DNA from: Methanoculleus sediminis
GTDB taxonomy: Archaea > Halobacteriota > Methanomicrobia > Methanomicrobiales > Methanoculleaceae
DNA: 64,000 nt
Assembly: GCF_001017125.1 (NCBI RefSeq)
Contig: NZ_JXOJ01000004.1
Coordinates: 124,001 to 188,000, forward strand
Reading direction: 5' to 3'
In this document: in pieces, positions 1 to 64,000 of the stretch
How the letters are laid out: every line of letters starts with the position of its first letter
Numbering within the stretch: position 1 is the first letter of the stretch
Translations under genes and position numbers: made by a program
Notes under the pieces: model-generated
Seen by the model: only the letters and a program-made list of their open reading frames with translations
Databases searched by the model: none
What the model was told of the DNA's origin: nothing

Positions 1-962
1 CACTGGTCGCGGACGCGGTTGAACGCCGGGTCGTCGAACATGTCTGCAGGGCCGATCAGCTTCCCGTTGCAGACCTGGAACCCGAGGCAGATGACCCGGG
101 GCGGTCCGTCGAACTGGGTGCAGTTTGCGTCGCAGACGCCGACGGGCATGAACGGTCCGTGGTGCGAGCCCCGCATCCAGCCGGCCACAAGGATGGGCGT
201 CCTGAAGGGGTCGATGACCTCGCCTACCGCCGGGAATCCGCTCTGTGCCCGAACAATCATGACCGGGTCGTCTTTACCGACGTACCGCCCGGCCATCAGG
301 TTCAGCCGCTGGGTGCTGGTGGACGCCCCGATCGTGCCGTCCCTCTTCCAGACGTACTTGATGACGTAGCGGCTCGGCGCTCCGATATAGGCAAGGAGAC
401 TGTAGGACTCTTCTGGCGTGTTGAAGAGGATCTTGCGCTTCTCTATGACGTCGTGAACCTCGAAGGTGAATCCCTCGTGCAGCGACGGGTCGATGACGAG
501 GCCGGACGTGCTGAAGGGGTCGGCGAACATCTTGTAGAGGAAGTAGTTCCACGCCCCCGGCTCGGTCTTGTCGGCCATGAAGATCAGGACCGGATCGGAG
601 CCCCGCTCTTCGAACTCCATCTCGGCGACACCGGGTCCCATCCCCTTGACGTTGCCGCTGAACGCATCTCCGAGCAGGTCCTGGCCGGCGCCGTAGAGTT
701 TCATCTCCTTGGCGAGTTCGGCGCCCTCCATGAAGATGTCCCACGCCAGCTTGTGGATCTCTTCGTTGTCCTCCCCTTTGGTGTGCGTCATGATCAGCTC
801 GAGATCGTCGCCGCAGTGGGTGACGTACGAGTCGATGAGGATGCTTCCTTCCGCTTCCTTGAGTCTCCGGGCGGCCACCTCGAGGATCTTCGGGTGGGTT
901 CGGGAGTGCCCCGGGAAACTGCCTATATCTGCTTTAATTACGGACACGGTGGTCTTAACCAT
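1..962 (-). CDS. fbp: Fructose-1,6-bisphosphate aldolase/phosphatase, partial
   Basis: This is the bifunctional archaeal gluconeogenic enzyme that condenses DHAP and glyceraldehyde-3-phosphate to FBP and dephosphorylates it to fructose-6-phosphate. The N-terminus reads MVKTTVSVIKADIGSFPGH, the classic start of the family, followed by GDDLELIMTH and later GSHHGPFMPVG. About 320 codons are present and the C-terminus runs off the left edge; the family is usually 360-380 residues. The ATG at 960-962 is preceded by a GGTGAT-type ribosome binding site. The gene looks intact up to the edge. The next gene on the same strand ends about 450 bp upstream, so it probably has its own promoter. Confidence 0.95.
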   Translation of the reverse strand, partial: MVKTTVSVIKADIGSFPGHSRTHPKILEVAARRLKEAEGSILIDSYVTHCGDDLELIMTHTKGEDNEEIHKLAWDIFMEGAELAKEMKLYGAGQDLLGDAFSGNVKGMGPGVAEMEFEERGSDPVLIFMADKTEPGAWNYFLYKMFADPFSTSGLVIDPSLHEGFTFEVHDVIEKRKILFNTPEESYSLLAYIGAPSRYVIKYVWKRDGTIGASTSTQRLNLMAGRYVGKDDPVMIVRAQSGFPAVGEVIDPFRTPILVAGWMRGSHHGPFMPVGVCDANCTQFDGPPRVICLGFQVCNGKLIGPADMFDDPAFNRVRDQ

Positions 963-1411
963 ATAATCACCACTACCTGGACGGGCGTAGCCCTTACGAC
1001 TAGTAGATAGGTATTACTGTATATGTAGGTGTTGTTGCCTTGAAAAAAGGTTGGCTGCGGCAATCTGTCTCGGGGTCCGTCCTTCCCGGCGATCCTTCGC
1101 GGCGGATGCGCCCGAAGAGGATGCCGGCGCTATTATGTTGCTGTTTGCTCTTTATGTCGTTTCTCGCTGTTTTCCTGACAATCGGGCCATTGTAATGGAC
1201 GGAATTTCTGAAAATTACGCAAGGCAGCCACGGTGGCGCTCGCGCGTCCTCCCGGGGAGGGTTTGACGGAACGGCGCCGTGAAATGGGGCGAAGCGAGAT
1301 GAATACGGGTAGCGGAGGGCAACCTGCCGGCTCCTTCACGTGCGGATGCCGCTGTCGGCGAAAAGTATTGCGGCGCTGCCGGGGAGCCGGGCCGGCAGGC
1401 GCTCCGACGTA
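963..1411. other. Gene-free stretch upstream of fbp
   Basis: This stretch separates the Hsp20 stop from the FBP aldolase/phosphatase start. AT-rich sequence near 1010-1030 on the minus strand could hold the fbp promoter. Short open frames here are uninterrupted only because of the high GC and match no family I recognise. I see no tRNA or repeat. Confidence 0.5.
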
Positions 1412-1870
1412 TCAGTCGATCCTGATCGACTTGCCCCGCGAGAATTTGACTTCCAGGACGCCGTGCTTGTACCTCGACTGCATGGAGTCGGCGTCCACGG
1501 CCGGTATCTCCACCGAAGTCAGCTGATTGCCGCCGGCAATGATCGTCAGCGTCCCGTTGATGAGTGACAGGTGAATGTTCTCCTTCTCGGCGCCCGGGAG
1601 ATCGATCGCCACCGTCACGTCGTCATCGGTCGTATACATCTCTGCTATCGGCTCGATGGTCCCCTCGGAGGAGGGTTCTTTCGGCTCTGCTACGGGAGCC
1701 GCTTCCGCTGCCGGGATCTCGGCCTTTCCGGCGTCGTGAAGGACGATCTTGAATCCGTAGGCAAACGGCCTGTTCTGATCTCCCTGCTCTTTGAGCCCCT
1801 GCTCCATGAGGCGTTTCATCAGTTCGTTGAGTTGCTCGAAGATGTCTGCTGGGCTGTCACTCATGTGCAT
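1412..1870 (-). CDS. hsp20: Hsp20/alpha-crystallin family small heat shock protein
   Basis: This is a small heat shock chaperone of 152 residues, expected to hold unfolding clients in the cytosol as oligomers. It has a helical N-terminus (MHMSDSPADIFEQLNELMKR), an acidic Ala/Glu linker, then a degenerate alpha-crystallin domain with DDVTVAIDLPGAEKENI, a short core, and a final strand HGVLEVKF. The usual C-terminal IxI motif is replaced by a short KSIRID tail. I chose the ATG at 1868-1870; the frame is open further upstream, but that stretch has no homology features, and the ATG two codons later is also possible. It lies 75 bp downstream of cdc48 on the same strand, a proteostasis pair that may be co-transcribed. 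Confidence 0.85.
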   Translation of the reverse strand: MHMSDSPADIFEQLNELMKRLMEQGLKEQGDQNRPFAYGFKIVLHDAGKAEIPAAEAAPVAEPKEPSSEGTIEPIAEMYTTDDDVTVAIDLPGAEKENIHLSLINGTLTIIAGGNQLTSVEIPAVDADSMQSRYKHGVLEVKFSRGKSIRID

Positions 1871-1945
1871 CACGTTGTTTCTATCCCTGTTGGCGGGGGC
1901 CGGATGCCCCCGGAGGGAGCGCCTCACGGGCAGGGGGCGCTCCCG

Positions 1946-4369
1946 TCAGAACGCCATGCCCGTCTGGGGCAGCGGGCGTTCCATTTTGGCCTTCAACTCC
2001 TTTGTGAGACGCTTGATCTCGCCGAAGTCTTTCTTTCTCCGATAGACCGCATCTTTGAGGGCCTGCGTGAGATCCTTGACTTCCTGCTCGACCTTCCCGG
2101 TCTCCCGCATCCCGGCACGGTTGATTGTCGAGACGGCGTCTTCGAGTGCCGACCGCTGCTCCTGGTTGTAGAGGATCTGCCAGGAGTGGCGTTCGTTCTC
2201 CTCCAGCCGGTCGATATCGAGCGTGCCTCTCACGCGGGTGAGGGCGTCCTCGAAGTGGTTCTTCGTGATCCTCACGTTGCCGATCGCCTGACGCCGTTCC
2301 TCTTCGGTCTTCCCTCCCATTGCGGCGATGAACTCGCGCATGGCGGAAGTCTTTGCCTCGCGGACCAGCGCCTCGATGTCGGCGCCGACGTAGCCCTCGG
2401 TTCTGTCGACCAGTTCGTCGATGTCCACGTCGTTTGCAAGGATCTCCCTGTTCTTCAGGTACACTTCGAAGATCTTCTTCCTGCCTTCCCGGTCGGGCGG
2501 CGGGACGTAGATGATCCGGTCCAATCTGCCGGGACGAAGCAGCGCCTCGTCCAACATGTCCGGGCGGTTGGTAGCGCCGAGAACCACGACATTGTTGAGC
2601 TCTTCGAGGCCGTCGAGCTCTGTCAGGATCTGACTTACCACACTTTCAGTTACGTGCGATGATCCTATATAAGATCCGCGTTTAGGCATAAGTGCATCAA
2701 TCTCGTCGAAAAAGATAATCGACGGTGCTGCTTGCCTCGCTTTCCGGAATACCTGCCGAACTCCACGTTCTGACTCTCCGACCCATTTTGACAGGAGTTC
2801 CGGGCCTTTTATGGAGATGAAATTGCTTTCACTCTCGTTTGCGACCGCCTTTGCAAGGAGTGTCTTGCCCGTTCCGGGGGGGCCGAATAGCAGGATGCCG
2901 CGGGGGGGTTCGGTGTCGAGCGACGCGAATATCTCCGGATATTTGAGCGGCCACTCAACGGCCTCCGCAAGTTCTCCCTTTACGTCTTCGAGCCCGCCGA
3001 CGTCCTCCCATTTGACATCCGGGATCTCTACGAGCACCTCCCGCATCGCGCTCGGCTCGACGTGCTTGTGCGCTTCGACGAAGTCCTCGTTCGTGACGCG
3101 GAGCTGTTCGATGATCTCGGCGGGGATCTCCTCTTCGATCTTGATCTGCGGGATGATCCGGCGGAGCGCGTGCATCGCCGCCTCTTTTGCGAGCAGCGCG
3201 ATGTCGGCGCCGACGAAGCCGTGTGTCGAACGGGCGTAATCCTCAAGGTTCACGTCCTCGGCGAGCGGCATGCCGCGCGTGTGGATGTGGAAGATCTGCT
3301 GTCTCCCCTTGGTGTCGGGGATGCCGATCTCGATCTCGCGGTCGAACCGGCCGCCGCGCCGCAGAGCAGGGTCGATCATGTCCGGGAGGTTCGTCGCGGC
3401 GATCACCACGACCTGGCCCCGGGTCTTCAACCCGTCCATCAGGGCGAGCAACTGCGCGACGATCCGGCGCTCGACCTCGCCTTTCACCTCTTCGCGCTTG
3501 GGCGCGATCGAATCGATCTCGTCGATGAAGATGATCGAGGGCGCGTTCTCCTGCGCCTCCTCAAAGACCTCCCGCAGGCGCTCCTCGGACTCACCGTAGT
3601 ACTTGCTCATGATCTCGGGGCCCGAGAGCGTGACGAAGTGCGCGTCCACCTCGTTCGCCACCGCTTTTGCGATCAGGGTCTTTCCTGTTCCGGGCGGGCC
3701 GTAGAGCAGGACGCCCTTCGGGGGCTCGACGCCCAGGCGTTCGAAGAGCTCGGGGTGCCGGAGCGGGAGTTCGATCATCTCCCGGACGAGCTGCAGTTCG
3801 CGGTCGAGTCCGCCGATGTCCTCGTAGTGGACGTCGCCCGCCATCTCGCGCTTCCCTTCCTTGGGCTCATACGGGGTCTCCTTCAGCTCGATCTCGGTGC
3901 TGTCGGTGACGATGGCGATGCCCTTCGGCGCCACCTTTGCGACCGCGAACGTGAGCGGGTTGCCGAGGATGTTGACCCGGATGAGCTGCCCCTCGGTGAC
4001 GGGCCGGCCGCGGAGGATCCTCCCCAGGTACTGCTCGCCGCCCACCAGCCGGATGGGCTGGGTCGGCTGGATGGTTACCTTCTTCGCGTATCCTGCCTCG
4101 GTCTTTCTGATCCGGACTTTGTCGTCGATCCCCGACCCGACGTTGCTCCGGGTATTGCCGTCGATGCGCAGGATCGCCTTGCCGGTGTCCTGGGGGAAGC
4201 CGGGCCAGACGAGCGTCGCCGCCTTGTGGCGCCCCTCGACTTCGACGACGTCGCCGCTGACGAGGCCGAGCGCCTTCATGGTGTCGATGCTCAGTCTGGC
4301 AATTCCCCGGCCGGCGTCTTCGTGAGCCGCCTCCTTGATGGTTACCTCAACGGATTCGGTGTTAGCCAT
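1946..4369 (-). CDS. cdc48: CDC48/VAT family AAA+ ATPase
   Basis: This is an 807-residue double AAA+ unfoldase of the archaeal VAT (p97) family that unfolds substrates for the proteasome. Residues 1 to about 190 form the double-psi barrel N-domain. The D1 and D2 rings each carry Walker A ([17 protein letters not shown] and [17 protein letters not shown]) and Walker B ([14 protein letters not shown] and [14 protein letters not shown]). Arg fingers and sensor motifs ([33 protein letters not shown]) are intact. The C-terminal 90 residues form a basic coiled-coil tail. The ATG at 4367-4369 has a strong AGGAGGAGA site. Family length is 730-810, so the gene is complete. hsp20 follows on the same strand. 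Confidence 0.97.
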
Positions 4370-4417
4370 ATGAACAATCTCCTCCTGTAGGGTTTACCAT
4401 AGGTAAGTGCAGTCTAC

Positions 4418-4430
4418 TATTTATATTTTT
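4418..4430 (-). promoter_or_regulatory. TATA box of cdc48
   Basis: On the minus strand this reads AAAAATATAAATA, a near-consensus archaeal TATA element about 50 bp upstream of the cdc48 ATG. It predicts a 5' leader of roughly 25 nt that contains the AGGAGGAGA ribosome binding site. It sits immediately after the stop of the upstream cyclo-ligase gene, so cdc48 has its own promoter. Confidence 0.65.
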
Positions 4431-4432
4431 CC

Positions 4433-5008
4433 CTAAACGCCCCTTCCGTTATACCGGATGATCTCCTTTTCCGTAATGACGTAATCCATCTTCACGTCGT
4501 TTTCATCGGCAGGAATGCGCTCTGCCTGCTGGCAGGAGAACGCAATGCCGATCTTCTTCGGGTTGGGGTATCGGTGGAGGAAGCGGTCGTAATACCCCGC
4601 GCCGTAGCCGAGCCGGTTCCCTTCGGCGTCGAAGGCGAGCATCGGTATGACGACGGCCTCGACGTCCCCGGGCCGGGCCGGGAGTTCGTGGCCGATCGGT
4701 TCAGGAACGTTAAACGTGCTCGGGACGAGGACCGAGGGGTCGGGGAGGTAGGAGAGGCGGAGGCTGCAGGTATCCCGCTCGATGATGGGCACGACGACCT
4801 GCACGCCCCGGCGGTTCAGGGCAGCGATCAGGCCCATGGTCTCGGCCTCCGGGGTTTTCGAGACGTAGATCATAACGGTCGTAAAGCCGTCGAGGAGGCC
4901 AAGAAGTTTTTCTTCGATGGTTGCACTGTACGCGGCGATCTCCTGGGGGGAGAGGAGTGCCCGGGCCTCCTTTGCCCGCAGGCGAAGGGTTGCCTTTGTC
5001 TGGCTCAT
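4433..5008 (-). CDS. 5-formyltetrahydrofolate cyclo-ligase family protein
   Basis: This 191-residue protein belongs to the MTHFS family, which converts 5-formyl-THF to methenyl-THF using ATP. In methanogens the natural pterin substrate is uncertain. The N-terminal basic helix ATLRLRAKEARALLSPQE and the ATP-binding loop GYGAGYYDRFLHR near residue 140 are diagnostic. I chose ATG 5006-5008, giving MSQTKATLRLRAKEAR as other family members begin; an upstream in-frame ATG at 5044 would add 12 residues with no homology features. The next gene upstream on the same strand ends about 60 bp away. Confidence 0.88.
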   Translation of the reverse strand: MSQTKATLRLRAKEARALLSPQEIAAYSATIEEKLLGLLDGFTTVMIYVSKTPEAETMGLIAALNRRGVQVVVPIIERDTCSLRLSYLPDPSVLVPSTFNVPEPIGHELPARPGDVEAVVIPMLAFDAEGNRLGYGAGYYDRFLHRYPNPKKIGIAFSCQQAERIPADENDVKMDYVITEKEIIRYNGRGV

Positions 5009-5067
5009 TGTAAGAGAGTTTGGCTCAATCAGACCATAAAACATGCATGCCGAAAGGCAGGGGGGGC

Positions 5068-5484
5068 TTACTCCCCCGCCTCCCGGCCGTCCCCGCAGAC
5101 CTCCCGGAACCGGCGGAGGGCGGATGCAAGGATACGGGTCTTTCCTATCATCGCGGCGATGAGGAGGGTGTCGAGGATCTCGTCGCGGGACGCGCCTTCC
5201 TTCAGGGCGGCCCCGATGTGGACCTTCAGGCAGCTGTCCGCCCCCGCACTTGCGGCGGCAGCGACGGCGACCAGCTCCGCGGTCTTCATGTCGAGGGAGT
5301 CGGGCCGGGAGATCCGGTAGTCGGCGAGGGTTGAGAGCGCGAAGGCCTCCGGGCGGTCGCGGAGGATGGGAAAGATGAACGGGACAACGCCGAGCATCTC
5401 CTCGACGTCTTCTACGATATCGTCGCCGAGGTCGTCGGCGTGGGCGAGAAAACTTTTGACAATCTGTTCGTTTTCAGGTTTCAT
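5068..5484 (-). CDS. Carboxymuconolactone decarboxylase (CMD) family protein
   Basis: This is a 138-residue all-helical protein of the CMD/AhpD superfamily. The CMD core lies at about residues 55-125, with TAELVAVAAAASAGADSCLKVHIGAAL. Only one cysteine of the AhpD CxxC pair is present (AxxCxxxH), so a thioredoxin-like disulfide reductase activity is not supported; the single-Cys/His form is common in archaeal homologues of unknown substrate. The start ATG at 5482-5484 is supported by an AGGAAGG site 5-6 nt upstream; the frame stays open upstream without homology. The gene is flanked upstream by a long repeat-rich gap. Confidence 0.88.
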   Translation of the reverse strand: MKPENEQIVKSFLAHADDLGDDIVEDVEEMLGVVPFIFPILRDRPEAFALSTLADYRISRPDSLDMKTAELVAVAAAASAGADSCLKVHIGAALKEGASRDEILDTLLIAAMIGKTRILASALRRFREVCGDGREAGE

Positions 5485-6046
5485 GGACCTTCCTCGTATG
5501 GGAGTGTGGGCGAGAGCGAGGATAATGGTGCGGTTTTTTGGTGCGGCGAGGGTAGCGATTCGATGGATGGATGCATGGGATTGGTGTGCAACTGCCCGGT
5601 ACGCTGGACCGTGGGGGTATCGCCCCTGGGGGAACGACGCTCCGTAGGAGCGGAGTTCGAGAAACCCGAAGGGTTTCGCTGTGGGGCTTGACGGGGAGTG
5701 CGACGGGCGAGACGGCCGGAGCATGAGCACCGGAGGTGCGTCGGGGGGAGAATCCCCCCTCCCCTGTCTCCAAACGGACATTACGCCTGTAACCCCCACC
5801 CCTCCCGGCCTTCGGCCTCCTCCCCCGCCCCCCTGGGGGCGGGGGCAGTCATGGCGATACCCCCACGGAAGCCGTTGACGGGGCTATACAACTGTTAGTA
5901 GAGTTTTACGGGGTAGAGGCCGGTGTATCTGGCTTGTTGGGGATATCTCGGGTCTGCTTCGCTTGCGGACATGAACACCCTCCGCTACCCGAAAAACCTA
6001 AAAAAGAGAACCAGGGGGAGCAACCCCGCTCCCCCGCCGTTCTCAC
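5485..6046. repeat. Gene-free region with chained mini-hairpins
   Basis: There is no credible gene between the CMD gene start and the thiC stop. From about 5600 to 5860 the sequence is a chain of short palindromes: CTCCGTAGGAG, AAACCCGAAGGGTTT, CACCGGAGGTG, GGGGGGAGAATCCCCCC, GGCCTTCGGCC and CCCCCGCCCCCCTGGGGGCG. They are joined by linkers such as GGAGTTCGAG and GGAGCATGAG. The same hairpins and linkers recur in inverted orientation at 57990-58434. The right end holds the thiC terminator. Confidence 0.65.
6000..6035 (-). terminator. Terminator of thiC
   Basis: A perfect 8-bp stem (GGGGGAGC / GCTCCCCC, loop of 6) at 6014-6035 lies just beyond the thiC stop. On the minus strand it is followed by TTCTC and a run of six T residues at 6000-6005. 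This has both hairpin and U-tract and reads in the thiC direction. Confidence 0.65.
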
Positions 6047-7321
6047 TCAGAAGTTAAAATGCCTTCCAACAATCTTCAGCGCACAGTAGTCCCCGCACAT
6101 CGTGCAGGCGTCGGCGTCCGCCGGCATCCGTTCGTCCCGGATCTTCCGGGCGCGTTCGGGGTTCATCGCGACCGCGAACTGCCGCTCCCAGTCGAGGTCG
6201 CGGCGGGCGTGGCCCATCTCGAGGTCGGCGTCGCGCTTTTTGAGCTTGATCATATCCCCGACGTGGGCGGCGATCCTCGAACTCATGACGCCCTCGTAGA
6301 CCTCCTCGGGGGTGGGGAGCGCCAGGTGCTCGGCCGGCGTCACGTAGCAGATGAAGTCCGCGCCGTAGGAGGAGGAGAGCGCGGCACCGATGGCGGCCAC
6401 CCGGTCGTCGTAGCCGGGCGCGATATCGGTGACGAGCGGGCCGAGCATGTAGAACGGTCTCCGGTTCGTGACGCGCTTTTGCAGGACGACGTTCGTCTCG
6501 ATCTCGTCGATCGGGATGTGCCCCGGCCCCTCGATGATCGTCTGCACGCCTTGTGCATGCGCCTTGTCGGCAAGCTCCGCGTTGATGAGCAGTTCCTGGA
6601 CCTGGGCACGGTCGGTCGCGTCGTGGACCGCGCCCGCCCGCATACCGTTGCCGAACGAGAGCGTGACCTCGTGCTCTTTCAAGATCTCGAGGAGGTAGTC
6701 GAACTCCGAATAAAGCGGGTTCTCCTTCTCGTTGTGGATCATCCATGCGGTCATGAACGCCCCGCCCCGGGAAACCAGCCCGCCGTGCCGCCCCTGGTTC
6801 TGGAGGCGCTTCATCGTCTCGTAGTTGATCCCGGTGTGAATCGCCATGAAGTTGGTGCCGGCCTTCGCCTGCTCCGCCGTGATCCGGAAGAGGTCGTCCT
6901 CCTCCATGTGGACGACCGCCCCGTGCTTCCGGGCGGCCTCGATGAACGCCTGGTAGAGCGGCACCGACCCGACCGAGAGCGTGGTCGCCCCGACGACCCG
7001 CCGCCGGATCTCCATGAAATCACCGCCGGTAGAGAGTTCCATCAGCGTGTCGGCACCGGCAAGTTCGGCCTGCCGGGCCTTCTCGATCTCCATATCGACA
7101 TCGACGATATCCGACGACGTTCCGATACTCGCGTTGACCTTCGTGCGAAGCCCTTCGCCGATACCGCAGATCTTCACCTTCCGGTAGGGGGAGACCGGAA
7201 TGACGATGTGACCGTCGGCCACGCCGCGCCGGACGAAATCCTCGGTGACCCCCTCCGCTGCCGCGACGATCCGCATCTCTTCGGTGACGACGCCGCGCCG
7301 GGCGTCTTCTATGAGACTCAT
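6047..7321 (-). CDS. thiC: Phosphomethylpyrimidine synthase ThiC
   Basis: This 424-residue radical SAM enzyme converts aminoimidazole ribotide to HMP phosphate, the pyrimidine half of thiamine. Landmarks are SIGTSSDIVDVDMEIEK, HTGINYETMKR, GMRAGAVHDATDRAQ, EGPGHIPIDEIETNV, TDIAPGYDDRVAAIGA and CYVTPAEHLALP. The C-terminal [4Fe-4S] site is CTMCGDYC, with C-x2-C-x3-C spacing instead of the bacterial C-x2-C-x4-C; I believe this short form also occurs in archaeal ThiC proteins. The length is typical for archaea, without the bacterial N-terminal extension. A hairpin-plus-T-tract terminator follows, so it is monocistronic, and it is divergent from the radical SAM gene at 7497. Confidence 0.96.
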   Translation of the reverse strand: MSLIEDARRGVVTEEMRIVAAAEGVTEDFVRRGVADGHIVIPVSPYRKVKICGIGEGLRTKVNASIGTSSDIVDVDMEIEKARQAELAGADTLMELSTGGDFMEIRRRVVGATTLSVGSVPLYQAFIEAARKHGAVVHMEEDDLFRITAEQAKAGTNFMAIHTGINYETMKRLQNQGRHGGLVSRGGAFMTAWMIHNEKENPLYSEFDYLLEILKEHEVTLSFGNGMRAGAVHDATDRAQVQELLINAELADKAHAQGVQTIIEGPGHIPIDEIETNVVLQKRVTNRRPFYMLGPLVTDIAPGYDDRVAAIGAALSSSYGADFICYVTPAEHLALPTPEEVYEGVMSSRIAAHVGDMIKLKKRDADLEMGHARRDLDWERQFAVAMNPERARKIRDERMPADADACTMCGDYCALKIVGRHFNF

Positions 7322-7496
7322 TGCCCTATATTTGCAGAAAAGAGTTGATAAAGACTTGTTTTTGGGATCCAGGTTAAATCAGGCTTGATCTCTCAACAAG
7401 TAAACTTGACTTTACCTTATTCAGATCTTTTTTCATAGCCGGAAAGCCAAGGCTTACAAGAAATAACGGAGCACCTCTTTATCGCCTGGTGATCAT

Positions 7497-8195
7497 TTGT
7501 ACGTCAATTTCGGAGGTTTTGTCCCGATCAGCACCGTCGACTGGCGGGGAAGGGCTGCCTGCACCGTCTTTCTCCGGGGGTGCCCCGCGCGCTGCTTCTA
7601 CTGCCACAACATCGCCATCCAGGACGGCGAGGACCTGCGCGACGCAGACGAGATCGTCGCGATGATCCGGGAATCCCGCACGGTTGCGGGCGCCGTGGTC
7701 TTCTCCGGCGGGGAGCCGACCCTGCAGGGGCCGGCACTCGCCCACCTCGCTGCCGCCGCCCGCAAAATGGGGTTCTCTGTGGGCCTGCACACGAACGGCA
7801 TCTTCCCCCGGGTGATCGAGGACCTTCTTGCGAAGCACCTTGTCGACATGATCTCGCTCGATATCAAGACCACGTGGGAGCGCTACGACGACCTCCTGGA
7901 ACTCACCGCCGCCGACGCGGTGAAGCGGTCGCTTGCTCTCTGCAAACGGGCGAAGGCCGACGGCAGCCTCGAGACCTGCCTGGCCGTGGTCACCCTCTTC
8001 CGGGGCCGCGAGGAAGACCTCCCGGCCATCGCACAGGATACCCGCGGACTCGACCTCGTGCTCCAGCAGGGCGTGGCCCCGGGCTTTGTGCCCCTGACCC
8101 GGCAGGAACTCGAGGCGGCAGCGGCGCCGCTCGGCCGCAGGGTCCATATACGGACCCGGGAGGACGGCGAGGTCGTCTACGGCCCAAAGGCCTGA
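7497..8195 (+). CDS. Radical SAM protein, anaerobic ribonucleotide reductase activase-like
   Basis: This 232-residue radical SAM protein has the cluster motif CPARCFYC at about residues 29-36, the GGEPTLQ motif, and a short barrel typical of NrdG-like activating enzymes (TIGR02495-type). These generate a glycyl radical on class III ribonucleotide reductase. No NrdD is in the window, so the partner is inferred. I chose the TTG at 7497 because GGTGATC lies 4-5 nt upstream; there is no better start. The next gene begins 146 bp downstream. Confidence 0.85.
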   Translation: MYVNFGGFVPISTVDWRGRAACTVFLRGCPARCFYCHNIAIQDGEDLRDADEIVAMIRESRTVAGAVVFSGGEPTLQGPALAHLAAAARKMGFSVGLHTNGIFPRVIEDLLAKHLVDMISLDIKTTWERYDDLLELTAADAVKRSLALCKRAKADGSLETCLAVVTLFRGREEDLPAIAQDTRGLDLVLQQGVAPGFVPLTRQELEAAAAPLGRRVHIRTREDGEVVYGPKA

Positions 8196-8341
8196 CCCTT
8201 TCCGGTGACGTTAAGCATAATATCGACGGGAACGCACGTTTATGCAGACATTTGCGGCGGCCGCCGCAACCTGCACCGCCGGGACCCTGCAGCCGGTCTC
8301 TTGCCGGCACGGCCCGCTGTTCTGAATATAGGAGGAACCGG

Positions 8342-8893
8342 ATGAAGGTTATTGGAATCGTTGGTATGCCGGCAAGCGGGAAGGGAGAGGCGTCACGGAT
8401 AGCCCGGGACCTCGGGATACCGGTCGTGGTCATGGGAGACGCGATACGGGAACGGGTGAAGGAAGCCGGGCTTCCCCCGACCGACGCGAACTTTGGCGCG
8501 GTCGCCGGGAAGTTGCGCGCGGACCTCGGCATGGACGCCATCGCCCGGATCACCGTCCCCCTCATCGAGGCGACGGGCTCCCCGGTGGCGCTCGTGGACG
8601 GCATCCGGGGCGACTACGAGGTAGCAGCGTTCAAGGAGCACTTCCCCGACTTCACGCTCATCGGGATCGTTTCATCGTTCGAGACACGATACCGGAGGCT
8701 CGCGAACCGGGGCAGGTCGGACGACTCCCTCACCCCCGACGAACTGCGGGCCCGCGACGAGCGGGAACTCGGGTGGGGGCTCGGCCGTGCCCTGGAACAG
8801 GCTGACTGCCGGGTCATGAACGAAGGATCGCTCGAAGAGTTCGCCGCAGAGGTTCGCACCCTGCTCTGCCGGCTGGGAGGTAGAGAAGAATGA
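8342..8893 (+). CDS. UPF0200 family nucleoside/dephospho-CoA kinase-like P-loop protein
   Basis: This 183-residue P-loop protein belongs to the archaeal UPF0200 family, related to dephospho-CoA and adenylate kinases. It starts MKVIGIVGMPASGKGEASR, with Walker A GMPASGKG, followed by GDAIRE and a lid-like RRLANRGRSDD. The substrate is not established. The ATG at 8342 has a clean GGAGGA ribosome binding site. Its stop overlaps the start of the next gene by 4 nt (ATGA), so the two are translationally coupled and belong to an operon that continues to RNase Z. Confidence 0.88.
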   Translation: MKVIGIVGMPASGKGEASRIARDLGIPVVVMGDAIRERVKEAGLPPTDANFGAVAGKLRADLGMDAIARITVPLIEATGSPVALVDGIRGDYEVAAFKEHFPDFTLIGIVSSFETRYRRLANRGRSDDSLTPDELRARDERELGWGLGRALEQADCRVMNEGSLEEFAAEVRTLLCRLGGREE

Positions 8894-9663
8894 GTCTTGT
8901 CCCGTATTTTTCAGCCTCGTCGAAGATCTGGGAGTCACGCGACTGGGTCTACGGGCTCGAAGAGATCGGGTATGCCGGATGGGAGATCGTCGCCGACGGG
9001 AAGTACCGTCTGGACAACCCCGAGAACTTCGCTGCCGTCCGGGAGAATCTCGAGAGCACCGGCCTTCTCGCGACCGTGCACGCGCCCTACAGCGACTTAA
9101 ACCTCGCGTCCTTGAACTACCCGATCTGGCGCGAGTCGATCCGCCAGACCTGCTGCTGCATCCAGCACGCGGCCGAACTGACCGACCGGGTGACCGTTCA
9201 CCCGGGTTTCGTCTCCCCGGTGGGCAAGCTCGTCCCCGAGAAGGTCTGGGAGATGCAGAAGACCGCGCTCGTCGAGATCGGGAAGTGCGCGGAGGATCAC
9301 GGCGTCCTCGCGTGCGTCGAGAACATGATCAGCATCAAGGACTTCCTCTGCCGCTACCCCGAGGAGATCCTCGGACTCACCGAAGGGATCGCGGGGATCG
9401 GGATCACGCTGGACGTCGGGCACGCCAACACCAACGGCCTCGTGGATGCCTTCCTTGCACACGTCACCGAGGTCGATCACCTGCACATCCACGACAACCA
9501 CGGGCAGTCGGACGAGCACCTGGCGCTCGGCGACGGAACCATTCCGTGGGAGAAGGTCGGGCGGGTCATCGCCCGCGACTACTCCGGCCCGGCCGTCATT
9601 GAAGGCCGGAACCTTGAGGAGGCGAAACGGAGCCTCGCAGCATTCAGGAAGTGGTTCGTATAG
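8890..9663 (+). CDS. Sugar phosphate isomerase/epimerase-like TIM barrel protein
   Basis: This 257-residue protein belongs to the AP-endonuclease-2/xylose-isomerase-like TIM barrel family. Metal-binding motifs are spread along the barrel: TVHAPYSDLN, VTVHPG, CVENM, GITLDVGHANT, VDHLHIHDNHG and VIEGRN. These match the three-metal site of Nfo-type and sugar isomerase folds. The true substrate is unknown; the archaeal orthologues lie near RNA or nucleotide genes, but that does not decide it. It overlaps the upstream gene by 4 nt and the downstream RNase Z start by 13 nt. Confidence 0.85.
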   Translation: MSLVPYFSASSKIWESRDWVYGLEEIGYAGWEIVADGKYRLDNPENFAAVRENLESTGLLATVHAPYSDLNLASLNYPIWRESIRQTCCCIQHAAELTDRVTVHPGFVSPVGKLVPEKVWEMQKTALVEIGKCAEDHGVLACVENMISIKDFLCRYPEEILGLTEGIAGIGITLDVGHANTNGLVDAFLAHVTEVDHLHIHDNHGQSDEHLALGDGTIPWEKVGRVIARDYSGPAVIEGRNLEEAKRSLAAFRKWFV

Positions 9664-10604
9664 CCGGCGAGACTCTCCACGTCCACTTCCTCGGGACAGC
9701 AGGGGCGCTCCCCTCCCCGCAGAGGAACCCGTCCTGCATCCTGATCCGGCGGGGCTCCGATACCCTGCTCTTCGACTGCGGGGAGGGCGCCCAGCAGCAG
9801 ATGATGCGCGCCCGGACCGGGTTTACCGTGAACGCCGTCTTCATCACCCACTGGCACGCCGATCACTTCCTCGGCGTCTTCGGGCTCGTCGAGACGCTCG
9901 CGTTCATGGGACGGACCGAGCCGCTCCCGATCTACGGCCCGTCCTGGGTCGGCGAATTCGTCGATCTCGTGCAGAAGATCAGCCGCCACACCCGGGGTTT
10001 CCCCGTCACCGCCCACGCACTCGAGCACGGTTCGGTCGTGCCCTTCAACGGCTACACCGTCCGGGCGTTCGCGACGCTCCACGGCATCCCCGGGCTCGGC
10101 TACGTGCTGGAGGAGGACGAGCGGCCGGGCAGGTTCAACCGCGAGCGGGCGATCGAACTCGGCGTCCCGCCGGGCCCGCTCTTCGGGCGGCTGCAGCGCG
10201 GGGAGGAGGTCCGTGTCGTCCGCGACGGCGTCGAGACCGCCGTCCGGCCCGCCGACGTGATGGGAGAGCCGCGCCCGGGCAGGAAGATCGCCTATACCGG
10301 CGACACCCGCCCGCTCCAGGACCAGCCAGGGATAGCGGCGATGATCCGGGATGCCGATCTCCTGATCCACGACGCCACCTTCGACGATCAGGAGTGCGAT
10401 CGCGCCCGCGACGTCCTGCACTCGACCGCCGGGGAGGCGGGGGAGGCCGCAACGGCGCTGGGCGCCCGTATGCTCGCCCTGATGCACATAAGCTCCCGTT
10501 ATGCAAGCACAGCAAACCATATACGCGATGCAAAGCGACAGTATGAGAGAGACGTGATTCTGCCGGCCGATCTGGCCGTGCTGGAGATTCCGTACAGGAG
10601 TTGA
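9651..10604 (+). CDS. rnz: Ribonuclease Z
   Basis: This is the tRNA 3' processing endonuclease, 317 residues, of the metallo-beta-lactamase fold. The zinc motif THWHADHFLG near residue 65 and the later ligands HDATFDDQE, HSTAGEAGEAA and HISSRY are all present. This is the short archaeal/bacterial form, with an exosite-like insertion between about residues 140 and 205. The only start upstream of the first strand LHVHFLGTAGALP is GTG 9651, inside the end of the preceding gene. The enzyme fits a genome in which the tRNA-Leu at 41591 lacks an encoded CCA. Confidence 0.95.
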   Translation: MVRIAGETLHVHFLGTAGALPSPQRNPSCILIRRGSDTLLFDCGEGAQQQMMRARTGFTVNAVFITHWHADHFLGVFGLVETLAFMGRTEPLPIYGPSWVGEFVDLVQKISRHTRGFPVTAHALEHGSVVPFNGYTVRAFATLHGIPGLGYVLEEDERPGRFNRERAIELGVPPGPLFGRLQRGEEVRVVRDGVETAVRPADVMGEPRPGRKIAYTGDTRPLQDQPGIAAMIRDADLLIHDATFDDQECDRARDVLHSTAGEAGEAATALGARMLALMHISSRYASTANHIRDAKRQYERDVILPADLAVLEIPYRS

Positions 10605-10625
10605 TCGAGATGGACGGTGATTGTG

Positions 10626-11822
10626 ATGGAGCAGGGCCTATCCAGCCGGAGCCGCCTGATACTTACCGGTCTCGGCGCCCTGCTCGCCAGTGCCGTCATC
10701 TCGAGCGTTGCGGGGATCTATCTCGGTTCGGTACGTGAAGTCCTCGCGCTGATCCCCGGCCTGTTAGTGCTCCTGCCGTCGATCATCCACATCCGGGGGA
10801 GCATAGCCGGTGTCTTCGCCTCCCGCCTCTCTTCGGCGATGCACCTCGGGGAGTTCTCCATCGACTTCGAGGAAGGAAGCGTTCTCGGCGACAACATCCG
10901 CGCTTCGTTCGTGATAACCATTCTTATCGCGCTCGTCATCGGTATCTTCTCCTACGCGGCGAGCCGCATCTTCGGCAGTCCCGTGATAGGCATCACCGAT
11001 CTCGTGCTGATCTCGGTCGTCACCGGCATCATCGCGGGGGCCGTGGTGACGGCGATCACCCTGCTCATCGCCCTTGCAAGCTACCGCTACGGTCTCGACC
11101 TCGACATGATCGGCGCACCGACCGTCACGACCTCGGGAGACATCATCACGCTTCCGATCCTCGTGCTCTCGGCGACGTTCGTCATGCTCCTCTCTCCTGC
11201 GATGCGCCTGATCCTCGGGGCCATCACGGTCGCGGTCGCGGTCGCCGCCGTCATCTACACCCGGGACCGGCCGGAGGGAATCGGGCCGATCGTCCGGGAG
11301 AATCTCTTTCTGCTCATCCCGCTCAGCGTCCTCGGCACGCTGGCGGGCCTGACCTACTCCCTCAACCTCGACGCACTGGTGACGATCGCAGTCTTCCTCA
11401 TTCTGATACCGCCGTTCACGGGCTGCCTCGGGTCGATCGGCGGTATTCTCGGGTCGCGCCTCTCGACGGGGATGCACACCGGCGAGCTCAACCCTTCGTT
11501 CCTCCCCGGGCGCGGCGTCGTGCATCATTTTATTATTTCCTATCTCTATACGTTGATACTGCTTCCACTGCTGGCGCTCATCGCGCATGGTGCGGCGGTG
11601 CTCATGGGGCTGAACAGCCCGGGTCTCGGGATGCTGGCCATTATCAGCCTTGCGGCGGGTCTGGTCGTCATGACACTGGTGAACGGCGTGGCATACGTCA
11701 CCGCGAGCCTTTCATTCCGGTACGGTCTCGATCCCGACAACTTCGGAATCCCCGTCATCACAAGCCTGATCGACCTGATCGGTGCAGCCGCGCTCGTGAC
11801 GGCGATAGGCCTGCTGTTGTAG
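10626..11822 (+). CDS. MgtE/SLC41-type divalent cation transporter
   Basis: This 398-residue membrane protein contains two tandem MgtE integral domains, each beginning with a LIPGLLVLLPS / LILIPPFTGCLGS segment and a GSRLSTGMHTGE-type signature (ASRLSSAMHLGEFS in the first). About ten membrane segments are visible. Bacterial MgtE has one such domain per chain plus cytosolic CBS and N domains; here the two halves are fused and there is no CBS domain, as in eukaryotic SLC41. Mg2+ is the likely substrate. The start is ATG 10626, or GTG 10617 or 10623; GGTGATT precedes it closely. The next gene encodes a PhoU/TrkA-C protein that is probably its cytosolic regulator. Confidence 0.88.
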   Translation: MEQGLSSRSRLILTGLGALLASAVISSVAGIYLGSVREVLALIPGLLVLLPSIIHIRGSIAGVFASRLSSAMHLGEFSIDFEEGSVLGDNIRASFVITILIALVIGIFSYAASRIFGSPVIGITDLVLISVVTGIIAGAVVTAITLLIALASYRYGLDLDMIGAPTVTTSGDIITLPILVLSATFVMLLSPAMRLILGAITVAVAVAAVIYTRDRPEGIGPIVRENLFLLIPLSVLGTLAGLTYSLNLDALVTIAVFLILIPPFTGCLGSIGGILGSRLSTGMHTGELNPSFLPGRGVVHHFIISYLYTLILLPLLALIAHGAAVLMGLNSPGLGMLAIISLAAGLVVMTLVNGVAYVTASLSFRYGLDPDNFGIPVITSLIDLIGAAALVTAIGLLL

Positions 11823-11853
11823 TGAAAGAATGGAGAACGACGGTTAACAAACC

Positions 11854-13056
11854 ATGATGGAACATGAATATCAGCCGATCAGCTTCAAAGACGTCCTCAT
11901 AGAGATGAAAGACGTCTCGGAGCTGATGGTCGATCTTTCTTATTCAGCGATCCTCTTCGATAGCAAAGAGATAGCGCTCGAGGTGATCAACCTCGAGGAG
12001 AGCATGAACAATCTGGTCTATCAGGCCAGGATTCAGAGCGTCCTCGGCGCGAGAAGGATCGAAGAGGCCGAGGCGATGAGCGGGATGCTCCAGGTGGCCG
12101 AGGCTGCGGAGAGAATCGCGAACTCGGCCTCGGATATAGCAAAACTCATCTTAAAAGACATTCGGTTCCCCGCAAAGCTCAAGCGTGTCTTCCCGGAGGC
12201 CGAGGAGATCGTCACTCGCGTCATCGTCAGCCAGGGAAGCGAGGTTGCCGGCCGCACGCTCGGCGATCTCAAGGTCCAGAGCACGACAGGCATGCAGGTG
12301 ATCGCCATCCGGCGCGGAAAGGGCTGGATCTACGATCCCGACAAGAATACCCGGGTGGAGAATGAGGATATCCTGATCGCGCGGGGACCGGAGGCCGGAG
12401 AGGGGATCCTCTCCGTGATGGCGGGGTCGGGTGAGCGCCCCCGGGTCGAGGTCTCGCCCGCGGGCGAGGTCGACGATCTCGACCGGGCGGTTCAGCTGAT
12501 CATCGAGATGAAGAACCTCTCGGAGCTCTCCGTCGGGCTGGCGTATACCTCCCTCCTCTTCAACAATATGGAGGTGGCGCACGAGGTGGTCGCTCTCGAC
12601 AGCACGCTTGATGATATGCGCTACGACCTGGATCTCTGGATCCTTGAAGCGGCACGGAAGATCGAAGACGTGCGCTATCTTCGCGGCCTGTTGTATATGT
12701 CTTCGTTTGCGCAGGCGATCAGCGATTCGGCCCATTCGATCGTCGACGTCCTGCTGCGCGACATCGAGATCCCGCCGATCTTCAAGAAGATCGTCCGGGA
12801 GTCGGACGAGATCATCACGCGGATGACCGTGACGCCGTCGTCGCCGCTTGTAGGGAGAACGCTCAAGGAGATGTCGCTTGCGACGGTTACGGGGATGATC
12901 GTGCTCGCCATCAAGCACGGCGACCGGTGGGTCTACCGCCCGGGAAAGAGCGTCAGGCTGGAGAGCGGCGATACCATCATAGCAAAGGGCAGACGGGACG
13001 GTGAGTGCAGGCTCTACGAACTTGCCGGGCACACCGTCGAGGTGTCCGAAGAATAA
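11854..13056 (+). CDS. PhoU-like/TrkA-C (RCK_C) tandem regulatory protein
   Basis: This 400-residue soluble protein is made of two copies of the same unit: a helical PhoU-like part (about residues 8-105 and 205-310) and a TrkA-C/RCK-C part (about 108-195 and 315-395). The second parts match each other closely, for example VAGRTLGDLKVQSTTGMQVIA and LVGRTLKEMSLATVTGMIVLA. TrkA-C domains sense ions or nucleotides in transport systems. The gene starts 31 bp after the two-domain MgtE-type transporter, so the duplicated regulator may match the duplicated channel halves. No membrane segment is seen. Confidence 0.85.
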   Translation: MMEHEYQPISFKDVLIEMKDVSELMVDLSYSAILFDSKEIALEVINLEESMNNLVYQARIQSVLGARRIEEAEAMSGMLQVAEAAERIANSASDIAKLILKDIRFPAKLKRVFPEAEEIVTRVIVSQGSEVAGRTLGDLKVQSTTGMQVIAIRRGKGWIYDPDKNTRVENEDILIARGPEAGEGILSVMAGSGERPRVEVSPAGEVDDLDRAVQLIIEMKNLSELSVGLAYTSLLFNNMEVAHEVVALDSTLDDMRYDLDLWILEAARKIEDVRYLRGLLYMSSFAQAISDSAHSIVDVLLRDIEIPPIFKKIVRESDEIITRMTVTPSSPLVGRTLKEMSLATVTGMIVLAIKHGDRWVYRPGKSVRLESGDTIIAKGRRDGECRLYELAGHTVEVSEE

Positions 13057-13070
13057 CCGGGAGAATTACT

Positions 13071-14906
13071 ATGGGAGATACGGAAGATACAATTGTTTAC
13101 CGCCTCGGTGCGAACTGCAGTCTCGACGAGGTGGAGGAAGGAAAGACTTACCTCGGACGGGTGCAGGGATTTGCCCCGTTCGGCGTTTTTGTTCAGTTAA
13201 ACGACCGCGTCAAAGGGCTCGTTCATAAGAGCAACGTGAAGGTGCAGCATACCGAGCGCGACCCGATCATCGTTCACGTCCTCCAGATCCGGAGCAACGG
13301 CAACATCGACCTCGAGGAGGTCACGCCGACTGTCTACCAGACGGAGAACGTGACCCGGACGACGACGACCGTGCTTATTGCCGATATCGGGAAGAAGATC
13401 GGCAGGACCGTGCTGGTCGAGGGCGAGATTGCCCAGATCAAGCAGACGTCGGGGCCGACGATCTTCACGGTCGTTGACGAATCGGGCACCGCGAACGCCG
13501 CAGCGTTCGTCGAGGCGGGCGTCCGCGCGTATCCCGAGGTGGAACTCGGGGATATCGTCGCCCTCACGGGCGAGGTGATGCAGCGCAACAACCAGCTCCA
13601 GATCGAGGCCTCGTCCATGATGGTGATGGAGCCGGAGGATGCGGCACGGGTCAGGGAGCGGATCGACGCGGCGCTCGATGAGCGTGCGGAGCCCCCAGAT
13701 CTCCCGTTCCTGGTGGAGAGCGAGGTTCTCGAAGCCCTCCGGCCGCAGATGCGCAACGTGGCAAAGGAGATCAGAAAGGCCGTCCTGACCGCGCGGCCGA
13801 TCATCCTCCGGCACCACGCGGATGCGGACGGTATATGCGCCGCCGTTGCCGTCGAGCAGGCGGTGACTGCGCTGATCCGGGAGAGCGCCGGGGATTTCGA
13901 CGCGGAGTACTTCCTCTTCAAACGATCCCCATCCAAGGCTCCGTTCTACGAGATCGAGGACATCACGCGGGATCTCGACTTCGCCCTCAAGGACAACGTC
14001 CGCTACGGGCAGAAGATGCCGATGATCCTCCTGATGGACAACGGGTCGACCGAGGAGGATATGCCGTCGCTGAAGGTGACCCGGATCTTCGGCCTGCCGG
14101 TGATGGTCGTCGACCACCACCACCCCGACGAGATCGTGGACGATTACCTGATCGGGCACGTCAACCCCTACCACGTGGGCGGCGACTACGGGATCACGGC
14201 CGGGATGCTGGGCACGGAGGTCGCCCGCATGGTCAACCCCGCGGTCGAGAACCAGATCCGGCACCTGCCGGCAATCGCGGGGGTCGGCGACCGGAGCGAG
14301 GCGCCGGAACGTGCCCGCTACCTTGCGGTCGCGGCGCCCGAGTACTCGGAGGACGACTGCCGCGACATCGCGCTCGCGCTCGACTACGAGCAGTTCTGGC
14401 TCCGGTTCAGCGACGGGAGAGAGATCGTCAAGGACATCCTGAACCTCTCCGGCGAGCCCGAACGCCACGACCGGTTCGTTCACCTGCTGGTCGAAGAGGC
14501 GAACCGGGCGATCGAGGAGCAGCTCGAGGCCATTATGCCGCACGTCGAGAGCCGGATGCTCGAAAACGGTGCTCACCTCTTCATGCTCGATGTGGAACTT
14601 TTCGCTCACCGGTTCACGTTCCCGCCGCCGGGCAAGACCTCCGGCGAGGTGCACGACCGGCTGGTCAGGGAGCACCCGGGAGAGCCGGTCGTCACGATCG
14701 GGTTCGGGCCGGACTTTGCCGTCCTGCGTTCCCGGGGCGTCATGATGAACATACCCCGGATGGTGCGCGAACTGCATGGCGAGATCGTCGGCGGCGGCGT
14801 GAGCGGCGGCGGCCACCTTGTCGTCGGGAGCATCAAGTTCGTGGAAGGGATGCGCGACGTGGTCGTCGACAGCCTGATCAAGAAGATTGGTGAAGCGCCA
14901 ATCTGA
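13071..14906 (+). CDS. DHH family RecJ-like exonuclease with S1 and OB domains
   Basis: This is a 611-residue archaeal DHH phosphoesterase. An S1 RNA-binding domain (GKTYLGRVQGFAPFGVFVQL) lies at about residues 20-80, and an OB-fold (VLVEGEIAQIKQTSGPTIFTV) at about 115-195. The DHH core carries HADADG, LLMDNGS, the signature DHHHPDE and, in DHHA1, GGGVSGGGHLVVGS. Such proteins degrade single-stranded nucleic acid, and some are GINS-associated (GAN). Which of DNA or RNA is the substrate cannot be read from sequence. The start ATG 13071 has a GGGAGAAT site and lies 14 bp after the upstream gene, so the transporter, regulator and nuclease form one operon. Confidence 0.92.
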   Translation: MGDTEDTIVYRLGANCSLDEVEEGKTYLGRVQGFAPFGVFVQLNDRVKGLVHKSNVKVQHTERDPIIVHVLQIRSNGNIDLEEVTPTVYQTENVTRTTTTVLIADIGKKIGRTVLVEGEIAQIKQTSGPTIFTVVDESGTANAAAFVEAGVRAYPEVELGDIVALTGEVMQRNNQLQIEASSMMVMEPEDAARVRERIDAALDERAEPPDLPFLVESEVLEALRPQMRNVAKEIRKAVLTARPIILRHHADADGICAAVAVEQAVTALIRESAGDFDAEYFLFKRSPSKAPFYEIEDITRDLDFALKDNVRYGQKMPMILLMDNGSTEEDMPSLKVTRIFGLPVMVVDHHHPDEIVDDYLIGHVNPYHVGGDYGITAGMLGTEVARMVNPAVENQIRHLPAIAGVGDRSEAPERARYLAVAAPEYSEDDCRDIALALDYEQFWLRFSDGREIVKDILNLSGEPERHDRFVHLLVEEANRAIEEQLEAIMPHVESRMLENGAHLFMLDVELFAHRFTFPPPGKTSGEVHDRLVREHPGEPVVTIGFGPDFAVLRSRGVMMNIPRMVRELHGEIVGGGVSGGGHLVVGSIKFVEGMRDVVVDSLIKKIGEAPI

Positions 14907-15133
14907 TCGCTACTTCTTTCTCGACGGCGCTCCGGTCGGGCTGCTGCCGCGGCTTGTTCGACCTCTTCCGGAGTCCCGTCCGGTATCGGCCGCGTACGGG
15001 GTCTTCGGGCGCCGGTGCTGCACTGTCGCTTCGTTCTCTTATCAGGTAATCGCGCTATGCAACGGTGCATGATGCCGCTGTGTTGTGGGGCGCACCGGGC
15101 ATTTAACCGCTGATGCGATTTTGACAATGACCG

Positions 15134-15166
15134 AAATATAAAAATAGGTTTATTCCCAACGGAGGT
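15134..15166 (+). promoter_or_regulatory. TATA box and RBS of the Thr/Glu-rich protein gene
   Basis: AAATATAAAAATA at 15134-15146 is a near-consensus TATA box. GGAGGTT at 15161-15167 lies 4 nt before the ATG at 15171, so the expected transcript has a very short leader carrying a strong ribosome binding site. The gap before this (14907-15130) shows nothing convincing. Confidence 0.6.
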
Positions 15167-15170
15167 TCTC

Positions 15171-15770
15171 ATGACCGGAAACCTATGGGTGTTGAGAGCA
15201 CTCCTGGTCGTGCTGTTTGTGGCGGCAGCGGGCGTTGTGTTCCCCGCAGCGGCGCAGAGCACGGCAGGCATGGAACCCCTGACCTGGACACTCGCGCCGA
15301 CACCCGGCGAGACTCCCGAGGAGACTCTGACGGAGGAGACTGCGGTAGAGACCCCCGACGACGAGACTCCTGAAGCAACTCTGGACGAGACGATCGAGGA
15401 CGAACTACCCGAGGATACTCTGGACGGGGCGATGGAGAACGAGACCCCTGAAGAGACCCTGGCTGGGACGGTAGAGAACGAGACCCCTGAAGAGACCCTG
15501 GCCGGGACGGTAGAGAACGAGACCCTTGAAGAGACCTTGGCCGGGCCGAGCGGCAATACGACCAACGAGAGCGCCCCTCCGGTCGTAGTCGAGACGGATG
15601 AGGCGACGCCGGCAGAGACGTCCACGGCCGACCTGCCGACGTTCACGCCGATCCAGGCGGCACAGGTCAACGGGAGTGCGACACAGGCCGCCCCCCTCTC
15701 GATCGCCGGTGTCGTTCTGGCCGTTGCAGTTGCAGGACTCCTCGTTGTGATCGGACGAAACAGGAAGTGA
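15171..15770 (+). CDS. Secreted, C-terminally anchored Thr/Glu-rich repeat protein
   Basis: This 199-residue protein has a signal peptide (VLRALLVVLFVAAAGVVFPAAAQ), a very acidic low-complexity middle rich in Glu, Thr and Pro, and a C-terminal membrane helix (IAGVVLAVAVAGLLVVIG) ending in RNRK. That is the layout of an S-layer-linked or surface stalk protein. The middle contains three 13-residue units ENETPEETLAGTV encoded by 39-bp tandem repeats. Several NxT/NxS sites (NET, NTT, NES, NGS) could be N-glycosylated. I do not recognise a family. The acidic stalk may extend from the membrane into the S-layer space. Confidence 0.8.
   Translation: MTGNLWVLRALLVVLFVAAAGVVFPAAAQSTAGMEPLTWTLAPTPGETPEETLTEETAVETPDDETPEATLDETIEDELPEDTLDGAMENETPEETLAGTVENETPEETLAGTVENETLEETLAGPSGNTTNESAPPVVVETDEATPAETSTADLPTFTPIQAAQVNGSATQAAPLSIAGVVLAVAVAGLLVVIGRNRK
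15435..15551 (+). repeat. Three 39-bp tandem repeats (in frame)
   Basis: The units start at 15435, 15474 and 15513. Units one and two differ by one base and the third is slightly diverged. Each encodes ENETPEETLAGTV or a variant. The period is a multiple of three, so copy-number change would alter stalk length without a frameshift. Confidence 0.85.
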
Positions 15771-15955
15771 TGGCAGAGGGGGGGAGAACGGCAGCCGGAG
15801 CATGCGGCCGATCTCCATGCCGGCCTGCTATGGGGAGGACATCGGGTGCGACCCGCCCCTCTCCCTCCGTACCTGCGCTCACGGCGGCCGTCTATACCGC
15901 CCGGGCTGGAGATCGTGCTCCTCGCCCGACCGATCGAAACGACGATGCCCAATAA

Positions 15956-15973
15956 TATACAATGATTTGTATA
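15956..15973. promoter_or_regulatory. 18-bp palindrome, candidate operator
   Basis: TATACAATGATTTGTATA has perfect 7-bp arms around TGAT. It lies about 35 bp upstream of the TATA box (GTATAAATATT, 16008-16018) of the small winged-helix gene, so it could bind a dimeric regulator, perhaps that protein itself. Confidence 0.4.
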
Positions 15974-16058
15974 CTCCTCTTAAGATTCTACGATCGCAAA
16001 TGGGTAGGTATAAATATTGATCTTGACAAAAAGCACTTGCTCACGAGGGAATCAGTCG

Positions 16059-16310
16059 ATGTCGACAAAAGACCGTATCAAAGAGAAATATAGCGACACC
16101 CAGCGGAAGATCCTGTATCACCTCAAATCCGGGCTGCGAGCCGGGAAATCTTACTTTAAATCCAAGTATATCGCAACCGATCTTGGCCTTTCCGCAAAAG
16201 AGGTCGGCATTAACCTTGCTATCCTCTCCGAGATCTGCGATGAGCTGGATATCAGGCGCTGGAGTTACTCCAACAGCACGACGTGGCGCGTCACCTCCCG
16301 TGCATCATAA
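16059..16310 (+). CDS. Small winged-helix-like archaeal protein (DUF7123-like)
   Basis: This 83-residue basic protein, MSTKDRIKEKYSDTQRKIL onward, contains KSKYIATDLGLSAKEVGINLAILSE, which reads as a helix-turn-helix. It resembles small single-domain winged-helix proteins widespread in methanogens and haloarchaea. The start ATG 16059 has GAGGGA upstream; the frame is open from 16017 but the extra residues look non-coding. A TATA box at 16008-16018 and a palindrome at 15956-15973 lie upstream. The role is unknown; a DNA-binding regulator is likely. Confidence 0.78.
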   Translation: MSTKDRIKEKYSDTQRKILYHLKSGLRAGKSYFKSKYIATDLGLSAKEVGINLAILSEICDELDIRRWSYSNSTTWRVTSRAS

Positions 16311-16339
16311 TTTTATCCTGTGACACTCTATTTTACGGC

Positions 16340-16525
16340 ATGAAGATCATTGAGTTCGAAGCAGCCGTCGAGTTTGTGGCCAATATCAATGACCACAAGG
16401 ATTGTCTCATGTCCCAGGACAAGAACCACGAAAACCCGGAGGTGCTCTGGTTCAACATCGATGTCCCCAAGGGGCACGGCGTGCGGGCCGGAGACCGGGT
16501 CAGGGTGACCGTCGAAAAGATCTGA
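16340..16525 (+). CDS. Small conserved-looking hypothetical protein
   Basis: This 61-residue protein begins MKIIEFEAAVEFVANINDH, has one Cys, and ends in a strand-rich stretch GVRAGDRVRVTVEKI. I do not recognise a family. No Shine-Dalgarno site is visible before ATG 16340, but AATTTTAT lies about 26 bp upstream, so the message is probably leaderless. Codon choice fits the neighbours. It follows the winged-helix gene by 29 bp and is convergent with the gene at 16568. Confidence 0.6.
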   Translation: MKIIEFEAAVEFVANINDHKDCLMSQDKNHENPEVLWFNIDVPKGHGVRAGDRVRVTVEKI

Positions 16526-16567
16526 AGCGTCACAACTGCAACCGCATCGCCGGGCGTGTTCCGGGTT

Positions 16568-17278
16568 TTATCCGAGAGGGGTAACGAAGTATTCGGGGAG
16601 CGTCTCCAGGGTGATGCGGTATGAATCCACTTCATCCACACTGACGATGAGGTAAAAGTCCTTTCCTCCCCTCTCGACGTTTTTGACGATGCTGCCCGGG
16701 TAGTGCAGGTCGGCTCCCTCTACGATGGTCCCGCTCTCGAGTTCCACGAGTGCCATCCTGAAATGCGCCGCCTCGGGCCTTATCGTCGAGGAGACACTGC
16801 AGTTAAGTCTCCATACCGCGTACGGCACGTGGAAGGCCTCGGTGATGCCGCCTCGCCCCTCCTCGATATACGCGAACGGAATGATCCTCTGATTACCCTT
16901 CCATGGCGGGTCGGAACCTCCGTAGAGTGTGAGGTTGCCGGGGAGGTGGCAGCAGGGGTATTCCCAGAATCTGGTCGCGTAGGAGAGCCTGGCGAGTTCG
17001 ATCGACGCGGCCGGGGTCTCTGTAGGGGGTACGGTAACAGGAAGCGTCGGGGCGGGGTTTTTCGGGATCTCCGGCCCTGCATCCGCTACGGGCGGCCGAA
17101 AGGCCAGTGCCAGCACGGAGACGATGATCAGGGCGGCAAGAATGCTGAAGACGTCGCCTTTATCCACAGTTTTAAAAGGATGTATAGAGTAAAAAGTTCT
17201 TCGGGTTTGACCTCGCGCCCTCGCCCGGAGATCGACGAGGGACGCCTTTCGGGGGTTGGATTGACCCGGTTTTTTCAT
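16568..17278 (-). CDS. Membrane-anchored hypothetical protein
   Basis: This is up to 236 residues: a basic N-terminus, one membrane segment (SILAALIIVSVLALAF), a Pro/Thr-rich linker and an extracytoplasmic beta-rich domain of about 150 residues. That domain contains Cys pairs (YPCCHLP, NCSVSS), Trp/Tyr-rich motifs and NLT/NCS glycosylation sequons. No family is recognised. The start is uncertain: ATG 17278 has a GAGGGG just 2 nt upstream, while GTG 17167 gives VDKGDVFSILAALIIV directly before the helix and has a TATA-like CTCTATACA about 25 bp upstream. The outward-facing domain suggests an envelope role. Confidence 0.7.
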   Translation of the reverse strand: MKKPGQSNPRKASLVDLRARARGQTRRTFYSIHPFKTVDKGDVFSILAALIIVSVLALAFRPPVADAGPEIPKNPAPTLPVTVPPTETPAASIELARLSYATRFWEYPCCHLPGNLTLYGGSDPPWKGNQRIIPFAYIEEGRGGITEAFHVPYAVWRLNCSVSSTIRPEAAHFRMALVELESGTIVEGADLHYPGSIVKNVERGGKDFYLIVSVDEVDSYRITLETLPEYFVTPLG

Positions 17279-17349
17279 AACCCCTCTGATGATTGAGATT
17301 CTAAAACGGAACCGTTAATATGGAGCCGTGACTACGCTTCTGTGAGAGC

Positions 17350-17607
17350 ATGGAAATCACTGAGGTGCGCACGTGGGTGATATTTTATCTGATTTCGTTC
17401 GTGGTGCTCCTTGCGGCGACCTTCATCACAACCCAGAGCGGCAGCCAGCTCTGGATCAGCCTGACGCTCATCATCGTCGTCGTCGGCGTAAATTTCTACC
17501 TGCTCTTCTCTGAGTTGAAGCGTCACAAGGCCAGGAAGGCCTTCATGCACCGGATGTCGCAGTTCGAGGAGACCGAGACGGACGTGGAATCCGGGTACCT
17601 CTGGTGA
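17350..17607 (+). CDS. Small two-helix membrane protein
   Basis: This 85-residue protein has two hydrophobic segments (VIFYLISFVVLLAATFI and ISLTLIIVVVGVNFYLLF) followed by a basic-then-acidic cytosolic tail (KRHKARKAFMHRMSQFEE). No family is recognised. The ATG at 17350 lacks a clear Shine-Dalgarno site; GTTAATATGG about 26-30 bp upstream may be the promoter of a leaderless message. It ends 3 bp from the convergent cheR gene and is divergent from the membrane protein at 16568-17278. Confidence 0.65.
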   Translation: MEITEVRTWVIFYLISFVVLLAATFITTQSGSQLWISLTLIIVVVGVNFYLLFSELKRHKARKAFMHRMSQFEETETDVESGYLW

Positions 17608-17610
17608 TGC

Positions 17611-18405
17611 TCAGGCGGCCCTGCGCAGAATCTTCTGCATGCTGTTGTACGGCACAAAGAGGTGCTCCACCTCTCTTGCCAGGTACTCGGTCTTGCCCAT
17701 GACGTAGTAGCCGTCGACGGCAAGTGCAGAGTAAAAGAGATGCGTAAGGTCGTTCTTCTGCTTCTCGGTAAAGTAGATGGTGACGTTACGGCAGGTGACG
17801 GCGTCGAGGTACCGGGCGATGGGGGCGCCCGACATCAGGTCGTGCTCCCGGAATTTAACCAGGCTTTTGATATGGGGGCGAACCTCGAACGTGCCGTCGT
17901 CGTGGCTGATGAAGTGCTTGCGGAGTCTCTTCTCGTCGACGTTCTCAAGCGCCTTTCTGTCGTAAACTCCGGCGATGGCTTTCTGCAGCACCACGGTATC
18001 GATATCGGTCGCGTATATCGTTACGGTGACGTTTTTATGGAGAGTCATCAATTCGTGCGCGAGGATGGCGAGTGAGTAGGGTTCTTCACCCGTGGCGCAG
18101 CCGGCGCACCAGATCCGGATTGATTCTCTGCGGCGGGCGAGATCAGGCAGTATCTCCCGGCGTATCACTTCGAAGACCTCCGGGTCGCGGAAAAATTTTG
18201 TGACGTTGATGGTGAGGGCGTTCCTGAGCAGATCGAGTTCCTGCGGATTCGCGAGGAGGTACCTGTGATACGCCTCAAAATCTGTGGTGTTTGTCAGGCG
18301 CATCCGGGAGAGGATACGCCGTTTGATGTAATCTTCCTTGTAGTTCGAGCACTTGATCCGAACCAGTTTCTCGATGCTTCTCTGGAGCGATGCGAATTCA
18401 TCCAT
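17611..18405 (-). CDS. cheR: Chemotaxis protein methyltransferase CheR
   Basis: This 264-residue SAM-dependent enzyme methylates glutamates of chemoreceptors. The N-terminal helical domain is followed by the catalytic domain with RIWCAGCATGEEPYSLAI (SAM loop), TIYATDID and CRNVTIYF, where the family consensus is CRNVLIYF. Length and motifs are complete. It is the last gene of the ParA-MCP-CheW-CheR operon. No cheB, cheA, cheY, cheC or cheD is in the window, so either they lie elsewhere or this is a reduced, non-flagellar signalling module. Confidence 0.95.
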   Translation of the reverse strand: MDEFASLQRSIEKLVRIKCSNYKEDYIKRRILSRMRLTNTTDFEAYHRYLLANPQELDLLRNALTINVTKFFRDPEVFEVIRREILPDLARRRESIRIWCAGCATGEEPYSLAILAHELMTLHKNVTVTIYATDIDTVVLQKAIAGVYDRKALENVDEKRLRKHFISHDDGTFEVRPHIKSLVKFREHDLMSGAPIARYLDAVTCRNVTIYFTEKQKNDLTHLFYSALAVDGYYVMGKTEYLAREVEHLFVPYNSMQKILRRAA

Positions 18406-18447
18406 GGAACAGTCTACTCATGCCGGGTGCTGGTTTACGGAAGCGAT

Positions 18448-18930
18448 CTAGTGGTTTCCGAGATCGCTGCCGAGATCGCCGATGACTTTCTGGACGTCGA
18501 GCCAGATGATGAGGGTCTTTGCCTTCTCGTCCTCTTCGTCCCCTATTTTGATGATTGCCTTGACATAACTGCTGATAGACGATGTAATACCGTCACTGAT
18601 GCGTTCGATCTGGTCGTTCCGGACCGATACGACGCTGTGAACGTCGTCGACGATGATCCCTACGTTCGATCCGTTCGTCACGTCCGGCATCAGCACGACA
18701 ATCTTTCGGTTCTCGGCCTCATCGGATTCAGGAAGCCCGAGGAGGTTACGGAGGTCGATGATGTTCGTGATCTCGCCTCGCAGGTTGATGATGCCTGTAA
18801 GGTATTCGGGAGCACGGGGAAGGGGAGTGATCGGCATCATCTCCACGATCTCTCGTGCTATCTGGATATCCAGTGCGTAGTGCTCCTCCCCGAGCTGGAA
18901 CTCCACCACGTCTACGGATGCTGCCATCAT
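18448..18930 (-). CDS. cheW: Chemotaxis coupling protein CheW
   Basis: This 160-residue protein is a single CheW domain that links receptors to the CheA kinase. Diagnostic segments are VVEFQLGEEHYALDI, ITPLPRAPEYLTGIINLRGEITNIIDLR and GIIVDDVHSVVSV. The start ATG is at 18928-18930. It lies 7 bp after the MCP stop and 42 bp before cheR, clearly in the same operon. The N- and C-termini show no extra domains. Confidence 0.95.
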   Translation of the reverse strand: MMAASVDVVEFQLGEEHYALDIQIAREIVEMMPITPLPRAPEYLTGIINLRGEITNIIDLRNLLGLPESDEAENRKIVVLMPDVTNGSNVGIIVDDVHSVVSVRNDQIERISDGITSSISSYVKAIIKIGDEEDEKAKTLIIWLDVQKVIGDLGSDLGNH

Positions 18931-18937
18931 CTCCTCC

Positions 18938-21787
18938 CTAGTTCAGTTTGAACTGCATCATTACCTTCTTGAGCTGTTCGGCCATGCTTGCCAGTTCATG
19001 GGATGCGCTTCCGACCTCCTCGGTCGATGCGCTGACCTCTTCGGCGAGTGCCGCCATGTCCTCCGTGCGGTCCAGACTCTCCTTGGTCATGTGGGTGGAC
19101 TCGTCCATCTTCTGCATGACGTTGTTGGTGGAGCCCGCCTGGTCTTCGGTGGCCTTGGTGATCTCACTGATGCCGCGGGTGACCACTTCCACGCTGTCGA
19201 CGATCCGGTTTAAGCCCACGATGACTTTGTCGACACTCTCGAGGCCGGCCTGGATCTCCTGGTGAGATGCCTGCATCGAGTCGGTGGTCTTTTCGGTGCT
19301 TGCCTGGATCGTCCGGATCAGATCCTCGATATCCTGGCTTGCCCGCTTGGACTCTCCGGCAAGGTTCCTGATCTCGCCGGCAACCACGGCGAACCCGCGG
19401 CCGTGTTCTCCGGCCCGGGCGGCCTCGATTGCGGCGTTCAGCGCGAGGAGGTTGGTCTGGTTCGCGATGTCGGCAATCAACTTGACGATGTTGTTGATCT
19501 CCCGCATCTGGTTGTTGAGGGTGCTGATCTCCCCCACGGTCTGCTTGGAGATCTCCTCGACGAGCTGCATCTTCTTCGTCGCGACCTCTCCGAGCGTTGC
19601 CGCGTCGTTTCCTTCCTTGGAGGCCTTCGAGGCCTGCTCCATGACCGACTGCGACGTGCTTGCAATCTCCTCGATGGATGCCGAGAGGTCGTTGATATCC
19701 ATCCCGATCTCCTCGATCTTCTCGAGCTGGCGGCGTGCGTCCTCGGACGACTGCTGCGTCGAGACAGCGACCTGCTCCGTCGCCCGGATGATCTCGTCGG
19801 TGCTCTTGCTGACCTCCTTCGTCGTCATGTCCACCTGATGGGCGGCTTTCGTCACGTCGGCAAGGAGCGCGCGGATTGCGGTCAGCGAGGCGTTGTAATC
19901 GTTCTTGACCTCGTGGAGCGGGTCGTCAGTCGCTGTTTCCACGAACGCCGTCAGGTCGCCCTTCGCCATGGCGGCAAGCGCGCTCCCGAGTCCTCTGGCG
20001 CTCTCTCCAAGCCTCTCGCTCTCCCGCTTCGCGGTCTCCATCAGTTCGCGGATCTGGTCCTCCCTCTCCCGCTGCTCGGTCCAGTCGTTCCAGACGTAGA
20101 AAGCCATCTCGATCTCGCCGTTCCGGTCAAGGATGGGGATGGCATTCAGGGTGAGGTATTTCCTGACGCCGTCGGGCCACTTGACCATGACGTCCGTCCG
20201 GGCGAGTTTCTTCGTCTCGTAGCAGGCGTAGAAGTGGTCGCCCTCAAGGATGGTGATGTCGTAGTCGTAGAGTTTCTTTGCAAGCGTCTCTTCGCGGGTG
20301 CCCCGCCACATCCGGGCATACTCGTCGTTGATGTCGATCCGGCTCTTGTCCGCGCGGAGGGTTGCGATGGCGAGCGGGTTCTGCTTGATCATCGCGTCGA
20401 CCCGGTGCTCGGTATCCTTGACCTCCTCCTCCTTCGCCTTGAGGTCGGTCCAGTCGTTCCAGACGTAGAAGGCCATCTCGATCTCGCCGTTCTCGTCGAG
20501 GATGGGGATGGCGTTTAAGGTGAGGTATTTTTTGACGCCGTCGGGCCACTGGACCATTGCGTCCGTCCGGGCGGGTTTCTTCGTCTCGTAGCAGGCGTAG
20601 AAGTGGTCGCCGCCGATGACGGTGATGTCGTAGTCGTAGAGTTTCTTCGCGAGGGTCTCTTCGCGGGTGCCGCGCCACATCCGGGCGTACTCGTCGTTGA
20701 TGTCGATCCGGCTCTTGTCCGCGCGGAGGGTTGCGATGGCAAGCGGGTTCTGCTTGATCATCGTGTCGACGCTGTGCTTGAGACTCTCGGCCTCTTCTTT
20801 CTCATTCTGGAGGTCGGTCCAGTCGTTCCAGACGTAGAAGGCCATCTCGATCTCGCCGTTCTCGTCGAGGATGGGGATGGCATTCAGAGTGAGGTATTTC
20901 CTGACGCCGTCGGGCCACTTGACCATGACGTCCGTCCGGGCGAGTTTCTTCGTCTCGTAGCAGGCGTAGAAGTGGTCGCCGCCGATGACGGTGATGTCGT
21001 AGTCGTAGAGTTTCTTCGCAAGCGTCTCTTCGCGGGTGCCGCGCCACATCCGGGCATACTCGTCGTTGATGTCGATCCGGCTCTTGTCGGGGCGGAGGAG
21101 CGCGATGGCAAGCGGATTCAGTTTGATCATCGTGTCGATGCGATGCTGCATCCTCTGGATCTCCTCCTCCTCCTGCCGTTTTTCGGTGAGGTCGTTGTAG
21201 ACCATGAGGATGCTCTCGACCGCGTTCTCGTTGTCGAGCAGCGGGATGCCGTACTGCTCGAGCGTACGGGTGCCCGAGGGGAGTTCGACGACGACTTCCG
21301 CATAGACGCGCTTCTTCTCCTGGATTGCCTGTCGGAGGCCGGAACCCTTCTGGGACGATATCCTGAAGTCTTTCAGGCTCCTGCCGAGCACCTGATCCAT
21401 CGGGATCCCGCTCATCTCGGCGTAGGCCGTGTTTGCCATGGTTACTTTGAAGTCCGGATTGACGACCAGGATGGGCATCGGATTCTGCTGGATGATCGTA
21501 TCGGATCCCTTCAGAAGCATCCTGGCCTCTTCCAGCCGGTGCTTGAAGCGCTGCTTCTCCTCCTGTTTCTTCTCGAGCAGCGCGTTGATCGAGGTGGCCA
21601 GCGGCCGGTAACTCTCCGGAATGCCGGTGAGGTCGATCTGCACGGAGTCGTCGCCTTCAAGCGCCGCGTGGAGTGCGGCCTCGATCGCCCCGGGGAGTAC
21701 CACCGCTCCCTGTTCCTGCGTCTGTCCTGTCATGCCCGGCACAATCGGCCCGGTAAATAATGCTTTCCTTCCTGGTTTATCGATCAT
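18938..21787 (-). CDS. Soluble methyl-accepting chemotaxis protein with four PAS domains
   Basis: This 949-residue chemoreceptor has no membrane segment, so it should act in the cytosol. In order: a short N-terminal coiled coil, a PAS domain (about 105-215), three nearly identical PAS units (about 230-580), a HAMP-like segment ([13 protein letters not shown]), and the signalling coiled coil. The trimer-contact tip is [20 protein letters not shown], followed by [15 protein letters not shown]. The start ATG 21785-21787 has GAGG 7 nt upstream; a later ATG at 21733 has no clear site. It sits 17 bp after the ParA gene. The input is probably a small molecule or redox state sensed by the PAS units; no ligand can be assigned. 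Confidence 0.94.
20075..21165 (-). repeat. Triplicated PAS-coding unit (about 366 bp each)
   Basis: Three tandem units of about 122 codons repeat inside the MCP. Shared phrases such as [25 protein letters not shown] and [11 protein letters not shown] occur in every copy, with long stretches identical even at third codon positions. The period, seen from the recurring TCGGTCCAGTCGTTCC motif near 20077, 20443 and 20809, is about 366 bp. This points to recent amplification or gene conversion. Confidence 0.85.
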
Positions 21788-21803
21788 CGATTACACATCC
21801 TCA

Positions 21804-22673
21804 TCATGTTTTTTTGTCCCGTTCGGTGAGCGCAGTCGCTATCGCCCGGTATTCCCTGCCGGCATCGCTCTCGGGCGCGTAATGGGAGATAGGGAGCCCC
21901 TTTTGCTGCGTCTCATAGATTGCAGGAGAATACGGGACCGTGAATACCTGCTTGAACGCTTTTCTTACCTCGGATTCGAACGCCTTCAGCCGCTCTCTCT
22001 CCTTCTCCTCTTCCGCGGAGGAGGCGGGCAGGAAGATCCGTTTCAGGAAAAGCGCAAGCCCGCCTGTTCCGGCCGCCGGGTCACCCGATCCTTTCCAGCG
22101 GGTGAGAATGGCGAAATCTGCGCCGACGTCTTCTCCGAGCATCTCCCTGATGTCGCCGAAGACCGCAGACAGGGCTTCCATGCCTTTCAGGGCGAAAGTA
22201 CCGGCATCGAGGGTGACGACGGTGTGATCCGCTGCGACGAGGCCGTTGATGACGAACTGCCCCATGCTCGGTGGCGTGTCGATCAGGATGAAATCGTAGG
22301 CGTCCTTCACCTGCGCGAGCGCCTCCTTGAGCAGCCCCGCCCGGTTCTCGATACCGTAGAGATAGGGTTCAACCCCCACGAGGTCCAGAGTTGCCGGAGC
22401 GAGATCGATGCCCGATGCCGTGGAGACGATCACATCGGTGATCCCGGCATCGGAAAAGCCTTCAAAGACACTCATGAAGACGTCATACATGCTCAGTTCG
22501 AGGGTTTCGGGGTTGACCCCGAGACCCGTGGTGGCATTGGCCTGCGGGTCGCAGTCTACGACCAGAACACTCTTCCCATCTTTCTGGAGGTACCCTGCAA
22601 CGTTAAGGCACGATGTCGTCTTTCCCGTACCGCCCTTATGGTGGGCGAACGCTATAATCGTAATGTCCAGCAC
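21804..22673 (-). CDS. ParA/Soj-family ATPase
   Basis: This 289-residue deviant Walker ATPase has the motif HHKGGTGKTT at about residues 11-20, DCDPQAN for the A' box and ILIDTPPSMG for Walker B. Such proteins position plasmids, chromosomes or large protein arrays, usually with a ParB-like partner. No ParB is adjacent; instead the MCP gene starts 17 bp after its stop, so the likely job is positioning a chemoreceptor cluster. The ORF begins with GTG at 22671-22673. A near-palindromic site lies directly upstream at 22681-22701. Confidence 0.9.
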   Translation of the reverse strand: MLDITIIAFAHHKGGTGKTTSCLNVAGYLQKDGKSVLVVDCDPQANATTGLGVNPETLELSMYDVFMSVFEGFSDAGITDVIVSTASGIDLAPATLDLVGVEPYLYGIENRAGLLKEALAQVKDAYDFILIDTPPSMGQFVINGLVAADHTVVTLDAGTFALKGMEALSAVFGDIREMLGEDVGADFAILTRWKGSGDPAAGTGGLALFLKRIFLPASSAEEEKERERLKAFESEVRKAFKQVFTVPYSPAIYETQQKGLPISHYAPESDAGREYRAIATALTERDKKT

Positions 22674-22680
22674 CCCTCAA

Positions 22681-22701
22681 TACCTCTATTTGAAATAGGT
22701 A
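22681..22701. promoter_or_regulatory. Imperfect palindrome before the ParA operon
   Basis: TACCTCTATTTGAAATAGGTA is an inverted repeat with one unpaired base in the left arm, placed 8 bp before the ParA start codon. It overlaps the expected initiation region of the operon, so a repressor bound here would block transcription. Confidence 0.4.
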
Positions 22702-22890
22702 TTATTAAATCTACTTTTATTATGCTATGTATATTCCGAGCGTCTCGCGTTTTTTGAAATATTCTTTCGTCAAAGAAGATGAATTGAAGGTTTTTTTGCC
22801 ATTGTATCTCGGGGGATTCGGAGGCGGAAAATGAGCGCCGTACAAGCCAGTCGCTGCCGGGAGATTCGGCGCCTGGCGGGGCGGCAGATT

Positions 22891-23571
22891 TTAACGTGAG
22901 ATATCGCCGTCGGTGGGGAGTACAGCGGGTTTCCTGTCTCCGGGATCGATTGCGGCCCGGAGCCTCTGCACGCGCTCGGAGATCGACGGCCGGTAGTCGG
23001 GCTCGGAACGAAGCATCCCGGGGATTACACTTTTACGGCGGGGGGACGACGCCCCTGCCAGCAGGCCGGGAAGAAGGTTCTGGAGGAGATCTCCGGGATC
23101 CCTGACCCGGTAGCAGCATCTCATCGCATCGGCAGCGTAACGGTCGGCTACGAATTCTTCATCGCACATACGGTGGTAGTACGTCCGGTAGGCGAAGAAG
23201 GCGGTCAGGAGGAGGAGGGCGATGAAGGCCGGCTTTGCACCCGGAAGGTCTCCGGCCTGCAGGGGCGGGTGCCCGAGGAAGACGAGGCAGAGGAGAACCG
23301 GGAGGGCCGGAAGGGCTGAGAGGAGAGATGAGCCCTTCCGTACGTGCCCCTCTTCGTGGAGCAGCACGAACCGGAGCGCGTCGTCGCTTGCCCACGCAAG
23401 GTTTCTCTCGTAGAATGAATGCCGGTAGCGGATGCAGTTGAGTGCGGGGCATCCCCGCAGGGAGACGGTGAAGGGGCATCTCACCAGCCTCCTCCTGCGG
23501 TCAATCAACCCCTTCTCCTGAAGTTCCCGGAATATCCGGTACAGGCGGGAATTGCGGTCGGCCTCACTCAT
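22891..23571 (-). CDS. M48-like membrane zinc metalloprotease
   Basis: This 226-residue protein carries the zincin motif HEEGH (HExxH) near residue 73 and a distal glutamate in CDEEFVADRYA, the arrangement of HtpX/M48 peptidases. Two membrane segments lie between them. The N-terminal 30 residues (MSEADRNSRLYRIFRELQEK) are predicted helical and precede a Cys-containing strand region. It is shorter than typical HtpX (about 280-300). An AT-rich promoter region (TATATATTAAATATT) lies upstream. No partner is seen. Substrates are likely membrane proteins, by analogy. Confidence 0.75.
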   Translation of the reverse strand: MSEADRNSRLYRIFRELQEKGLIDRRRRLVRCPFTVSLRGCPALNCIRYRHSFYERNLAWASDDALRFVLLHEEGHVRKGSSLLSALPALPVLLCLVFLGHPPLQAGDLPGAKPAFIALLLLTAFFAYRTYYHRMCDEEFVADRYAADAMRCCYRVRDPGDLLQNLLPGLLAGASSPRRKSVIPGMLRSEPDYRPSISERVQRLRAAIDPGDRKPAVLPTDGDISR

Positions 23572-23974
23572 TATGGTGGAATTATAATTATGGTTATATA
23601 TTAAATATTGCTCCGGGACGAATTGCCTTCATTGCGGAAATTTCCCGATTTTATCTCCAATGATACGTGGATGGAAGTTCCTCCCGGCGATGCGCCGTCC
23701 GATCCGGCACAGCCCTCCCTCTCCGGTCACCTGCGGAGAACGAACCCGGACGTGCGCCTGCACGCCCTCCAGGAACCCGGGCAGTTCCCGGACCGCGCCC
23801 TCCGGTATCGAGCCCGGAATCCGAAACATTTGCAATCTCCGTTTTTTCACAATATTTTAATAATAGCAGCCAAAATTCTGAATGAATAGAGTGGAGGTGA
23901 ATCTGGAGAACGGGAGGGGCCATACGGCCGTGCTTGCGCCCGCACGGCGTACGGCTCCCCGGTTCTCCGAGCGA
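23572..23974. other. Divergent promoter region with unclear leader
   Basis: This stretch lies between the M48-like gene and the lipoprotein gene. It holds AT-rich promoter-like sequence at both ends: 23590-23605 for the protease, and ATATTTTAATAA around 23853-23864 for the rightward gene. The rightward transcript would start near 23880, giving a leader of about 95 nt before the lipoprotein ATG at 23975, or a longer product starting at ATG 23882. The middle shows no gene I can support. Confidence 0.5.
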
Positions 23975-24334
23975 ATGTCCAGAACATATGCGATTCTTCT
24001 GATACTGGCCCTTGCCGGCCTCGCCGGGGCTGCCGGCTGCCTCTCCACGTCGTTTGGGGAGGTGACCTACAGCGGCGACGCCATGCGGGTCCATGTGGAG
24101 AACCCCGGCGAGCCCGTCGAGAACGCCGTGCTCCAGATTACGATCATGGAGGTGGTCGGGCTTGAACAGCACGAGGCCTTCTCCGAAGCGCGGTATATCG
24201 ACCTTGTTACGGGGGAGAACGAATACACGATCCGGGCAGACCTGCAGCCCGGCTCATACAAGGCCTTTCTGACCATCTTCGTCGGCAGCGAGCGGAGAGC
24301 ATCGGTCATCCGCGACCTGGAGGTAACAGCCTGA
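23975..24334 (+). CDS. Small predicted lipoprotein
   Basis: This 119-residue protein begins MSRTYAILLILALAGLAG and has a clear lipobox AAGC, so it is probably lipid-anchored outside the membrane. The mature part is a single beta-sandwich-like domain (VHVENPGEPVENAVLQITIM, RADLQPGSYKAFLTIFV), resembling archaeal FxLYD/CARDB-like folds. An in-frame ATG at 23882 would add a 31-residue N-terminus in front of the signal peptide. Its TGA overlaps the inferred CTG start of adenine deaminase, so the two are coupled. Confidence 0.7.
   Translation: MSRTYAILLILALAGLAGAAGCLSTSFGEVTYSGDAMRVHVENPGEPVENAVLQITIMEVVGLEQHEAFSEARYIDLVTGENEYTIRADLQPGSYKAFLTIFVGSERRASVIRDLEVTA
24319..24333 (+). promoter_or_regulatory. 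GGAGGT RBS and CTG start of adenine deaminase
   Basis: GGAGGT at 24319-24324 is a perfect Shine-Dalgarno sequence. Six bases later is CTG at 24331, in frame with the deaminase and overlapping the upstream TGA as CTGA. There is no ATG, GTG or TTG in this frame between here and GTG 24445, which lies inside the conserved domain. Confidence 0.6.
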
Positions 24335-25989
24335 CCCCGGCGGGACTCGCGGCGGCGCGGGGGCTCGAACCCGCGGATGCCGTCTTCTCCGGAGCGGAGG
24401 TCTTCAATCCCTTCGCGTGCTCCTGGGAGCGCACGGACTTCGCGGTGAAGGACGGCCGCATCGTCGGCATCGGGGAGTACGAGGGGAAGCGCGAGCATGA
24501 CCTCTCGGGCGCTTACGTGGTGCCCGGCCTGATCGACGCCCACGTCCATATCGAGAGTTCGCTCCTCGCGCCGGCGGAGTATGCCCGGCTCGTCCTCGCG
24601 CACGGCACGACGACGGTGATCGCCGACCCCCACGAGATAGCAAACGTCTGCGGGGCGCCGGGGATCGACTACATGCTTGCCGAAGGGGCGCGGACGCCGC
24701 TCGACGTCCTGGTCATGCTCCCCTCCTGCGTCCCGGCAACGCCCTTCGATAAGGGCGGCGCCGTGCTCACGGCCGCAGACCTCGCCCGGTTCCGGGGCAG
24801 GGAGGGGGTCGTCGGGCTCGCCGAGGTGATGAACGTCCCCGGCGTCCTCTTCGGCGACGAGGATCTCCGGGCGAAGATGGATCTCTTCGAGGTCATCGAC
24901 GGCCATGCGCCGTTCCTCTCGGGAAAGGACCTGAACGCCTACATCTATGCCGGCGTCCAGAGCGACCACGAGTGTACGGAGCTTTCCGAGGCGCGGGAGA
25001 AACTCCTCCGGGGGATGTACGTCATGATCCGGGAGGGCTCGACGGAGAAGAACCTCCGCGACCTCCTTCCGCTCGTCGACGCCTGCACGGCGCCGCGGTG
25101 CTGCTTCGCCACCGACGACCGGCACGCCGACATGCTCGCCGGGGAGGGGCATATCGACGACTGCATCAGAAAGGCGGTCGCGTGCGGCCTCGAGGTCGAG
25201 CAGGCGCTCCGTATGGCCACGCTCTCCGCCGCCGGAAGGTTCGGGCTCCACGACCGGGGCGTTCTCGCACCGGGCAGGCTTGCCGACTTCTGCGTCGTCG
25301 ACGATCCCGACCGCTTCCGCGTCCTCCGGACGTTCAAGCGCGGCGCCGAGGTCATCGACGCCGGCTACCTGCCCCCTGCCTGCCCGGCGTCTCCCATGCA
25401 CGTCCGCGTGCCGGAACCCGGCGATATCCGGTTAGCCGGGCGGGGGGAGGCGCGGGTGATCGGGATCGTGCCCGGTCAGATCACGACCCGGGAGATGCGC
25501 TGCTCCGTAGACGCCGCCGGGATCCCGGATCTCGACCGCGACATCCTCAAGGCGGTCGTCACCGACCGCTACCGGGCTACCGGCTCCGGCGTCGGGCTCG
25601 TGCACGGCTTTCACCTGCAGGAAGGGGCGATCGCCGGGTCGGTCTCCCACGACTCCCACAACATCGTCGCGGTCGGAGCCGGCGACGCCGATATCGTCCG
25701 CGCCGTCGCCGAGGTGGTCCGGCTCGGCGGGGGCCTCGCGGTGGTCTCCGGGCGCGACGTAACTGCGCTCCCGCTCGAGTGCGCCGGACTGATGTCGGCC
25801 CTCCCCTACGACGAGGTCGTGCGGCGGCTTGCGGCCCTCGAGGAGCATGCCCGGCGGCTCGGCGCGATTGCAAATCCCTTCATGTACCTCTCGTTCCTCG
25901 CCCTGACGGTCATCCCCGAGATCCGGGTCACGGAGCGCGGGGTCTTCGACGTCGGGGCGTTTGCGGACGTGCCGCTGTTTGAGGAGTGA
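24331..25989 (+). CDS. ade: Adenine deaminase
   Basis: This amidohydrolase of about 552 residues converts adenine to hypoxanthine in purine salvage. Metal-site and family motifs are GLIDAHVHIESSLL, GTTTVIADPHEIANVCG, VQSDHECT, CFATDDRHADM and GRLADFCVVDD; the C-terminal domain carries SVSHDSHNIVAVG. The conserved N-terminal strands (ADAVFSGAEVFNPF, FAVKDGRIVGIG) lie before GTG 24445, so translation must start earlier. CTG 24331, preceded by GGAGGT at 6 nt, is the only plausible site and gives the family's usual length. A stem plus T7 terminator follows. Confidence 0.93.
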   Translation: MTPAGLAAARGLEPADAVFSGAEVFNPFACSWERTDFAVKDGRIVGIGEYEGKREHDLSGAYVVPGLIDAHVHIESSLLAPAEYARLVLAHGTTTVIADPHEIANVCGAPGIDYMLAEGARTPLDVLVMLPSCVPATPFDKGGAVLTAADLARFRGREGVVGLAEVMNVPGVLFGDEDLRAKMDLFEVIDGHAPFLSGKDLNAYIYAGVQSDHECTELSEAREKLLRGMYVMIREGSTEKNLRDLLPLVDACTAPRCCFATDDRHADMLAGEGHIDDCIRKAVACGLEVEQALRMATLSAAGRFGLHDRGVLAPGRLADFCVVDDPDRFRVLRTFKRGAEVIDAGYLPPACPASPMHVRVPEPGDIRLAGRGEARVIGIVPGQITTREMRCSVDAAGIPDLDRDILKAVVTDRYRATGSGVGLVHGFHLQEGAIAGSVSHDSHNIVAVGAGDADIVRAVAEVVRLGGGLAVVSGRDVTALPLECAGLMSALPYDEVVRRLAALEEHARRLGAIANPFMYLSFLALTVIPEIRVTERGVFDVGAFADVPLFEE

Positions 25990-25999
25990 GAGGACGTGC

Positions 26000-26025
26000 A
26001 GGGGTGCTCTCCCCTGACTTTTTTT
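26000..26025 (+). terminator. Terminator after adenine deaminase
   Basis: AGGGG / CCCCT with a 6-nt loop at 26000-26015 is followed by GAC and a run of seven T residues ending at 26025, 11 bp after the deaminase stop. Confidence 0.6.
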
Positions 26026-26050
26026 GGTTGTGTTTCCGGTTGATGGGATT

Positions 26051-26126
26051 TCACGCGAAGCCGCGAAGCCGCGAAGGTGGTGTGGTTGCGAACAGTTCTC
26101 TTCGCGCACTTCGCGGCTTCGCGTGA
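26051..26126. repeat. Extragenic hairpin element, short form
   Basis: TCACGCGAAGCCGCGAAGC at the left is the inverse of the right end CTTCGCGGCTTCGCGTGA, so the element folds into one long hairpin with a loop of about 40 nt. It sits between the convergent adenine deaminase and acyltransferase-like genes. Related copies are at 45867-46010, 57928-57993 and 58071-58434. Confidence 0.8.
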
Positions 26127-26136
26127 GTTGATAACA

Positions 26137-26886
26137 TCACCAAAACCCCGTCACCGCCCCCGGCGCCAGCACCGCGATCAGGAGCAGGACCGCCGGCTGA
26201 TGCAGGAAGTAGATGAAGAGCGAGTGTCGGCCCAGGAACTCGAGCGGCCGGGCAAACGCCGGTTCCGCAACCGTGAGCGGGCAACTCCGTTTTCCGTCGG
26301 GGTAGAAGAGGCGGCCGACTGCCATCCCGACCAGGACGAGGCCGAACCAGGGGAGGAGCGGGACGTAATCGAGACTCGAAAAAGATTCCGGCCGGATGCC
26401 GAGCCAGAGGAGCGGCCACGGGCCCGTGACGAGGCTTGCCGCGTAGCCCGCGATGAGGCAGGCGATGCTCGCGATGAGAAGTTTTTCCGTATCAAGCCGG
26501 GCGAAGAGCGGCGCAAGCAGGATCGCAAGCCCGATGAAGTGCAGGATGCCGAAGACGATGTAGACGTTCGGTAGAAAGAGCCAGGTGACGGCGGTGATGA
26601 CGAGGCCGTAGCCGAATATGGTGAGGCCGCGCCGGACGTACTTGAGCGCGAGGCCGCGTCTATCAAGCCGTCGTGCTGCCCGGGCGTAACTGATGGTGAA
26701 GGAGAGCCCGACGAGGAAGATGAACGTCGATGCGGTCAGGTAGGCGAGCATCCTGAGGAACCCGCCGGAGACGTCGAGCGGCAGGACGCCGAAGAAGTCG
26801 AGGTCGAAGGCCGAATGGAAGAGGATCATCGTCACGACGGCGATGCCCCGGGCGAGGTCGATCTCCCAGTAACGCTCTCCCGGCAT
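26137..26886 (-). CDS. DUF1624/heparan-alpha-glucosaminide N-acetyltransferase-like membrane protein
   Basis: This 249-residue integral membrane protein has about seven segments. It opens with RYWEIDLARGIAVVTMILFH, the hallmark of the DUF1624/YeiB/HGSNAT acyltransferase group in which the first-helix His and Asp are catalytic. The C-terminal FLGRHSLFIYFLHQPAVLL is also typical. The acyl donor and acceptor are unknown; modification of a cell-surface sugar or lipid is plausible. It starts 9 bp after the zinc-ribbon gene at 26896-27054 and probably shares its transcript. Confidence 0.85.
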   Translation of the reverse strand: MPGERYWEIDLARGIAVVTMILFHSAFDLDFFGVLPLDVSGGFLRMLAYLTASTFIFLVGLSFTISYARAARRLDRRGLALKYVRRGLTIFGYGLVITAVTWLFLPNVYIVFGILHFIGLAILLAPLFARLDTEKLLIASIACLIAGYAASLVTGPWPLLWLGIRPESFSSLDYVPLLPWFGLVLVGMAVGRLFYPDGKRSCPLTVAEPAFARPLEFLGRHSLFIYFLHQPAVLLLIAVLAPGAVTGFW

Positions 26887-26895
26887 GATGCTCCG

Positions 26896-27054
26896 TCAGA
26901 AGAGCCTTCGCCGGACGGGGGCGCCGCAGGCAGGGCAGGTCTTCGTATCGGTTATCTCCCGGCTCTGCTCCCCGGTGGGCTCGTTGTAGAGCCGGGAGAA
27001 GCCGCACTGCCGGCTGCACTCGATCACGACGAACGGGCTACAGATCCTGCCCAC
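26896..27054 (-). CDS. Small zinc-ribbon protein
   Basis: This 52-residue protein, read from the sequence directly, starts at GTG 27052-27054 with GGTGA 6 nt upstream. It contains ECSRQCGF near residue 12 and CPACGAPVRRRLF at the C-terminus. The paired cysteines predict one treble-clef or ribbon zinc site. The stop is 9 bp before the acyltransferase-like gene, an operon arrangement. The role is unknown; such ribbons bind nucleic acid or act as adaptors. It is easily missed because of its size and GTG start. Confidence 0.75.
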   Translation of the reverse strand: MGRICSPFVVIECSRQCGFSRLYNEPTGEQSREITDTKTCPACGAPVRRRLF

Positions 27055-27180
27055 GTTCTCTCACCCCGCCTTGCTGCTGTAAGCGTATCATGAATTGCCT
27101 ACAGTTTCATGGAACGCTATCTGATAAGCATTTACCCGGGGGGGAGGCACCATTATTCCCCTGCCCGTTCTACTTCTTTC

Positions 27181-28038
27181 ATGAGCGACCGTGACGAGCA
27201 TATCATAGAGGCCGCCGGCAGGTGCCGGGTCGTGATCCGGAACGGCGGGGTGGTCGAGGTCGGGACGCCGCAGATTGGGGACTGCCCGCTGGCACGCCGG
27301 TTCGCCTTCCCGGTCAAGGAGATGACGACGGAGGAGATACGGAAGAATATCGAGGAACGGATTCGATCGTTCGGGATGTGCACGCCGGAGCGCGAGGTCC
27401 TTGCCGGGCCGGACTTCGTCATCTTCGGGGCCTCGGAACTCCTGAGCAGCGCCGTCCGCCGGGGAGATCTCGACGCCGCGGTGATCGTCTCCGACGGGGC
27501 GGGGACGCTTGTTGCGACGAACCCCGCCCTCATCCAGGGGATCGGCGGCCGGATGTCGGGGCTCGTGAAGACGAGCCCTATCCGCGAGGTTATCGCGCGG
27601 ATCGAGGAGAACGGAGGCGCCGTCCTCGATCCGGCAACCGCCGCGATCGACCAGGCCGCCGGCGTCGCCCTGGCGGCAGAACTCGGTCATCGCCGGATAG
27701 CCGTGACCACCGCAATTGCCGCCGAAGCGGCGGCCATCCGGGAGCGTTTCCCCGGTGCCGTGATCGTCGCCGTCCACACGACCGGGTTCTCGCGGGAGGA
27801 CGCCGCCCTGATGGCCCGCTCGGCCGATCTCCTCACCGCCTGCGCCTCGCGGCACATCCGTGATGAGGCGGCGAAGACCGCGCTCCTCCAGGCGGGGACG
27901 TCGATTCCGGTCTTTGCAATGACGGCCGCAGGAAAAGGAATCATTCTCGGCAAAGTCGCGGAGACCGATCAGCAGGTCATCGTCCACGGAGCGCGCCTTC
28001 CGGTGCCGGGCTCGCAGTCGCCCTCGCCGCTCCGCTGA
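27181..28038 (+). CDS. Methanogenesis marker protein 8 (DUF2099)
   Basis: This 285-residue protein belongs to a family found in methanogens and used as a genomic marker for methanogenesis; its biochemical role is not settled. Landmarks are CRVVIRNGGVVEVGTPQI, FGMCTPEREVL, AAVIVSDGAGTLVATNP, IGGRMSGLVKTSP and VHTTGFSREDA. The frame is open from 27109, but homology begins at MSDRDEHIIEAAGRC, so I use ATG 27181. It is convergent with the HAD gene, with no gap between them. Its presence is the best single indicator that this is a methanogen. Confidence 0.9.
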   Translation: MSDRDEHIIEAAGRCRVVIRNGGVVEVGTPQIGDCPLARRFAFPVKEMTTEEIRKNIEERIRSFGMCTPEREVLAGPDFVIFGASELLSSAVRRGDLDAAVIVSDGAGTLVATNPALIQGIGGRMSGLVKTSPIREVIARIEENGGAVLDPATAAIDQAAGVALAAELGHRRIAVTTAIAAEAAAIRERFPGAVIVAVHTTGFSREDAALMARSADLLTACASRHIRDEAAKTALLQAGTSIPVFAMTAAGKGIILGKVAETDQQVIVHGARLPVPGSQSPSPLR

Positions 28039-28734
28039 TTACCTGCCCGTAATGCCGACGTGGCCCGCGAGTTCGGCAAACTCGGCCAGAACGATGTCGG
28101 CCTTTATGTCCGGCACGCTGCCGTCGCGCCAGTCGCCGTAGGCGGCGAACGCGGTCACCATCCCGAGATGTCTCCCGGGAGCGATGTCGCGGACCAGACT
28201 GTCGCCCACCATCATCGCCCGCGCCGGAGCCGCATCGAGCCGCCGGAGAGCGCAGAGGAGGGAGTCGGGCTCCGGTTTCCGTCTGCCCGAGATCTCCGGG
28301 GTCACCACGGTCTCGAAGTAATCGATGAGCCCGGTCTTCTCGAGTCGCCGGCGTGCCTGGGGCGACTCCGCGTCGGTCACGACCGCGAGAGAGATCCCGG
28401 CGTCCCCGAGGCGCCGGAGCGTCTCCTCGACGCCCGGGTACGCCTCCACCAGGCCGAGTTTCACGTCTTCGTAGGTGCGGCAGCAGACCTGAAACGTCCT
28501 CTCCTCATACACCCCGAGATCGTTCATGTAGTCGCGTATGTTCTCGTGATCCTCGAACCCGTGAATTCCCCGGAGGAACTGCGAGAAGAGCGCTTCGGGG
28601 TCGCCGGCTCCGAGGTGGTCGACCACGCACCGGCACGCCTCCCGCTTCGCTCGCACAAAGTCAAAGAGGGTGTTGTCCATGTCGCAGAGGACCGCCTCTA
28701 CCGCGTTATGCCGAGTGCCGTCAGGTTTCTGCAT
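28039..28734 (-). CDS. HAD superfamily hydrolase
   Basis: This 231-residue phosphatase-like protein has the four HAD motifs: DMDNTLFDF (I), VVTDAES (II), a Lys in GRRKPEP (III) and MVGDSLVRDI (IV), plus a helical cap at about residues 30-100. The substrate is unknown; the N1-type cap suits small phosphorylated metabolites. The start is ATG 28734 with GAGGG upstream. It overlaps the end of the PIN-like gene by 37 nt, so it is the third gene of the CARF-PIN operon. Whether it takes part in that system or is a passenger is open. Confidence 0.88.
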   Translation of the reverse strand: MQKPDGTRHNAVEAVLCDMDNTLFDFVRAKREACRCVVDHLGAGDPEALFSQFLRGIHGFEDHENIRDYMNDLGVYEERTFQVCCRTYEDVKLGLVEAYPGVEETLRRLGDAGISLAVVTDAESPQARRRLEKTGLIDYFETVVTPEISGRRKPEPDSLLCALRRLDAAPARAMMVGDSLVRDIAPGRHLGMVTAFAAYGDWRDGSVPDIKADIVLAEFAELAGHVGITGR

Positions 28735-29705
28735 ATCTTGAGTTCCCTCATGAATGCACGGTACGCCTCGTCGTCCCGGAAACGGACCTTCAGTTCGTCG
28801 AGGTCGTTGCCCTTCCCGCCGTACTCCCCGAAGATCGTGATGCCGTTGCACTGCACGAACCCGAAGACGGCGGCGATGTTGAAGAGCAGCCGCCGGAACG
28901 CCTGCGCCGTGCAGGCTGTTGCCTCCAATATATATGGGCGGTCGAAGTAGAAGTACTCGAGCCCCTCGGCCATGCAGAGGTCGGCCATGTAGATGTCGGC
29001 GGTCAGGAGAACCGGGAGGGCATACCGCTCATCCTCGAACTTCCGGAGCGCCCGGACGATATTGCGGTCGTTCTCCTCGGAGAGATGCGTATGCGGCCCC
29101 GGCGCGGCGATCTCCGTCGCCCGGTCGCGGATGGTGCGGTACTCCTTCAGCGCGAGGTACGCCGCTTTCCTCGACCGCTTCATTCGTTTGTTCTCGAGCT
29201 GGGCGATTTGTTCCCGGCAGTCGGGCGCCAGTGCCGTCATCTCCCCGATCGCCTTTGCCGGGTACTTGCGGTTGATGGCATACGCGATCTCGTCCCGGAC
29301 GGTATCGACGATCAGGTAGGAGGCGTGATCGATCCCGGGGTTGTTCGATGCAAACCCGTGGTAGAAGAGGTTCGTATCCAGGCCGAAGAAGACGGCTTTC
29401 TTGAGCTGCCCGTAGGATGCGAGCATCGCATCAAAGGCGGCCTGGTTCACATAGCGGGCAATCCCGCTTGCGAACATGCACTCCTGGAGATCGGCGTAGG
29501 AGGGAAGTTCCGCGGAGACCGGCTCGTATCCGGCGAGCCAGTCCCGGAAGGTCTCGCGGGATGCGGGCAGTTCGAGCGAAAACCCGGCTCCTTTCGGACG
29601 TGCGACCAGGATATCTCCCTCGTAGAGCGGGTACGTGACGCGGATCTCGTCGAGACTGTTGATGAGAACCTGCAGTTCGCCCTCCCTGACGACCGTATCG
29701 TTCAT
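28698..29705 (-). CDS. PIN-domain-like nuclease, CARF partner
   Basis: This is a 335-residue protein. After about 100 residues of unassigned N-terminus comes KKAVFFGLDTNLFYHGF (D110), the first acidic strand of a PIN domain. Further acidic residues follow at E139, then ENDRNIVRAL (D213) and VLLTADIYMAD (D237, D242), in the order expected for a PIN RNase active site. The domain contains a long insertion (about residues 140-205) of basic helices, with KNKRMKRSRK-like content. The start ATG overlaps the CARF-like gene stop by 4 nt (ATGA), giving tight coupling. Inferred role: an RNase controlled by the CARF protein. The assignment is by motif reading only. Confidence 0.6.
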   Translation of the reverse strand: MNDTVVREGELQVLINSLDEIRVTYPLYEGDILVARPKGAGFSLELPASRETFRDWLAGYEPVSAELPSYADLQECMFASGIARYVNQAAFDAMLASYGQLKKAVFFGLDTNLFYHGFASNNPGIDHASYLIVDTVRDEIAYAINRKYPAKAIGEMTALAPDCREQIAQLENKRMKRSRKAAYLALKEYRTIRDRATEIAAPGPHTHLSEENDRNIVRALRKFEDERYALPVLLTADIYMADLCMAEGLEYFYFDRPYILEATACTAQAFRRLLFNIAAVFGFVQCNGITIFGEYGGKGNDLDELKVRFRDDEAYRAFMRELKICRNLTALGITR

Positions 29706-30229
29706 CCTCTCGCCCCCGCATCCTCCATGATATCCCGGATCTGCTGGATCTGATGCGGGATCATCATGTAGGGTTTTGCAACGTCATCGGTGTTCTTCAT
29801 GGCGAGATAATAGATGTGCCGGATATCGAGCCCCGCGACCGAGACCGCGATCAGCGCCCCGGCGACCGTGACCTTCCTGCCCGAGGTGATGTCGATCGCC
29901 ACATCGAATCCCTGCCGGATGAGGTCCCCGGCAAGCGACCGGATCGTCTGCCCGGCCCGTACGAAGTCGGCTTCCGGCAGGATCTCCGTCCCGATCGCGG
30001 GTGTGAACCCGTATCCCTCAGAGACGGTTCCAACCGCTTCGGCCGCGATCGATGCTTCCTGCGCGTAAGGCTCTTCGGTGACGATAATGACCCGTTCGGG
30101 GCGCAGCCCCTTCTGGTGCAGGACTGCGTGGTAAGCGTTGACGAGCGCCCATGTCGAGCGTCCGAGAAGTGCTATGTAGGCGTCGCCGGAGGCGGGTGTC
30201 ACGGGGTCGATCACTGCTTCAAGACTCAC
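29702..30229 (-). CDS. CARF-like (CRISPR-associated Rossmann fold) sensor protein
   Basis: This 175-residue single-domain protein begins with a strand and glycine loop (YIALLGRSTWALVNAYHAVL) followed by RVIIVTEE. It carries DITSGRKVTVAGALIA at residues 113-128, closely matching the D-[LIV]-T-G-G-[TK]-K ligand-binding motif of CARF domains that sense cyclic oligoadenylates. A final IHYLAMKN-like strand (IYYLAMKN) completes the fold. There is no effector domain in this chain; the PIN-like protein overlaps its stop by 4 nt. The start is GTG 30229, or GTG five codons later with AGGGTGA upstream. No cas gene or CRISPR array is in the window. Confidence 0.65.
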   Translation of the reverse strand: MSLEAVIDPVTPASGDAYIALLGRSTWALVNAYHAVLHQKGLRPERVIIVTEEPYAQEASIAAEAVGTVSEGYGFTPAIGTEILPEADFVRAGQTIRSLAGDLIRQGFDVAIDITSGRKVTVAGALIAVSVAGLDIRHIYYLAMKNTDDVAKPYMMIPHQIQQIRDIMEDAGARG

Positions 30230-30443
30230 CCTGATGCTATATAGGCTTTGTCGGGGCCGCTCTCCCGGGATCGGAGTTCATGGCAGGTACTCAGGGGCCG
30301 TATCCTCCGTAATTTTTGGATAATTGGCTCTGTATTCGCTTCCCCGGGAACTGTGTCAGGGTTCTTGCCTGATCGTGGCGGCATTTTGCTCCCGGGGCTC
30401 CCTGAATACGCCTTTAACGCCGAATAAATTGGAAAATACCGCG

Positions 30444-30462
30444 AAATATTTGGCAAATATTT
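30444..30462. promoter_or_regulatory. Perfect 19-bp palindrome, candidate operator
   Basis: AAATATTTGGCAAATATTT has 9-bp arms around a central G. It lies in the divergent region between the CARF-PIN-HAD operon and the HTH protein gene, 62 bp upstream of the latter. Part of it overlaps a TATA-like stretch, so binding there would affect transcription. The rest of this 294-bp gap shows no gene. Confidence 0.5.
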
Positions 30463-30523
30463 TATGATCGATACCCCCATAGTGGTATAGTAGAGCGCGA
30501 AATTACCCGGAGAGATATGACCC

Positions 30524-31129
30524 ATGGAGATACGAAGAGTGCGATTGCGGACACCGGAAGACATCTGGGGGCTGGCCGACCCGGAGCAGCAGGGGAAGAC
30601 ACGTCAGGACGCCATCGATGACGGGGATCTGATAGAGATCACCCGGATGGGGAGGGATCTGGGCATCACGTTCCCCCTCGCGGTCTCGGCACGGGCCGCA
30701 CAGAGCATGGTTCCGTTCCCGAACATCCCGCAGGAGACCGTTACGGAGAACCTCTGGGACACCCTTCATGCGTTCAGGGACAAAGCCTGCACGACGACCG
30801 AGGGGGAGTTCGAGTTTCAGGTCAGCCTCTACCAGAACGGCCTTGTTCCCACACTGAAGTTCAAGGCCGCGGTCTCCCCCGGGGACGACGGCGAACCGGT
30901 CATCACCATCATGCTGCCGGACGAGAACTGGGAGACGATCGGGTGCGGACATCGTCGTAGCGCAGGCGACGCAATGCTCACCGTCGACGACGTTGCCTCG
31001 ACCCTGAACTTCACCCCCGGCCGTATCCGTGAGTTCATCCGGGAGGAGCGAATTCCGGCGGTCAAGTGCGGAGGCACCTGGCGGATCAAGCGCTCGGAAC
31101 TCAACCGGATCATGAACGAAGGGTTCTGA
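30524..31129 (+). CDS. DUF6573-like domain fused to an excisionase-type HTH
   Basis: This is a 201-residue two-domain protein. Residues 20-100 (TRQDAIDDGDLIEITRMGRD, ITFPLAVSARAAQ) resemble the DUF6573 family, usually seen on phages and plasmids as a stand-alone protein of unknown role. Residues 150-200 (LTVDDVASTLNFTPGRIREF, IPAVKCGGTWRIKRSELNR) form a MerR/excisionase-type winged helix that binds DNA. The ATG 30524 has GGAGAG upstream. It is divergent from the CARF-PIN-HAD operon, with a 19-bp palindrome between them. Inferred role: a repressor or sensor for this locus. Confidence 0.7.
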   Translation: MEIRRVRLRTPEDIWGLADPEQQGKTRQDAIDDGDLIEITRMGRDLGITFPLAVSARAAQSMVPFPNIPQETVTENLWDTLHAFRDKACTTTEGEFEFQVSLYQNGLVPTLKFKAAVSPGDDGEPVITIMLPDENWETIGCGHRRSAGDAMLTVDDVASTLNFTPGRIREFIREERIPAVKCGGTWRIKRSELNRIMNEGF

Positions 31130-31462
31130 TCGGCTGTTCGGGGTTGCATTCAGGTGCCGATGGTGGTTCGTTCGACGGCAGAGCCGAACTTCTCCGGATG
31201 GTTCCCGGCCATGCAGCAACATAGCGGTTGACCGATCACGCCAACGATACAGGGCCCCCGGCAGGCTTATACGATCCTTGCGGCACCGCACCCGTGACCC
31301 CCGGCCCGGTGCGCCTCACCGGTGCGATACGGGCGCTGCCCGGGGACCCCGGGGCCCGGGGAGCTAATATTTGTTCCTGAAACAGGTGATATATAAAAGT
31401 TTTTTTTATTTCTGCGGCACGAGAAACAAACATATTTAATTTTTAGACGTAGAGTAGTCATT
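31130..31462. other. Gene-free stretch upstream of the HEAT-repeat gene
   Basis: There is no gene here that I can support. A GC-rich palindromic cluster (CCCGGGGACCCCGGGGCCCGGGG) lies near 31337-31359. A strong TATA box, GATATATAAAAG, at 31388-31399 is followed by an eight-T run; a second AT-rich box (ATATTTAATTTTT) lies about 25 bp before the HEAT gene ATG. The gene may therefore have two promoters, one of them leaderless. Confidence 0.55.
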
Positions 31463-34400
31463 ATGTGCATCGAGGCCCGACGAGCAGTCCCGGACAGCCA
31501 ATCCGCCGATGCGGCAGCCGGAATCCGCGATGTAGTGGTGGTGTTGCCGGTATCCGCGGAAAGACGCGTGCCCTGGCCCGTTGACGACCGTTCACCATCT
31601 CAGACGTTACGTACCCTTATCTGCGCAATCTTTTGGATCATCTGCCTTCTTCTCCTCCTGCCCGGTGCGGGAGTGCCGGGTATGCCGGCGGTTGAATCCG
31701 TATGCCCTATCGTGGCTCTGCCCGGGCTCTTCGGGCCGAACGGTTCTTCGCTTATCAGGCACTGGATAAAGAGGGATGCCGAAGAGAGCGATGGTGAGGA
31801 CGACCCCGAACCCCCGGACGCCGGTATGTCCGTCGAGGCACCCCCGGGCGGGCATGCCCCGGCCGACGACAGGACGAGCGTCTTTGAGAGGCTTGATAAT
31901 GTCCCCGATGCCCTCCGGCGGTTCGATGATCTCGTTTCGCCGGACGGGGCGGCTACCCCCCCTTCCCCGGCGGAGTTTCTCGCGGACAGTCCCGGAGTTA
32001 TCGCCTCCCCTGACAAGATCGACGTCCCTGCCCCGGCGGAGGGAGCAAAGACCGACGAAGTCTTCCCTGACTTTTCTCTCCCGGACAAAACCCCGTCCCT
32101 CTCTTCCGACGACCTGCCTGCCCCGTACCCCGGCGCCCTCAGCGACGAGGAACTCATGCAGATTCTCGAGTTCGACGACGATGCTTCCCGGTCCGGGATC
32201 GACGAGCTCGAATTCGAGCTCGATTTAGCGGAGGAAGAACCGGCGCCCGTGGCCGCCGGGAGCGATGAACGCCCGATAGAGTCGCTCATCGACGACCTCG
32301 GCAGTGACGATGCCGAGGTTCGCGGGCGTGCCGTCGGTGCCATCGCAGAGCGCGGGGCCGACGCCGTAGAGCCCCTGGTCCGGGCCCTTGCTCTTGCGGG
32401 CGACCGGCGGCGATGGTGCGTCGCCGAAGCCCTCGCCCTGATCGGCGAAGATTCGATCCCCGCGCTGATTGCTGCGCTCGGGGACGCTACGGCGCAGATC
32501 GGGGCGGCAGCCACGCTCGTGCGCATCGGGAGTCCCGCCGTGTCCCCTCTCATCGCGGCGCTTGCCGGCGATGACGGCGAGGTGCAGTTCGGTGCCCGTT
32601 ACGCGCTCCGGGAGATCGGCGACGAGGCAATCCCCTCCCTTATCGAGGCTCTCGGTGCGCCTGAGCGGAGCATCAGAAGATCGGCGGCCTCCGTCCTCCG
32701 GGAACTCGGATGGAAGTCTCCCGACGACGCCGGCGCGATACGCTACCTCGTCGCCGACGAAGCGTGGCTCGATGTCGCGGATTACGGTGAAACTGCGGTC
32801 GAGCCCCTCGTCCGCATCCTGAAGTCCCCCGACAGGGAGGTGTGGTGGAACGCCGCCCGGACTCTCGGGGAGATCGGCGGAGCCGCGATCGATCCCCTGG
32901 TCGAGTTTCTGCACGAAGCGGACGATGAGATCCGCCCTCTGGCGGCCATGGCGCTCACGGAGATCGGTTCTCCTGCGGTCGAGCCGCTCATCGGGCTGCT
33001 CTCCGTCCCCTCCCTCCGCGGAACGGCGGCGGCGGCCCTGGTGAAGATCGGCGAACCGGCGGCGGAGGCGTGCATCCGCGCCCTGGACTCCACGGACGGG
33101 GAGGTAGAGGAGACGCTTCGGAACGTTCTCGGGGCGCTCGGCGAGCCGGCGGTGCCGGCCCTGATCCAGTCGCTGACGTCCGGGCAGTCCCGTATCCGAT
33201 CCCGGGTGGCCATAATTCTCGCCAGGATGAACTGGGAACCCTGGAGCGACGCTGAACGGGCCTGGTACCTGATTGCCCGGGAGGAGTGGATGGAACTTGC
33301 CCGGATGGGCTCGTCGGCCGTCGAGCCGCTGATCCGGACGCTCAACGGCGACGACGACCGTATACGCTGCGAGGCTGCGGCGACGCTCGGCGAGATCGGC
33401 GAACCGGCGGGGGTGGGACCGCTCGTGGATGCCCTCGCCGACGAGGCCGTCGCCCCGGTGGCGGCGGATGCGCTCGTTGCCATCGGAGAACCGGCCGTGG
33501 CGCCCGTCCTCGAGATCCTCGAAAATGGGGGCGGGGCCGCCCGGGAGAACGCCGTCGAAGTTCTGGGCCGGCTCGGGACGCCCGAAGCGGTTCCGGCCAT
33601 CGTCGAACTCGTCAGGACCGGCGAGGATCGTCTTCACCGGAAGGCCGTCGACGCCCTGATCGGCATCGGTGCGCCCGCGGTAGACGCTCTCATCCCCCTC
33701 CTCGGCGAGGAGGGCGACGGGCAGGCAGGAGCGACGGCTGCTCTCACCGGGATCGGCGATCCGGCCGTCGAACCGCTTGCCGGGGCACTCGGCGGCGAGA
33801 ACTCGTCGATCCGGATGGGAGCCGCAAGAGTTCTCGAGAAACTCGAGTGGGCTCCCGAAGAGGGGACAGAGGAGGAGATCGTTTACCTGATCGCGCTGCA
33901 GCGATGGCCGGAGGTCGTGGAGCTCGGTGCTCCCGCCGTCGATCTCCTGGTGGCACGGCTCGGCGACCTCGATGAGGCGGTGCAGGCCGCGGCGATGGAG
34001 GCGCTGGTCGGCATCGCCGCCCCTGCGGTCCCTTCCCTGATCCGGTTGCTCGGCAGAAAGGCGCTCCGCGAACCGGCGGAAGAGACGCTTGTCGCGATCG
34101 GGGAACCGGCGGTGGAACCGCTGATCCAGGCCCTGGACAAGGTTCGGCTCCGCAAAACGGCCGCCGGGGTCCTGGTCAGGATCGGGAGGCCTGCAGCCGG
34201 CGCGCTCGTCCCGGTTCTCGGGCATCCCGAGATCGGGCAGACGGCAGCCGGGATTCTCGAGGCGATGGGGGAGGCTTCCTTCGAGGCGCTGGTCGAGGCG
34301 CTCGGAAACGACGATGCCCTGATCCGGCAGCGGGCGGGAGATGTGCTCGCCGGTCTCGGGGAAGCGGCTGCGGCTCCGCTCATCGGGGCGCTGGGGCACC

Positions 34401-35728
34401 CCGACGATACCCTCCGGCTCGGGGCGATCGATGCCCTCACCCGATTCGGGGACCCGGTCGTCGATCTTCTTACGCAGGCTCTCAACGATGAACGCTATCT
34501 GGTCCGGCTGGGTGCGGCCGAGGTCCTCGGCAGAGCCGGATGGGAGCCGCAGACCGAAAGCGAGACCGTCTGGTATCTGATCGCGAAGGAGCAGTGGGCT
34601 TCCGTTGCCGGGATCGGGCCCGGTGCGGTCGAGCCGTTGATCCGGACGCTCAACGATCCCGACAGCGCTATCCAGGTGGGTGCGGCACGCGCGCTCGGCA
34701 TGATCGGGGGGTCTGCAGTCGCGAAGCTGATTTACGAACTCCGGACCGAGCAGGACGGCACGCAGAGAAAGGCGGTCGAAGCGCTCAAGATGATCGGCGA
34801 ACCGGCGGTCATCCCGCTCATCGACGCGCTCCAGGACCGTGACTGGCAGATCCGCCTGGGGGCGGCGCGGGCTCTCGTCGGTATCGGCGATCCGGCCGTC
34901 GAACCGCTTGTCCGGGCTCTTCGCGCCGCCCCTCCGGCAATCCGGATGGGAGCGGCCGCGACGCTCGGCAAGATCGGGAACCCGGCGGCCATCGAACCGC
35001 TGACCGATGCGCTCCTGCAGGACGACTGGCGCCTGGGGCGCGTCGTGGTACGGGCGCTCGGCATGATGGGCGAGCCGGCGGTCAGGCCGCTTCTGCGCGT
35101 CCTCAGGGACGGGAACGATGCGTCCCGGAAGAGCGCGGTGGCGGCGCTCGTCCTGATCGGCGAGCCGGCGTGCCGTCTGCTCCCCGGTGCCCTCACCGAC
35201 GAGCATTTCCGCGTCCGTGCCGGGGTCGCGGATGCTCTCGACCGCCTGGAATGGTCGCCCGCAACGGGAGAGGAGGCGGTCGTCTACCTGATTGCAAAGG
35301 AGCGGTGGGGCGATCTCGCCCGGGTAGGACCGGTCGCGGTCGAACCGCTGCTCGCGGTGCTCGACGACCGCGACGACAGCATCCGGCGGCGGGCGGCGAA
35401 AGTCCTCGGGGAGATCGGCGACCCGCGTGCGGTTCCGGGGCTCATGAACCTCCTCCACGACGACTACTACAGCGTCCGCCGGGAGGCCGCAACGGCAATC
35501 GTCGCCACGGGGGCCCCGGCGATGGAGCCGGTCGTAGCCGCACTTGGCGACCCGGACGGCGATGTCCGGAAACGTGCGGCGGACGTGCTCGCCGAGATCG
35601 GGGATGCGCGGGCAATCGGGGCCCTCGAGCGCATCTTCGACGACGAGGACTGGTATGCCCGGAAAGCCGCCGAGAATGCGGTGGAGCGGATCCGGGCACG
35701 GGCGGGAAAGGAGACCGGCGGTCTGTAG
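31463..35728 (+). CDS. Giant HEAT-repeat (PBS lyase-type) protein
   Basis: This is a 1421-residue protein. Residues 51-70 (LICAIFWIICLLLLLPGAGV) form one membrane segment, followed by an acidic disordered stretch to about residue 260 and then about 38 short HEAT repeats of the PBS-lyase type (AVEPLIRTLNDPDSAIQVGA, ALGMIG). Five times the array is broken by a distinct module of pattern xWxPxxxxExxxYLIAxExWxxLAxxGxxAVEPL (near 32706, 33228, 33844, 34539 and 35248). The fold is an extended solenoid scaffold; the partner is unknown. The first 48 residues before the membrane segment may be untranslated if a downstream start is used. Confidence 0.85.
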   Translation: MCIEARRAVPDSQSADAAAGIRDVVVVLPVSAERRVPWPVDDRSPSQTLRTLICAIFWIICLLLLLPGAGVPGMPAVESVCPIVALPGLFGPNGSSLIRHWIKRDAEESDGEDDPEPPDAGMSVEAPPGGHAPADDRTSVFERLDNVPDALRRFDDLVSPDGAATPPSPAEFLADSPGVIASPDKIDVPAPAEGAKTDEVFPDFSLPDKTPSLSSDDLPAPYPGALSDEELMQILEFDDDASRSGIDELEFELDLAEEEPAPVAAGSDERPIESLIDDLGSDDAEVRGRAVGAIAERGADAVEPLVRALALAGDRRRWCVAEALALIGEDSIPALIAALGDATAQIGAAATLVRIGSPAVSPLIAALAGDDGEVQFGARYALREIGDEAIPSLIEALGAPERSIRRSAASVLRELGWKSPDDAGAIRYLVADEAWLDVADYGETAVEPLVRILKSPDREVWWNAARTLGEIGGAAIDPLVEFLHEADDEIRPLAAMALTEIGSPAVEPLIGLLSVPSLRGTAAAALVKIGEPAAEACIRALDSTDGEVEETLRNVLGALGEPAVPALIQSLTSGQSRIRSRVAIILARMNWEPWSDAERAWYLIAREEWMELARMGSSAVEPLIRTLNGDDDRIRCEAAATLGEIGEPAGVGPLVDALADEAVAPVAADALVAIGEPAVAPVLEILENGGGAARENAVEVLGRLGTPEAVPAIVELVRTGEDRLHRKAVDALIGIGAPAVDALIPLLGEEGDGQAGATAALTGIGDPAVEPLAGALGGENSSIRMGAARVLEKLEWAPEEGTEEEIVYLIALQRWPEVVELGAPAVDLLVARLGDLDEAVQAAAMEALVGIAAPAVPSLIRLLGRKALREPAEETLVAIGEPAVEPLIQALDKVRLRKTAAGVLVRIGRPAAGALVPVLGHPEIGQTAAGILEAMGEASFEALVEALGNDDALIRQRAGDVLAGLGEAAAAPLIGALGHPDDTLRLGAIDALTRFGDPVVDLLTQALNDERYLVRLGAAEVLGRAGWEPQTESETVWYLIAKEQWASVAGIGPGAVEPLIRTLNDPDSAIQVGAARALGMIGGSAVAKLIYELRTEQDGTQRKAVEALKMIGEPAVIPLIDALQDRDWQIRLGAARALVGIGDPAVEPLVRALRAAPPAIRMGAAATLGKIGNPAAIEPLTDALLQDDWRLGRVVVRALGMMGEPAVRPLLRVLRDGNDASRKSAVAALVLIGEPACRLLPGALTDEHFRVRAGVADALDRLEWSPATGEEAVVYLIAKERWGDLARVGPVAVEPLLAVLDDRDDSIRRRAAKVLGEIGDPRAVPGLMNLLHDDYYSVRREAATAIVATGAPAMEPVVAALGDPDGDVRKRAADVLAEIGDARAIGALERIFDDEDWYARKAAENAVERIRARAGKETGGL

Positions 35729-35872
35729 GCCGGTTCGGGCTCTTTGCCCGCGATTTCGGTTTTTACAGGTTATCAGCGGGTCGGTTGTGAAAGACGTCGC
35801 TTCCTCCTAGGCGATATCACGCTGTTTCGCAACCATTATCTCTCCGCTCATGAGATCTTCCCATGATCCACC

Positions 35873-37264
35873 GTGAACCCCAACAGAACCACAATTATCA
35901 TGATCGTTCTTTCTATCACAGTTCTTTCCGTTATTTCTGCAGGCTGTACCATGATCGGTCAGCAATCCCCGGCATCGCCTCCCGCCACCCCGGATGCCGC
36001 ACCTGCCCCCGACTGCCCGGCGCTCGTGTTTACGGACCGGGAGTTTGCTTTCGAGCTCCAGCGGACACTCGGCGCCTCGTATTCGGGCGAGGCCGATATC
36101 GGCGAGTGCCTGGCCACTGCGTCCCGGATCCGGGAAGGGGACTTCGAGAGCTGGTACAGCGAATGGAACAGGACCGCGGACAACTTCAGGGCGGCGGGCG
36201 ACGGGAGTCTCGCGGCCGGGCACAGGGTCACCGCGATGGAGGCATACTACCGGGCCGCAACGTACTACCGCACGGCCGAGTTCTTCCTGCACGGCAATCC
36301 CGCCGATCCCCGCATCGTGGAGACGTGGGGGAAGAGCCGGGAATCATTCCGCGATGCGCTCGCACTCGATGTCGTCCCGTACGAGATCGTCGCCATCCCG
36401 TACGAGAATACCACGCTGCCGGGTTACTTCTACATGGTCGACGACTCCGGCAAACTCCGGCCGCTCCTCATTATTCAGACCGGTTTCGACGGCTGCCAGG
36501 AGGAACTCCATCCGTACGCAATGGAGGGGATCAGGCGCGGATACAACGTCCTGACATTCGAGGGGCCGGGCCAGGGCGAAATGATACGGGTCCGGCATAT
36601 CCCGTTCCGCTACGATTGGGAGAACGTTATCGGGCCCGTCGTGGACTATGCGGTGAGCCGGCCCGACGTCGACGAAAACCGGATTGCGCTCTGGGGGATC
36701 TCGCTCGGGGGCTACCTCGCTCCCCGGGGTGCCGCATACGAGCCCCGGATCGCGGCGCTGATCGCGGACGGAGGCACCTACGATGTAGGACAGACACTCC
36801 TCGCGAACCTGCGGGAAGGCGGGGGCGCGAACCTGACGGAGATTGAGCTGCAGGAGTGGCTGCAGACGGATCCGATCGAGTTCAACGATGCCATCCGCGA
36901 GGTCATGGCACGCGATACCGGCACCCGCTGGCTGAACGAGAACGGGATGTTCGTCTTCAATGCCGGTTCGCCGGCACGGTTCTGGGCGAAATGGACGGAA
37001 TTTTCACTCGTCGGGGTTGCCGAAGAGATACGGTGCCCCACGCTGGTCTGTGCCGGTGCGGCCGATCACTTCGACCCGGACGGGGCGCAGGCAACGGCGC
37101 TCTACGACCACCTCACCTGCGAGCGGGAACTTATGGTCTTCTCCGACGATTACGGGGCCGGGTCGCACTGCCAGCTTGGAGCGTTCGCGCAATCGTTCGG
37201 TGCCAAGTTCGACTGGCTCGACGATACGATGGGGATGACGGGCTCCCGTCCCGGGGAAGAATAG
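35873..37264 (+). CDS. Lipoprotein alpha/beta hydrolase
   Basis: This 463-residue protein has a signal peptide and lipobox (VLSVISAGC), then a helical domain rich in Tyr/Ala helices, then an alpha/beta hydrolase fold. The nucleophile elbow is WGISLGGYLAP (GxSxGG), the acid is in CAGAADHFDPDG and the histidine in GAGSHCQLGA. It resembles FrsA/DUF1100-type dipeptidyl hydrolases. It should act outside the membrane on an ester or peptide, but the substrate is unknown. The start GTG 35873 gives a complete signal peptide. It is a single gene, convergent with the YkgJ gene. Confidence 0.85.
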   Translation: MNPNRTTIIMIVLSITVLSVISAGCTMIGQQSPASPPATPDAAPAPDCPALVFTDREFAFELQRTLGASYSGEADIGECLATASRIREGDFESWYSEWNRTADNFRAAGDGSLAAGHRVTAMEAYYRAATYYRTAEFFLHGNPADPRIVETWGKSRESFRDALALDVVPYEIVAIPYENTTLPGYFYMVDDSGKLRPLLIIQTGFDGCQEELHPYAMEGIRRGYNVLTFEGPGQGEMIRVRHIPFRYDWENVIGPVVDYAVSRPDVDENRIALWGISLGGYLAPRGAAYEPRIAALIADGGTYDVGQTLLANLREGGGANLTEIELQEWLQTDPIEFNDAIREVMARDTGTRWLNENGMFVFNAGSPARFWAKWTEFSLVGVAEEIRCPTLVCAGAADHFDPDGAQATALYDHLTCERELMVFSDDYGAGSHCQLGAFAQSFGAKFDWLDDTMGMTGSRPGEE

Positions 37265-37286
37265 GGATATCGACCCTCCTTTTTTT
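37263..37286 (+). terminator. Short hairpin plus T-run after the hydrolase gene
   Basis: AGGG-ATATCGA-CCCT followed by CC and seven T residues sits directly after the stop. The stem is short, so the T-run is the stronger part of the signal. Confidence 0.4.
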
Positions 37287-37300
37287 GCGTCTCACGGCCG

Positions 37301-37831
37301 CTACCGGCGAACACGGTATCCGGCCGCCGTGAGAATATCGATGAGGGCGTCATCCCATTCCGTGCCGGAGAGGCCGTTCAGCGTCGGCTGCACCCGTTCC
37401 CAGAGCCGTCTGAGTTCCTCGGTGTCCGGGAGGAACGTTGTTTGGTACATCACCCGCCCGGCCCTTTTGCCCTGTGCATCGAGGATGAGAAACCGCCAGC
37501 AGCAGTAATCGCGACATATTTCGGGGCGCGTCAGGTGGACCGTACACCATGCCTTTCCCGTCTTTCCGTCGAGTGCGATGTTCCCATGGGACGGAGCAGG
37601 AGAATCCCGGGCGGTTTCGAATCTCAGAAAGGGGCATGCGTCCGGCAGTTCCGCGATGCTGCTCTCATCCTCGAAGAGGGCGATCTTGTCCGGGTCGACC
37701 CGCACCTCCTTCACGTCCCCGCTGTAGGCGTTGTACACGACAAAGGTGTAGTTGCCGCGCTCTTCGATAATCGTGTGGACGTTTCTCATGCTGCTGCAGC
37801 AGCTGCCGCACTGGCAGCACCTACATGCCAT
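37301..37831 (-). CDS. YkgJ family cysteine-cluster protein
   Basis: This 176-residue protein has an N-terminal CRCCQCGSCC cluster and further cysteines in DACPFL, KAWCTVH and ICRDYCCWRF. That is the C-rich pattern of the YkgJ/UPF0153 family, believed to bind zinc or an Fe-S cluster. The middle strand region VYNAYSGDVKEVRVDPDKI is typical of the methanogen version. The function is unknown. It is a single gene. The downstream hydrolase is convergent and about 36 bp away. Confidence 0.82.
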   Translation of the reverse strand: MACRCCQCGSCCSSMRNVHTIIEERGNYTFVVYNAYSGDVKEVRVDPDKIALFEDESSIAELPDACPFLRFETARDSPAPSHGNIALDGKTGKAWCTVHLTRPEICRDYCCWRFLILDAQGKRAGRVMYQTTFLPDTEELRRLWERVQPTLNGLSGTEWDDALIDILTAAGYRVRR

Positions 37832-37984
37832 GGCGGGCGTCTCTCCGGATGCCGGGCGGTTGGTGTGCGAACATGCTCGTTATTCGATATTACTCATCGC
37901 AATGGTGAAATACCTGCCGAAGAATCGCCGGGATCGCATCTTACAACCGGGACGCTCCGGTTCCGGCGGGAACTCACTCTCCGA

Positions 37985-39997
37985 TCATTTCCCGACCTTC
38001 TTGAGCGTGAACCGGAACGCAGCGCCCGCTCCCGTGGTGCCCGGCACCCGATCCTCGACCCAGACCCTGCCGCCGTAGCGCTCGACGAGGATCTGCACGA
38101 GATAGAGCCCGAGCCCCTCGCCGACGCCCCGCTTCTTTTTTTCATACCGACGGAAGATCTCGTTCTTTTCAGCGTCCGGCACACCCGGGCCCGTATCCTC
38201 GACCGTCACCAGCACCTCGTCTCCCTGTTCTTCCACCCGGACGGTAATCGCGACACCGGGACCGCCGTGCTTGACGGCATTGCCGATGAGGTTGTTGAAG
38301 GTCACGGAGAGGAGGTCGTCTGCCCTGACCTGGTAGTGAGCCCCGATATAGTGGATGGCACTGTCCGGAAAATTCTCGATCACCCCACCGACTACCGCAT
38401 CGAGATCCATCGGTTTGAGTTCGGGAGGTGCCTGATGAATCCGGCGGATGGTGGAGACGGTGCCCAGAATCTCGATACTTTTCTGAATGCTCCGCTGAAG
38501 GTTTTCCACGTACCTGCCAATCTCGCCATCCAGCGTATCGGCAAGCAGTTCGATGTAGAGGTTCGAGACGTTCTCTGTGTTTCTTATATCGTGAGTGAGG
38601 ATGTCAAGGTAGAGGTTAGCCTCCCGGTTTGAGACCTCCAGTTCACTTTGGAGCCGGAGAAGGTCTTCCGTGTGGCGCTGGAGGGCCTCCTGTGCACGTT
38701 TACGCTCCGTGATGTCCCATGCGTTTACGACAAAGCCCCTGATATGGGGGTCGCCCAGGAGGTTGGTCACGATTGCCTCGATCACGTGCGTGCCGCGCGG
38801 GCCCCTGAAGCGGACCTCGAACTGTGCGCTCCCTCCCGGCTTCTCTGCCAGGGTCGATACGACCTCCTTCACCCGCGGCAGATCCTCGGGCTGGATCATG
38901 TCGAACGCATGCCTCCCAATCAGCGTTTCGGGCGGAAAACCGTCTATCTGCTCGATAGGCGGGCTCGCAAACCGGATCGTTAACTGATCGTCGATGACGA
39001 GGATGAATTCGGAGCCCTTCTCGATGAGGGCCCGGAACGTCTTCTCGCTCCCGCGCAGTTCGGCTTCCGCCCGGTGCCGCTGGAGGGCGATCGAGGCAAG
39101 GCTCTGGAAAATCTTGATGGCCCGGAAATTGACTTCTCCGCCCTCCTGCCGGGTGAGGATCACGGCCGACCCGAAGATTTCGCCTTTCCAGGTGAACGGG
39201 ATGCAGTACATCGCCCCGAGATCGGCAATGTCCTCGAATTTACGGGAGATCTCCTGCGAGATCTGCCCGAGGGCGATCTCCTGCAGCCCTCCCTTCACCT
39301 CCTCGATCTCGCCGCGGGCCATGATTGCCCGGATACTTGAGGGGATTTCGAGCGAAATCCGGGTGAGATCCTCCCCGAAGGCCTCTGTGATCTCCGGCAG
39401 GAACGGCTCGATGCCGAAGAACGCCCGCGGGCTCAGAGTGCCCGCCCGGATGTCGGCGGCGCTCACGATGACGACGGAACCGGGCGCGAGTTCGTGGAGG
39501 CGGGCGCCGATTGCGGAGAAGACGTCGGCCTCGTCCGGCATCGAGGCAAGTTCCGTCGCCACCCGGGAGAGGAAGGCCAGATCCCCTGATGTCCGCCGCA
39601 CCTCTTCTTCGGCGGCCTCCCGGCGGGTGACGTCGCGAAAGCGGACGATCCAGTCCCCGGTCTCCTTCACCCGCCTTGAGGAGAAGACGTACCGCCGCTC
39701 CCCGGCGGCCGAGGATACCCCGACCGTGATTCCCCCGGACTCGGCGCGGTTCTGCAGCAGCGAGAGGATCCGCTCCCTCTGGTCCCCGTTCGCTTCCGGG
39801 AGGATTCGATCGGCGACGATGCGGGTCGCATCTGCACCGCGGGCGTCGTCGGCGGAGATTCCGGCGAGACGCTCCATGGAAGGGGTGACGGTGCGGACGT
39901 TCATGTAGGAATCGGCGAGGATGACGGCATCCTCCATGGCATCCAGTATCTGCAGTATCTCGGCTCGTACCTCCGTTTCCGGCTCAGTGGTATGCAT
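37985..39997 (-). CDS. PAS/GAF sensor histidine kinase
   Basis: This is a 670-residue soluble kinase. In order: PAS (about 10-125), GAF (about 145-300), PAS (about 310-430), the dimerisation/phosphoacceptor helix with DILTHDIRNTENV (His near 465) and HATPase_c, with N box NNLIGNAVKHGG, G1 DTGPGVP and G2 GEGLGLYLV. No membrane segment is present, so it senses cytosolic signals, possibly through the GAF domain. No response regulator is adjacent, so its output is unknown. A TATA-like ATTATATACTT at 40088-40098 (minus strand) lies about 90 bp upstream of the ATG. Confidence 0.92.
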   Translation of the reverse strand: MHTTEPETEVRAEILQILDAMEDAVILADSYMNVRTVTPSMERLAGISADDARGADATRIVADRILPEANGDQRERILSLLQNRAESGGITVGVSSAAGERRYVFSSRRVKETGDWIVRFRDVTRREAAEEEVRRTSGDLAFLSRVATELASMPDEADVFSAIGARLHELAPGSVVIVSAADIRAGTLSPRAFFGIEPFLPEITEAFGEDLTRISLEIPSSIRAIMARGEIEEVKGGLQEIALGQISQEISRKFEDIADLGAMYCIPFTWKGEIFGSAVILTRQEGGEVNFRAIKIFQSLASIALQRHRAEAELRGSEKTFRALIEKGSEFILVIDDQLTIRFASPPIEQIDGFPPETLIGRHAFDMIQPEDLPRVKEVVSTLAEKPGGSAQFEVRFRGPRGTHVIEAIVTNLLGDPHIRGFVVNAWDITERKRAQEALQRHTEDLLRLQSELEVSNREANLYLDILTHDIRNTENVSNLYIELLADTLDGEIGRYVENLQRSIQKSIEILGTVSTIRRIHQAPPELKPMDLDAVVGGVIENFPDSAIHYIGAHYQVRADDLLSVTFNNLIGNAVKHGGPGVAITVRVEEQGDEVLVTVEDTGPGVPDAEKNEIFRRYEKKKRGVGEGLGLYLVQILVERYGGRVWVEDRVPGTTGAGAAFRFTLKKVGK

Positions 39998-40542
39998 ACG
40001 GCCCAGCTCCGTCCGGCAGGATCGCCATCGGCCGAATAAACGGGAGACCCTCGTGCAGGGTTCTCCACGGGGATAACGTCACGGGAAGTATATAATTGTC
40101 TGTCTGCCGCCCCATCCGGGCAGCCGGTTCGCCCTTTTTGTGCGCCGGAGGAATCTCGATACGGCGGGAACTGTGGCTCCCGTTACAATAGACCTGGTGC
40201 GGGAACGGCTGGAATAATGGGAGAACTTGAAAGCAGGAGGAGTATAACCCAAGAATTGGATGCGGGGTTATAGATAACACGAAAAAATTTGATAGGTCAT
40301 CACGGGGGTGTATGGTCTAGTGGTGTTGACACTTCTTGACCCGGGGCATGCGCGGGGGTATGGTGATCGCCCGTGCGGTCTTTGGTGAGTCTGTCCTGTA
40401 GAGGTTAAGGAAGAGTAACCGATAGGGTGGTCATACACGATTGCAGGAGGGGTGTGGGTGCTTGCTATGATGAGTAATGGGAGGGGGTTGAGTAGTGTAG
40501 CGCCCCTCATCATCATAAGTATGGTCACATAGCTGCCTCACA
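39998..40542. other. Gene-poor stretch of unknown content
   Basis: The left part carries the histidine kinase promoter (near 40088-40098). From about 40280 to 40500 the sequence is G-rich with no convincing frame, and short open frames have atypical composition. One segment at 40311-40335 resembles a tRNA 5' half but has no T-arm. It borders the region with the methyltransferase, transposase remnant and tRNA, so it may be eroded accessory DNA or an unannotated RNA. Confidence 0.4.
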
Positions 40543-41289
40543 TCACCGCGGCATCAGCGCGAACGCACCCCATCCAAGGTATTCACGCGTATACGCGGCG
40601 TAGCGTTTTGGTTCCAGAGTCAGTTTGTCTCTGACATCTTTCGCGAAGTCGTCGTCGGGATTCGCTTCGAGCCATCGGCGCATGGTGAGCCACTTGGCCG
40701 CTTCGTACCTATCCCAGCCGTCCTGGTTAGCCAGAACCATTTCCACAACGTCGTAGTCGAGGTCGCCGAAAGACGCGAGAAGTTCTGGAAGCATGAGAAA
40801 GTCGGAGATAGAATTGGCAAAGCATTCCCTGGCAACGTCTTCCGTCGGTGGTAACTGCCGCCAGTAGGGCTCGCCGATGAGGATAATTCCTTCGGAGCGG
40901 AGACTCTTTGCCAGAAGCTCGATGGTGCCGGCGACTCCCCCACCGATCCACGTGGCACCGAGACAGGCTGCCACATCGACCTTTTCGTCGGCGACGTAGC
41001 CGGCAGCGTCGCCGTGGATGAACTCGACCCGATCGGCGACTCCGAGTTCTTCAGCGCGGAGTTTCGCTTGCTCGGTGAACAACTGGCTCATGTCGATGCC
41101 GACGCCGATGATTCCGTAATCGCGTGCCCAGGTGCACAGCATCTCGCCCGAACCGCTGCCGAGGTCGAGCACACGAGCCCCCGGTTCCAGGCGCAACGCT
41201 GCGCCGAGAGTGGCGAGATTTTCCGGTGTTAACGGGTTATGGATGCGGTGAGCACTTTCGGTAATGTTGAAGATACGTGGGATGTCCAT
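40543..41289 (-). CDS. Class I SAM-dependent methyltransferase
   Basis: This 248-residue protein has the Rossmann SAM loop VLDLGSGSGEMLCTWARD near residue 40, the acidic strand IGVGIDMSQ, and DVAACLGATW in the place of the post-II motif. It resembles UbiE/Methyltransf_25 small-molecule enzymes. The substrate is unknown. ATG 41287-41289 has AAGGAG at a good distance. It lies directly beside an IS1595 transposase remnant and the tRNA-Leu gene, so acquisition by transfer is possible, though its codon use is close to that of its neighbours. Confidence 0.9.
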   Translation of the reverse strand: MDIPRIFNITESAHRIHNPLTPENLATLGAALRLEPGARVLDLGSGSGEMLCTWARDYGIIGVGIDMSQLFTEQAKLRAEELGVADRVEFIHGDAAGYVADEKVDVAACLGATWIGGGVAGTIELLAKSLRSEGIILIGEPYWRQLPPTEDVARECFANSISDFLMLPELLASFGDLDYDVVEMVLANQDGWDRYEAAKWLTMRRWLEANPDDDFAKDVRDKLTLEPKRYAAYTREYLGWGAFALMPR

Positions 41290-41339
41290 TTACAAACTCC
41301 TTTTCTAAGTTGTGTAATAACTGGAATATACCCTTAATG

Positions 41340-41577
41340 ACTGTAATAGTTAAGGATTTTTCAATATCACACCACAGCCACAACACTTCGAGTTGTTGCT
41401 TTGGTGTTCCGTAATTAAATCTGAACTCACACTCTTTCAAACCCAGTGGGAAAGAATCCGTGTGGATTTCATTATATTTCCTCAGCACTCTTCTGGCCTG
41501 ATTCCAAAAATTTTCAATACATTGCTATGATTCTTACCCTTGGCAAAGTGTGTTATGATCAAGCCGCTGATGGTGAA
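41340..41577 (-). pseudogene. IS1595-family transposase remnant
   Basis: This is the C-terminal part of an ISXO2-like DDE transposase, read on the minus strand. ENFWNQARRVLRKYNEIH and LKECEFRFNYGTPKQQLE are signature phrases of archaeal IS1595 enzymes. Upstream, ITHFAKGKNHSNV continues the protein but in another frame; a one-base loss near 41520 breaks the reading. The N-terminal domains are absent, so it is a dead fragment. It begins 14 bp from the 3' end of the tRNA-Leu gene. Confidence 0.75.
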
Positions 41578-41590
41578 AACAAGAAGTAAA

Positions 41591-41675
41591 TGCGAGGGGT
41601 GAGATTCGAACTCACGAACTCCTACGAGACCAGGCCCTCAACCTGGCGCCTTTGACCTGGCTTGGCAACCCTCGC
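41591..41675 (-). tRNA. tRNA-Leu (GAG)
   Basis: This is an 85-nt tRNA with a long variable arm. Acceptor GCGAGGG pairs with CCCTCGC and is followed by discriminator A; the CCA is not encoded. The anticodon stem CCAGG/CCTGG encloses the loop TTGAGGG with anticodon GAG. The T-arm GTGAGTTCGAATCTCAC is perfect, and the D-arm carries CCAAGCCAGGTCAAAGGC. A class II variable arm and GAG anticodon identify leucine (CTC/CTT codons). Confidence 0.97.
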
Positions 41676-41855
41676 CCTGTTCTTCTCTATACAATGCACT
41701 GCAACCAGAAATATCTTGCTCTGCCGGAACCCGGGCTCCCGCGGGCGCGGGACGGGGAGCCGTTCTCCGGGCAGATCCCTCCGGCTATACCTGTACCCCA
41801 GCGGCCCGGAACCGCCTTCGATGCGTATTTATGCGCCCGGTTCCAACGATCCCGC

Positions 41856-42359
41856 ATGTGGGCTGACATCTCACGGGAGTTTGCCGATTCGCCGTCCCAG
41901 GGCAGGGTAGTCCGGTTCCTGCTGGAGAACGGGTTCGGCATCAACGAAGAGGGGCGCATCGTCTGCAATGGGATCGAGATCCCCGCGACGCACATCGGCA
42001 GGGCGATCGAGACCGACCGGAGAGTCGTCGACGCCACCGCCCGCCGCATCCTCGAGAATCCCGAACTGCGCGAGGTCTTTCTCCGGATGCGGGCCGCGCC
42101 CGATCTGACCCGGGTCGCCGAGGCCCTCGGCCTCTCGGTCATCACGCTCTACCCGAAGGACGCGCAGCAGAAAGGGATCGTCGGCGCGGCGGTCGAAGTC
42201 CTGGTCGAGCACAACCTCTCCATCCGCCAGATCTTCGTCACCGACCCTTACCTCGCGGAGGAACCCAGACTCGTGATGATCGTCGACGAACCGCGGATCC
42301 CGGCGTCGGTCTACGAAGAGATGCGGGCTCTCCCGCAGGTAAAACGGCTGGTTATCTGA
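41856..42359 (+). CDS. ACT-domain amino acid metabolism regulator (COG2150-like)
   Basis: This is a 167-residue protein with an N-terminal HTH-like part (SQGRVVRFLLENGFGINEEGRI, THIGRAIETDRRVVDATAR), a middle linker (LTRVAEALGLSVITLYPKD) and a C-terminal ACT domain (KGIVGAAVEVLVEHNLSIRQI, PRLVMIVDEPRIPASVYEEM). The family is described as predicted regulators of amino acid metabolism. I chose ATG 41856, with a TATA-like TATTTATG about 26 bp upstream, which suggests a leaderless message; the frame is open earlier but overlaps the tRNA. Its end overlaps the convergent HD gene by 8 nt. Confidence 0.85.
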   Translation: MWADISREFADSPSQGRVVRFLLENGFGINEEGRIVCNGIEIPATHIGRAIETDRRVVDATARRILENPELREVFLRMRAAPDLTRVAEALGLSVITLYPKDAQQKGIVGAAVEVLVEHNLSIRQIFVTDPYLAEEPRLVMIVDEPRIPASVYEEMRALPQVKRLVI

Positions 42360-42837
42360 AGAGTTCCATCTCCTGCGCGAGCCTGCGGATCCGCTTCCTC
42401 TGCCGACGCGGGAGGGCGATTGCATGGTGCAGCCGCTCTTCGAGCGTGATGACGCGGGTTCCCTTCACCAGGTTGTCCGCGTGGGCGACGATCTTCTCTT
42501 CGAGCGTGCGGGGCATGCAGTCGCGCGGGACAAGGTTGAGGAGCGAACACTCGTCGGCCGTCAGCCCGGCCCCGATGTGCCGCTCGACGATGGCGGCGAT
42601 GCCCTCGTCGAGATCGAACGACCGGCATATCTCGCCGCCCGCTTCGGCGTGGCAGAGGTCGTGCGTCACCCCCCGCCCGATATCGTGGAGGAGGGCGCCG
42701 GTCTCGACCAGGTCGCGATTTATAAGGGGATCGGACGCGTAGGCGAGCGCAAGGTCGCGCACCGCCCGGCAGTGTGCGATGACCCCGTCGGAACACCCCG
42801 CCCGCCTGAGATGATCGATGCAGTCCTCTTCACGCAC
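42352..42837 (-). CDS. HD domain phosphohydrolase
   Basis: This 161-residue single HD domain carries a metal-binding series H...HD...H...[27 protein letters not shown] and AHADNLV. It matches the archaeal HDIG family (TIGR00295-like) of uncharacterised hydrolases that probably act on nucleotides or related phosphates. The start is GTG 42837, with AAGGAG upstream, overlapping the TFE stop by 8 nt. The pairing with a basal transcription factor is an operon link without an obvious functional reason. Confidence 0.88.
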
Positions 42838-43351
42838 TCCCGAGGCTCTCCTTGATCCTGTCGATTCTCTTCCTGAGAGCGGCGGCGATGAGTTCGTTGT
42901 CGAAGTGTTCGAGCATCTCCTCGCAGTTCGGACACTCGAAGTTCCAGTTCGCCGCGTCCGTGAAGGTGTAGATGACGCTGCAGTTCCTGCACATGTAAAA
43001 GTCGTTCTTCTCCTCGTAGGCAAGCCGGGCGTCGAGGTGTTCGAGCACGTCCCGGACCTGCTCTTCGAGCACGTCGTGGACGCGGTCGAGGCGGAGGTGC
43101 CAGAGGTAGGTGAGCCAGCCGGTCTCGGTGTTCTTCAGTCGCCGGTACTCGGCCAGGCGCCGCTCGTAGAGGGTGTAAAGGGTGTGGCGGACGGTGTTGA
43201 GGTTGACCCCGGTCATCTCGGCAAGTTCCTCGTCACTGTGTTCTCCTCCTTCGGGGAACCGTCTGAGAAGTTCGATTCCCTCCTCCCCGATCATGCGCAG
43301 GATATAGGCGTTGATTGCCGGATCGTCCAACAGTTCAGTGACGGATACCAT
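42830..43351 (-). CDS. tfe: Transcription factor TFE (TFIIE alpha homologue)
   Basis: This 173-residue basal transcription factor stabilises the open promoter complex. Its N-terminal extended winged helix ([36 protein letters not shown]) is followed by a linker helix and a C-terminal zinc ribbon ([21 protein letters not shown]). The start is ATG 43351 with AGGAGA upstream; a TTG two codons earlier is too close to that site. It is the first gene of a two-gene unit with the HD hydrolase. Family length is 160-180, so it is complete. Confidence 0.96.
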
Positions 43352-43465
43352 GCTCAAATCTCTCCTGTAATTGGATAAACGTATAAGAGTATATATGCCG
43401 CATCGATGTCTACCATACTCTGTTCTTAATCTTTAATTCACTTTTCCCGTCATGAGGGGGCGGGC

Positions 43466-44539
43466 TCATCTCCCGATCAGCCTTCGGACGGCCGCGGTGT
43501 TCCTCTCGAGGTCGGCATACGCCTCCTCTTCCGTCTCGCCGCAGCCGTAGACGCTCACGACGGCGTGTCCCTCCTCGAACTCGGTTCCGGGCCACGGGAT
43601 ATCGGCGACGCGGGGCGCAAGGCTCGAGAGGTCGGCATCGAGCCGCATATCCCGATCGGCAAAGAGGATCCGCCTGACCGCGACCTGCCGCGGCGCGGGC
43701 ACCGCCGCCGGGATCACCCCGCGGCAGGCGTTCATATGCATGGCAAAGACGCTCTTCCGGGTCGCCATCTCGACGGTATCCAGGGTGGCCTGGAACCGGG
43801 GATTGATCTCGATCGCCCAGGGTTTCTCCCCCGCCATGAAATCGATCCCGACCGATCCCACGCACCCGCTTGCAGCGGCAATCCGCTCCGCCGCCGCGAT
43901 CATCTCCCCGGCAAGGGGATGGGAGAACGGGGTGACCGATCCGGCGAACCCGTGCGCGGATTCTCCCCCGCCCCGGAGGATCTGCCGGTTGACCGCGATC
44001 GCCCGCGCACGCCGGCCGTCCGCGACGCAGGAGACGCTCGATGCGATGCCGTCGACGAGGGCCTGCGCGATGTAGGGGATCTCCGGCCACGCCTCCTCCC
44101 ACCGGCGGAGTTCCTCCTCCGCTCTCACGATCGCGTTCCTCCAGCCTCCCGCTCCCCGGCGCGGCTTGATCATCGCCGGGTAGCACCCGGCGGCAAGCGG
44201 TGGAACCGGCACGTCCAGCCCCTCGAAGAATCGCTGGATCTCAAGTTTGTCGAGGAACCGCTCCACCTTCGCGGGCGGCGTGCCGCAGAGCGGGATCGTC
44301 GTCCCGACCGCCTCGGCGCCCGAAGCGACGACCAGCGCATCGACCGGATGGCGGATGGCGAATTCGGCGATCTTCTCCGGGAGTTCGTCGAGTTCGTCGA
44401 ACGAGAGACAGTCCTCCGTATACCAGCCGAGATCCTGGTCGCAGAAGTGGTCGACGGCGTAGACCGCATAACCGGCCCGGCGGGCCGACTGCGCCACGTG
44501 CCGCGTGGCGAACCCCGCAACCAGAACCCGGCCCTTCAC
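43466..44539 (-). CDS. ATP-grasp carboligase-like enzyme (COG2232-type)
   Basis: This 357-residue enzyme begins with a Rossmann-like pre-ATP-grasp domain ([31 protein letters not shown]), then a divergent ATP-grasp domain with the ATP-binding lysine in [11 protein letters not shown] and metal ligands in [19 protein letters not shown]. It is of the biotin-carboxylase-like COG2232 group that makes acyl phosphates; the product is unknown. GTG 44539 overlaps the Trm56 stop as GTGA, so it is coupled to the tRNA methyltransferase gene. It might modify a tRNA, cofactor or amino acid; context alone does not decide. Confidence 0.85.
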
Positions 44540-45060
44540 CGCTCCACCGTCTTCTTTCCGACTTTCGTCGGCTCGATCCGGATCTTTGCGTCCGGGTACT
44601 CCCGGTTGAGCTCCTTCCCCTCGAAGAGGTGGTCGAGGAAGAGGGCGAGGCTCGATATCTCTGAGTGGGGCTGGGTGGTCACCGAGACGTTGTAGTCGGC
44701 GAGCCCGTAGATGTCGCCCGGCACCTTCTCCGCCCCCACCACGACGAGCACCCGCTCCTCTCCGCGAATATCGTCGATGACGTCGGTCATCCGGAGCCCG
44801 TACATCGTGAGGTGGGCGACCTTGCCGCCGGCGGCCTTCCAGTCCTGGATGCACCGCCGCCACTTCACATCGTTCTCGATGAAAAAGTCTCCTCCCCACC
44901 GGTCTGCCACGTCCGTTATGCTCGCAGCGACGCCCGGGTCGTCCGCGGCGAGGTACATCCCCCGGGCACCGAGCGCCCGGGCCGCGAGCCCGACGTGGGT
45001 CGTCACCCGCTGGTCGCGTTCGGGCCGGTGGCCTATCCGGAGCACGGCTACTTCGGGCAT
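44536..45060 (-). CDS. trm56: tRNA (cytidine(56)-2'-O)-methyltransferase
   Basis: This 174-residue SPOUT enzyme methylates the ribose of C56 in the T-loop of archaeal tRNA. It starts [19 protein letters not shown] and contains the family motif [16 protein letters not shown], then [20 protein letters not shown] near the knot. ATG 45058-45060 follows the small winged-helix gene by 5 bp. Its stop is overlapped by the ATP-grasp start, so three genes form one operon. No extra RNA-binding domain is seen. Confidence 0.94.
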
Positions 45061-45065
45061 GCCGC

Positions 45066-45347
45066 TCACTCCTCTCTCCTCTTCGCCCGGATCACGCCGT
45101 TCTCGATGACGAACGGCAGGTCTTCTCTGGTATGGCGGCACTGGCACTCGATCAGCGATTCCTGTATGGAGAGGAGGCGCACCGTCTCCCCCGACCGTCT
45201 GACGAGAAGGCGATATTCGAGACGCTCGATCGATGCCGTCACCGCACCTGGCTCGAATCCGGTGGCTGCTACCAGGTCTTCGACCGTAGTGCCGCCGGTT
45301 TCGGGAATCCGGTGATATACGGTCCAGTCCAGATCTTCCTCACGCAC
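45066..45347 (-). CDS. Small winged-helix protein upstream of trm56
   Basis: This 93-residue protein has a winged helix-turn-helix ([31 protein letters not shown]) and a C-terminal tail with [13 protein letters not shown]. It resembles small archaeal MarR/ArsR-like domains. GTG 45347 lacks a clear Shine-Dalgarno site; a TATA-like ACTATATCGG lies about 30 bp upstream, on the divergent face of the 45463 gene promoter. It is the first gene of the trm56 operon. Whether it is a DNA regulator or an RNA-binding helper is unknown. Confidence 0.72.
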
Positions 45348-45462
45348 ACCTATTCTTTTTTCCGGGGAGACCGATATAGTTATTGCACCGTTCCGGCTCT
45401 GCCGGCCGCTATCGGCGCGGTTTGCCGGTGCGAGAGATTGGATATGCAGGTGGGAACTGAAT

Positions 45463-45855
45463 ATGGGCGATTATATGGAACTGGCGCAACTTGCCGACAG
45501 CCTCTTTGAGGCAAGCGACGACGACGACGAGCTTCTCGCGAAGATACTGGATACGCTTGACGAAGAGACCCGGGGAGCGCTTCTCTCTTCCGACCTTCTC
45601 AACGCTTACCAGGTCTTTTACTACTACTTCCGGGAGACGCCGGACGAGCTGACGATGGAGCGGCTGCAGCTCCACGCGGCGTCCGACCTCGCACGGGGGC
45701 TCGTCATCGACGAGGTCGACCTCTACGAGGTGATCTTCTCGATGGAAGGCGGGGAGCCGGTCGTCACCCTCACCGACGGGGAGAATACGCTCGCACGGTT
45801 CAGCGGCCCGGAGGCATACGCAAAGATTGCCCTCTATATGGAGGAGTGCCTCTGA
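45463..45855 (+). CDS. Conserved-looking acidic hypothetical protein
   Basis: This 130-residue acidic protein (DDDDELLAKILDTLDEETR, YQVFYYYFRETPDELTMERL) is helical in the first half, with a C-terminal beta hairpin (EPVVTLTDGENTLARF). I recognise no family. ATG 45463 has GGTGGG upstream. Codon use is typical of the region. It is divergent from the trm56 operon and followed by an extragenic hairpin element. Confidence 0.68.
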   Translation: MGDYMELAQLADSLFEASDDDDELLAKILDTLDEETRGALLSSDLLNAYQVFYYYFRETPDELTMERLQLHAASDLARGLVIDEVDLYEVIFSMEGGEPVVTLTDGENTLARFSGPEAYAKIALYMEECL

Positions 45856-45866
45856 TGCGTCGGGCC

Positions 45867-46010
45867 GCCTTCGCGTGAATTGACGGCATAGGGATGATGA
45901 TGCGGTCTCACGCGAAGGCGCGAAGGCGCGAAGATTGTTGATTGTACCCCTACCTTCCCTTCGCGTCTTCGCGTGAGCTGACGGTACATAGGGATGGATG
46001 CGGTCTCACG
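45867..46010. repeat. Extragenic hairpin element with direct-repeat flanks
   Basis: The core hairpin runs 45908-45976: TCACGCGAAGGCGCGAAG pairs with the right end CTTCGCGTCTTCGCGTGA. Before and after it, the unit TCGCGTGA..TGACGG..ATAGGGATG..ATGCGGTCTCACG occurs twice (about 45870-45911 and 45968-46008), as if the element had duplicated in tandem and one copy decayed. It lies between convergent genes. Confidence 0.75.
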
Positions 46011-46029
46011 AAAATTGAAGCCAGTAGCA

Positions 46030-46746
46030 CTAAACCGGCGATCGGCCGACGGTGATCAGCCGTTCGTCCACTTTTGCCCGCACGATCGGCGGGAGGTCTC
46101 CCCATCGGACGACCGCGTCGCCGATGACGGCAAGCACGCCCCGGATACTCGTCCCCGGAAGGCCGTCGAGGACGGAGGTGTCGTCGGCCGCGATCCGGTT
46201 GCAGATCGCCGTCGCCCAGGCGTCCGCGGCGGCGACGTCGGGAGCGAAGACCGTCACGGCGTCGGCGGTGCCGAAACTGATCGACGGGCCCACCATCGCC
46301 GACGAAGTGCAGATGCCGAGGATCTCTTCCTGCGGAGGAACCCGGAACGCGAAGCGCCCGCTCAACGGTGATCCGCCCGCATAGATGCCGATCGTCACCT
46401 CGCGGTCGCTCACGAGAGCGATATCCCCGCCGTTGTCGACCAGGCCGAACGCCGCGCCGGCCTCGACCATCGCCTCCACCCCGGCCCGGGCTATGGCGCC
46501 CGCCACCGCCGCCATCGGCCCGACTCCCGCCTCCGCGGCTGCCCGGGCCATGCTCGCCGGGACGTTTGCAGGGTTCTTCGGGGTATATGGTTCGAACGTT
46601 GCCGAAAAATAGGGATCAACGGCGATCTGGCGCTCGACCTCCTGCCGGGCGGCCAGCATGCCGGATTTCGCCGCCTCGATATGCCCACGATCGTCCGCAA
46701 GGATCGTCGTGATCGTCTGCCGGAACTCGAAGTGCTCCCGGATCAT
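46030..46746 (-). CDS. UPF0280/COG2122 ApbE-like protein of homocysteine synthesis
   Basis: This 238-residue protein begins IREHFEFRQTITTILADD and has the ApbE-like fold with EAGAAFGLVDNGGDIAL and ICTSSAMVGPSISFGTADAV. In Methanosarcina the homologue (COG2122, MA1715) aids sulfide incorporation into homocysteine. It overlaps the NIL-ferredoxin stop by 4 nt, which itself overlaps the DUF39 gene by 4 nt, so all three are made together. I place the start at ATG 46746; the frame is open upstream but reads an antisense of the ferredoxin region. Confidence 0.9.
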   Translation of the reverse strand: MIREHFEFRQTITTILADDRGHIEAAKSGMLAARQEVERQIAVDPYFSATFEPYTPKNPANVPASMARAAAEAGVGPMAAVAGAIARAGVEAMVEAGAAFGLVDNGGDIALVSDREVTIGIYAGGSPLSGRFAFRVPPQEEILGICTSSAMVGPSISFGTADAVTVFAPDVAAADAWATAICNRIAADDTSVLDGLPGTSIRGVLAVIGDAVVRWGDLPPIVRAKVDERLITVGRSPV

Positions 46747-47141
46747 CCCTGTTGCGAGAGGGCGCCGTGCGGGCACGCCCGGATGCACTTGCCGCAGAGG
46801 ACGCAGCGCTCGGCGCTTACGACGAGCCGCCACTCCGCATCGAACGAGAAGACCTCCTGGGGGCAGACGCTGACGCACGCCCCGCAGTCGACGCACTCCT
46901 CCTCGTCGCGGACGACGGCGTTCTCCATCACGCGGACGGTGACCCCCATCTCCTCGAGGCGCCGCCGGACCAGGTCGGCGTCCTTATTCGGGACGTCGAT
47001 CAGCATCTCGCCGGCCATCGAGTCGATGTTGGCCTTCTCGACGTTGATGAGGACGCCGGTCTCCTTCACCACCCGGGCGATCACCGGTTCTCTTCCCGGG
47101 TCGGCTCTCCCTTTCCGGGAGAACGCCAGCAGGAGTTTCAT
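46743..47141 (-). CDS. NIL-domain 4Fe-4S ferredoxin of homocysteine synthesis
   Basis: This is a 132-residue protein. The N-terminal NIL domain (residues 5-75; PVIARVVKETGVLINVEKAN) is a ligand-binding ferredoxin-like fold also found in methionine transporters. Two [4Fe-4S] motifs follow: CVDCGACVSVCP and CVLCGKCIRACP. In Methanosarcina the orthologue (MA1822) acts with the DUF39 enzyme to turn aspartate semialdehyde and sulfide into homocysteine. The 4-nt overlaps at both ends show tight coupling. Confidence 0.93.
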   Translation of the reverse strand: MKLLLAFSRKGRADPGREPVIARVVKETGVLINVEKANIDSMAGEMLIDVPNKDADLVRRRLEEMGVTVRVMENAVVRDEEECVDCGACVSVCPQEVFSFDAEWRLVVSAERCVLCGKCIRACPHGALSQQG

Positions 47142-48646
47142 CGCCGCCGCCTCCCGCCGAAGAGTTTCCCGAGGTCGATCGCCGAGAGGATGCCCACCAC
47201 CCGGTTCGTCGCGTCCACCACGGGAAGGGCGCTGATGTTGTTTTGCTCCAGTTTCTGGGCGGCGACGTCCACCGGCTCGTCGGGCGTCGTCTTGATCACG
47301 TTCCGGGTCATGATGTCCTTCACCTGCCGCAGTTTCCCGTCCGTCACCACCGCCTTCGAGACGTCGTAGGTGGTGATGATCCCAACCAGTGCGCCGCTGC
47401 CGTCGAGGACCGGCAGGTGGTTCGTCTCGTCTTTGAGGAGCCGCTTTGCCGCCACCCGGATCTCCTCGTCCTCCGTGATGCTGATCACCTGCCGGTTCAT
47501 GATGTCGCGGACGCGGGGCGTGACGGCGGTCTCCCGCATCGGCCTCGCACGCTTTGCCGGGTCGATCCGGCGGGTGGGGAGCGCGAGTTCCATCTTCCCC
47601 CTCTCGATCCAGTCCTTGAGTTCCGTCGCGACCGCCCGGGCCCGGCGGTAACTGGAGAGCGACGACGTCCGGACGGTTTCGCCGCCGATCTCGACCGAAC
47701 CGCTCTTGAGGTCGGCGTAACTGACCTTCGCAAGCGACGGCCGGTCACGCCGCGGCGTGCCGAAATCGATTATATCGGTCAGGATATCCTCGTCCCGCAC
47801 CGCGGTGCTCCGGACGATCCCGGTATCGAGCACCGGTATCGGGATGCCGACGCCGACGTACATCGTCACGCCGTAGCCGTTCATCACCGCGGCGCGCAGG
47901 AACTCCTGGCGCATCTGCTTCATGTCCCCGGACACCATCAGGTTCCCGAATCCTCCCCCGGCGGAATGCTGGGTGCCTTCTCCGACGATCATGCCCTCCG
48001 CACCGGCGAGGAAGATCGGGACGCCGCTCCCGATGACCCGGAAGCCGGGGTCGTTAGCGAGCGGCGAGAGGGTTCCTGCGCCGGAGTAGGAGACGTTGCC
48101 GCACCGCGGGAGGAGCGTCCCCATGTAGGTGTTGAGCGTCCGGTCGGCGGCGTTCGAGGCTGCGTTGTAGCGCTGGAAGGCGTTTCTCGGGTTGACCATG
48201 ACCGCCTGGTTCATGTCCTCGAGCAGCAGTTCCGTCGTGATGCTCCGGCGCGGGTAGCAGTCGGTCCCGCGGGAGGTCGCCCGCAGTTCGACGGTGCCCC
48301 CCGCGACGAGTTCCTCGAGGACGTGGGCGCCGCCGTAGAGGCTGTCTTTGGACTCGGCTTCCTGGGTTGCGCCCAGGTAGGCGTCGACCGCCGCGATTCC
48401 TGCGTATGCTTCCACGTCGTTGAGCCAGACGCGCTCCATCCGGATCGGGGGGTCGGCGTGCCCGAAGTTGAAGAAAGCACCGGTAGAGCACATTGCCCCG
48501 AACGTCCCGGTCGTGACGACGTCGACCTCCGCCAGTGCCCCTTCCTCGCCCAGTTCGTCGACGATGCCCGGCATCTCTTCGGCGGTAACCACTCGTGCAC
48601 TACCGTCGCGTATCCGGGCATTGATGAGGTCGAGGGACTTTTCCAT
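47138..48646 (-). CDS. DUF39 homocysteine biosynthesis enzyme with CBS pair
   Basis: This 502-residue protein has a DUF39 (COG1900) domain at about residues 1-365 and two CBS domains at the C-terminus (TPRVRDIMNRQVISITEDE, VKDIMTRNVIKTTPDE). Conserved cysteines in FGAMCSTGAFFNFGH (about C53) and GTDCYPRRSI (about C130) fit a persulfide relay. Orthologues (MA1821) are needed for homocysteine formation from aspartate semialdehyde. The CBS pair, absent from some orthologues, suggests nucleotide or SAM control. A TATA box 20-30 bp upstream of ATG 48644-48646 implies a leaderless message. Confidence 0.94.
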   Translation of the reverse strand: MEKSLDLINARIRDGSARVVTAEEMPGIVDELGEEGALAEVDVVTTGTFGAMCSTGAFFNFGHADPPIRMERVWLNDVEAYAGIAAVDAYLGATQEAESKDSLYGGAHVLEELVAGGTVELRATSRGTDCYPRRSITTELLLEDMNQAVMVNPRNAFQRYNAASNAADRTLNTYMGTLLPRCGNVSYSGAGTLSPLANDPGFRVIGSGVPIFLAGAEGMIVGEGTQHSAGGGFGNLMVSGDMKQMRQEFLRAAVMNGYGVTMYVGVGIPIPVLDTGIVRSTAVRDEDILTDIIDFGTPRRDRPSLAKVSYADLKSGSVEIGGETVRTSSLSSYRRARAVATELKDWIERGKMELALPTRRIDPAKRARPMRETAVTPRVRDIMNRQVISITEDEEIRVAAKRLLKDETNHLPVLDGSGALVGIITTYDVSKAVVTDGKLRQVKDIMTRNVIKTTPDEPVDVAAQKLEQNNISALPVVDATNRVVGILSAIDLGKLFGGRRRR

Positions 48647-48663
48647 GAACGTATATTCATTTT

Positions 48664-48677
48664 GGAATATTTATAGG
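48664..48677 (-). promoter_or_regulatory. TATA box of the homocysteine operon
   Basis: On the minus strand this reads CCTATAAATATTCC, placed 18-31 bp before the start codon at 48646, so transcription should begin at or within a few bases of the ATG. No Shine-Dalgarno site is present, which supports leaderless initiation. Confidence 0.6.
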
Positions 48678-48792
48678 TGTTGATTATTACTTTAGGTAAT
48701 ATGGCGTCGGGATATGAACCCTGCCGGGAACGCTCAATCGGTAACATCCGGAAGATTTGCACTTCTCGAAAAAAGAGTGGGTTTTTTACGTA

Positions 48793-50091
48793 TCAGTCCC
48801 GCCTGCGCAGCGAGACGAGGAGTCCGAGGACACCGAGCGCGCCTACCGCGGCAAAGGGCGCCACGCCCGCGTGGGGTGCCTGGGTCGGCACGGGCGAGAG
48901 CGAGGCCGAGGCCGAGGCGGTGCTGCCGGCACCCACCTGAACGGTGGTCGACCAGTCGCTGTAGCCGCCGAGCGCCACCCTGACCGCGTGGGTGCCGGTG
49001 GCAATACCGTCGACGGTCAGCGGGGTGATGCCCTTATAGGCGTTGTCGATGTAGACCTCGGCCCCGGACGGGGAGGAGGTGACCGAGATCGAGCCCGTCG
49101 AGGTCGACTGGCCGGGCTGGAGCGTCGCGGTGACGTGGCTCGTGGTCGCCCCGCTGACGACGACCGATGTCGTGTAGTCCTGGTAGCCGGAGAGAGCAAC
49201 CCTCATGGTATGGGAGCCGACCGGGACGTTCGAGATAGCATACACTCCTGCCGTGGGGGTCTTGCCCTGGTACTTGTCGTCGAGGAAGATATCCGCGCCT
49301 GCCGGGTAGGAGACCACGTCGATGGCACCGGTGGTCTCGGAGGGGACGGCCGTCAGGTAGGCGTTGACGTAGCTGGTCACGCCGGGGCTCACGGTCACGC
49401 TCGACTTCCAGTCGTAGTAGCCGGAGAGATCGAGCTCGATGTTGTGCTTCTTCGCCGAGACGCTCGTGAGCGTCAGGGGCGTCCGGCCCTTGTAGGTTCC
49501 GTCCATGTAGACGTAGGCGCCGGAGGGGCTGGAGGTGACCTTGATCGACCCGTACTGCTCTATCGGCGTCAGGGTGAACTGCACGTTCGACTGCTGCCCG
49601 GCCCTGACCGTGACGGTGGCATAGTCCGGCTGGTAGCCCGAACGATCGCCCTCAAGCGAGTAGGTGCCGGGGACGAGGTTCTGGATCGTGAGCGGTGCAA
49701 CACCCTTGTACTGCCCGTTCAGGTAGACGGCCGCACCCGAGGGGCTCGAGGTGACGTGGATCGAACCGGCGGTCTCGACCGGCTGCAGCGTCGCGTAGAC
49801 GTTCACGGTCTCGCCCGCTGCGGGGTCCGAGGGAAGGCTGCCGGTGTAGGGCTGATAGCCGCTCTTCTCTACCCGGAAGGTGCTGTAGGGCGACCCGGTG
49901 GTGTAGACCGGGACGTCGAGCGCCCCTCCGTAGGTGGTACCTTTGTACTGTCCGTCAAAGTAGACATCGGCACCGTCGACGTTGCAGTGGACGCGGTACC
50001 ATCCTTCATCTCCTCCGATTTGCGCGGAAACGGCTGGGATGCCGGCGCAGAGAACGAGGAGCGTCATTCCAATAATAAGAGGTCTCAGCAT
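48793..50091 (-). CDS. PEGA-domain surface protein
   Basis: This 432-residue exported protein has a signal peptide (MLRPLIIGMTLLVLCAG), five PEGA repeats of about 70 residues (each with VTSSPSGAxVYxxGxYKGxTPLT and a SGYxxY strand) and a C-terminal membrane helix ending in SLRRRD. PEGA domains are beta-sandwiches found in S-layer and cell-surface proteins of methanogens. The first repeat is divergent (VHCNVDGADVYFDGQYKG). Glycosylation sites are few. A single gene: its promoter TCTTATAAAGG lies near 50175-50185 and a palindrome upstream of it at 50194-50216. Confidence 0.9.
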   Translation of the reverse strand: MLRPLIIGMTLLVLCAGIPAVSAQIGGDEGWYRVHCNVDGADVYFDGQYKGTTYGGALDVPVYTTGSPYSTFRVEKSGYQPYTGSLPSDPAAGETVNVYATLQPVETAGSIHVTSSPSGAAVYLNGQYKGVAPLTIQNLVPGTYSLEGDRSGYQPDYATVTVRAGQQSNVQFTLTPIEQYGSIKVTSSPSGAYVYMDGTYKGRTPLTLTSVSAKKHNIELDLSGYYDWKSSVTVSPGVTSYVNAYLTAVPSETTGAIDVVSYPAGADIFLDDKYQGKTPTAGVYAISNVPVGSHTMRVALSGYQDYTTSVVVSGATTSHVTATLQPGQSTSTGSISVTSSPSGAEVYIDNAYKGITPLTVDGIATGTHAVRVALGGYSDWSTTVQVGAGSTASASASLSPVPTQAPHAGVAPFAAVGALGVLGLLVSLRRRD

Positions 50092-50193
50092 GTTCTGCCT
50101 CCGAAAGGCGATGATCGAGTCTCGGTTTTTTTGAAGATAATTATTTCTATTCGATCCAGTCCAGATTCATCGCCTTTATAAGATAATCGCACA

Positions 50194-50216
50194 TTTGCTC
50201 TCAAAATTTGAGCAAA
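50194..50216. promoter_or_regulatory. Interrupted palindrome upstream of the PEGA gene promoter
   Basis: TTTGCTCTCAAAATTTGAGCAAA becomes a perfect 21-bp palindrome if the two bases TC at 50201-50202 are removed. It lies just upstream of the TATA element of the PEGA gene, the usual place for an archaeal activator site. Confidence 0.35.
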
Positions 50217-50351
50217 GTCACCCGGAAAATGAAAATTTATTCGAATGGATGAACCGGGCCGGGGGCGAACGGCCCCCGCCCCCGCATGGGTGGCGGTTCG
50301 GCGGCGGCCTCGTTCACCCTTTTATCCCGTGAGATCCATACGGGGTACTGT

Positions 50352-51062
50352 ATGGATATCGAGAGGTTCATCGCCGCATTGGAGCAGGTCGCTCCGCCCG
50401 AACTGGCCGAGGAGTACGATGCAGGGAGGATCGGCCTCGTCGTCGAGGGAAGAGAAGAGATCGGAACCGTCTGCTGTGCGCTCGATGCCACGCAGCGGGT
50501 GGTGGATGCCGCCGCTCATGCCGGCGCCGATATGCTGGTCGTCCACCATACGCCTCTCTGGAGCCCGGTCACGGCGGTCCGGGGGCCGACGTCCCGCCTG
50601 CTCCGGGCGCTTCTTGCCGCCGACATGAACCTCTACGTCATGCATACGAACTTCGACCACGCCGAGGGCGGCGTCAACGACGTCCTCGCGGCCCGGCTCG
50701 GTTTCACCGGAGTAGAGCGGATGGCCGCCGGCCTCGTCGGCGACTGCTCCCTCGATGCCCGGGAGATCGCCCGCCGGCTCCCGGGCGGGGGGATCCGCGT
50801 CTACGGCGAAGTAGGGACGATCCGGCGCCTCGCCGTCGTGGGCGGTGCAGGGTTTGACCCCGACCTGATCCGGGAGGCCGCCGGTCTCGGAGCGGAGGCC
50901 TTCCTCTCGGCGGAATTGAAGCACAGCGTGGCCCGTGCATCGCCCATGCCCTGCCTGGAGGCCACCCACTACGCTCTCGAGGCCCCGGCCATGGAGGCTC
51001 TCGCGGCCCGCATGGGGTGGCATTATATCCCTGATCCGCCACACGTAGTGGTAGTTCCATGA
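50352..51062 (+). CDS. Nif3-like dinuclear metal center protein
   Basis: This 236-residue protein belongs to the NIF3/YbgI family of ring-shaped hexamers with a two-metal site; a GTP-cyclohydrolase-I-like role has been suggested but not settled. Metal motifs are LVVHHTPLWSP, VMHTNFDHAEGGVND and LEATHYALEAPAMEAL. The start ATG 50352 gives MDIERFIAALEQVAPPELAE, the usual beginning. The stop is overlapped 4 nt by the SWIM gene. The operon is separated from the alaS promoter by 60 bp. Confidence 0.92.
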   Translation: MDIERFIAALEQVAPPELAEEYDAGRIGLVVEGREEIGTVCCALDATQRVVDAAAHAGADMLVVHHTPLWSPVTAVRGPTSRLLRALLAADMNLYVMHTNFDHAEGGVNDVLAARLGFTGVERMAAGLVGDCSLDAREIARRLPGGGIRVYGEVGTIRRLAVVGGAGFDPDLIREAAGLGAEAFLSAELKHSVARASPMPCLEATHYALEAPAMEALAARMGWHYIPDPPHVVVVP

Positions 51063-51376
51063 CGGGTATCTGGCAGAAGATGGAGCGCGACCGGATGCTG
51101 ACGCCGGAGTTCCGCGCCTGCATAGAGCGTGTCTACGGCGAGCGAGGGAGAAAAGCGCTCGAAGCCGTCGATGCAGGGCAGGTGAAGCGTTACCTGGATT
51201 TCTTCGTCGTGGTGGGCCGGAGCAGCGAGTATATCGTCGAAGGGGACTTCTGCACCTGCAGCGACTTTCTCTTCCGGGGGCGCGAATGCTGGCACATCCT
51301 TGCGGTGCGCATCGCCGAGCGGACGGGGTTATATGAATCCTACGATCTCTGGTATCAGGACACCTGGAAAACTTAA
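51059..51376 (+). CDS. SWIM zinc-finger protein
   Basis: This 105-residue protein has a helical N-terminal part and a SWIM zinc motif C-x-C-x9-C-x-H (CTCSDFLFRGRECWHILAV). SWIM fingers bind DNA or protein; stand-alone small ones in archaea are uncharacterised. ATGA overlap with the Nif3-like gene shows co-translation. alaS begins 61 bp downstream with its own TATA-like AATTTATG near 51416. Confidence 0.85.
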   Translation: MTGIWQKMERDRMLTPEFRACIERVYGERGRKALEAVDAGQVKRYLDFFVVVGRSSEYIVEGDFCTCSDFLFRGRECWHILAVRIAERTGLYESYDLWYQDTWKT

Positions 51377-51437
51377 ACAATCCGCACAAACAACTATATC
51401 GGTCACAATCATACCAATTTATGCTGCGTGATTTTCA

Positions 51438-54185
51438 ATGCTCGAGGAAGAATATACGCTCGATTATTTCAGGTCCGAAGGGTTTGAGCGGAAGGTCTGC
51501 AAGAGTTGCGGGGCGGCCTTCTGGACCCGGGACCCCGAACAAGAGTTCTGCGGCGACGCTCCGTGTGTAACGTATAACTTCATCGGCAACCCGGTCTTCA
51601 AACCCCATAACGTCAGCGAGATGCGGGAGGCGTTCCTCTCGTTCTTTGAGCGGCACGGTCATACACGCCTCGAACGATATCCCGTAGCCGCCCGGTGGAG
51701 AGACGATATCTACCTCACCATCGCGTCCATCGCCGATTTTCAGCCGTTCGTCACGAGCGGGGTCGTTCCCCCGCCGGCGAACCCGCTGACAATCTCCCAG
51801 CCCTGCATCCGCTTAAACGACCTCGACTCGGTCGGAAGGTCGGGACGCCACCTGACGCTCTTTGAGATGATGGCGCACCACGCCTTCAACACCCCGGAGG
51901 AGCAGATCTACTGGAAGGACGAGACGGTCGCCCTCTGCGACGAGTTCATCAAGTCCATCGGCGGCGATCCCGCCCGGGTCAGCTACAAGGAGCATCCCTG
52001 GTACGGCGGCGGGAACGCCGGAGCGTCCGTCGAGGTGCTCATCGGCGGCCTTGAGGTCGCGACGCTGGTCTTCATGAACCTCGGGCGGCAGAAGACCGAC
52101 CAGCCGCCCGTCGACGTGAACGGGGTGCCTTACTACCCGATGCGGCTGAATATCGTGGACACCGGCTACGGTCTTGAGCGGTTCGTCTGGGCCTCGAAGG
52201 GTTCGCCGACGATCTACGATGCGGTCTTCCCGGAGATGGTGAGCCGCCTGATGCGGTCCGCCCATCTCGAGGACCTCCTCGACAACCCGGAGTTCACGAA
52301 AATCATGGGGCTCAGCGCCCGATTCGCCGGGGTGATGGACATCTCCGGGACGAACCTCTACAACCTCCGGAGGAAGGTCGCCGAGGCGATCGACGTACCC
52401 GTCGATCGGCTCGAGCGGATCGTCGTTCCGATCGAGAAGGTCTACTCGATCGCCGACCACACCCGCTGCCTCGCCTACATGCTCGGGGACTGCATCGTCC
52501 CCTCGAACGTTCGCGAGGGCTACCTCGCACGGCTCGTGCTTCGCCGGACGCTCCGGATGATGAACGACCTCTCGATGAACGAGGATCTCGCCGACCTGAT
52601 CGAAGCACAGATGCAGGTCGTGGGGGTCGAGAACTTCGAGCAGGACGTGGATGCGGTCCGGGAGATCGTGGAGAGCGAGGAGGCGAGGTACGCGAGCACA
52701 CTCGAGCGCGGGGCCCGGATCGTCCAGAAGATCGCCCGGAACTACAGGGCAAAGAGTTCCCGGGTGCCCCTCGATGAGGTCATCACCCTCTACGACTCGC
52801 ACGGTATCCCGCCCGAGATGGTGAAGGAGGTCGCCGCCGCCGAGGGCGCCGTCGTGGAGATCCCCGACAACTTCTACTCGCTGATCGCCGAGACGCACTC
52901 GGAGGCGCAGAAGGAGGCGAGAGGAGAAGACCCGCTCGACGCCTACCGCGAGCGTGCGGTCTCTCTCCCCCCGACGAAGAAACTCTACTACGAGCTCCCG
53001 AACGAGGTCGAGTTCGAGGCGATGGTGCTGGACTACTTCGACGGGATGGCGGTGCTCGACCAGACGCTCTTCTACCCCGAGGGCGGCGGCCAGCCGTCCG
53101 ATACCGGCACCCTGGTGACGTCCGAGAACATGGTGCGGGTGGAGGAGGTCGTGAAACTCGGCGAGGTGATCCTCCACCGGGTCACGGGCGGTTGCCTCAA
53201 GCGCGGCGAACGGGTAAAGGGCATGGTGGACGAGGAACGCCGGTGGTCGCTGATGCGCCACCACACGGCGACCCACGTTCTCCTGCACGCCGCAAAGGAA
53301 GTGCTCGGCGTCCACGTGCACCAGGCGGGCGCCCAGAAGGGGAGCGAGGCTTCCCGCCTGGACATCCGGCACTACAAGCACATCACGCCCGACGAACTCA
53401 AGAGGATCGAGCTCGAGGCGAACCGGCTGGTCATGGCCGATACGCCGGTCTACGTCCACGTCGAGGAGCGGACGAAAGCCGAGCAGAAGTACGGGTTCTG
53501 CCTCTACCAGGGCGGCGTCCCGCCGGGCCGGGAGATCCGAACGGTGCAGGTCGGCGCCGACGTGCAGGCGTGTGCGGGAACGCACGTCCGGACGACCGGC
53601 GAGATCGGGCCGATCCGGGTCCTCGGCGTCGAGCATATCCAGGACGGCGTCGAGCGGCTGGTCTTTGCTGCCGGCATCGCCGCCGTGCATGCCGTGCAGC
53701 ACCTGGCCGACCTCCTCCAGGAGTCCGCCGACGTGGTGAGCGTCCAGCCCGGGAACCTGCCGGCGACGGTAGCAAGATTCTTCTCGGAGTGGAAGGAACA
53801 GAAGAAGGAGATTGAACGTCTCCAGAAGAAAGTGGTGGACCTCGAGATGCAGAATCTCGACGGCGAGGTTGTGGACGGGGTCAGGGTCGTCGTCAGAACG
53901 CTCGATGCGACCCATAAGGAACTCGTCGCACTCGCCACGACCGTCGCCGACGAGGGCGGCGTGGCGCTCTTTGCGTCAGGCGACGGCACCGTGAAGGTGG
54001 TGGCGACGTCGGGCGCCCCGACGGTGAACGCCGTCGATGTCGTGCGGGAGGTCTGCGGCATCCTCGGCGGGAAGGGCGGCGGCAAGCCGAACCTTGCGCA
54101 GGGCGCGGGTCCGGACGCTTCCCGTCTCGAAGAGGCGCTCGAGTACGGGCGCAACAGAATCATAGAAGCACTCCATGGCGAATGA
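51438..54185 (+). CDS. alaS: Alanyl-tRNA synthetase
   Basis: This 915-residue archaeal-type enzyme has an N-terminal zinc region (CKSCGAAFWTRDPEQEFCG), the class II catalytic core (SGRHLTLFEMMAHHAF, NAGASVEVLIGGLEVATLVF), the tRNA-recognition domain, an editing domain with HTATHVLLHAAKEVLG and CAGTHV, and a C-terminal DHH-like C-Ala domain. The archaeal N-terminal insertion MLEEEYTLDYFRSEGFERK is present. Family length is 890-920, so it is complete. Its end overlaps the next gene's start by 11 nt. Confidence 0.98.
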   Translation: MLEEEYTLDYFRSEGFERKVCKSCGAAFWTRDPEQEFCGDAPCVTYNFIGNPVFKPHNVSEMREAFLSFFERHGHTRLERYPVAARWRDDIYLTIASIADFQPFVTSGVVPPPANPLTISQPCIRLNDLDSVGRSGRHLTLFEMMAHHAFNTPEEQIYWKDETVALCDEFIKSIGGDPARVSYKEHPWYGGGNAGASVEVLIGGLEVATLVFMNLGRQKTDQPPVDVNGVPYYPMRLNIVDTGYGLERFVWASKGSPTIYDAVFPEMVSRLMRSAHLEDLLDNPEFTKIMGLSARFAGVMDISGTNLYNLRRKVAEAIDVPVDRLERIVVPIEKVYSIADHTRCLAYMLGDCIVPSNVREGYLARLVLRRTLRMMNDLSMNEDLADLIEAQMQVVGVENFEQDVDAVREIVESEEARYASTLERGARIVQKIARNYRAKSSRVPLDEVITLYDSHGIPPEMVKEVAAAEGAVVEIPDNFYSLIAETHSEAQKEARGEDPLDAYRERAVSLPPTKKLYYELPNEVEFEAMVLDYFDGMAVLDQTLFYPEGGGQPSDTGTLVTSENMVRVEEVVKLGEVILHRVTGGCLKRGERVKGMVDEERRWSLMRHHTATHVLLHAAKEVLGVHVHQAGAQKGSEASRLDIRHYKHITPDELKRIELEANRLVMADTPVYVHVEERTKAEQKYGFCLYQGGVPPGREIRTVQVGADVQACAGTHVRTTGEIGPIRVLGVEHIQDGVERLVFAAGIAAVHAVQHLADLLQESADVVSVQPGNLPATVARFFSEWKEQKKEIERLQKKVVDLEMQNLDGEVVDGVRVVVRTLDATHKELVALATTVADEGGVALFASGDGTVKVVATSGAPTVNAVDVVREVCGILGGKGGGKPNLAQGAGPDASRLEEALEYGRNRIIEALHGE

Positions 54186-54822
54186 TGTTGTAGTTATCCA
54201 GCCGGGCGATGAAAAGGCACAGAGGATCGCCCGGGCGATGGCGAGCCAGACGGCAAACGCGATCATCCAGGCCTTCGGCGGCGGGCCGCTGACGTCGTCG
54301 GAGGTCGCCCGACGGATGAAGATCCCCATCACCACCGCTTCTTATCATATCGAGAACCTTCTCGACGCCGGGCTTCTCGAGGTTATGGAGACACGCTGGA
54401 GCGAGAAGGGACGCGAGGTGAAGGTCTACGGCCTTGCGAACCAGATTCTCATCATCGCGTCGCCGGCAAGCGATCTCCGGTCGGTGCTGCAGAAGTACGC
54501 AACGCTCTTTGGAATCGTCGCCCTCGCGAGCCTCGGCCTCTGGGCACTCCTCCCTGCGGTGCTGCCGTTCGGCGGCTATACTCCCGTCTCACGGCTGATG
54601 ACCGAGAACGGTGATAAATACGCCGGCGGCACCGGGGAGGACGTTTCGACGCTCCAGTCTCCCGTTCCCGCCCTGGACGGCGCCGGGGCGCTGCCGGTCC
54701 ACGACCTGGTGATGAGCTTCTTCTTCGGCGCCTGCGCGGTGCTGTTCGCGCTGCTGGCCTACGAGGTCTACTACTGGTGGCGCACATCCCCGCGCGATCG
54801 GGTGGAAAAAGAGCGGAAATGA
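54175..54822 (+). CDS. Membrane-anchored winged-helix regulator
   Basis: This 215-residue protein has an ArsR-like winged helix (LTSSEVARRMKIPITTASYHI, LLEVMETRWSEKGREVKVY) at residues 37-95. Two membrane segments follow (FGIVALASLGLWALLPAVL and VMSFFFGACAVLFALLAYEV) with an extracytoplasmic loop of about 60 residues. DNA-binding proteins tethered to the membrane in this way are common in methanogens; the signal is presumably sensed by the loop. ATG 54175 overlaps the alaS end by 11 nt. No target site is evident. Confidence 0.85.
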   Translation: MANDVVVIQPGDEKAQRIARAMASQTANAIIQAFGGGPLTSSEVARRMKIPITTASYHIENLLDAGLLEVMETRWSEKGREVKVYGLANQILIIASPASDLRSVLQKYATLFGIVALASLGLWALLPAVLPFGGYTPVSRLMTENGDKYAGGTGEDVSTLQSPVPALDGAGALPVHDLVMSFFFGACAVLFALLAYEVYYWWRTSPRDRVEKERK

Positions 54823-54858
54823 TCTAAATAGGGTCCGGAGAGGGGGTTTGGAGGGTCT

Positions 54859-54987
54859 TTATCGCCGCCCCCTTGCAACTCCCGCTTCCGGTTGTTTTCC
54901 GGTTCCTGCTTCGACTTTTGCTCCGCACTTGGGACAACGTGTCTTCTTCGGGTTGATCTCCGCTCCGCAACTGTAGCATTTCGGCAT
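54859..54987 (-). CDS. Small double-CxxC zinc-ribbon protein
   Basis: This 42-residue protein, read from the sequence directly, begins MPKCYSCGAEINPKKTRCPK and has two CxxC pairs (CYSC and CPKC) that predict one zinc site, then a Gly/Gln tail. The ATG at 54985-54987 has GGTGAT 6 nt upstream. It is oriented against the alaS operon and ends 37 bp after that operon's last stop. Such zinc-ribbon mini-proteins are abundant in archaea and of unknown function. Confidence 0.8.
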   Translation of the reverse strand: MPKCYSCGAEINPKKTRCPKCGAKVEAGTGKQPEAGVARGRR

Positions 54988-55362
54988 GGTATATCACCAC
55001 ACTGTGCCTGATTGGGCCCTGATATCATAAGGCTATCTCATGGAGATTTCGGCCGTAGTCCGGGCTGATGGCTTAAAACGCCCTTAATCGCGGCTTAAAT
55101 CTGGTTTACGGGGATCTCGTGCACCGGTGGTTGCGAGGGGCCGGCCTCCGGCTGTTTCCGGCCCCCCGGGAGAGGAACTTCTTTTTGGAAGCGGGCGAAG
55201 ATCCGGACATCGCGCTCTTCCGCAGGATCTGCGTATCATGATACCCTGTTTTCCGGTCTATTCCGCCTGATATCCTCAAATATTGGTTCTATGAGATTTT
55301 TTGTGTCCGACATATATTTGAATATGGATAATAATATATCGCCTGCTCGTCAATCATGATCC
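54988..55362. other. Intergenic stretch upstream of the UPF0316 gene
   Basis: No gene is supported here. AT-rich sequence at 55310-55345 (ATATTTGAATATGGATAATAATATA) is the likely promoter of the rightward UPF0316 gene; the left end carries the promoter of the zinc ribbon. GC-rich CCGGCCTCCGGCTGTTTCCGG palindromes near 55142-55162 may be a small hairpin. Confidence 0.45.
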
Positions 55363-55962
55363 ATGCTCGGCGTCGTCCCGGGTATCGACCCGGAGTTCCT
55401 CTCCCTGGTAGTCGTCCCGGTCTTTATCTTTCTCGCACGCATCTGCGACGTCACCATCGGGACGATGCGGATCATCTTCGTCTCTCGCGGGATGAAGATG
55501 GTCGCCCCGATCCTCGGGTTCGCCGAGGTCTTCATCTGGATCATCGCCGTCGGCCAGATCTTTCAGAACCTCACGAACCCCCTCAACTATTTCGCCTACG
55601 CGGCCGGGTTCGCCACCGGGAACTACGTCGGGATGATCGTCGAGGAGCGGCTGGCGATGGGGCTCGCGCTCATCCGGATCATCACCCAGCGCGACGCGAC
55701 GAACCTCATCGACTACCTCCGCGCCGCAGGCTACGGGGTGACCGTCCTCGACGCCCACGGGAAGCAGGGGCCGGGCAAGGTCATCTTCTCGGTGGTCAAG
55801 CGCAAGAACATCCGTGACGTCGAGGACGCCATCCACGAGTTCAACCCCAAGGCGTTCTACTCGATAGAGGACGTCCGGCGGGCGGCGGAGGGGACGTTCC
55901 CGGCCGTCGTGCCGGCCCCGGCCCCGTTCTCCTTCGGAAGGGTCATCCGGAGGGGGAAGTGA
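55363..55962 (+). CDS. UPF0316/DUF2179 membrane protein
   Basis: This 199-residue protein has three membrane segments ([39 protein letters not shown] and an amphipathic third) and a C-terminal DUF2179 cytosolic domain ([40 protein letters not shown]). The signature [18 protein letters not shown] is typical of UPF0316. The function is unknown; DUF2179 is also found in ion-transport-related membrane proteins. The end overlaps the convergent sugar dehydrogenase by 20 nt. Confidence 0.9.
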
Positions 55963-57100
55963 CCCCTCCGTAGGTTATCCGGTAGACGGCGTTCGCCCGG
56001 TCGTCCGAGACCAGGATTGAGCCGTCGTTCGCGATCTCGACGTCCACCGGCCGCCCCCAGGCGTCGCTTCCCTGGAGCCACCCCTCCGCGAAGACCTCAT
56101 AGGAGAGGGGGGTGCTGTTCTCGAGCTCGACCATCGTCACCCGGTAGCCGATAGGTTCCAGCCGGTTCCAGGAGCCGTGCTCGGCGATGAAGATCCTGTT
56201 CCGGTAGTCTTCCGGGAACTGCCCGCCGTCATAGAACCGCATGCCAAGCGCGGCGACGTGCGGGCCGAGTTCCTGCTCGGGCGGCGTGAACTCGGCGCAC
56301 GACCGCCCCTCCCCGAACTCCGGGTCGGGGATCGCCGCGCCGTGGCAGTAGGGGAACCCGAAATGCATCCCCGCTTCCGGCGCCCGGTTGAGTTCGTCCG
56401 GCGGGATATCGTCGCCGAGCCAGTCGCGGCCGTTGTCCGTAAACCATAACTCGCCGGTCTCCGGGTGCCAGTCGAATCCAACCGTGTTCCTGATCCCCCG
56501 GGCGTAGATCTCGAGGTCGGCTCCGTTCGGGCTCATCCGGAAGATGGTGCCGAACCGCTCGTCTTCGGGGTCGCAGACGTTGCAGGGGGCGCCCACGGGG
56601 ATGTAGAGGTTCCCGTCGGGGCCGAACGCGATGAACTTCCACCCGTGCGAGGCTTCGTCCGGAAAGGCGTCGCTCACCACCGCCGGCTCGGGCGGGTCGT
56701 CGAGGTTCGCCTCGATATCGTCGTACCGGAGGATGCGGCTGATCTCGGCGACGTAGAGGGAGCCGTTACGGAACGCGACGCCGTTCGGGGAGTCCAGACC
56801 GCTCGCGATCGTGATCACGGCATCGCCCCTCCCGTCGCCGTCGCGGTCGGGTATGGCGTAGACGTTCCCTGCGTTGCGGCTCCCGACAAAGAGCGTCCCG
56901 TTCGGGGTCATGGTCATCGACCGCGCCCCGGTGACGTTTCCGGCATAGATGTCGATCGCAAACCCCGCGGGGAGGGTGATCGTATCGAGCGGCAGGGTTC
57001 CGGCGGTGCCGCCACCCGGCGGCATCACGACGGCCACGGCGATCCCGAGAAGGGCAATCACCGCAACGGCGGCAAGGATGAGAACGGTCCGGCGTGACAT
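55943..57100 (-). CDS. PQQ-type sugar/sorbosone dehydrogenase-like beta-propeller
   Basis: This 385-residue protein has an N-terminal membrane anchor ([20 protein letters not shown]) and a six-bladed propeller of the GSDH family with [54 protein letters not shown] and [19 protein letters not shown]. Bacterial members use PQQ and Ca2+; archaeal ones often bind neither with confidence, so dehydrogenase activity is not assured. It should face outside the cell. It overlaps the UPF0316 gene tail-to-tail. Confidence 0.87.
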
Positions 57101-57162
57101 ACGTCATCTCCGGACTCCTGATGGCGGGAGGGTATATAGGGGTTACTCACGCACCCCGGCCC

Positions 57163-57486
57163 CTATGCCTGACGATTGAAACGGTCTCCGGTGTTCATAT
57201 AGACGACGCCCCCGATGACGATTGCGAGAAACACGAGCCACGATATGAGGGCCACAACGTCCGGTGCACCGGGAGCGATTGGCAGCAGCCCTCCGGCAAG
57301 AAGGGGGATGGATGCGGCGATCAGGAGATTGCCTGTGAACTTCGTCAGCGCCTTCTCGTCGTATTTCGCCCGTTCCTCTGCAGGCGCGGTGTTGTAGCCT
57401 GCAATGAGGCCGCTCGCGTTGAAGGCCCGGACGACGATTCCTAACAAGAACACGACCGCTCCGCCGAGGATGTTTGCGATCCACAC
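57163..57486 (-). CDS. DUF3784 membrane protein
   Basis: This 107-residue protein has three membrane segments. The motif SGLIAGYNTAPAEERAKYDEKAL, seen here as a loop after the first segment, is the signature of DUF3784, a family of unknown role common in archaea and Firmicutes. The ATG is at 57484-57486. It sits 62 bp upstream of the sugar dehydrogenase and in the same direction, so co-transcription is possible. Confidence 0.82.
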   Translation of the reverse strand: MWIANILGGAVVFLLGIVVRAFNASGLIAGYNTAPAEERAKYDEKALTKFTGNLLIAASIPLLAGGLLPIAPGAPDVVALISWLVFLAIVIGGVVYMNTGDRFNRQA

Positions 57487-57601
57487 GATGATCCCGTGAT
57501 CCTGTTTGAGGCCCGGATGCTATAGCGTTCCGGTATTCGCCGGCAGAGGTGCGCAGGTTTATCATCTCTGCGGCAGCACCACGGGCGCGGAGAGATGTCG
57601 T

Positions 57602-57889
57602 ATGATCACGATCGTTGCACGGTGCAGCATAAAGCCCGAGAAGGCCGATGAGTTCATGGAGATAGCCCGGGACCTGGTCGATGCGAGCAGGCGCGAGGAC
57701 GGAAATATCTCGTACGACCTCTACGCGAACCTCACTGACCCCGCGAGGTTCACGTTCATCGAGGTCTGGAACGACCGGGCTGCAATTGATTCTCACAACG
57801 AGACGGCGCACTTCAAAGGCTTCGGGGAGAGAGCGGGGCCTCTGTTTGCCGGGCCGCTCGATATCGGTCTGTACCGGAAAGTTGTCTGA
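57602..57889 (+). CDS. Antibiotic biosynthesis monooxygenase (ABM) family protein
   Basis: This 95-residue ferredoxin-like dimer protein has ITIVARCSIKPEKADEFMEI, SRREDGNISYDLYANL, FTFIEVWNDRAAIDSHNE and the C-terminal HFKGFGERAGPLF. These match the YgiN-type quinol monooxygenase group; whether it oxidises quinones in an anaerobe is doubtful. Several archaeal members are annotated only by family. ATG 57602 follows GGAGAG. Confidence 0.86.
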   Translation: MITIVARCSIKPEKADEFMEIARDLVDASRREDGNISYDLYANLTDPARFTFIEVWNDRAAIDSHNETAHFKGFGERAGPLFAGPLDIGLYRKVV

Positions 57890-57927
57890 TCACAAAAAAC
57901 GAATTCTCTTCTTTTCTTGTACTGAAG

Positions 57928-57993
57928 TCTCGCGCGAAGCCGCGAGGGAGCATTGCACACCCATCTACCATTCTTCGCGTCCTTCGCGGGTCG
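57928..57993. repeat. Extragenic hairpin element, degenerate copy
   Basis: TCTCGCGCGAAGCCGCGAG at the left and CTTCGCGTCCTTCGCGGG at the right match the hairpin family at 26051 and 45908 with mismatches. It is followed by linkers and mini-hairpins (CACCTTCGGTTCTCC, CTCCGCAGGAG) leading into the next element. Confidence 0.7.
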
Positions 57994-58070
57994 CACCTTC
58001 GGTTCTCCAACTCCGCTCCGCAGGAGCGTCGTTCTTCGTGTTAGATAACAGGTGCAGATAACGATACAGC

Positions 58071-58434
58071 CTCACGCGAAGAGCGCGAAGCCGCGAAGGG
58101 GAGTTACCATACCCATCTGCCGAACTTCGCGTTCTTCGCACCTCGCACCTTCGGTGCTCGAACTCCGTTCCTCTAGGAACGTCGTTCCTACCGGTGCTCA
58201 CGCTCCTGCCCACGCACCTAACGGTGCTCCAGCTCCGTTCGCACCGATCGGTGCTCATGCTCCGGCCCCGAAAACGCTTCGCGTTTTCTCATGCTCCTGC
58301 CGTTCCGGCGGTCGCACCCTTCAGCCCGTCGCATTCCGGAGGAACGTCGCACCTTCGGCCAGTCGCGCTTCGCGGCTCGAAGCCTACGGCTTCTCAAACT
58401 CCTTCCCCAAAGGGGAAGTCGTTCTTCGCGTGAG
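58071..58434. repeat. Long extragenic element: mini-hairpin chain in a terminal inverted repeat
   Basis: The ends are inverted repeats: TCACGCGAAG at 58072 and CTTCGCGTGA ending at 58433. Inside lies a chain of distinct short palindromes: GCACCTTCGGTGC, GTTCCTCTAGGAAC, GCACCGATCGGTGC, AAAACGCTTCGCGTTTT, AAGCCTACGGCTT and TTCCCCAAAGGGGAA. They are separated by linkers such as CTCGAACTCC, CTCATGCTCC and CTCACGCTCC. The same chain type is at 5600-5860 in the other orientation. It lies between convergent genes and codes for nothing credible. Confidence 0.8.
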
Positions 58435-58525
58435 ATTAGATCGATTCGAAGTCTTTCGGTCTTCTTCAGCTCTAGCGAACCACCGCATCTCGCACCCCGT
58501 GCGAGCCCAGATCGCTGTCCATAAT

Positions 58526-59242
58526 TTACGCAAACCGCCGGATGCCGGCGAGCGGCGGAAGGACGACCGCCTCGCCGTCGACCTCCACCACCGGCTGGAG
58601 GCTTCCTGCATCCACGCGGCGGAGGATGGGCGAGAGGAAGTCCCGGCTCCTTGCGTAGTTGATCATGACGCCGGGGGAGAGCGGATTGAATGCAGGCAAT
58701 ACGATGATGTCTCTCCCGCGCACCACCCCCTCCCCATAGAGGAAGCAGGGGAACCGGGCGAGGTCGATCTCGATCGCCGGGTGATCGTGGCCGATGATGA
58801 GCGTTCCGTGGTCTTCGACCGCCTGATCGCCGTGGACCACCGTGTAGCCGCCGCGGTCGTAGCGCTCGACCGACCCTCCCCTGATCGCCGGCAGCATGAC
58901 GTCGTGCGATCCCCGGACGAGGACGACCTCGCACCTGGCCTTCAGTGTCGCGAGGATCGTCTGAAACGTCTCCTTCACGTCCCGGCTCACCCGGTCGAAG
59001 GCGTGGAAGATGTCCCCGTCGAGGACGAAGGCCTCCGGCTTGAACCGGCCGAGGATCGCCTCGAACCGTTCGAGGAGCGTCTCCTCCTCGTGGAGCGGGA
59101 AGTGGAGCCCCTGCCGGTAGAGCGCCTCGGAAAGTCCGATATGGACGTCGGAGACGACGCAGAGGGACTGCTCCCTGACGTAGAGCGCGCCCTTGTAGAA
59201 GCCGAACCGGGAGAGGAGGTCGGCCTCCGTGACCGCGTTCAT
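58526..59242 (-). CDS. Metallophosphoesterase (COG1407, Lhr-associated)
   Basis: This 238-residue calcineurin-like phosphoesterase has metal motifs CVVSDVHIGLS, VLDGDIFHAFD, LVRGSHDVML, VVHGD and IIGHDHPAIE. Many archaea encode this COG1407 family next to a Lhr-type helicase, and here the two overlap by 4 nt with the helicase first. A role in nucleic acid end processing with Lhr is inferred from that linkage. The start is at ATG 59240-59242. Confidence 0.93.
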   Translation of the reverse strand: MNAVTEADLLSRFGFYKGALYVREQSLCVVSDVHIGLSEALYRQGLHFPLHEEETLLERFEAILGRFKPEAFVLDGDIFHAFDRVSRDVKETFQTILATLKARCEVVLVRGSHDVMLPAIRGGSVERYDRGGYTVVHGDQAVEDHGTLIIGHDHPAIEIDLARFPCFLYGEGVVRGRDIIVLPAFNPLSPGVMINYARSRDFLSPILRRVDAGSLQPVVEVDGEAVVLPPLAGIRRFA

Positions 59243-61857
59243 GCCGCCGCCTCGCCTCCGATGCTGCTCATCACCCGGCGCTGGAACTCGCGGAGCATCG
59301 AGAGTTTGTCCTGCGCGTAGACCGCGTCGGAGACGCCGAGCGTCGCTATTCCGAACGCGAGCGGGCTCGGGGACGCGGCGCGGGTCAGGACGACCGCGAT
59401 CTCACCGGCACCGATCCTGTCGACGATCCGCCGGATGTTCTCCGCCTCGAACCGGTCATCGATCACCTCCCGGTAGGTCTCCCGCATCACGGCGAAGCCC
59501 GGGAGGCGCTTGGCAAACGAGATCAGCATATCGGCGCTCACCTGCTGGCGCCGGGCGCTTCTCCGCCTGCCCATGTAGTTACGGAGGATCATGAACGACC
59601 GGGCGGCGTTGATCCGGAAGACCCGCTTCAGGAGCTGGGTGTCCCCGACGGCCTCCTCGAGGATCGCGTTGCACTCGTCGGCCCGGATGGCCCGGAGGAT
59701 GCGTGCTGGGTCGGCCTGCTTCTCGAGCGGGATCGAGACCAGGAACCCGGTATCGCTGATACCGACCGAGACGTTCGCCGTCACGTCCCGGGCGATCGTG
59801 AAGGCGACGATCCGGGAGAACCCGTCGTTGAACCGCAGCCCGTAGTTGGTCATGAAGTAGTAGAGCCGGCGATGGTTCTCCCGGTCGACCTGCTCCTCGA
59901 CGACGATCCGCTTCAGCGTCGGGACGGCTTCGTCGCCCAGGTAGAGCACCTGCTGCTCGAAGATCGCGCAGATGCTCCGGGCGCTGTTCTCGTCGATGGG
60001 GTAGTCGGCGAGGAGGCTCTCGACGATCTCTTCCGTTCCCGCCCTCTCCAACGCTTCGAGCATCATCTCCTTGAACCGGAGGACGTGCAGGCCGAGGTCG
60101 AACGAGAGCGGGAGTTTCTCCGAAAACCAGCTCGGGATCGTCGGCCGGTCGGTCGTCGGGTCGACGTAGAGTTTCCCGCCCCGGCGGTAGGCGAACCGGT
60201 AGCGCCGCCCGCCGAGGACGAAGACGTCGCCTTTGTTCATCCGTTCCAGGTACTTCTCGTCCAGGTTGCCGGCAAAGACCCCGTCGCGGGTGAGGACGTC
60301 GCAGGAGAATTCGTCGGGGATCGTCCCGGAGTTCTGGAAGTAGATCATCCGGGCGTTCCTCCCCCGTTTTCGCACCGTCCCTTCCTCCTCGTCGTGCCAG
60401 ATCTTCGCGTAGATCCGCCGCTCCTCGAGCCCCGCGTACTCCCCGGCAAGGTAGCGGACGACGCTCATCAGGTCCTCTTCCTCGAGGTCGCGGTAGCAGT
60501 ACGACCGGCGGACCACCTCGAGCATCCCGTCGATCCGCGTCTCTCCATCGAGCGCCATCCCGAAGACGTGCTGCGCGAGAACGTCCAGGCAGTTCTCCGG
60601 GATGTGAATTTTATCCACGAACCCGTTCTGCCCCTCCCGGAGCATCACCGCGCACTCCACGAGTTCGTCGCGGTCGAGGACGACGATCCGCCCCTTCACC
60701 ACCTCGCCGAGGCGGTGGCCGGCCCGCCCGACCCGCTGGAGGAGCGCCGCGACGGACTTCGGGGAGCCCACCTGGAGGACGAGGTCGACGTGCGGCATGT
60801 CGACCCCGAGTTCGAGCGACGTCGAGGTCGTCACCACCTTCACCCTCCCGGACTTGAGCCGCTCCTCGACGGAGAGCCTCCCGTCCGTCCCCATCGAGCC
60901 ATGGTGGCAGCCGGTGTTCTCCTCCGTATACCACTCAGGGTAACGGGCGCGGAGATTATAGAGGATCCGTTCGGCGCCGTTCCGGGTGTTCGTGAAGACG
61001 AGCGTGTTGCTGTGCTCCTGGACGAGGCGGTGGATCGTCGAGTAGAGGTGCCGCGAGAGGTCTTCGGGGGTGGTGTCGATGAGGTCGGGGACCGGGCAGA
61101 GGAGTTTCAGGTCGAACTCCCGCGCGAACCGGGTGTCGACGATCTCCACCTCGCGCCCGGCGCCGACCAGGAACCGGCCGACCTCGGCGAGGGGCTCGAT
61201 CGTCGCCGAGCACCCGATCCGGGTGAAGCCGCCGCCTGCTTCCTTCACCAGTTCCTCGAGCCGTTCAAGGCTCACCGAGAGGTGGACGCCGCGCTTCGAG
61301 CCTGCGAGGGAGTGGATCTCGTCGACGACGACCCACCGGACTGTCCGGAGGCTCTCGCGGAACTTCGGGGAGTTCAGGAGGATCCCGAGGGTCTCGGGGG
61401 TGATGTTGAGGATGTGCGGGGGTTTTCGCGCCATCTTCGCCTTGTCCGCCCGCGAGACGTCCCCGTGCCGGATCGCGTGGCGGAGCGGCGTGTGGTCGAT
61501 CCCGCCCTCGCGGGCGATCCCGGCGATTCCGTCGAGCGGCAGGCTGAGGTTCTTGTGGATGTCGTTTGCAAGCGACTTGAGCGGCGAGACATAAAGGCAG
61601 TAGACGCTGTCTTCGAGTGCCCCCGCCCGTGCCCGGACGAAGAGGTCGTCGATGATCGCAAGAAACGCCGAGAGGGTCTTTCCCGACCCGGTCGGCGAAC
61701 AGATGAGGACGTTCTTCCTCTCGTGGATGAGCGGGACCGCCATCCGCTGCGGCGGGGTGAACCGCCCGCCCAGTCTTCGTATGCACCATTCCCGTACGTT
61801 CTCGTCGAGGAGATCGAGAATCTCCTCGTTCGAATGCCTTTCCGGCCGCTTCTCCAT
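59239..61857 (-). CDS. lhr: Lhr-family ATP-dependent helicase
   Basis: This is an 872-residue superfamily 2 helicase. The first RecA domain has SPTGSGKTLSAFLAI (Walker A) and VVVDEIHSLAG (DEIH box), and the second has VFTNTRNGAERI and LLQRVGRAGHR (motif VI). A winged helix and the Lhr-core C-terminal domain follow (about 520-860), which grip the 3' single strand. Lhr enzymes act in DNA repair and replication-fork rescue. ATG 61855-61857 opens a two-gene operon with the COG1407 phosphoesterase. Archaeal Lhr proteins are 850-950 residues, so this one is full length. Confidence 0.95.
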   Translation of the reverse strand: MEKRPERHSNEEILDLLDENVREWCIRRLGGRFTPPQRMAVPLIHERKNVLICSPTGSGKTLSAFLAIIDDLFVRARAGALEDSVYCLYVSPLKSLANDIHKNLSLPLDGIAGIAREGGIDHTPLRHAIRHGDVSRADKAKMARKPPHILNITPETLGILLNSPKFRESLRTVRWVVVDEIHSLAGSKRGVHLSVSLERLEELVKEAGGGFTRIGCSATIEPLAEVGRFLVGAGREVEIVDTRFAREFDLKLLCPVPDLIDTTPEDLSRHLYSTIHRLVQEHSNTLVFTNTRNGAERILYNLRARYPEWYTEENTGCHHGSMGTDGRLSVEERLKSGRVKVVTTSTSLELGVDMPHVDLVLQVGSPKSVAALLQRVGRAGHRLGEVVKGRIVVLDRDELVECAVMLREGQNGFVDKIHIPENCLDVLAQHVFGMALDGETRIDGMLEVVRRSYCYRDLEEEDLMSVVRYLAGEYAGLEERRIYAKIWHDEEEGTVRKRGRNARMIYFQNSGTIPDEFSCDVLTRDGVFAGNLDEKYLERMNKGDVFVLGGRRYRFAYRRGGKLYVDPTTDRPTIPSWFSEKLPLSFDLGLHVLRFKEMMLEALERAGTEEIVESLLADYPIDENSARSICAIFEQQVLYLGDEAVPTLKRIVVEEQVDRENHRRLYYFMTNYGLRFNDGFSRIVAFTIARDVTANVSVGISDTGFLVSIPLEKQADPARILRAIRADECNAILEEAVGDTQLLKRVFRINAARSFMILRNYMGRRRSARRQQVSADMLISFAKRLPGFAVMRETYREVIDDRFEAENIRRIVDRIGAGEIAVVLTRAASPSPLAFGIATLGVSDAVYAQDKLSMLREFQRRVMSSIGGEAAA

Positions 61858-62410
61858 CCTGTTACCTCTTGTCGTCCCCTGGGTCCCGCCGTGCGCCCTC
61901 CCGCATAGCGATGCGGGGAACGGCAGGTCCGCGTAATCCCTTATCCGCTCCTTGTCCGGGAGAATTTACCAACATCGGCGCTATGGGGCGTCGAATTTGG
62001 GGTATGGTGCTGCAGAAATGAGTTCTGACAGCCGTAATGCTCCTGTTGCGGCCGGAGCGCTGCGCCGAATTTTGTATGTATTTTGCGATCATCCAAAATA
62101 GCCTTTTGCGTCTCTGGAGGCGATCTGCGGGGGTGGATGGGCGGTATTTGGCGGGTTTATTGTGCGTATATGGGGATTCCGACATGGTTTTCGCGGTATT
62201 GGGTTCCCGGCGGGATCCTGCCGGCAAGCCGGCCGCGAACCGCGACCCCCCTGTCGCGAGAGACTGCATTTTGCTGCCCTTTTCGGCAATGCCCGCCCCC
62301 CTTCTCCCCCCGGTTCCGGCAAACCCGGGGGAAGAGGGCGGGCACCCCCGTCCCGGAGTTTCTGGGATATTCTAATGTATGATCTGGTAAAACCTAACAG
62401 CGGAACTACG
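61858..62410. other. Long gene-free leader region upstream of hxlB
   Basis: No gene is supported between lhr and hxlB. The right half has a strong hairpin, with outer stem GCCCGCCC/GGGCGGGC and an inner C-rich/G-rich stem (62291-62343), about 70 bp before the hxlB ATG. Elsewhere I see no RNA gene. Confidence 0.45.
62291..62343 (+). promoter_or_regulatory. Large GC hairpin in the hxlB leader
   Basis: GCCCGCCC at 62291-62298 pairs with GGGCGGGC at 62336-62343, and the interior adds further pairs (CCCCC with GGGGG). No T-tract follows, so it is more likely a regulatory or structural hairpin than a terminator. Confidence 0.4.
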
Positions 62411-63010
62411 ATGACAAATCACCCGGTTAAGAACATGATGCGGTTGATGGCGACCAAGATCCGGACGATCGCGGACGTGATGTCCGACGACGAGATCGAT
62501 GCGCTCCTCGCCGAGATCCTGAACGCAAACCGCATCTACACCATGGGCGCCGGGCGCTCCGGGCTCGTAGCGAAATCGTTTGCCATGCGCCTGATGCACC
62601 TCGGGCTTTCCGCATTCGTCGTCGGGGAGACCGTGACCCCGGCCATGAAGCCGGGAGACGTCATTATCGTCTTCTCCGGGTCCGGCGCGACCAAGACGGT
62701 TGCGGATATCTCCGAGACCGCAAAGGAGATCGGCGGGAGGATCTGCCTCATCACGTCGAAGAAAGACTCGAGGATCGGCCGCATCGCCGACTGTATCGTC
62801 ATCATCGAGAGCCAGCGGGATAAGGTGGCCGACGAGTCTGCGGAGTTCGAGATCCGGCAGATGATGGGCGAACACAAGTCGTTCGCACCGCTCGGCACCA
62901 TCTTCGAGACGACCGCGATGGTCTTTGCGGACGCGATCATATCCCGGCTGATGGAGATCACCCAGTGCCGGCCCGAGGACCTCCAGTGCCGCCACGCAAA
63001 CATCGAGTGA
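62411..63010 (+). CDS. hxlB: 6-phospho-3-hexuloisomerase
   Basis: This 199-residue SIS-domain enzyme interconverts 3-hexulose-6-phosphate and fructose-6-phosphate in the ribulose monophosphate pathway; archaea use it with HPS to make ribulose-5-phosphate. The phosphosugar loop reads TMGAGRSGLVAKSFAMRL and a second motif VFSGSGATKTV. ATG 62411 gives MTNHPVKNMMRLMATKIRT; an earlier in-frame ATG at 62375 is possible. No HPS gene is next to it. An aminotransferase follows after 7 bp. Confidence 0.92.
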   Translation: MTNHPVKNMMRLMATKIRTIADVMSDDEIDALLAEILNANRIYTMGAGRSGLVAKSFAMRLMHLGLSAFVVGETVTPAMKPGDVIIVFSGSGATKTVADISETAKEIGGRICLITSKKDSRIGRIADCIVIIESQRDKVADESAEFEIRQMMGEHKSFAPLGTIFETTAMVFADAIISRLMEITQCRPEDLQCRHANIE

Positions 63011-63017
63011 GATAATT

Positions 63018-64000
63018 ATGACCGAACACAGGTATGCCGACCGGGTCAAAGGGGTGGAGATGTCGGGTATCCGCAAGCTCTTCGAAGCCGGAGGGCCGGA
63101 CGCGATCAACCTCGGCATCGGGCAGCCGGACTTCGACACCCCCGATCACATCAAGATGGCCGCGATCGGCGCCATCAGGGAGGGGAGGACCGGCTACACC
63201 CCGAACGCCGGGATATTGGAACTCCGGGAGGCTATCTGCGAGAAACTCGCGCGCGAGAACAGACTCGCCTGCCGGCCGGAGCAGATCCTGGTCACGGCGG
63301 GAGGGAGCGAGGCGCTCCACCTCGTGATGGAGGCGCTCGTCGACCCGGGCGACCGTGTCCTCTTCACCGACCCGGGTTTTGTCTCCTACGCCGCTCTTGC
63401 GACCATCGCCGGCGGAAAGCCCGAGGGCGTCGGGCTCGATGCGACCCTGCACATCGACGTCGAACGGGCGAAGGAGCAGATGGACGGTGCGCGGGTCTTC
63501 GTCCTGAACTCTCCCGCTAACCCGACCGGCGCCGTCGAGAGCGAGGAGTCGATCCGCGCCCTCGTGGAGTATGCAAACGACCGTAAGGTCACCGTCGTCT
63601 CCGACGAGGTCTACGAGCACTTCATCTACGAGAAGGAGCACGTCAGCGCGGCCCGGTTCGGCGACGACGTCATCACCGTGAATGCCGCGAGCAAGACCTA
63701 CGCCATGACCGGGTGGCGGGTCGGCTACCTTGCGGCACCCGGGGACTACATCCCGGAGTTCCTCAAGGTGCACCAGTACGCCCAGGCGTGCGCGACCTCG
63801 ATATCGCAGTATGCCGCGCTCGCCGCATACACCGGCGACCAGGAGCCGGTCGCCCGGATGCGGAGCGAGTACCGCGCCCGCCGCGACCTCCTCTACGACG
63901 GGCTCACCGGTCTCGGGTTCGATTTCCCCCGGCCGGAAGGCGCGTTCTACATGTTCGTCCCGATGGGGCGAACCCTTATCGAGAAGGCCGTCGATGCGGG
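63018..64000 (+). CDS. Pyridoxal phosphate-dependent aminotransferase, partial
   Basis: This class I/II aminotransferase is cut by the right edge after about 327 codons; the family is about 380. Motifs are INLGIGQPDFDTPDHI, GGSEALHLVM (PLP phosphate), LNSPANPTGAVE, VVSDEVYEHFIY (Asp and Tyr ligands) and the Schiff-base lysine in ASKTYAMTGWRVGYLA. It is closest to archaeal aspartate/aromatic aminotransferases, but the amino-acid specificity cannot be read. ATG 63018 lies 7 bp after hxlB, with GATAAT and no strong SD upstream, so it is probably co-transcribed with hxlB. Confidence 0.94.
   Translation, partial: MTEHRYADRVKGVEMSGIRKLFEAGGPDAINLGIGQPDFDTPDHIKMAAIGAIREGRTGYTPNAGILELREAICEKLARENRLACRPEQILVTAGGSEALHLVMEALVDPGDRVLFTDPGFVSYAALATIAGGKPEGVGLDATLHIDVERAKEQMDGARVFVLNSPANPTGAVESEESIRALVEYANDRKVTVVSDEVYEHFIYEKEHVSAARFGDDVITVNAASKTYAMTGWRVGYLAAPGDYIPEFLKVHQYAQACATSISQYAALAAYTGDQEPVARMRSEYRARRDLLYDGLTGLGFDFPRPEGAFYMFVPMGRTLIEKAVDA

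Follow-up and report, generated by a model that had tools for sequence, protein, structure and literature searches.

What occupies the gap between two convergent genes of the archaeon Methanoculleus sediminis, where at positions 57928-58434 of the window (the whole 64,000-nucleotide stretch of DNA analysed here) short palindromes follow each other, and how did it arise? The neighbouring genes, named by eye, are a 127-aa antibiotic-biosynthesis-monooxygenase-like ORF (57506..57889, + strand) and, convergent with it, a 238-aa metallophosphoesterase-like ORF (58526..59242, - strand), which served as orthology anchor. An earlier note on this DNA had described a linear chain of at least ten different mini-hairpins with near-constant linkers and inverted repeats at the outer ends, either kept for structure rather than sequence or grown by copying with variation. 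Sequence comparison now makes it highly probable that copies of an ultra-short, non-autonomous mobile element, each with two hairpins, are stacked in this chain.

Architecture of the chain and of its unit

The palindromes and linkers named in the earlier note were located at 57928-58434, which confirms a chain of short palindromes with near-constant linkers. The linker CTCNNNCTCC occurs 51 times across the window, an approximately 2.4-fold excess over shuffles (21.7 +/- 4.7), and seven copies are crowded into 58005-58402. The span comprises two neighbouring elements, A (approximately 57930-58046) and B (approximately 58070-58436). As deduced from the removal of units, these are two palindromic scaffolds of about 80 nt that bear seven units of 44-51 nt, nested to a depth of at most four levels. 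The arrangement is nested instead of linear, its quantum is a double-hairpin unit of about 45 nt, and several of the ten or more palindromes counted before are the two halves of a single hairpin split by another unit.

On the + strand, the unit reads (T)CG, hairpin 1, TC-NNN-CTCC, hairpin 2, GTCG-NN. With 44-51 nt it is too short to have coding capacity, and a single diverged gene was ruled out as explanation of the chain, which consists of non-coding hairpin units. Terminal inverted repeats were not found in the unit, its ends (T)CG... and ...GTCGNN not being inverted repeats, whereas the scaffolds do have inverted ends. The linkers are conserved as described, but they are of two distinct kinds in strict alternation, CTCNNNCTCC inside the unit and GTCG at its end. 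Similarly, the sequence variation among palindromes holds for hairpin 2, whose stem of 5 bp, closed by a loop of 3-4 nt, occurs in many versions (GTTCC, GGCCC, GGACG, GGATG, GGTTC, GCTCC, TGCCG, TGTCC, TTCCC and more), but much less for hairpin 1, which comes in a few main types (GCACC..GGTGC, GAAAAC..GTTTTC, GAAGACC..GGTCTTC, GAAGCC..GGCTTC and others).

Element A (57930..58046, + strand), delimited from the sequence and by innermost-first unit removal, consists of a type-1 palindromic scaffold (TCGCGCGAAG...TTCGTGTTAGA) and one unit, A1 (57992..58035, + strand; model R1 match 57991-58031, E 1.9e-21, and removal), with hairpin GCACCTTCGGTTC, linker CTCCAACTCC, hairpin GCTCCGCAGGAGC and the end GTCG-TT, which includes a 2-nt duplication. 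Element B (58070..58436, + strand), delimited likewise, is a type-1 scaffold (CTCACGCGAAG...CTTCGCGTGAG) with six nested units, all on the + strand, which make up 282 bp of 374 bp (to 58443). Its units were removed from the inside outwards. The innermost, B5 at level 4 (58269..58319; model match 58279-58314; step 1), has hairpin GAAAACGCTTCGCGTTTTC, linker CTCATGCTCC, hairpin TGCCGTTCCGGCG and the end GTCGCA with CCC duplicated, and lies within the hairpin 2 loop of B4. B4 at level 3 (58240..58335; step 2) holds B5 and lies within hairpin 2 of B3 (GTT^CCGGAGGAAC, TT duplicated), while B3 at level 2 (58212..58353; step 3) holds B4 and B5 and lies within the hairpin 2 loop of B1 (TGCCC^TTCGGCCA, CC duplicated). 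The other level-2 unit, B2 (58144..58189; model match 58143-58184, E 8.2e-23; step 4), sits in the hairpin 1 loop of B1 (GCACC^TACCGGTGC, CCT duplicated). B1 itself (58137..58370; level 1; step 5), the holder of B2-B5, interrupts the scaffold at GCGTT[CTT]CGCGG with CTT duplicated. B6, also at level 1 (58378..58425; model match 58377-58421, E 2.4e-10; step 6), has hairpin GAAGCCTACGGCTTC, linker CTCAAACTCC, hairpin TTCCCCAAAGGGGAA and the end GTCGTT with CT duplicated. Removal of the six units with their 2-3 nt duplications reduced 374 bp to 92 bp (flanks included), and the residue, CTCACGCGAAG-AGCGCGAAG-CCGCGAAGGGGAG...CTTCGCGTTCTTCGCGGCTTCGCGTGAG, aligns across the excision points to unoccupied scaffolds in the source and other Methanoculleus genomes (14 matches, each covering 85% or more of the residue).

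Most of the Methanoculleus searched contain the type-1 scaffold, and weak matches come from another genus of the order (G047, G056); it is also present in G012 and G034, both with very few units. It is a repeat of its own, older than the unit and more widespread. The inverted repeats at the outer ends of the chain exist, but belong to this scaffold, which occurs empty as well.

The second chain, announced for 5600-5860 in reverse orientation, is real and consists of two units within a second palindromic scaffold (type 2, ends GTGGGGGTATCGCC...GGCGATACCCCCAC; 5611..5866, no strand assigned), recognised from the sequence and from a unit-free orthologous scaffold in G004. The units, of 49 bp (5634..5682, - strand; model match 5635-5669, E 3e-13) and 45 bp (5698..5742, - strand; model match 5701-5741, E 4e-23), are both missing at the orthologous site in G004, a difference of 49 + 45 bp. 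This second scaffold family, with ends GGGGATATCGCC..GGCGATATCCCC, differs from the CTCACGCGAAG type and hosts units at window 5611-5866 and in L009, L020, L021, L022 and L150. In stretches of G004 and G005, some type-1 scaffolds lie within older inserts with IS-like ends (GAGGCTTTGTTGAAA..TTTCAGCAGAGCC; GGGCTCTGTAGAAAACC), a further level of nesting. A partial unit-like match (linker and hairpin 2, E 7e-7) at window 37576-37614 (- strand) lies inside a 176-aa ORF and may be a chance match or the trace of an old insertion into that gene.

Covariation was evaluated in 54 distinct units, which were picked by linkers, hairpin 1 end letters and spacing without demanding stem pairing. Hairpin 1 pairs at 5/5 positions in 48 of the 54 spacing-selected units, hairpin 2 at 4/5 or more in 48 of 54, and 93.5% of the cells form the proposed pairs. 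In hairpin 2, both-sided changes occur at 5/5 pairs. Over the whole set, double-changed cells number 77 versus 24.9 +/- 3.7 after shuffling. The covariation score, a measure inflated by kinship among units, was 0.377 versus 0.100 shuffled and at most 0.109 in slid controls. We regard the conclusion as safe, because the slid controls are low and the stem types varied: judged by these substitution patterns, the linkers are conserved, while the stems, hairpin 2 above all, vary with compensatory change. This bears out the suggestion that structure is kept over sequence.

Copy number and empty sites among relatives

In the 2.49-Mb source genome, the module CTCNNRCTCCG-N6-16-CGTCG gave 70 matches versus 2 for the reversed pattern. 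The genome-wide search with a linker-hairpin model, which the earlier note had proposed, was run as a 41-position structure model and returned at least 160 units in M. sediminis, a lower bound because scoring was limited to 150 candidates; among 35 Methanoculleus genomes the same model found from 1 to more than 170 units per genome. Tandem arrays of identical-scoring 45-bp units occur at G008:C1:1923560-1923960 (at least 9), at G007:C7:9836-10011 and in C9 and C15 of G009, and runs of N, evidently not resolved by assemblers, interrupt arrays in L011, L015 (source genome) and L176. Unit counts in draft genomes are probably too low. Outside the genus, forward pattern counts were near the reversed control in class and phylum samples. 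Haloarchaea-like pattern matches at phylum level were rejected; the sequences listed lack palindromic structure and resemble fortuitous matches in GC-rich coding DNA. For one exact module, the matches listed came from Methanoculleus, from Methanomicrobiales or Euryarchaeota MAGs, from one UBP9-binned contig and from one Methanoregulaceae contig, the last two probably misbinned. The contig L133 (DCTU01000288.1), binned as bacterium UBP9, carries one unit and 93%-identical Methanoculleus DNA.

Comparison between Methanoculleus strains, likewise proposed before, revealed that both copy number and insertion sites vary and that empty orthologous sites exist. At the window site itself, the gap between the same two convergent genes measures 635 bp here versus 17 bp in G007, with a similar situation in L086 and L096. 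Loci totalling 2.5 Mb, taken from many genomes of the genus, yielded 36 indels of about one unit, of which approximately 20 were left after dropping protein-gene artefacts; repeated +55 bp indels relative to L098 were discarded as lying inside a protein gene. These roughly 20 single-unit gains at orthologous sites measure mostly 44-50 bp. The best single-unit difference, 46 bp between L284 and L251, is flanked by 10.1 kb at 97% and 4.3 kb at 94%. Whole units also appear at unit-free sites, as in GGATA^TCGCC (G008 vs G005) and in the scaffold GCGTTCTT^CGCG (L129 vs L030). At L123:4381-4431, a 45-bp unit lies in frame and adds 15 codons (about KATFRRNGARAPEVRG) to a 244-aa methyltransferase-like ORF, whose relative in L122 reads straight through with the unit missing. 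Such alignments show that the unit is gained or lost one whole copy at a time with fixed borders.

Insertion rules and candidate mechanisms

The insertion rules were derived from 40 distinct cases of a unit within hairpin 2 of another unit. After unit removal, the host loops measure 5, 6 or 7 nt, while empty loops have 3 or 4, sometimes 5; occupied loops are 2-3 nt longer than empty ones, which points to a short target-site duplication. An exact duplication of 2-3 nt (TT, CT, CTT, CCT, CC, CCC, TCC) is present in 33 of the 40 events. The host arms pair at 4/5 or more positions around the insert in 20 of 22 hosts, compared to 6.0 +/- 1.8 with right arms shuffled, host pairing not being required in the selection. 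Among 40 isolated units, the duplication signal is weak (7 matching 3-mers where 2.1 would be expected, and no significance at single positions). Flank 3-mer matches for all units (84 vs 27.8) fall to 21 vs 7.1 when thinned to distinct flanks; estimating the duplication length from the flanks of all units was dropped, since it is inflated by tandem and related copies, and we therefore relied on the loop-length test. Two clean insertions (L150/L128, L162/L154) lack a duplication. Hence, a 2-3 nt duplication is well supported for loop targets only. Nested units always share the orientation of their host (48:0), and within type-1 scaffolds every unit in GGAG orientation stands before those in CTC orientation (10:0), an order that would be expected if an asymmetric pyrimidine-rich target sets the orientation. 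The targets are indeed pyrimidine-rich and very often lie on the 5' side of the loop in the hairpin of an existing unit.

Because of the copy number, the empty orthologous sites, the precise borders with duplication and the orientation rule, we interpret the unit as a mobile, non-autonomous element. Growth by copying with variation, as suggested before, is borne out insofar as entire two-hairpin units insert into pre-existing hairpin loops. Through repeated rounds of insertion, the nested chain has grown within palindromic scaffolds that are older than the units. A trans-acting enzyme might recognise the shape of the folded unit, with its two hairpins, and the unpaired motifs (CTCNNNCTCC, GTCG), not the stem sequence, make a target cut with a 2-3 nt stagger and insert the copy in fixed orientation. 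Compensatory stem changes could be kept because only well-folded units move, or because template-switching repair restores the palindromes. The likeliest candidate for the mover is a DNA integrase of the host or derived from an IS, because neither Y1 transposases nor reverse transcriptases were detected in the source genome.

It is rather unlikely, by comparison, that the folded unit is copied through RNA (retrotransposition), a route suggested for the double-hairpin elements of Allomyces. This would fit a single-strand fold with conserved linkers, RNA folds that for both strands are much more stable than those of shuffles (z -8.7 and -7.0) and short duplications compatible with target-primed insertion. 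However, reverse transcriptase (RVT_1) was undetected in 32 of 35 genomes, the source among them, and stem mismatches of the G-U and A-C kinds (12 vs 20) display no asymmetry that would mark one strand as RNA, thus giving no sign of a transcribed RNA as the selected form.

It is also improbable that units are immobile and increase in number solely through replication slippage, unequal recombination and gene conversion among arrays already present. The tandem 45-bp arrays in G008, G007 and G009 and a 159-bp difference between L107 and L056, bounded by the repeated motif GGAGTT, speak for such events, but whole units with fixed borders at unit-free sites (G008 vs G005, L129 vs L030, the methyltransferase-like gene in L123) and the 2-3 nt duplications in loops do not follow from them. 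As the tandem arrays and the loss between shared linkers in L107/L056 show, slippage and recombination nevertheless also alter the unit number and reshape chains afterwards.

We give little credence to a functional structured RNA, bidirectional terminator or mRNA-stabilising array selected for the host. The position between convergent genes and the covarying hairpins speak for it, but the units are missing at the same site in close relatives, lie also within coding sequence and inside one another, range in copy number from near zero to more than 170, and Rfam gave no match at gathering score in the window.

Y1 elements are not known to leave a target duplication, unlike the 2-3 nt seen with units. 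That the unit is of REP/RAYT type and is mobilised by a Y1 tyrosine transposase of the IS200/IS605 family acting on single-stranded hairpins is scarcely credible, despite the hairpins with short unpaired tags, one of them GGAG-like, the intergenic position and the occurrence of REPs in palindromes (PMC3733652), given that the stem sequences are not conserved and that Y1_Tnp (PF01797) was undetected in the source genome and in 28 of 35 genus genomes, the others being mostly unit-poor (G012, G020, G023, G031, G034) with the clear exception of G018. That Y1 transposases occur mostly in unit-poor members of the genus (G034: 19 matches) could be an effect of phylogeny.

Related elements and implications

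No named repeat class was found for the genus, in agreement with the earlier note, which had recognised none. In contrast to a MITE, the unit lacks terminal inverted repeats matching an IS, though it has a short target duplication (33/40 nested, weak in isolated units). Rickettsia palindromic elements are short palindromic inserts that can lie in frame within genes. They have a conserved sequence and are generally longer, whereas only one in-frame case (L123) was found for the unit. With GTAG and CGTC REPs and REPINs/RAYTs, the unit shares short tagged hairpins in prokaryotic intergenic DNA, and for the CGTC type, as for the unit, no transposase is known; it differs in stem length and sequence, tag position, dimer layout and the lack of a detected RAYT in the source genome (PMC3733652, PMC3116915). 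A GTAG-REP/REPIN needs a GTAG-type tetranucleotide at the end of a sequence-conserved 6-13 bp stem, whereas the unit has 5-bp stems of many sequences and the linker CTCNNNCTCC. A CGTC-REP has its tag at one end, an 8-9 bp stem starting A-T and a CCA-like tail (PMC3733652), whereas the unit carries GTCG 3' of hairpin 2 and 5-bp stems. Both assignments were rejected.

The unit resembles mitochondrial double-hairpin elements and GC clusters; the likeness is one of form and common descent is not expected. Allomyces mtDNA double-hairpin elements and sponge mtDNA hairpin elements are, as summarised in part of PMC2800124 (citing Paquin et al. 2000), short, dispersed, non-coding and of different frequency between close relatives, as is the unit, which has the two discrete stem-loops and the single-unit presence/absence polymorphism of a double-hairpin element. 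Unlike the Allomyces elements, which the same summary gives as lacking flanking duplications, it resides in an archaeal chromosome, keeps its linkers fixed while its stems vary, and has duplications of 2-3 nt. The yeast mtDNA GC cluster GC42 is hairpin-forming, about 42 nt long and polymorphic in presence, with a putative 2-nt (AG) target duplication and merging and shuffling of units; its stems are conserved and its loops vary, whereas in the archaeal chromosomal unit compensatory change accompanies the variation of the stems, and conservation lies in the linkers (PMC4478555). Short palindromic repeats of about 50 nt in Volvox organelles are mutually inserted into composites of hundreds of nt; they are organellar and conserve loops rather than linkers, and the portion of PMC2670323 that describes them gives no target duplication or orientation rule.

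An earlier description in archaea was not found in the open-access literature, and an account in a subscription journal may exist. The nearest prior notice appears to be a list of M. marisnigri satellite families with periods of 45 and 51 nt, likened here by period alone, which the relevant part of PMC6749651 describes only as tandem repeats, with no hairpin, mobility or nesting reported. These satellites of the same genus are possibly tandem runs of the unit, again by their period alone.

We suggest only tentatively that, among units known to transpose precisely in prokaryotes, this one of about 45 nt is the smallest; it would be recognised by its fold and two short unpaired motifs instead of its stem sequence, be inserted into hairpin loops in one orientation, with a stagger of 2-3 nt, by a class of enzymes new to such a role, and nest recursively. 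The case also contains a warning: a selfish hairpin element can show covariation, which is usually read as strong evidence for a functional RNA. Most descriptions of elements that are this small and nest in one another come from mitochondria and chloroplasts, where the mechanism is still open. The archaeon studied here is free-living and can be cultivated, has well over a hundred copies as well as many sister sites that are unoccupied, and shows clear rules of insertion, which makes the mechanism testable.
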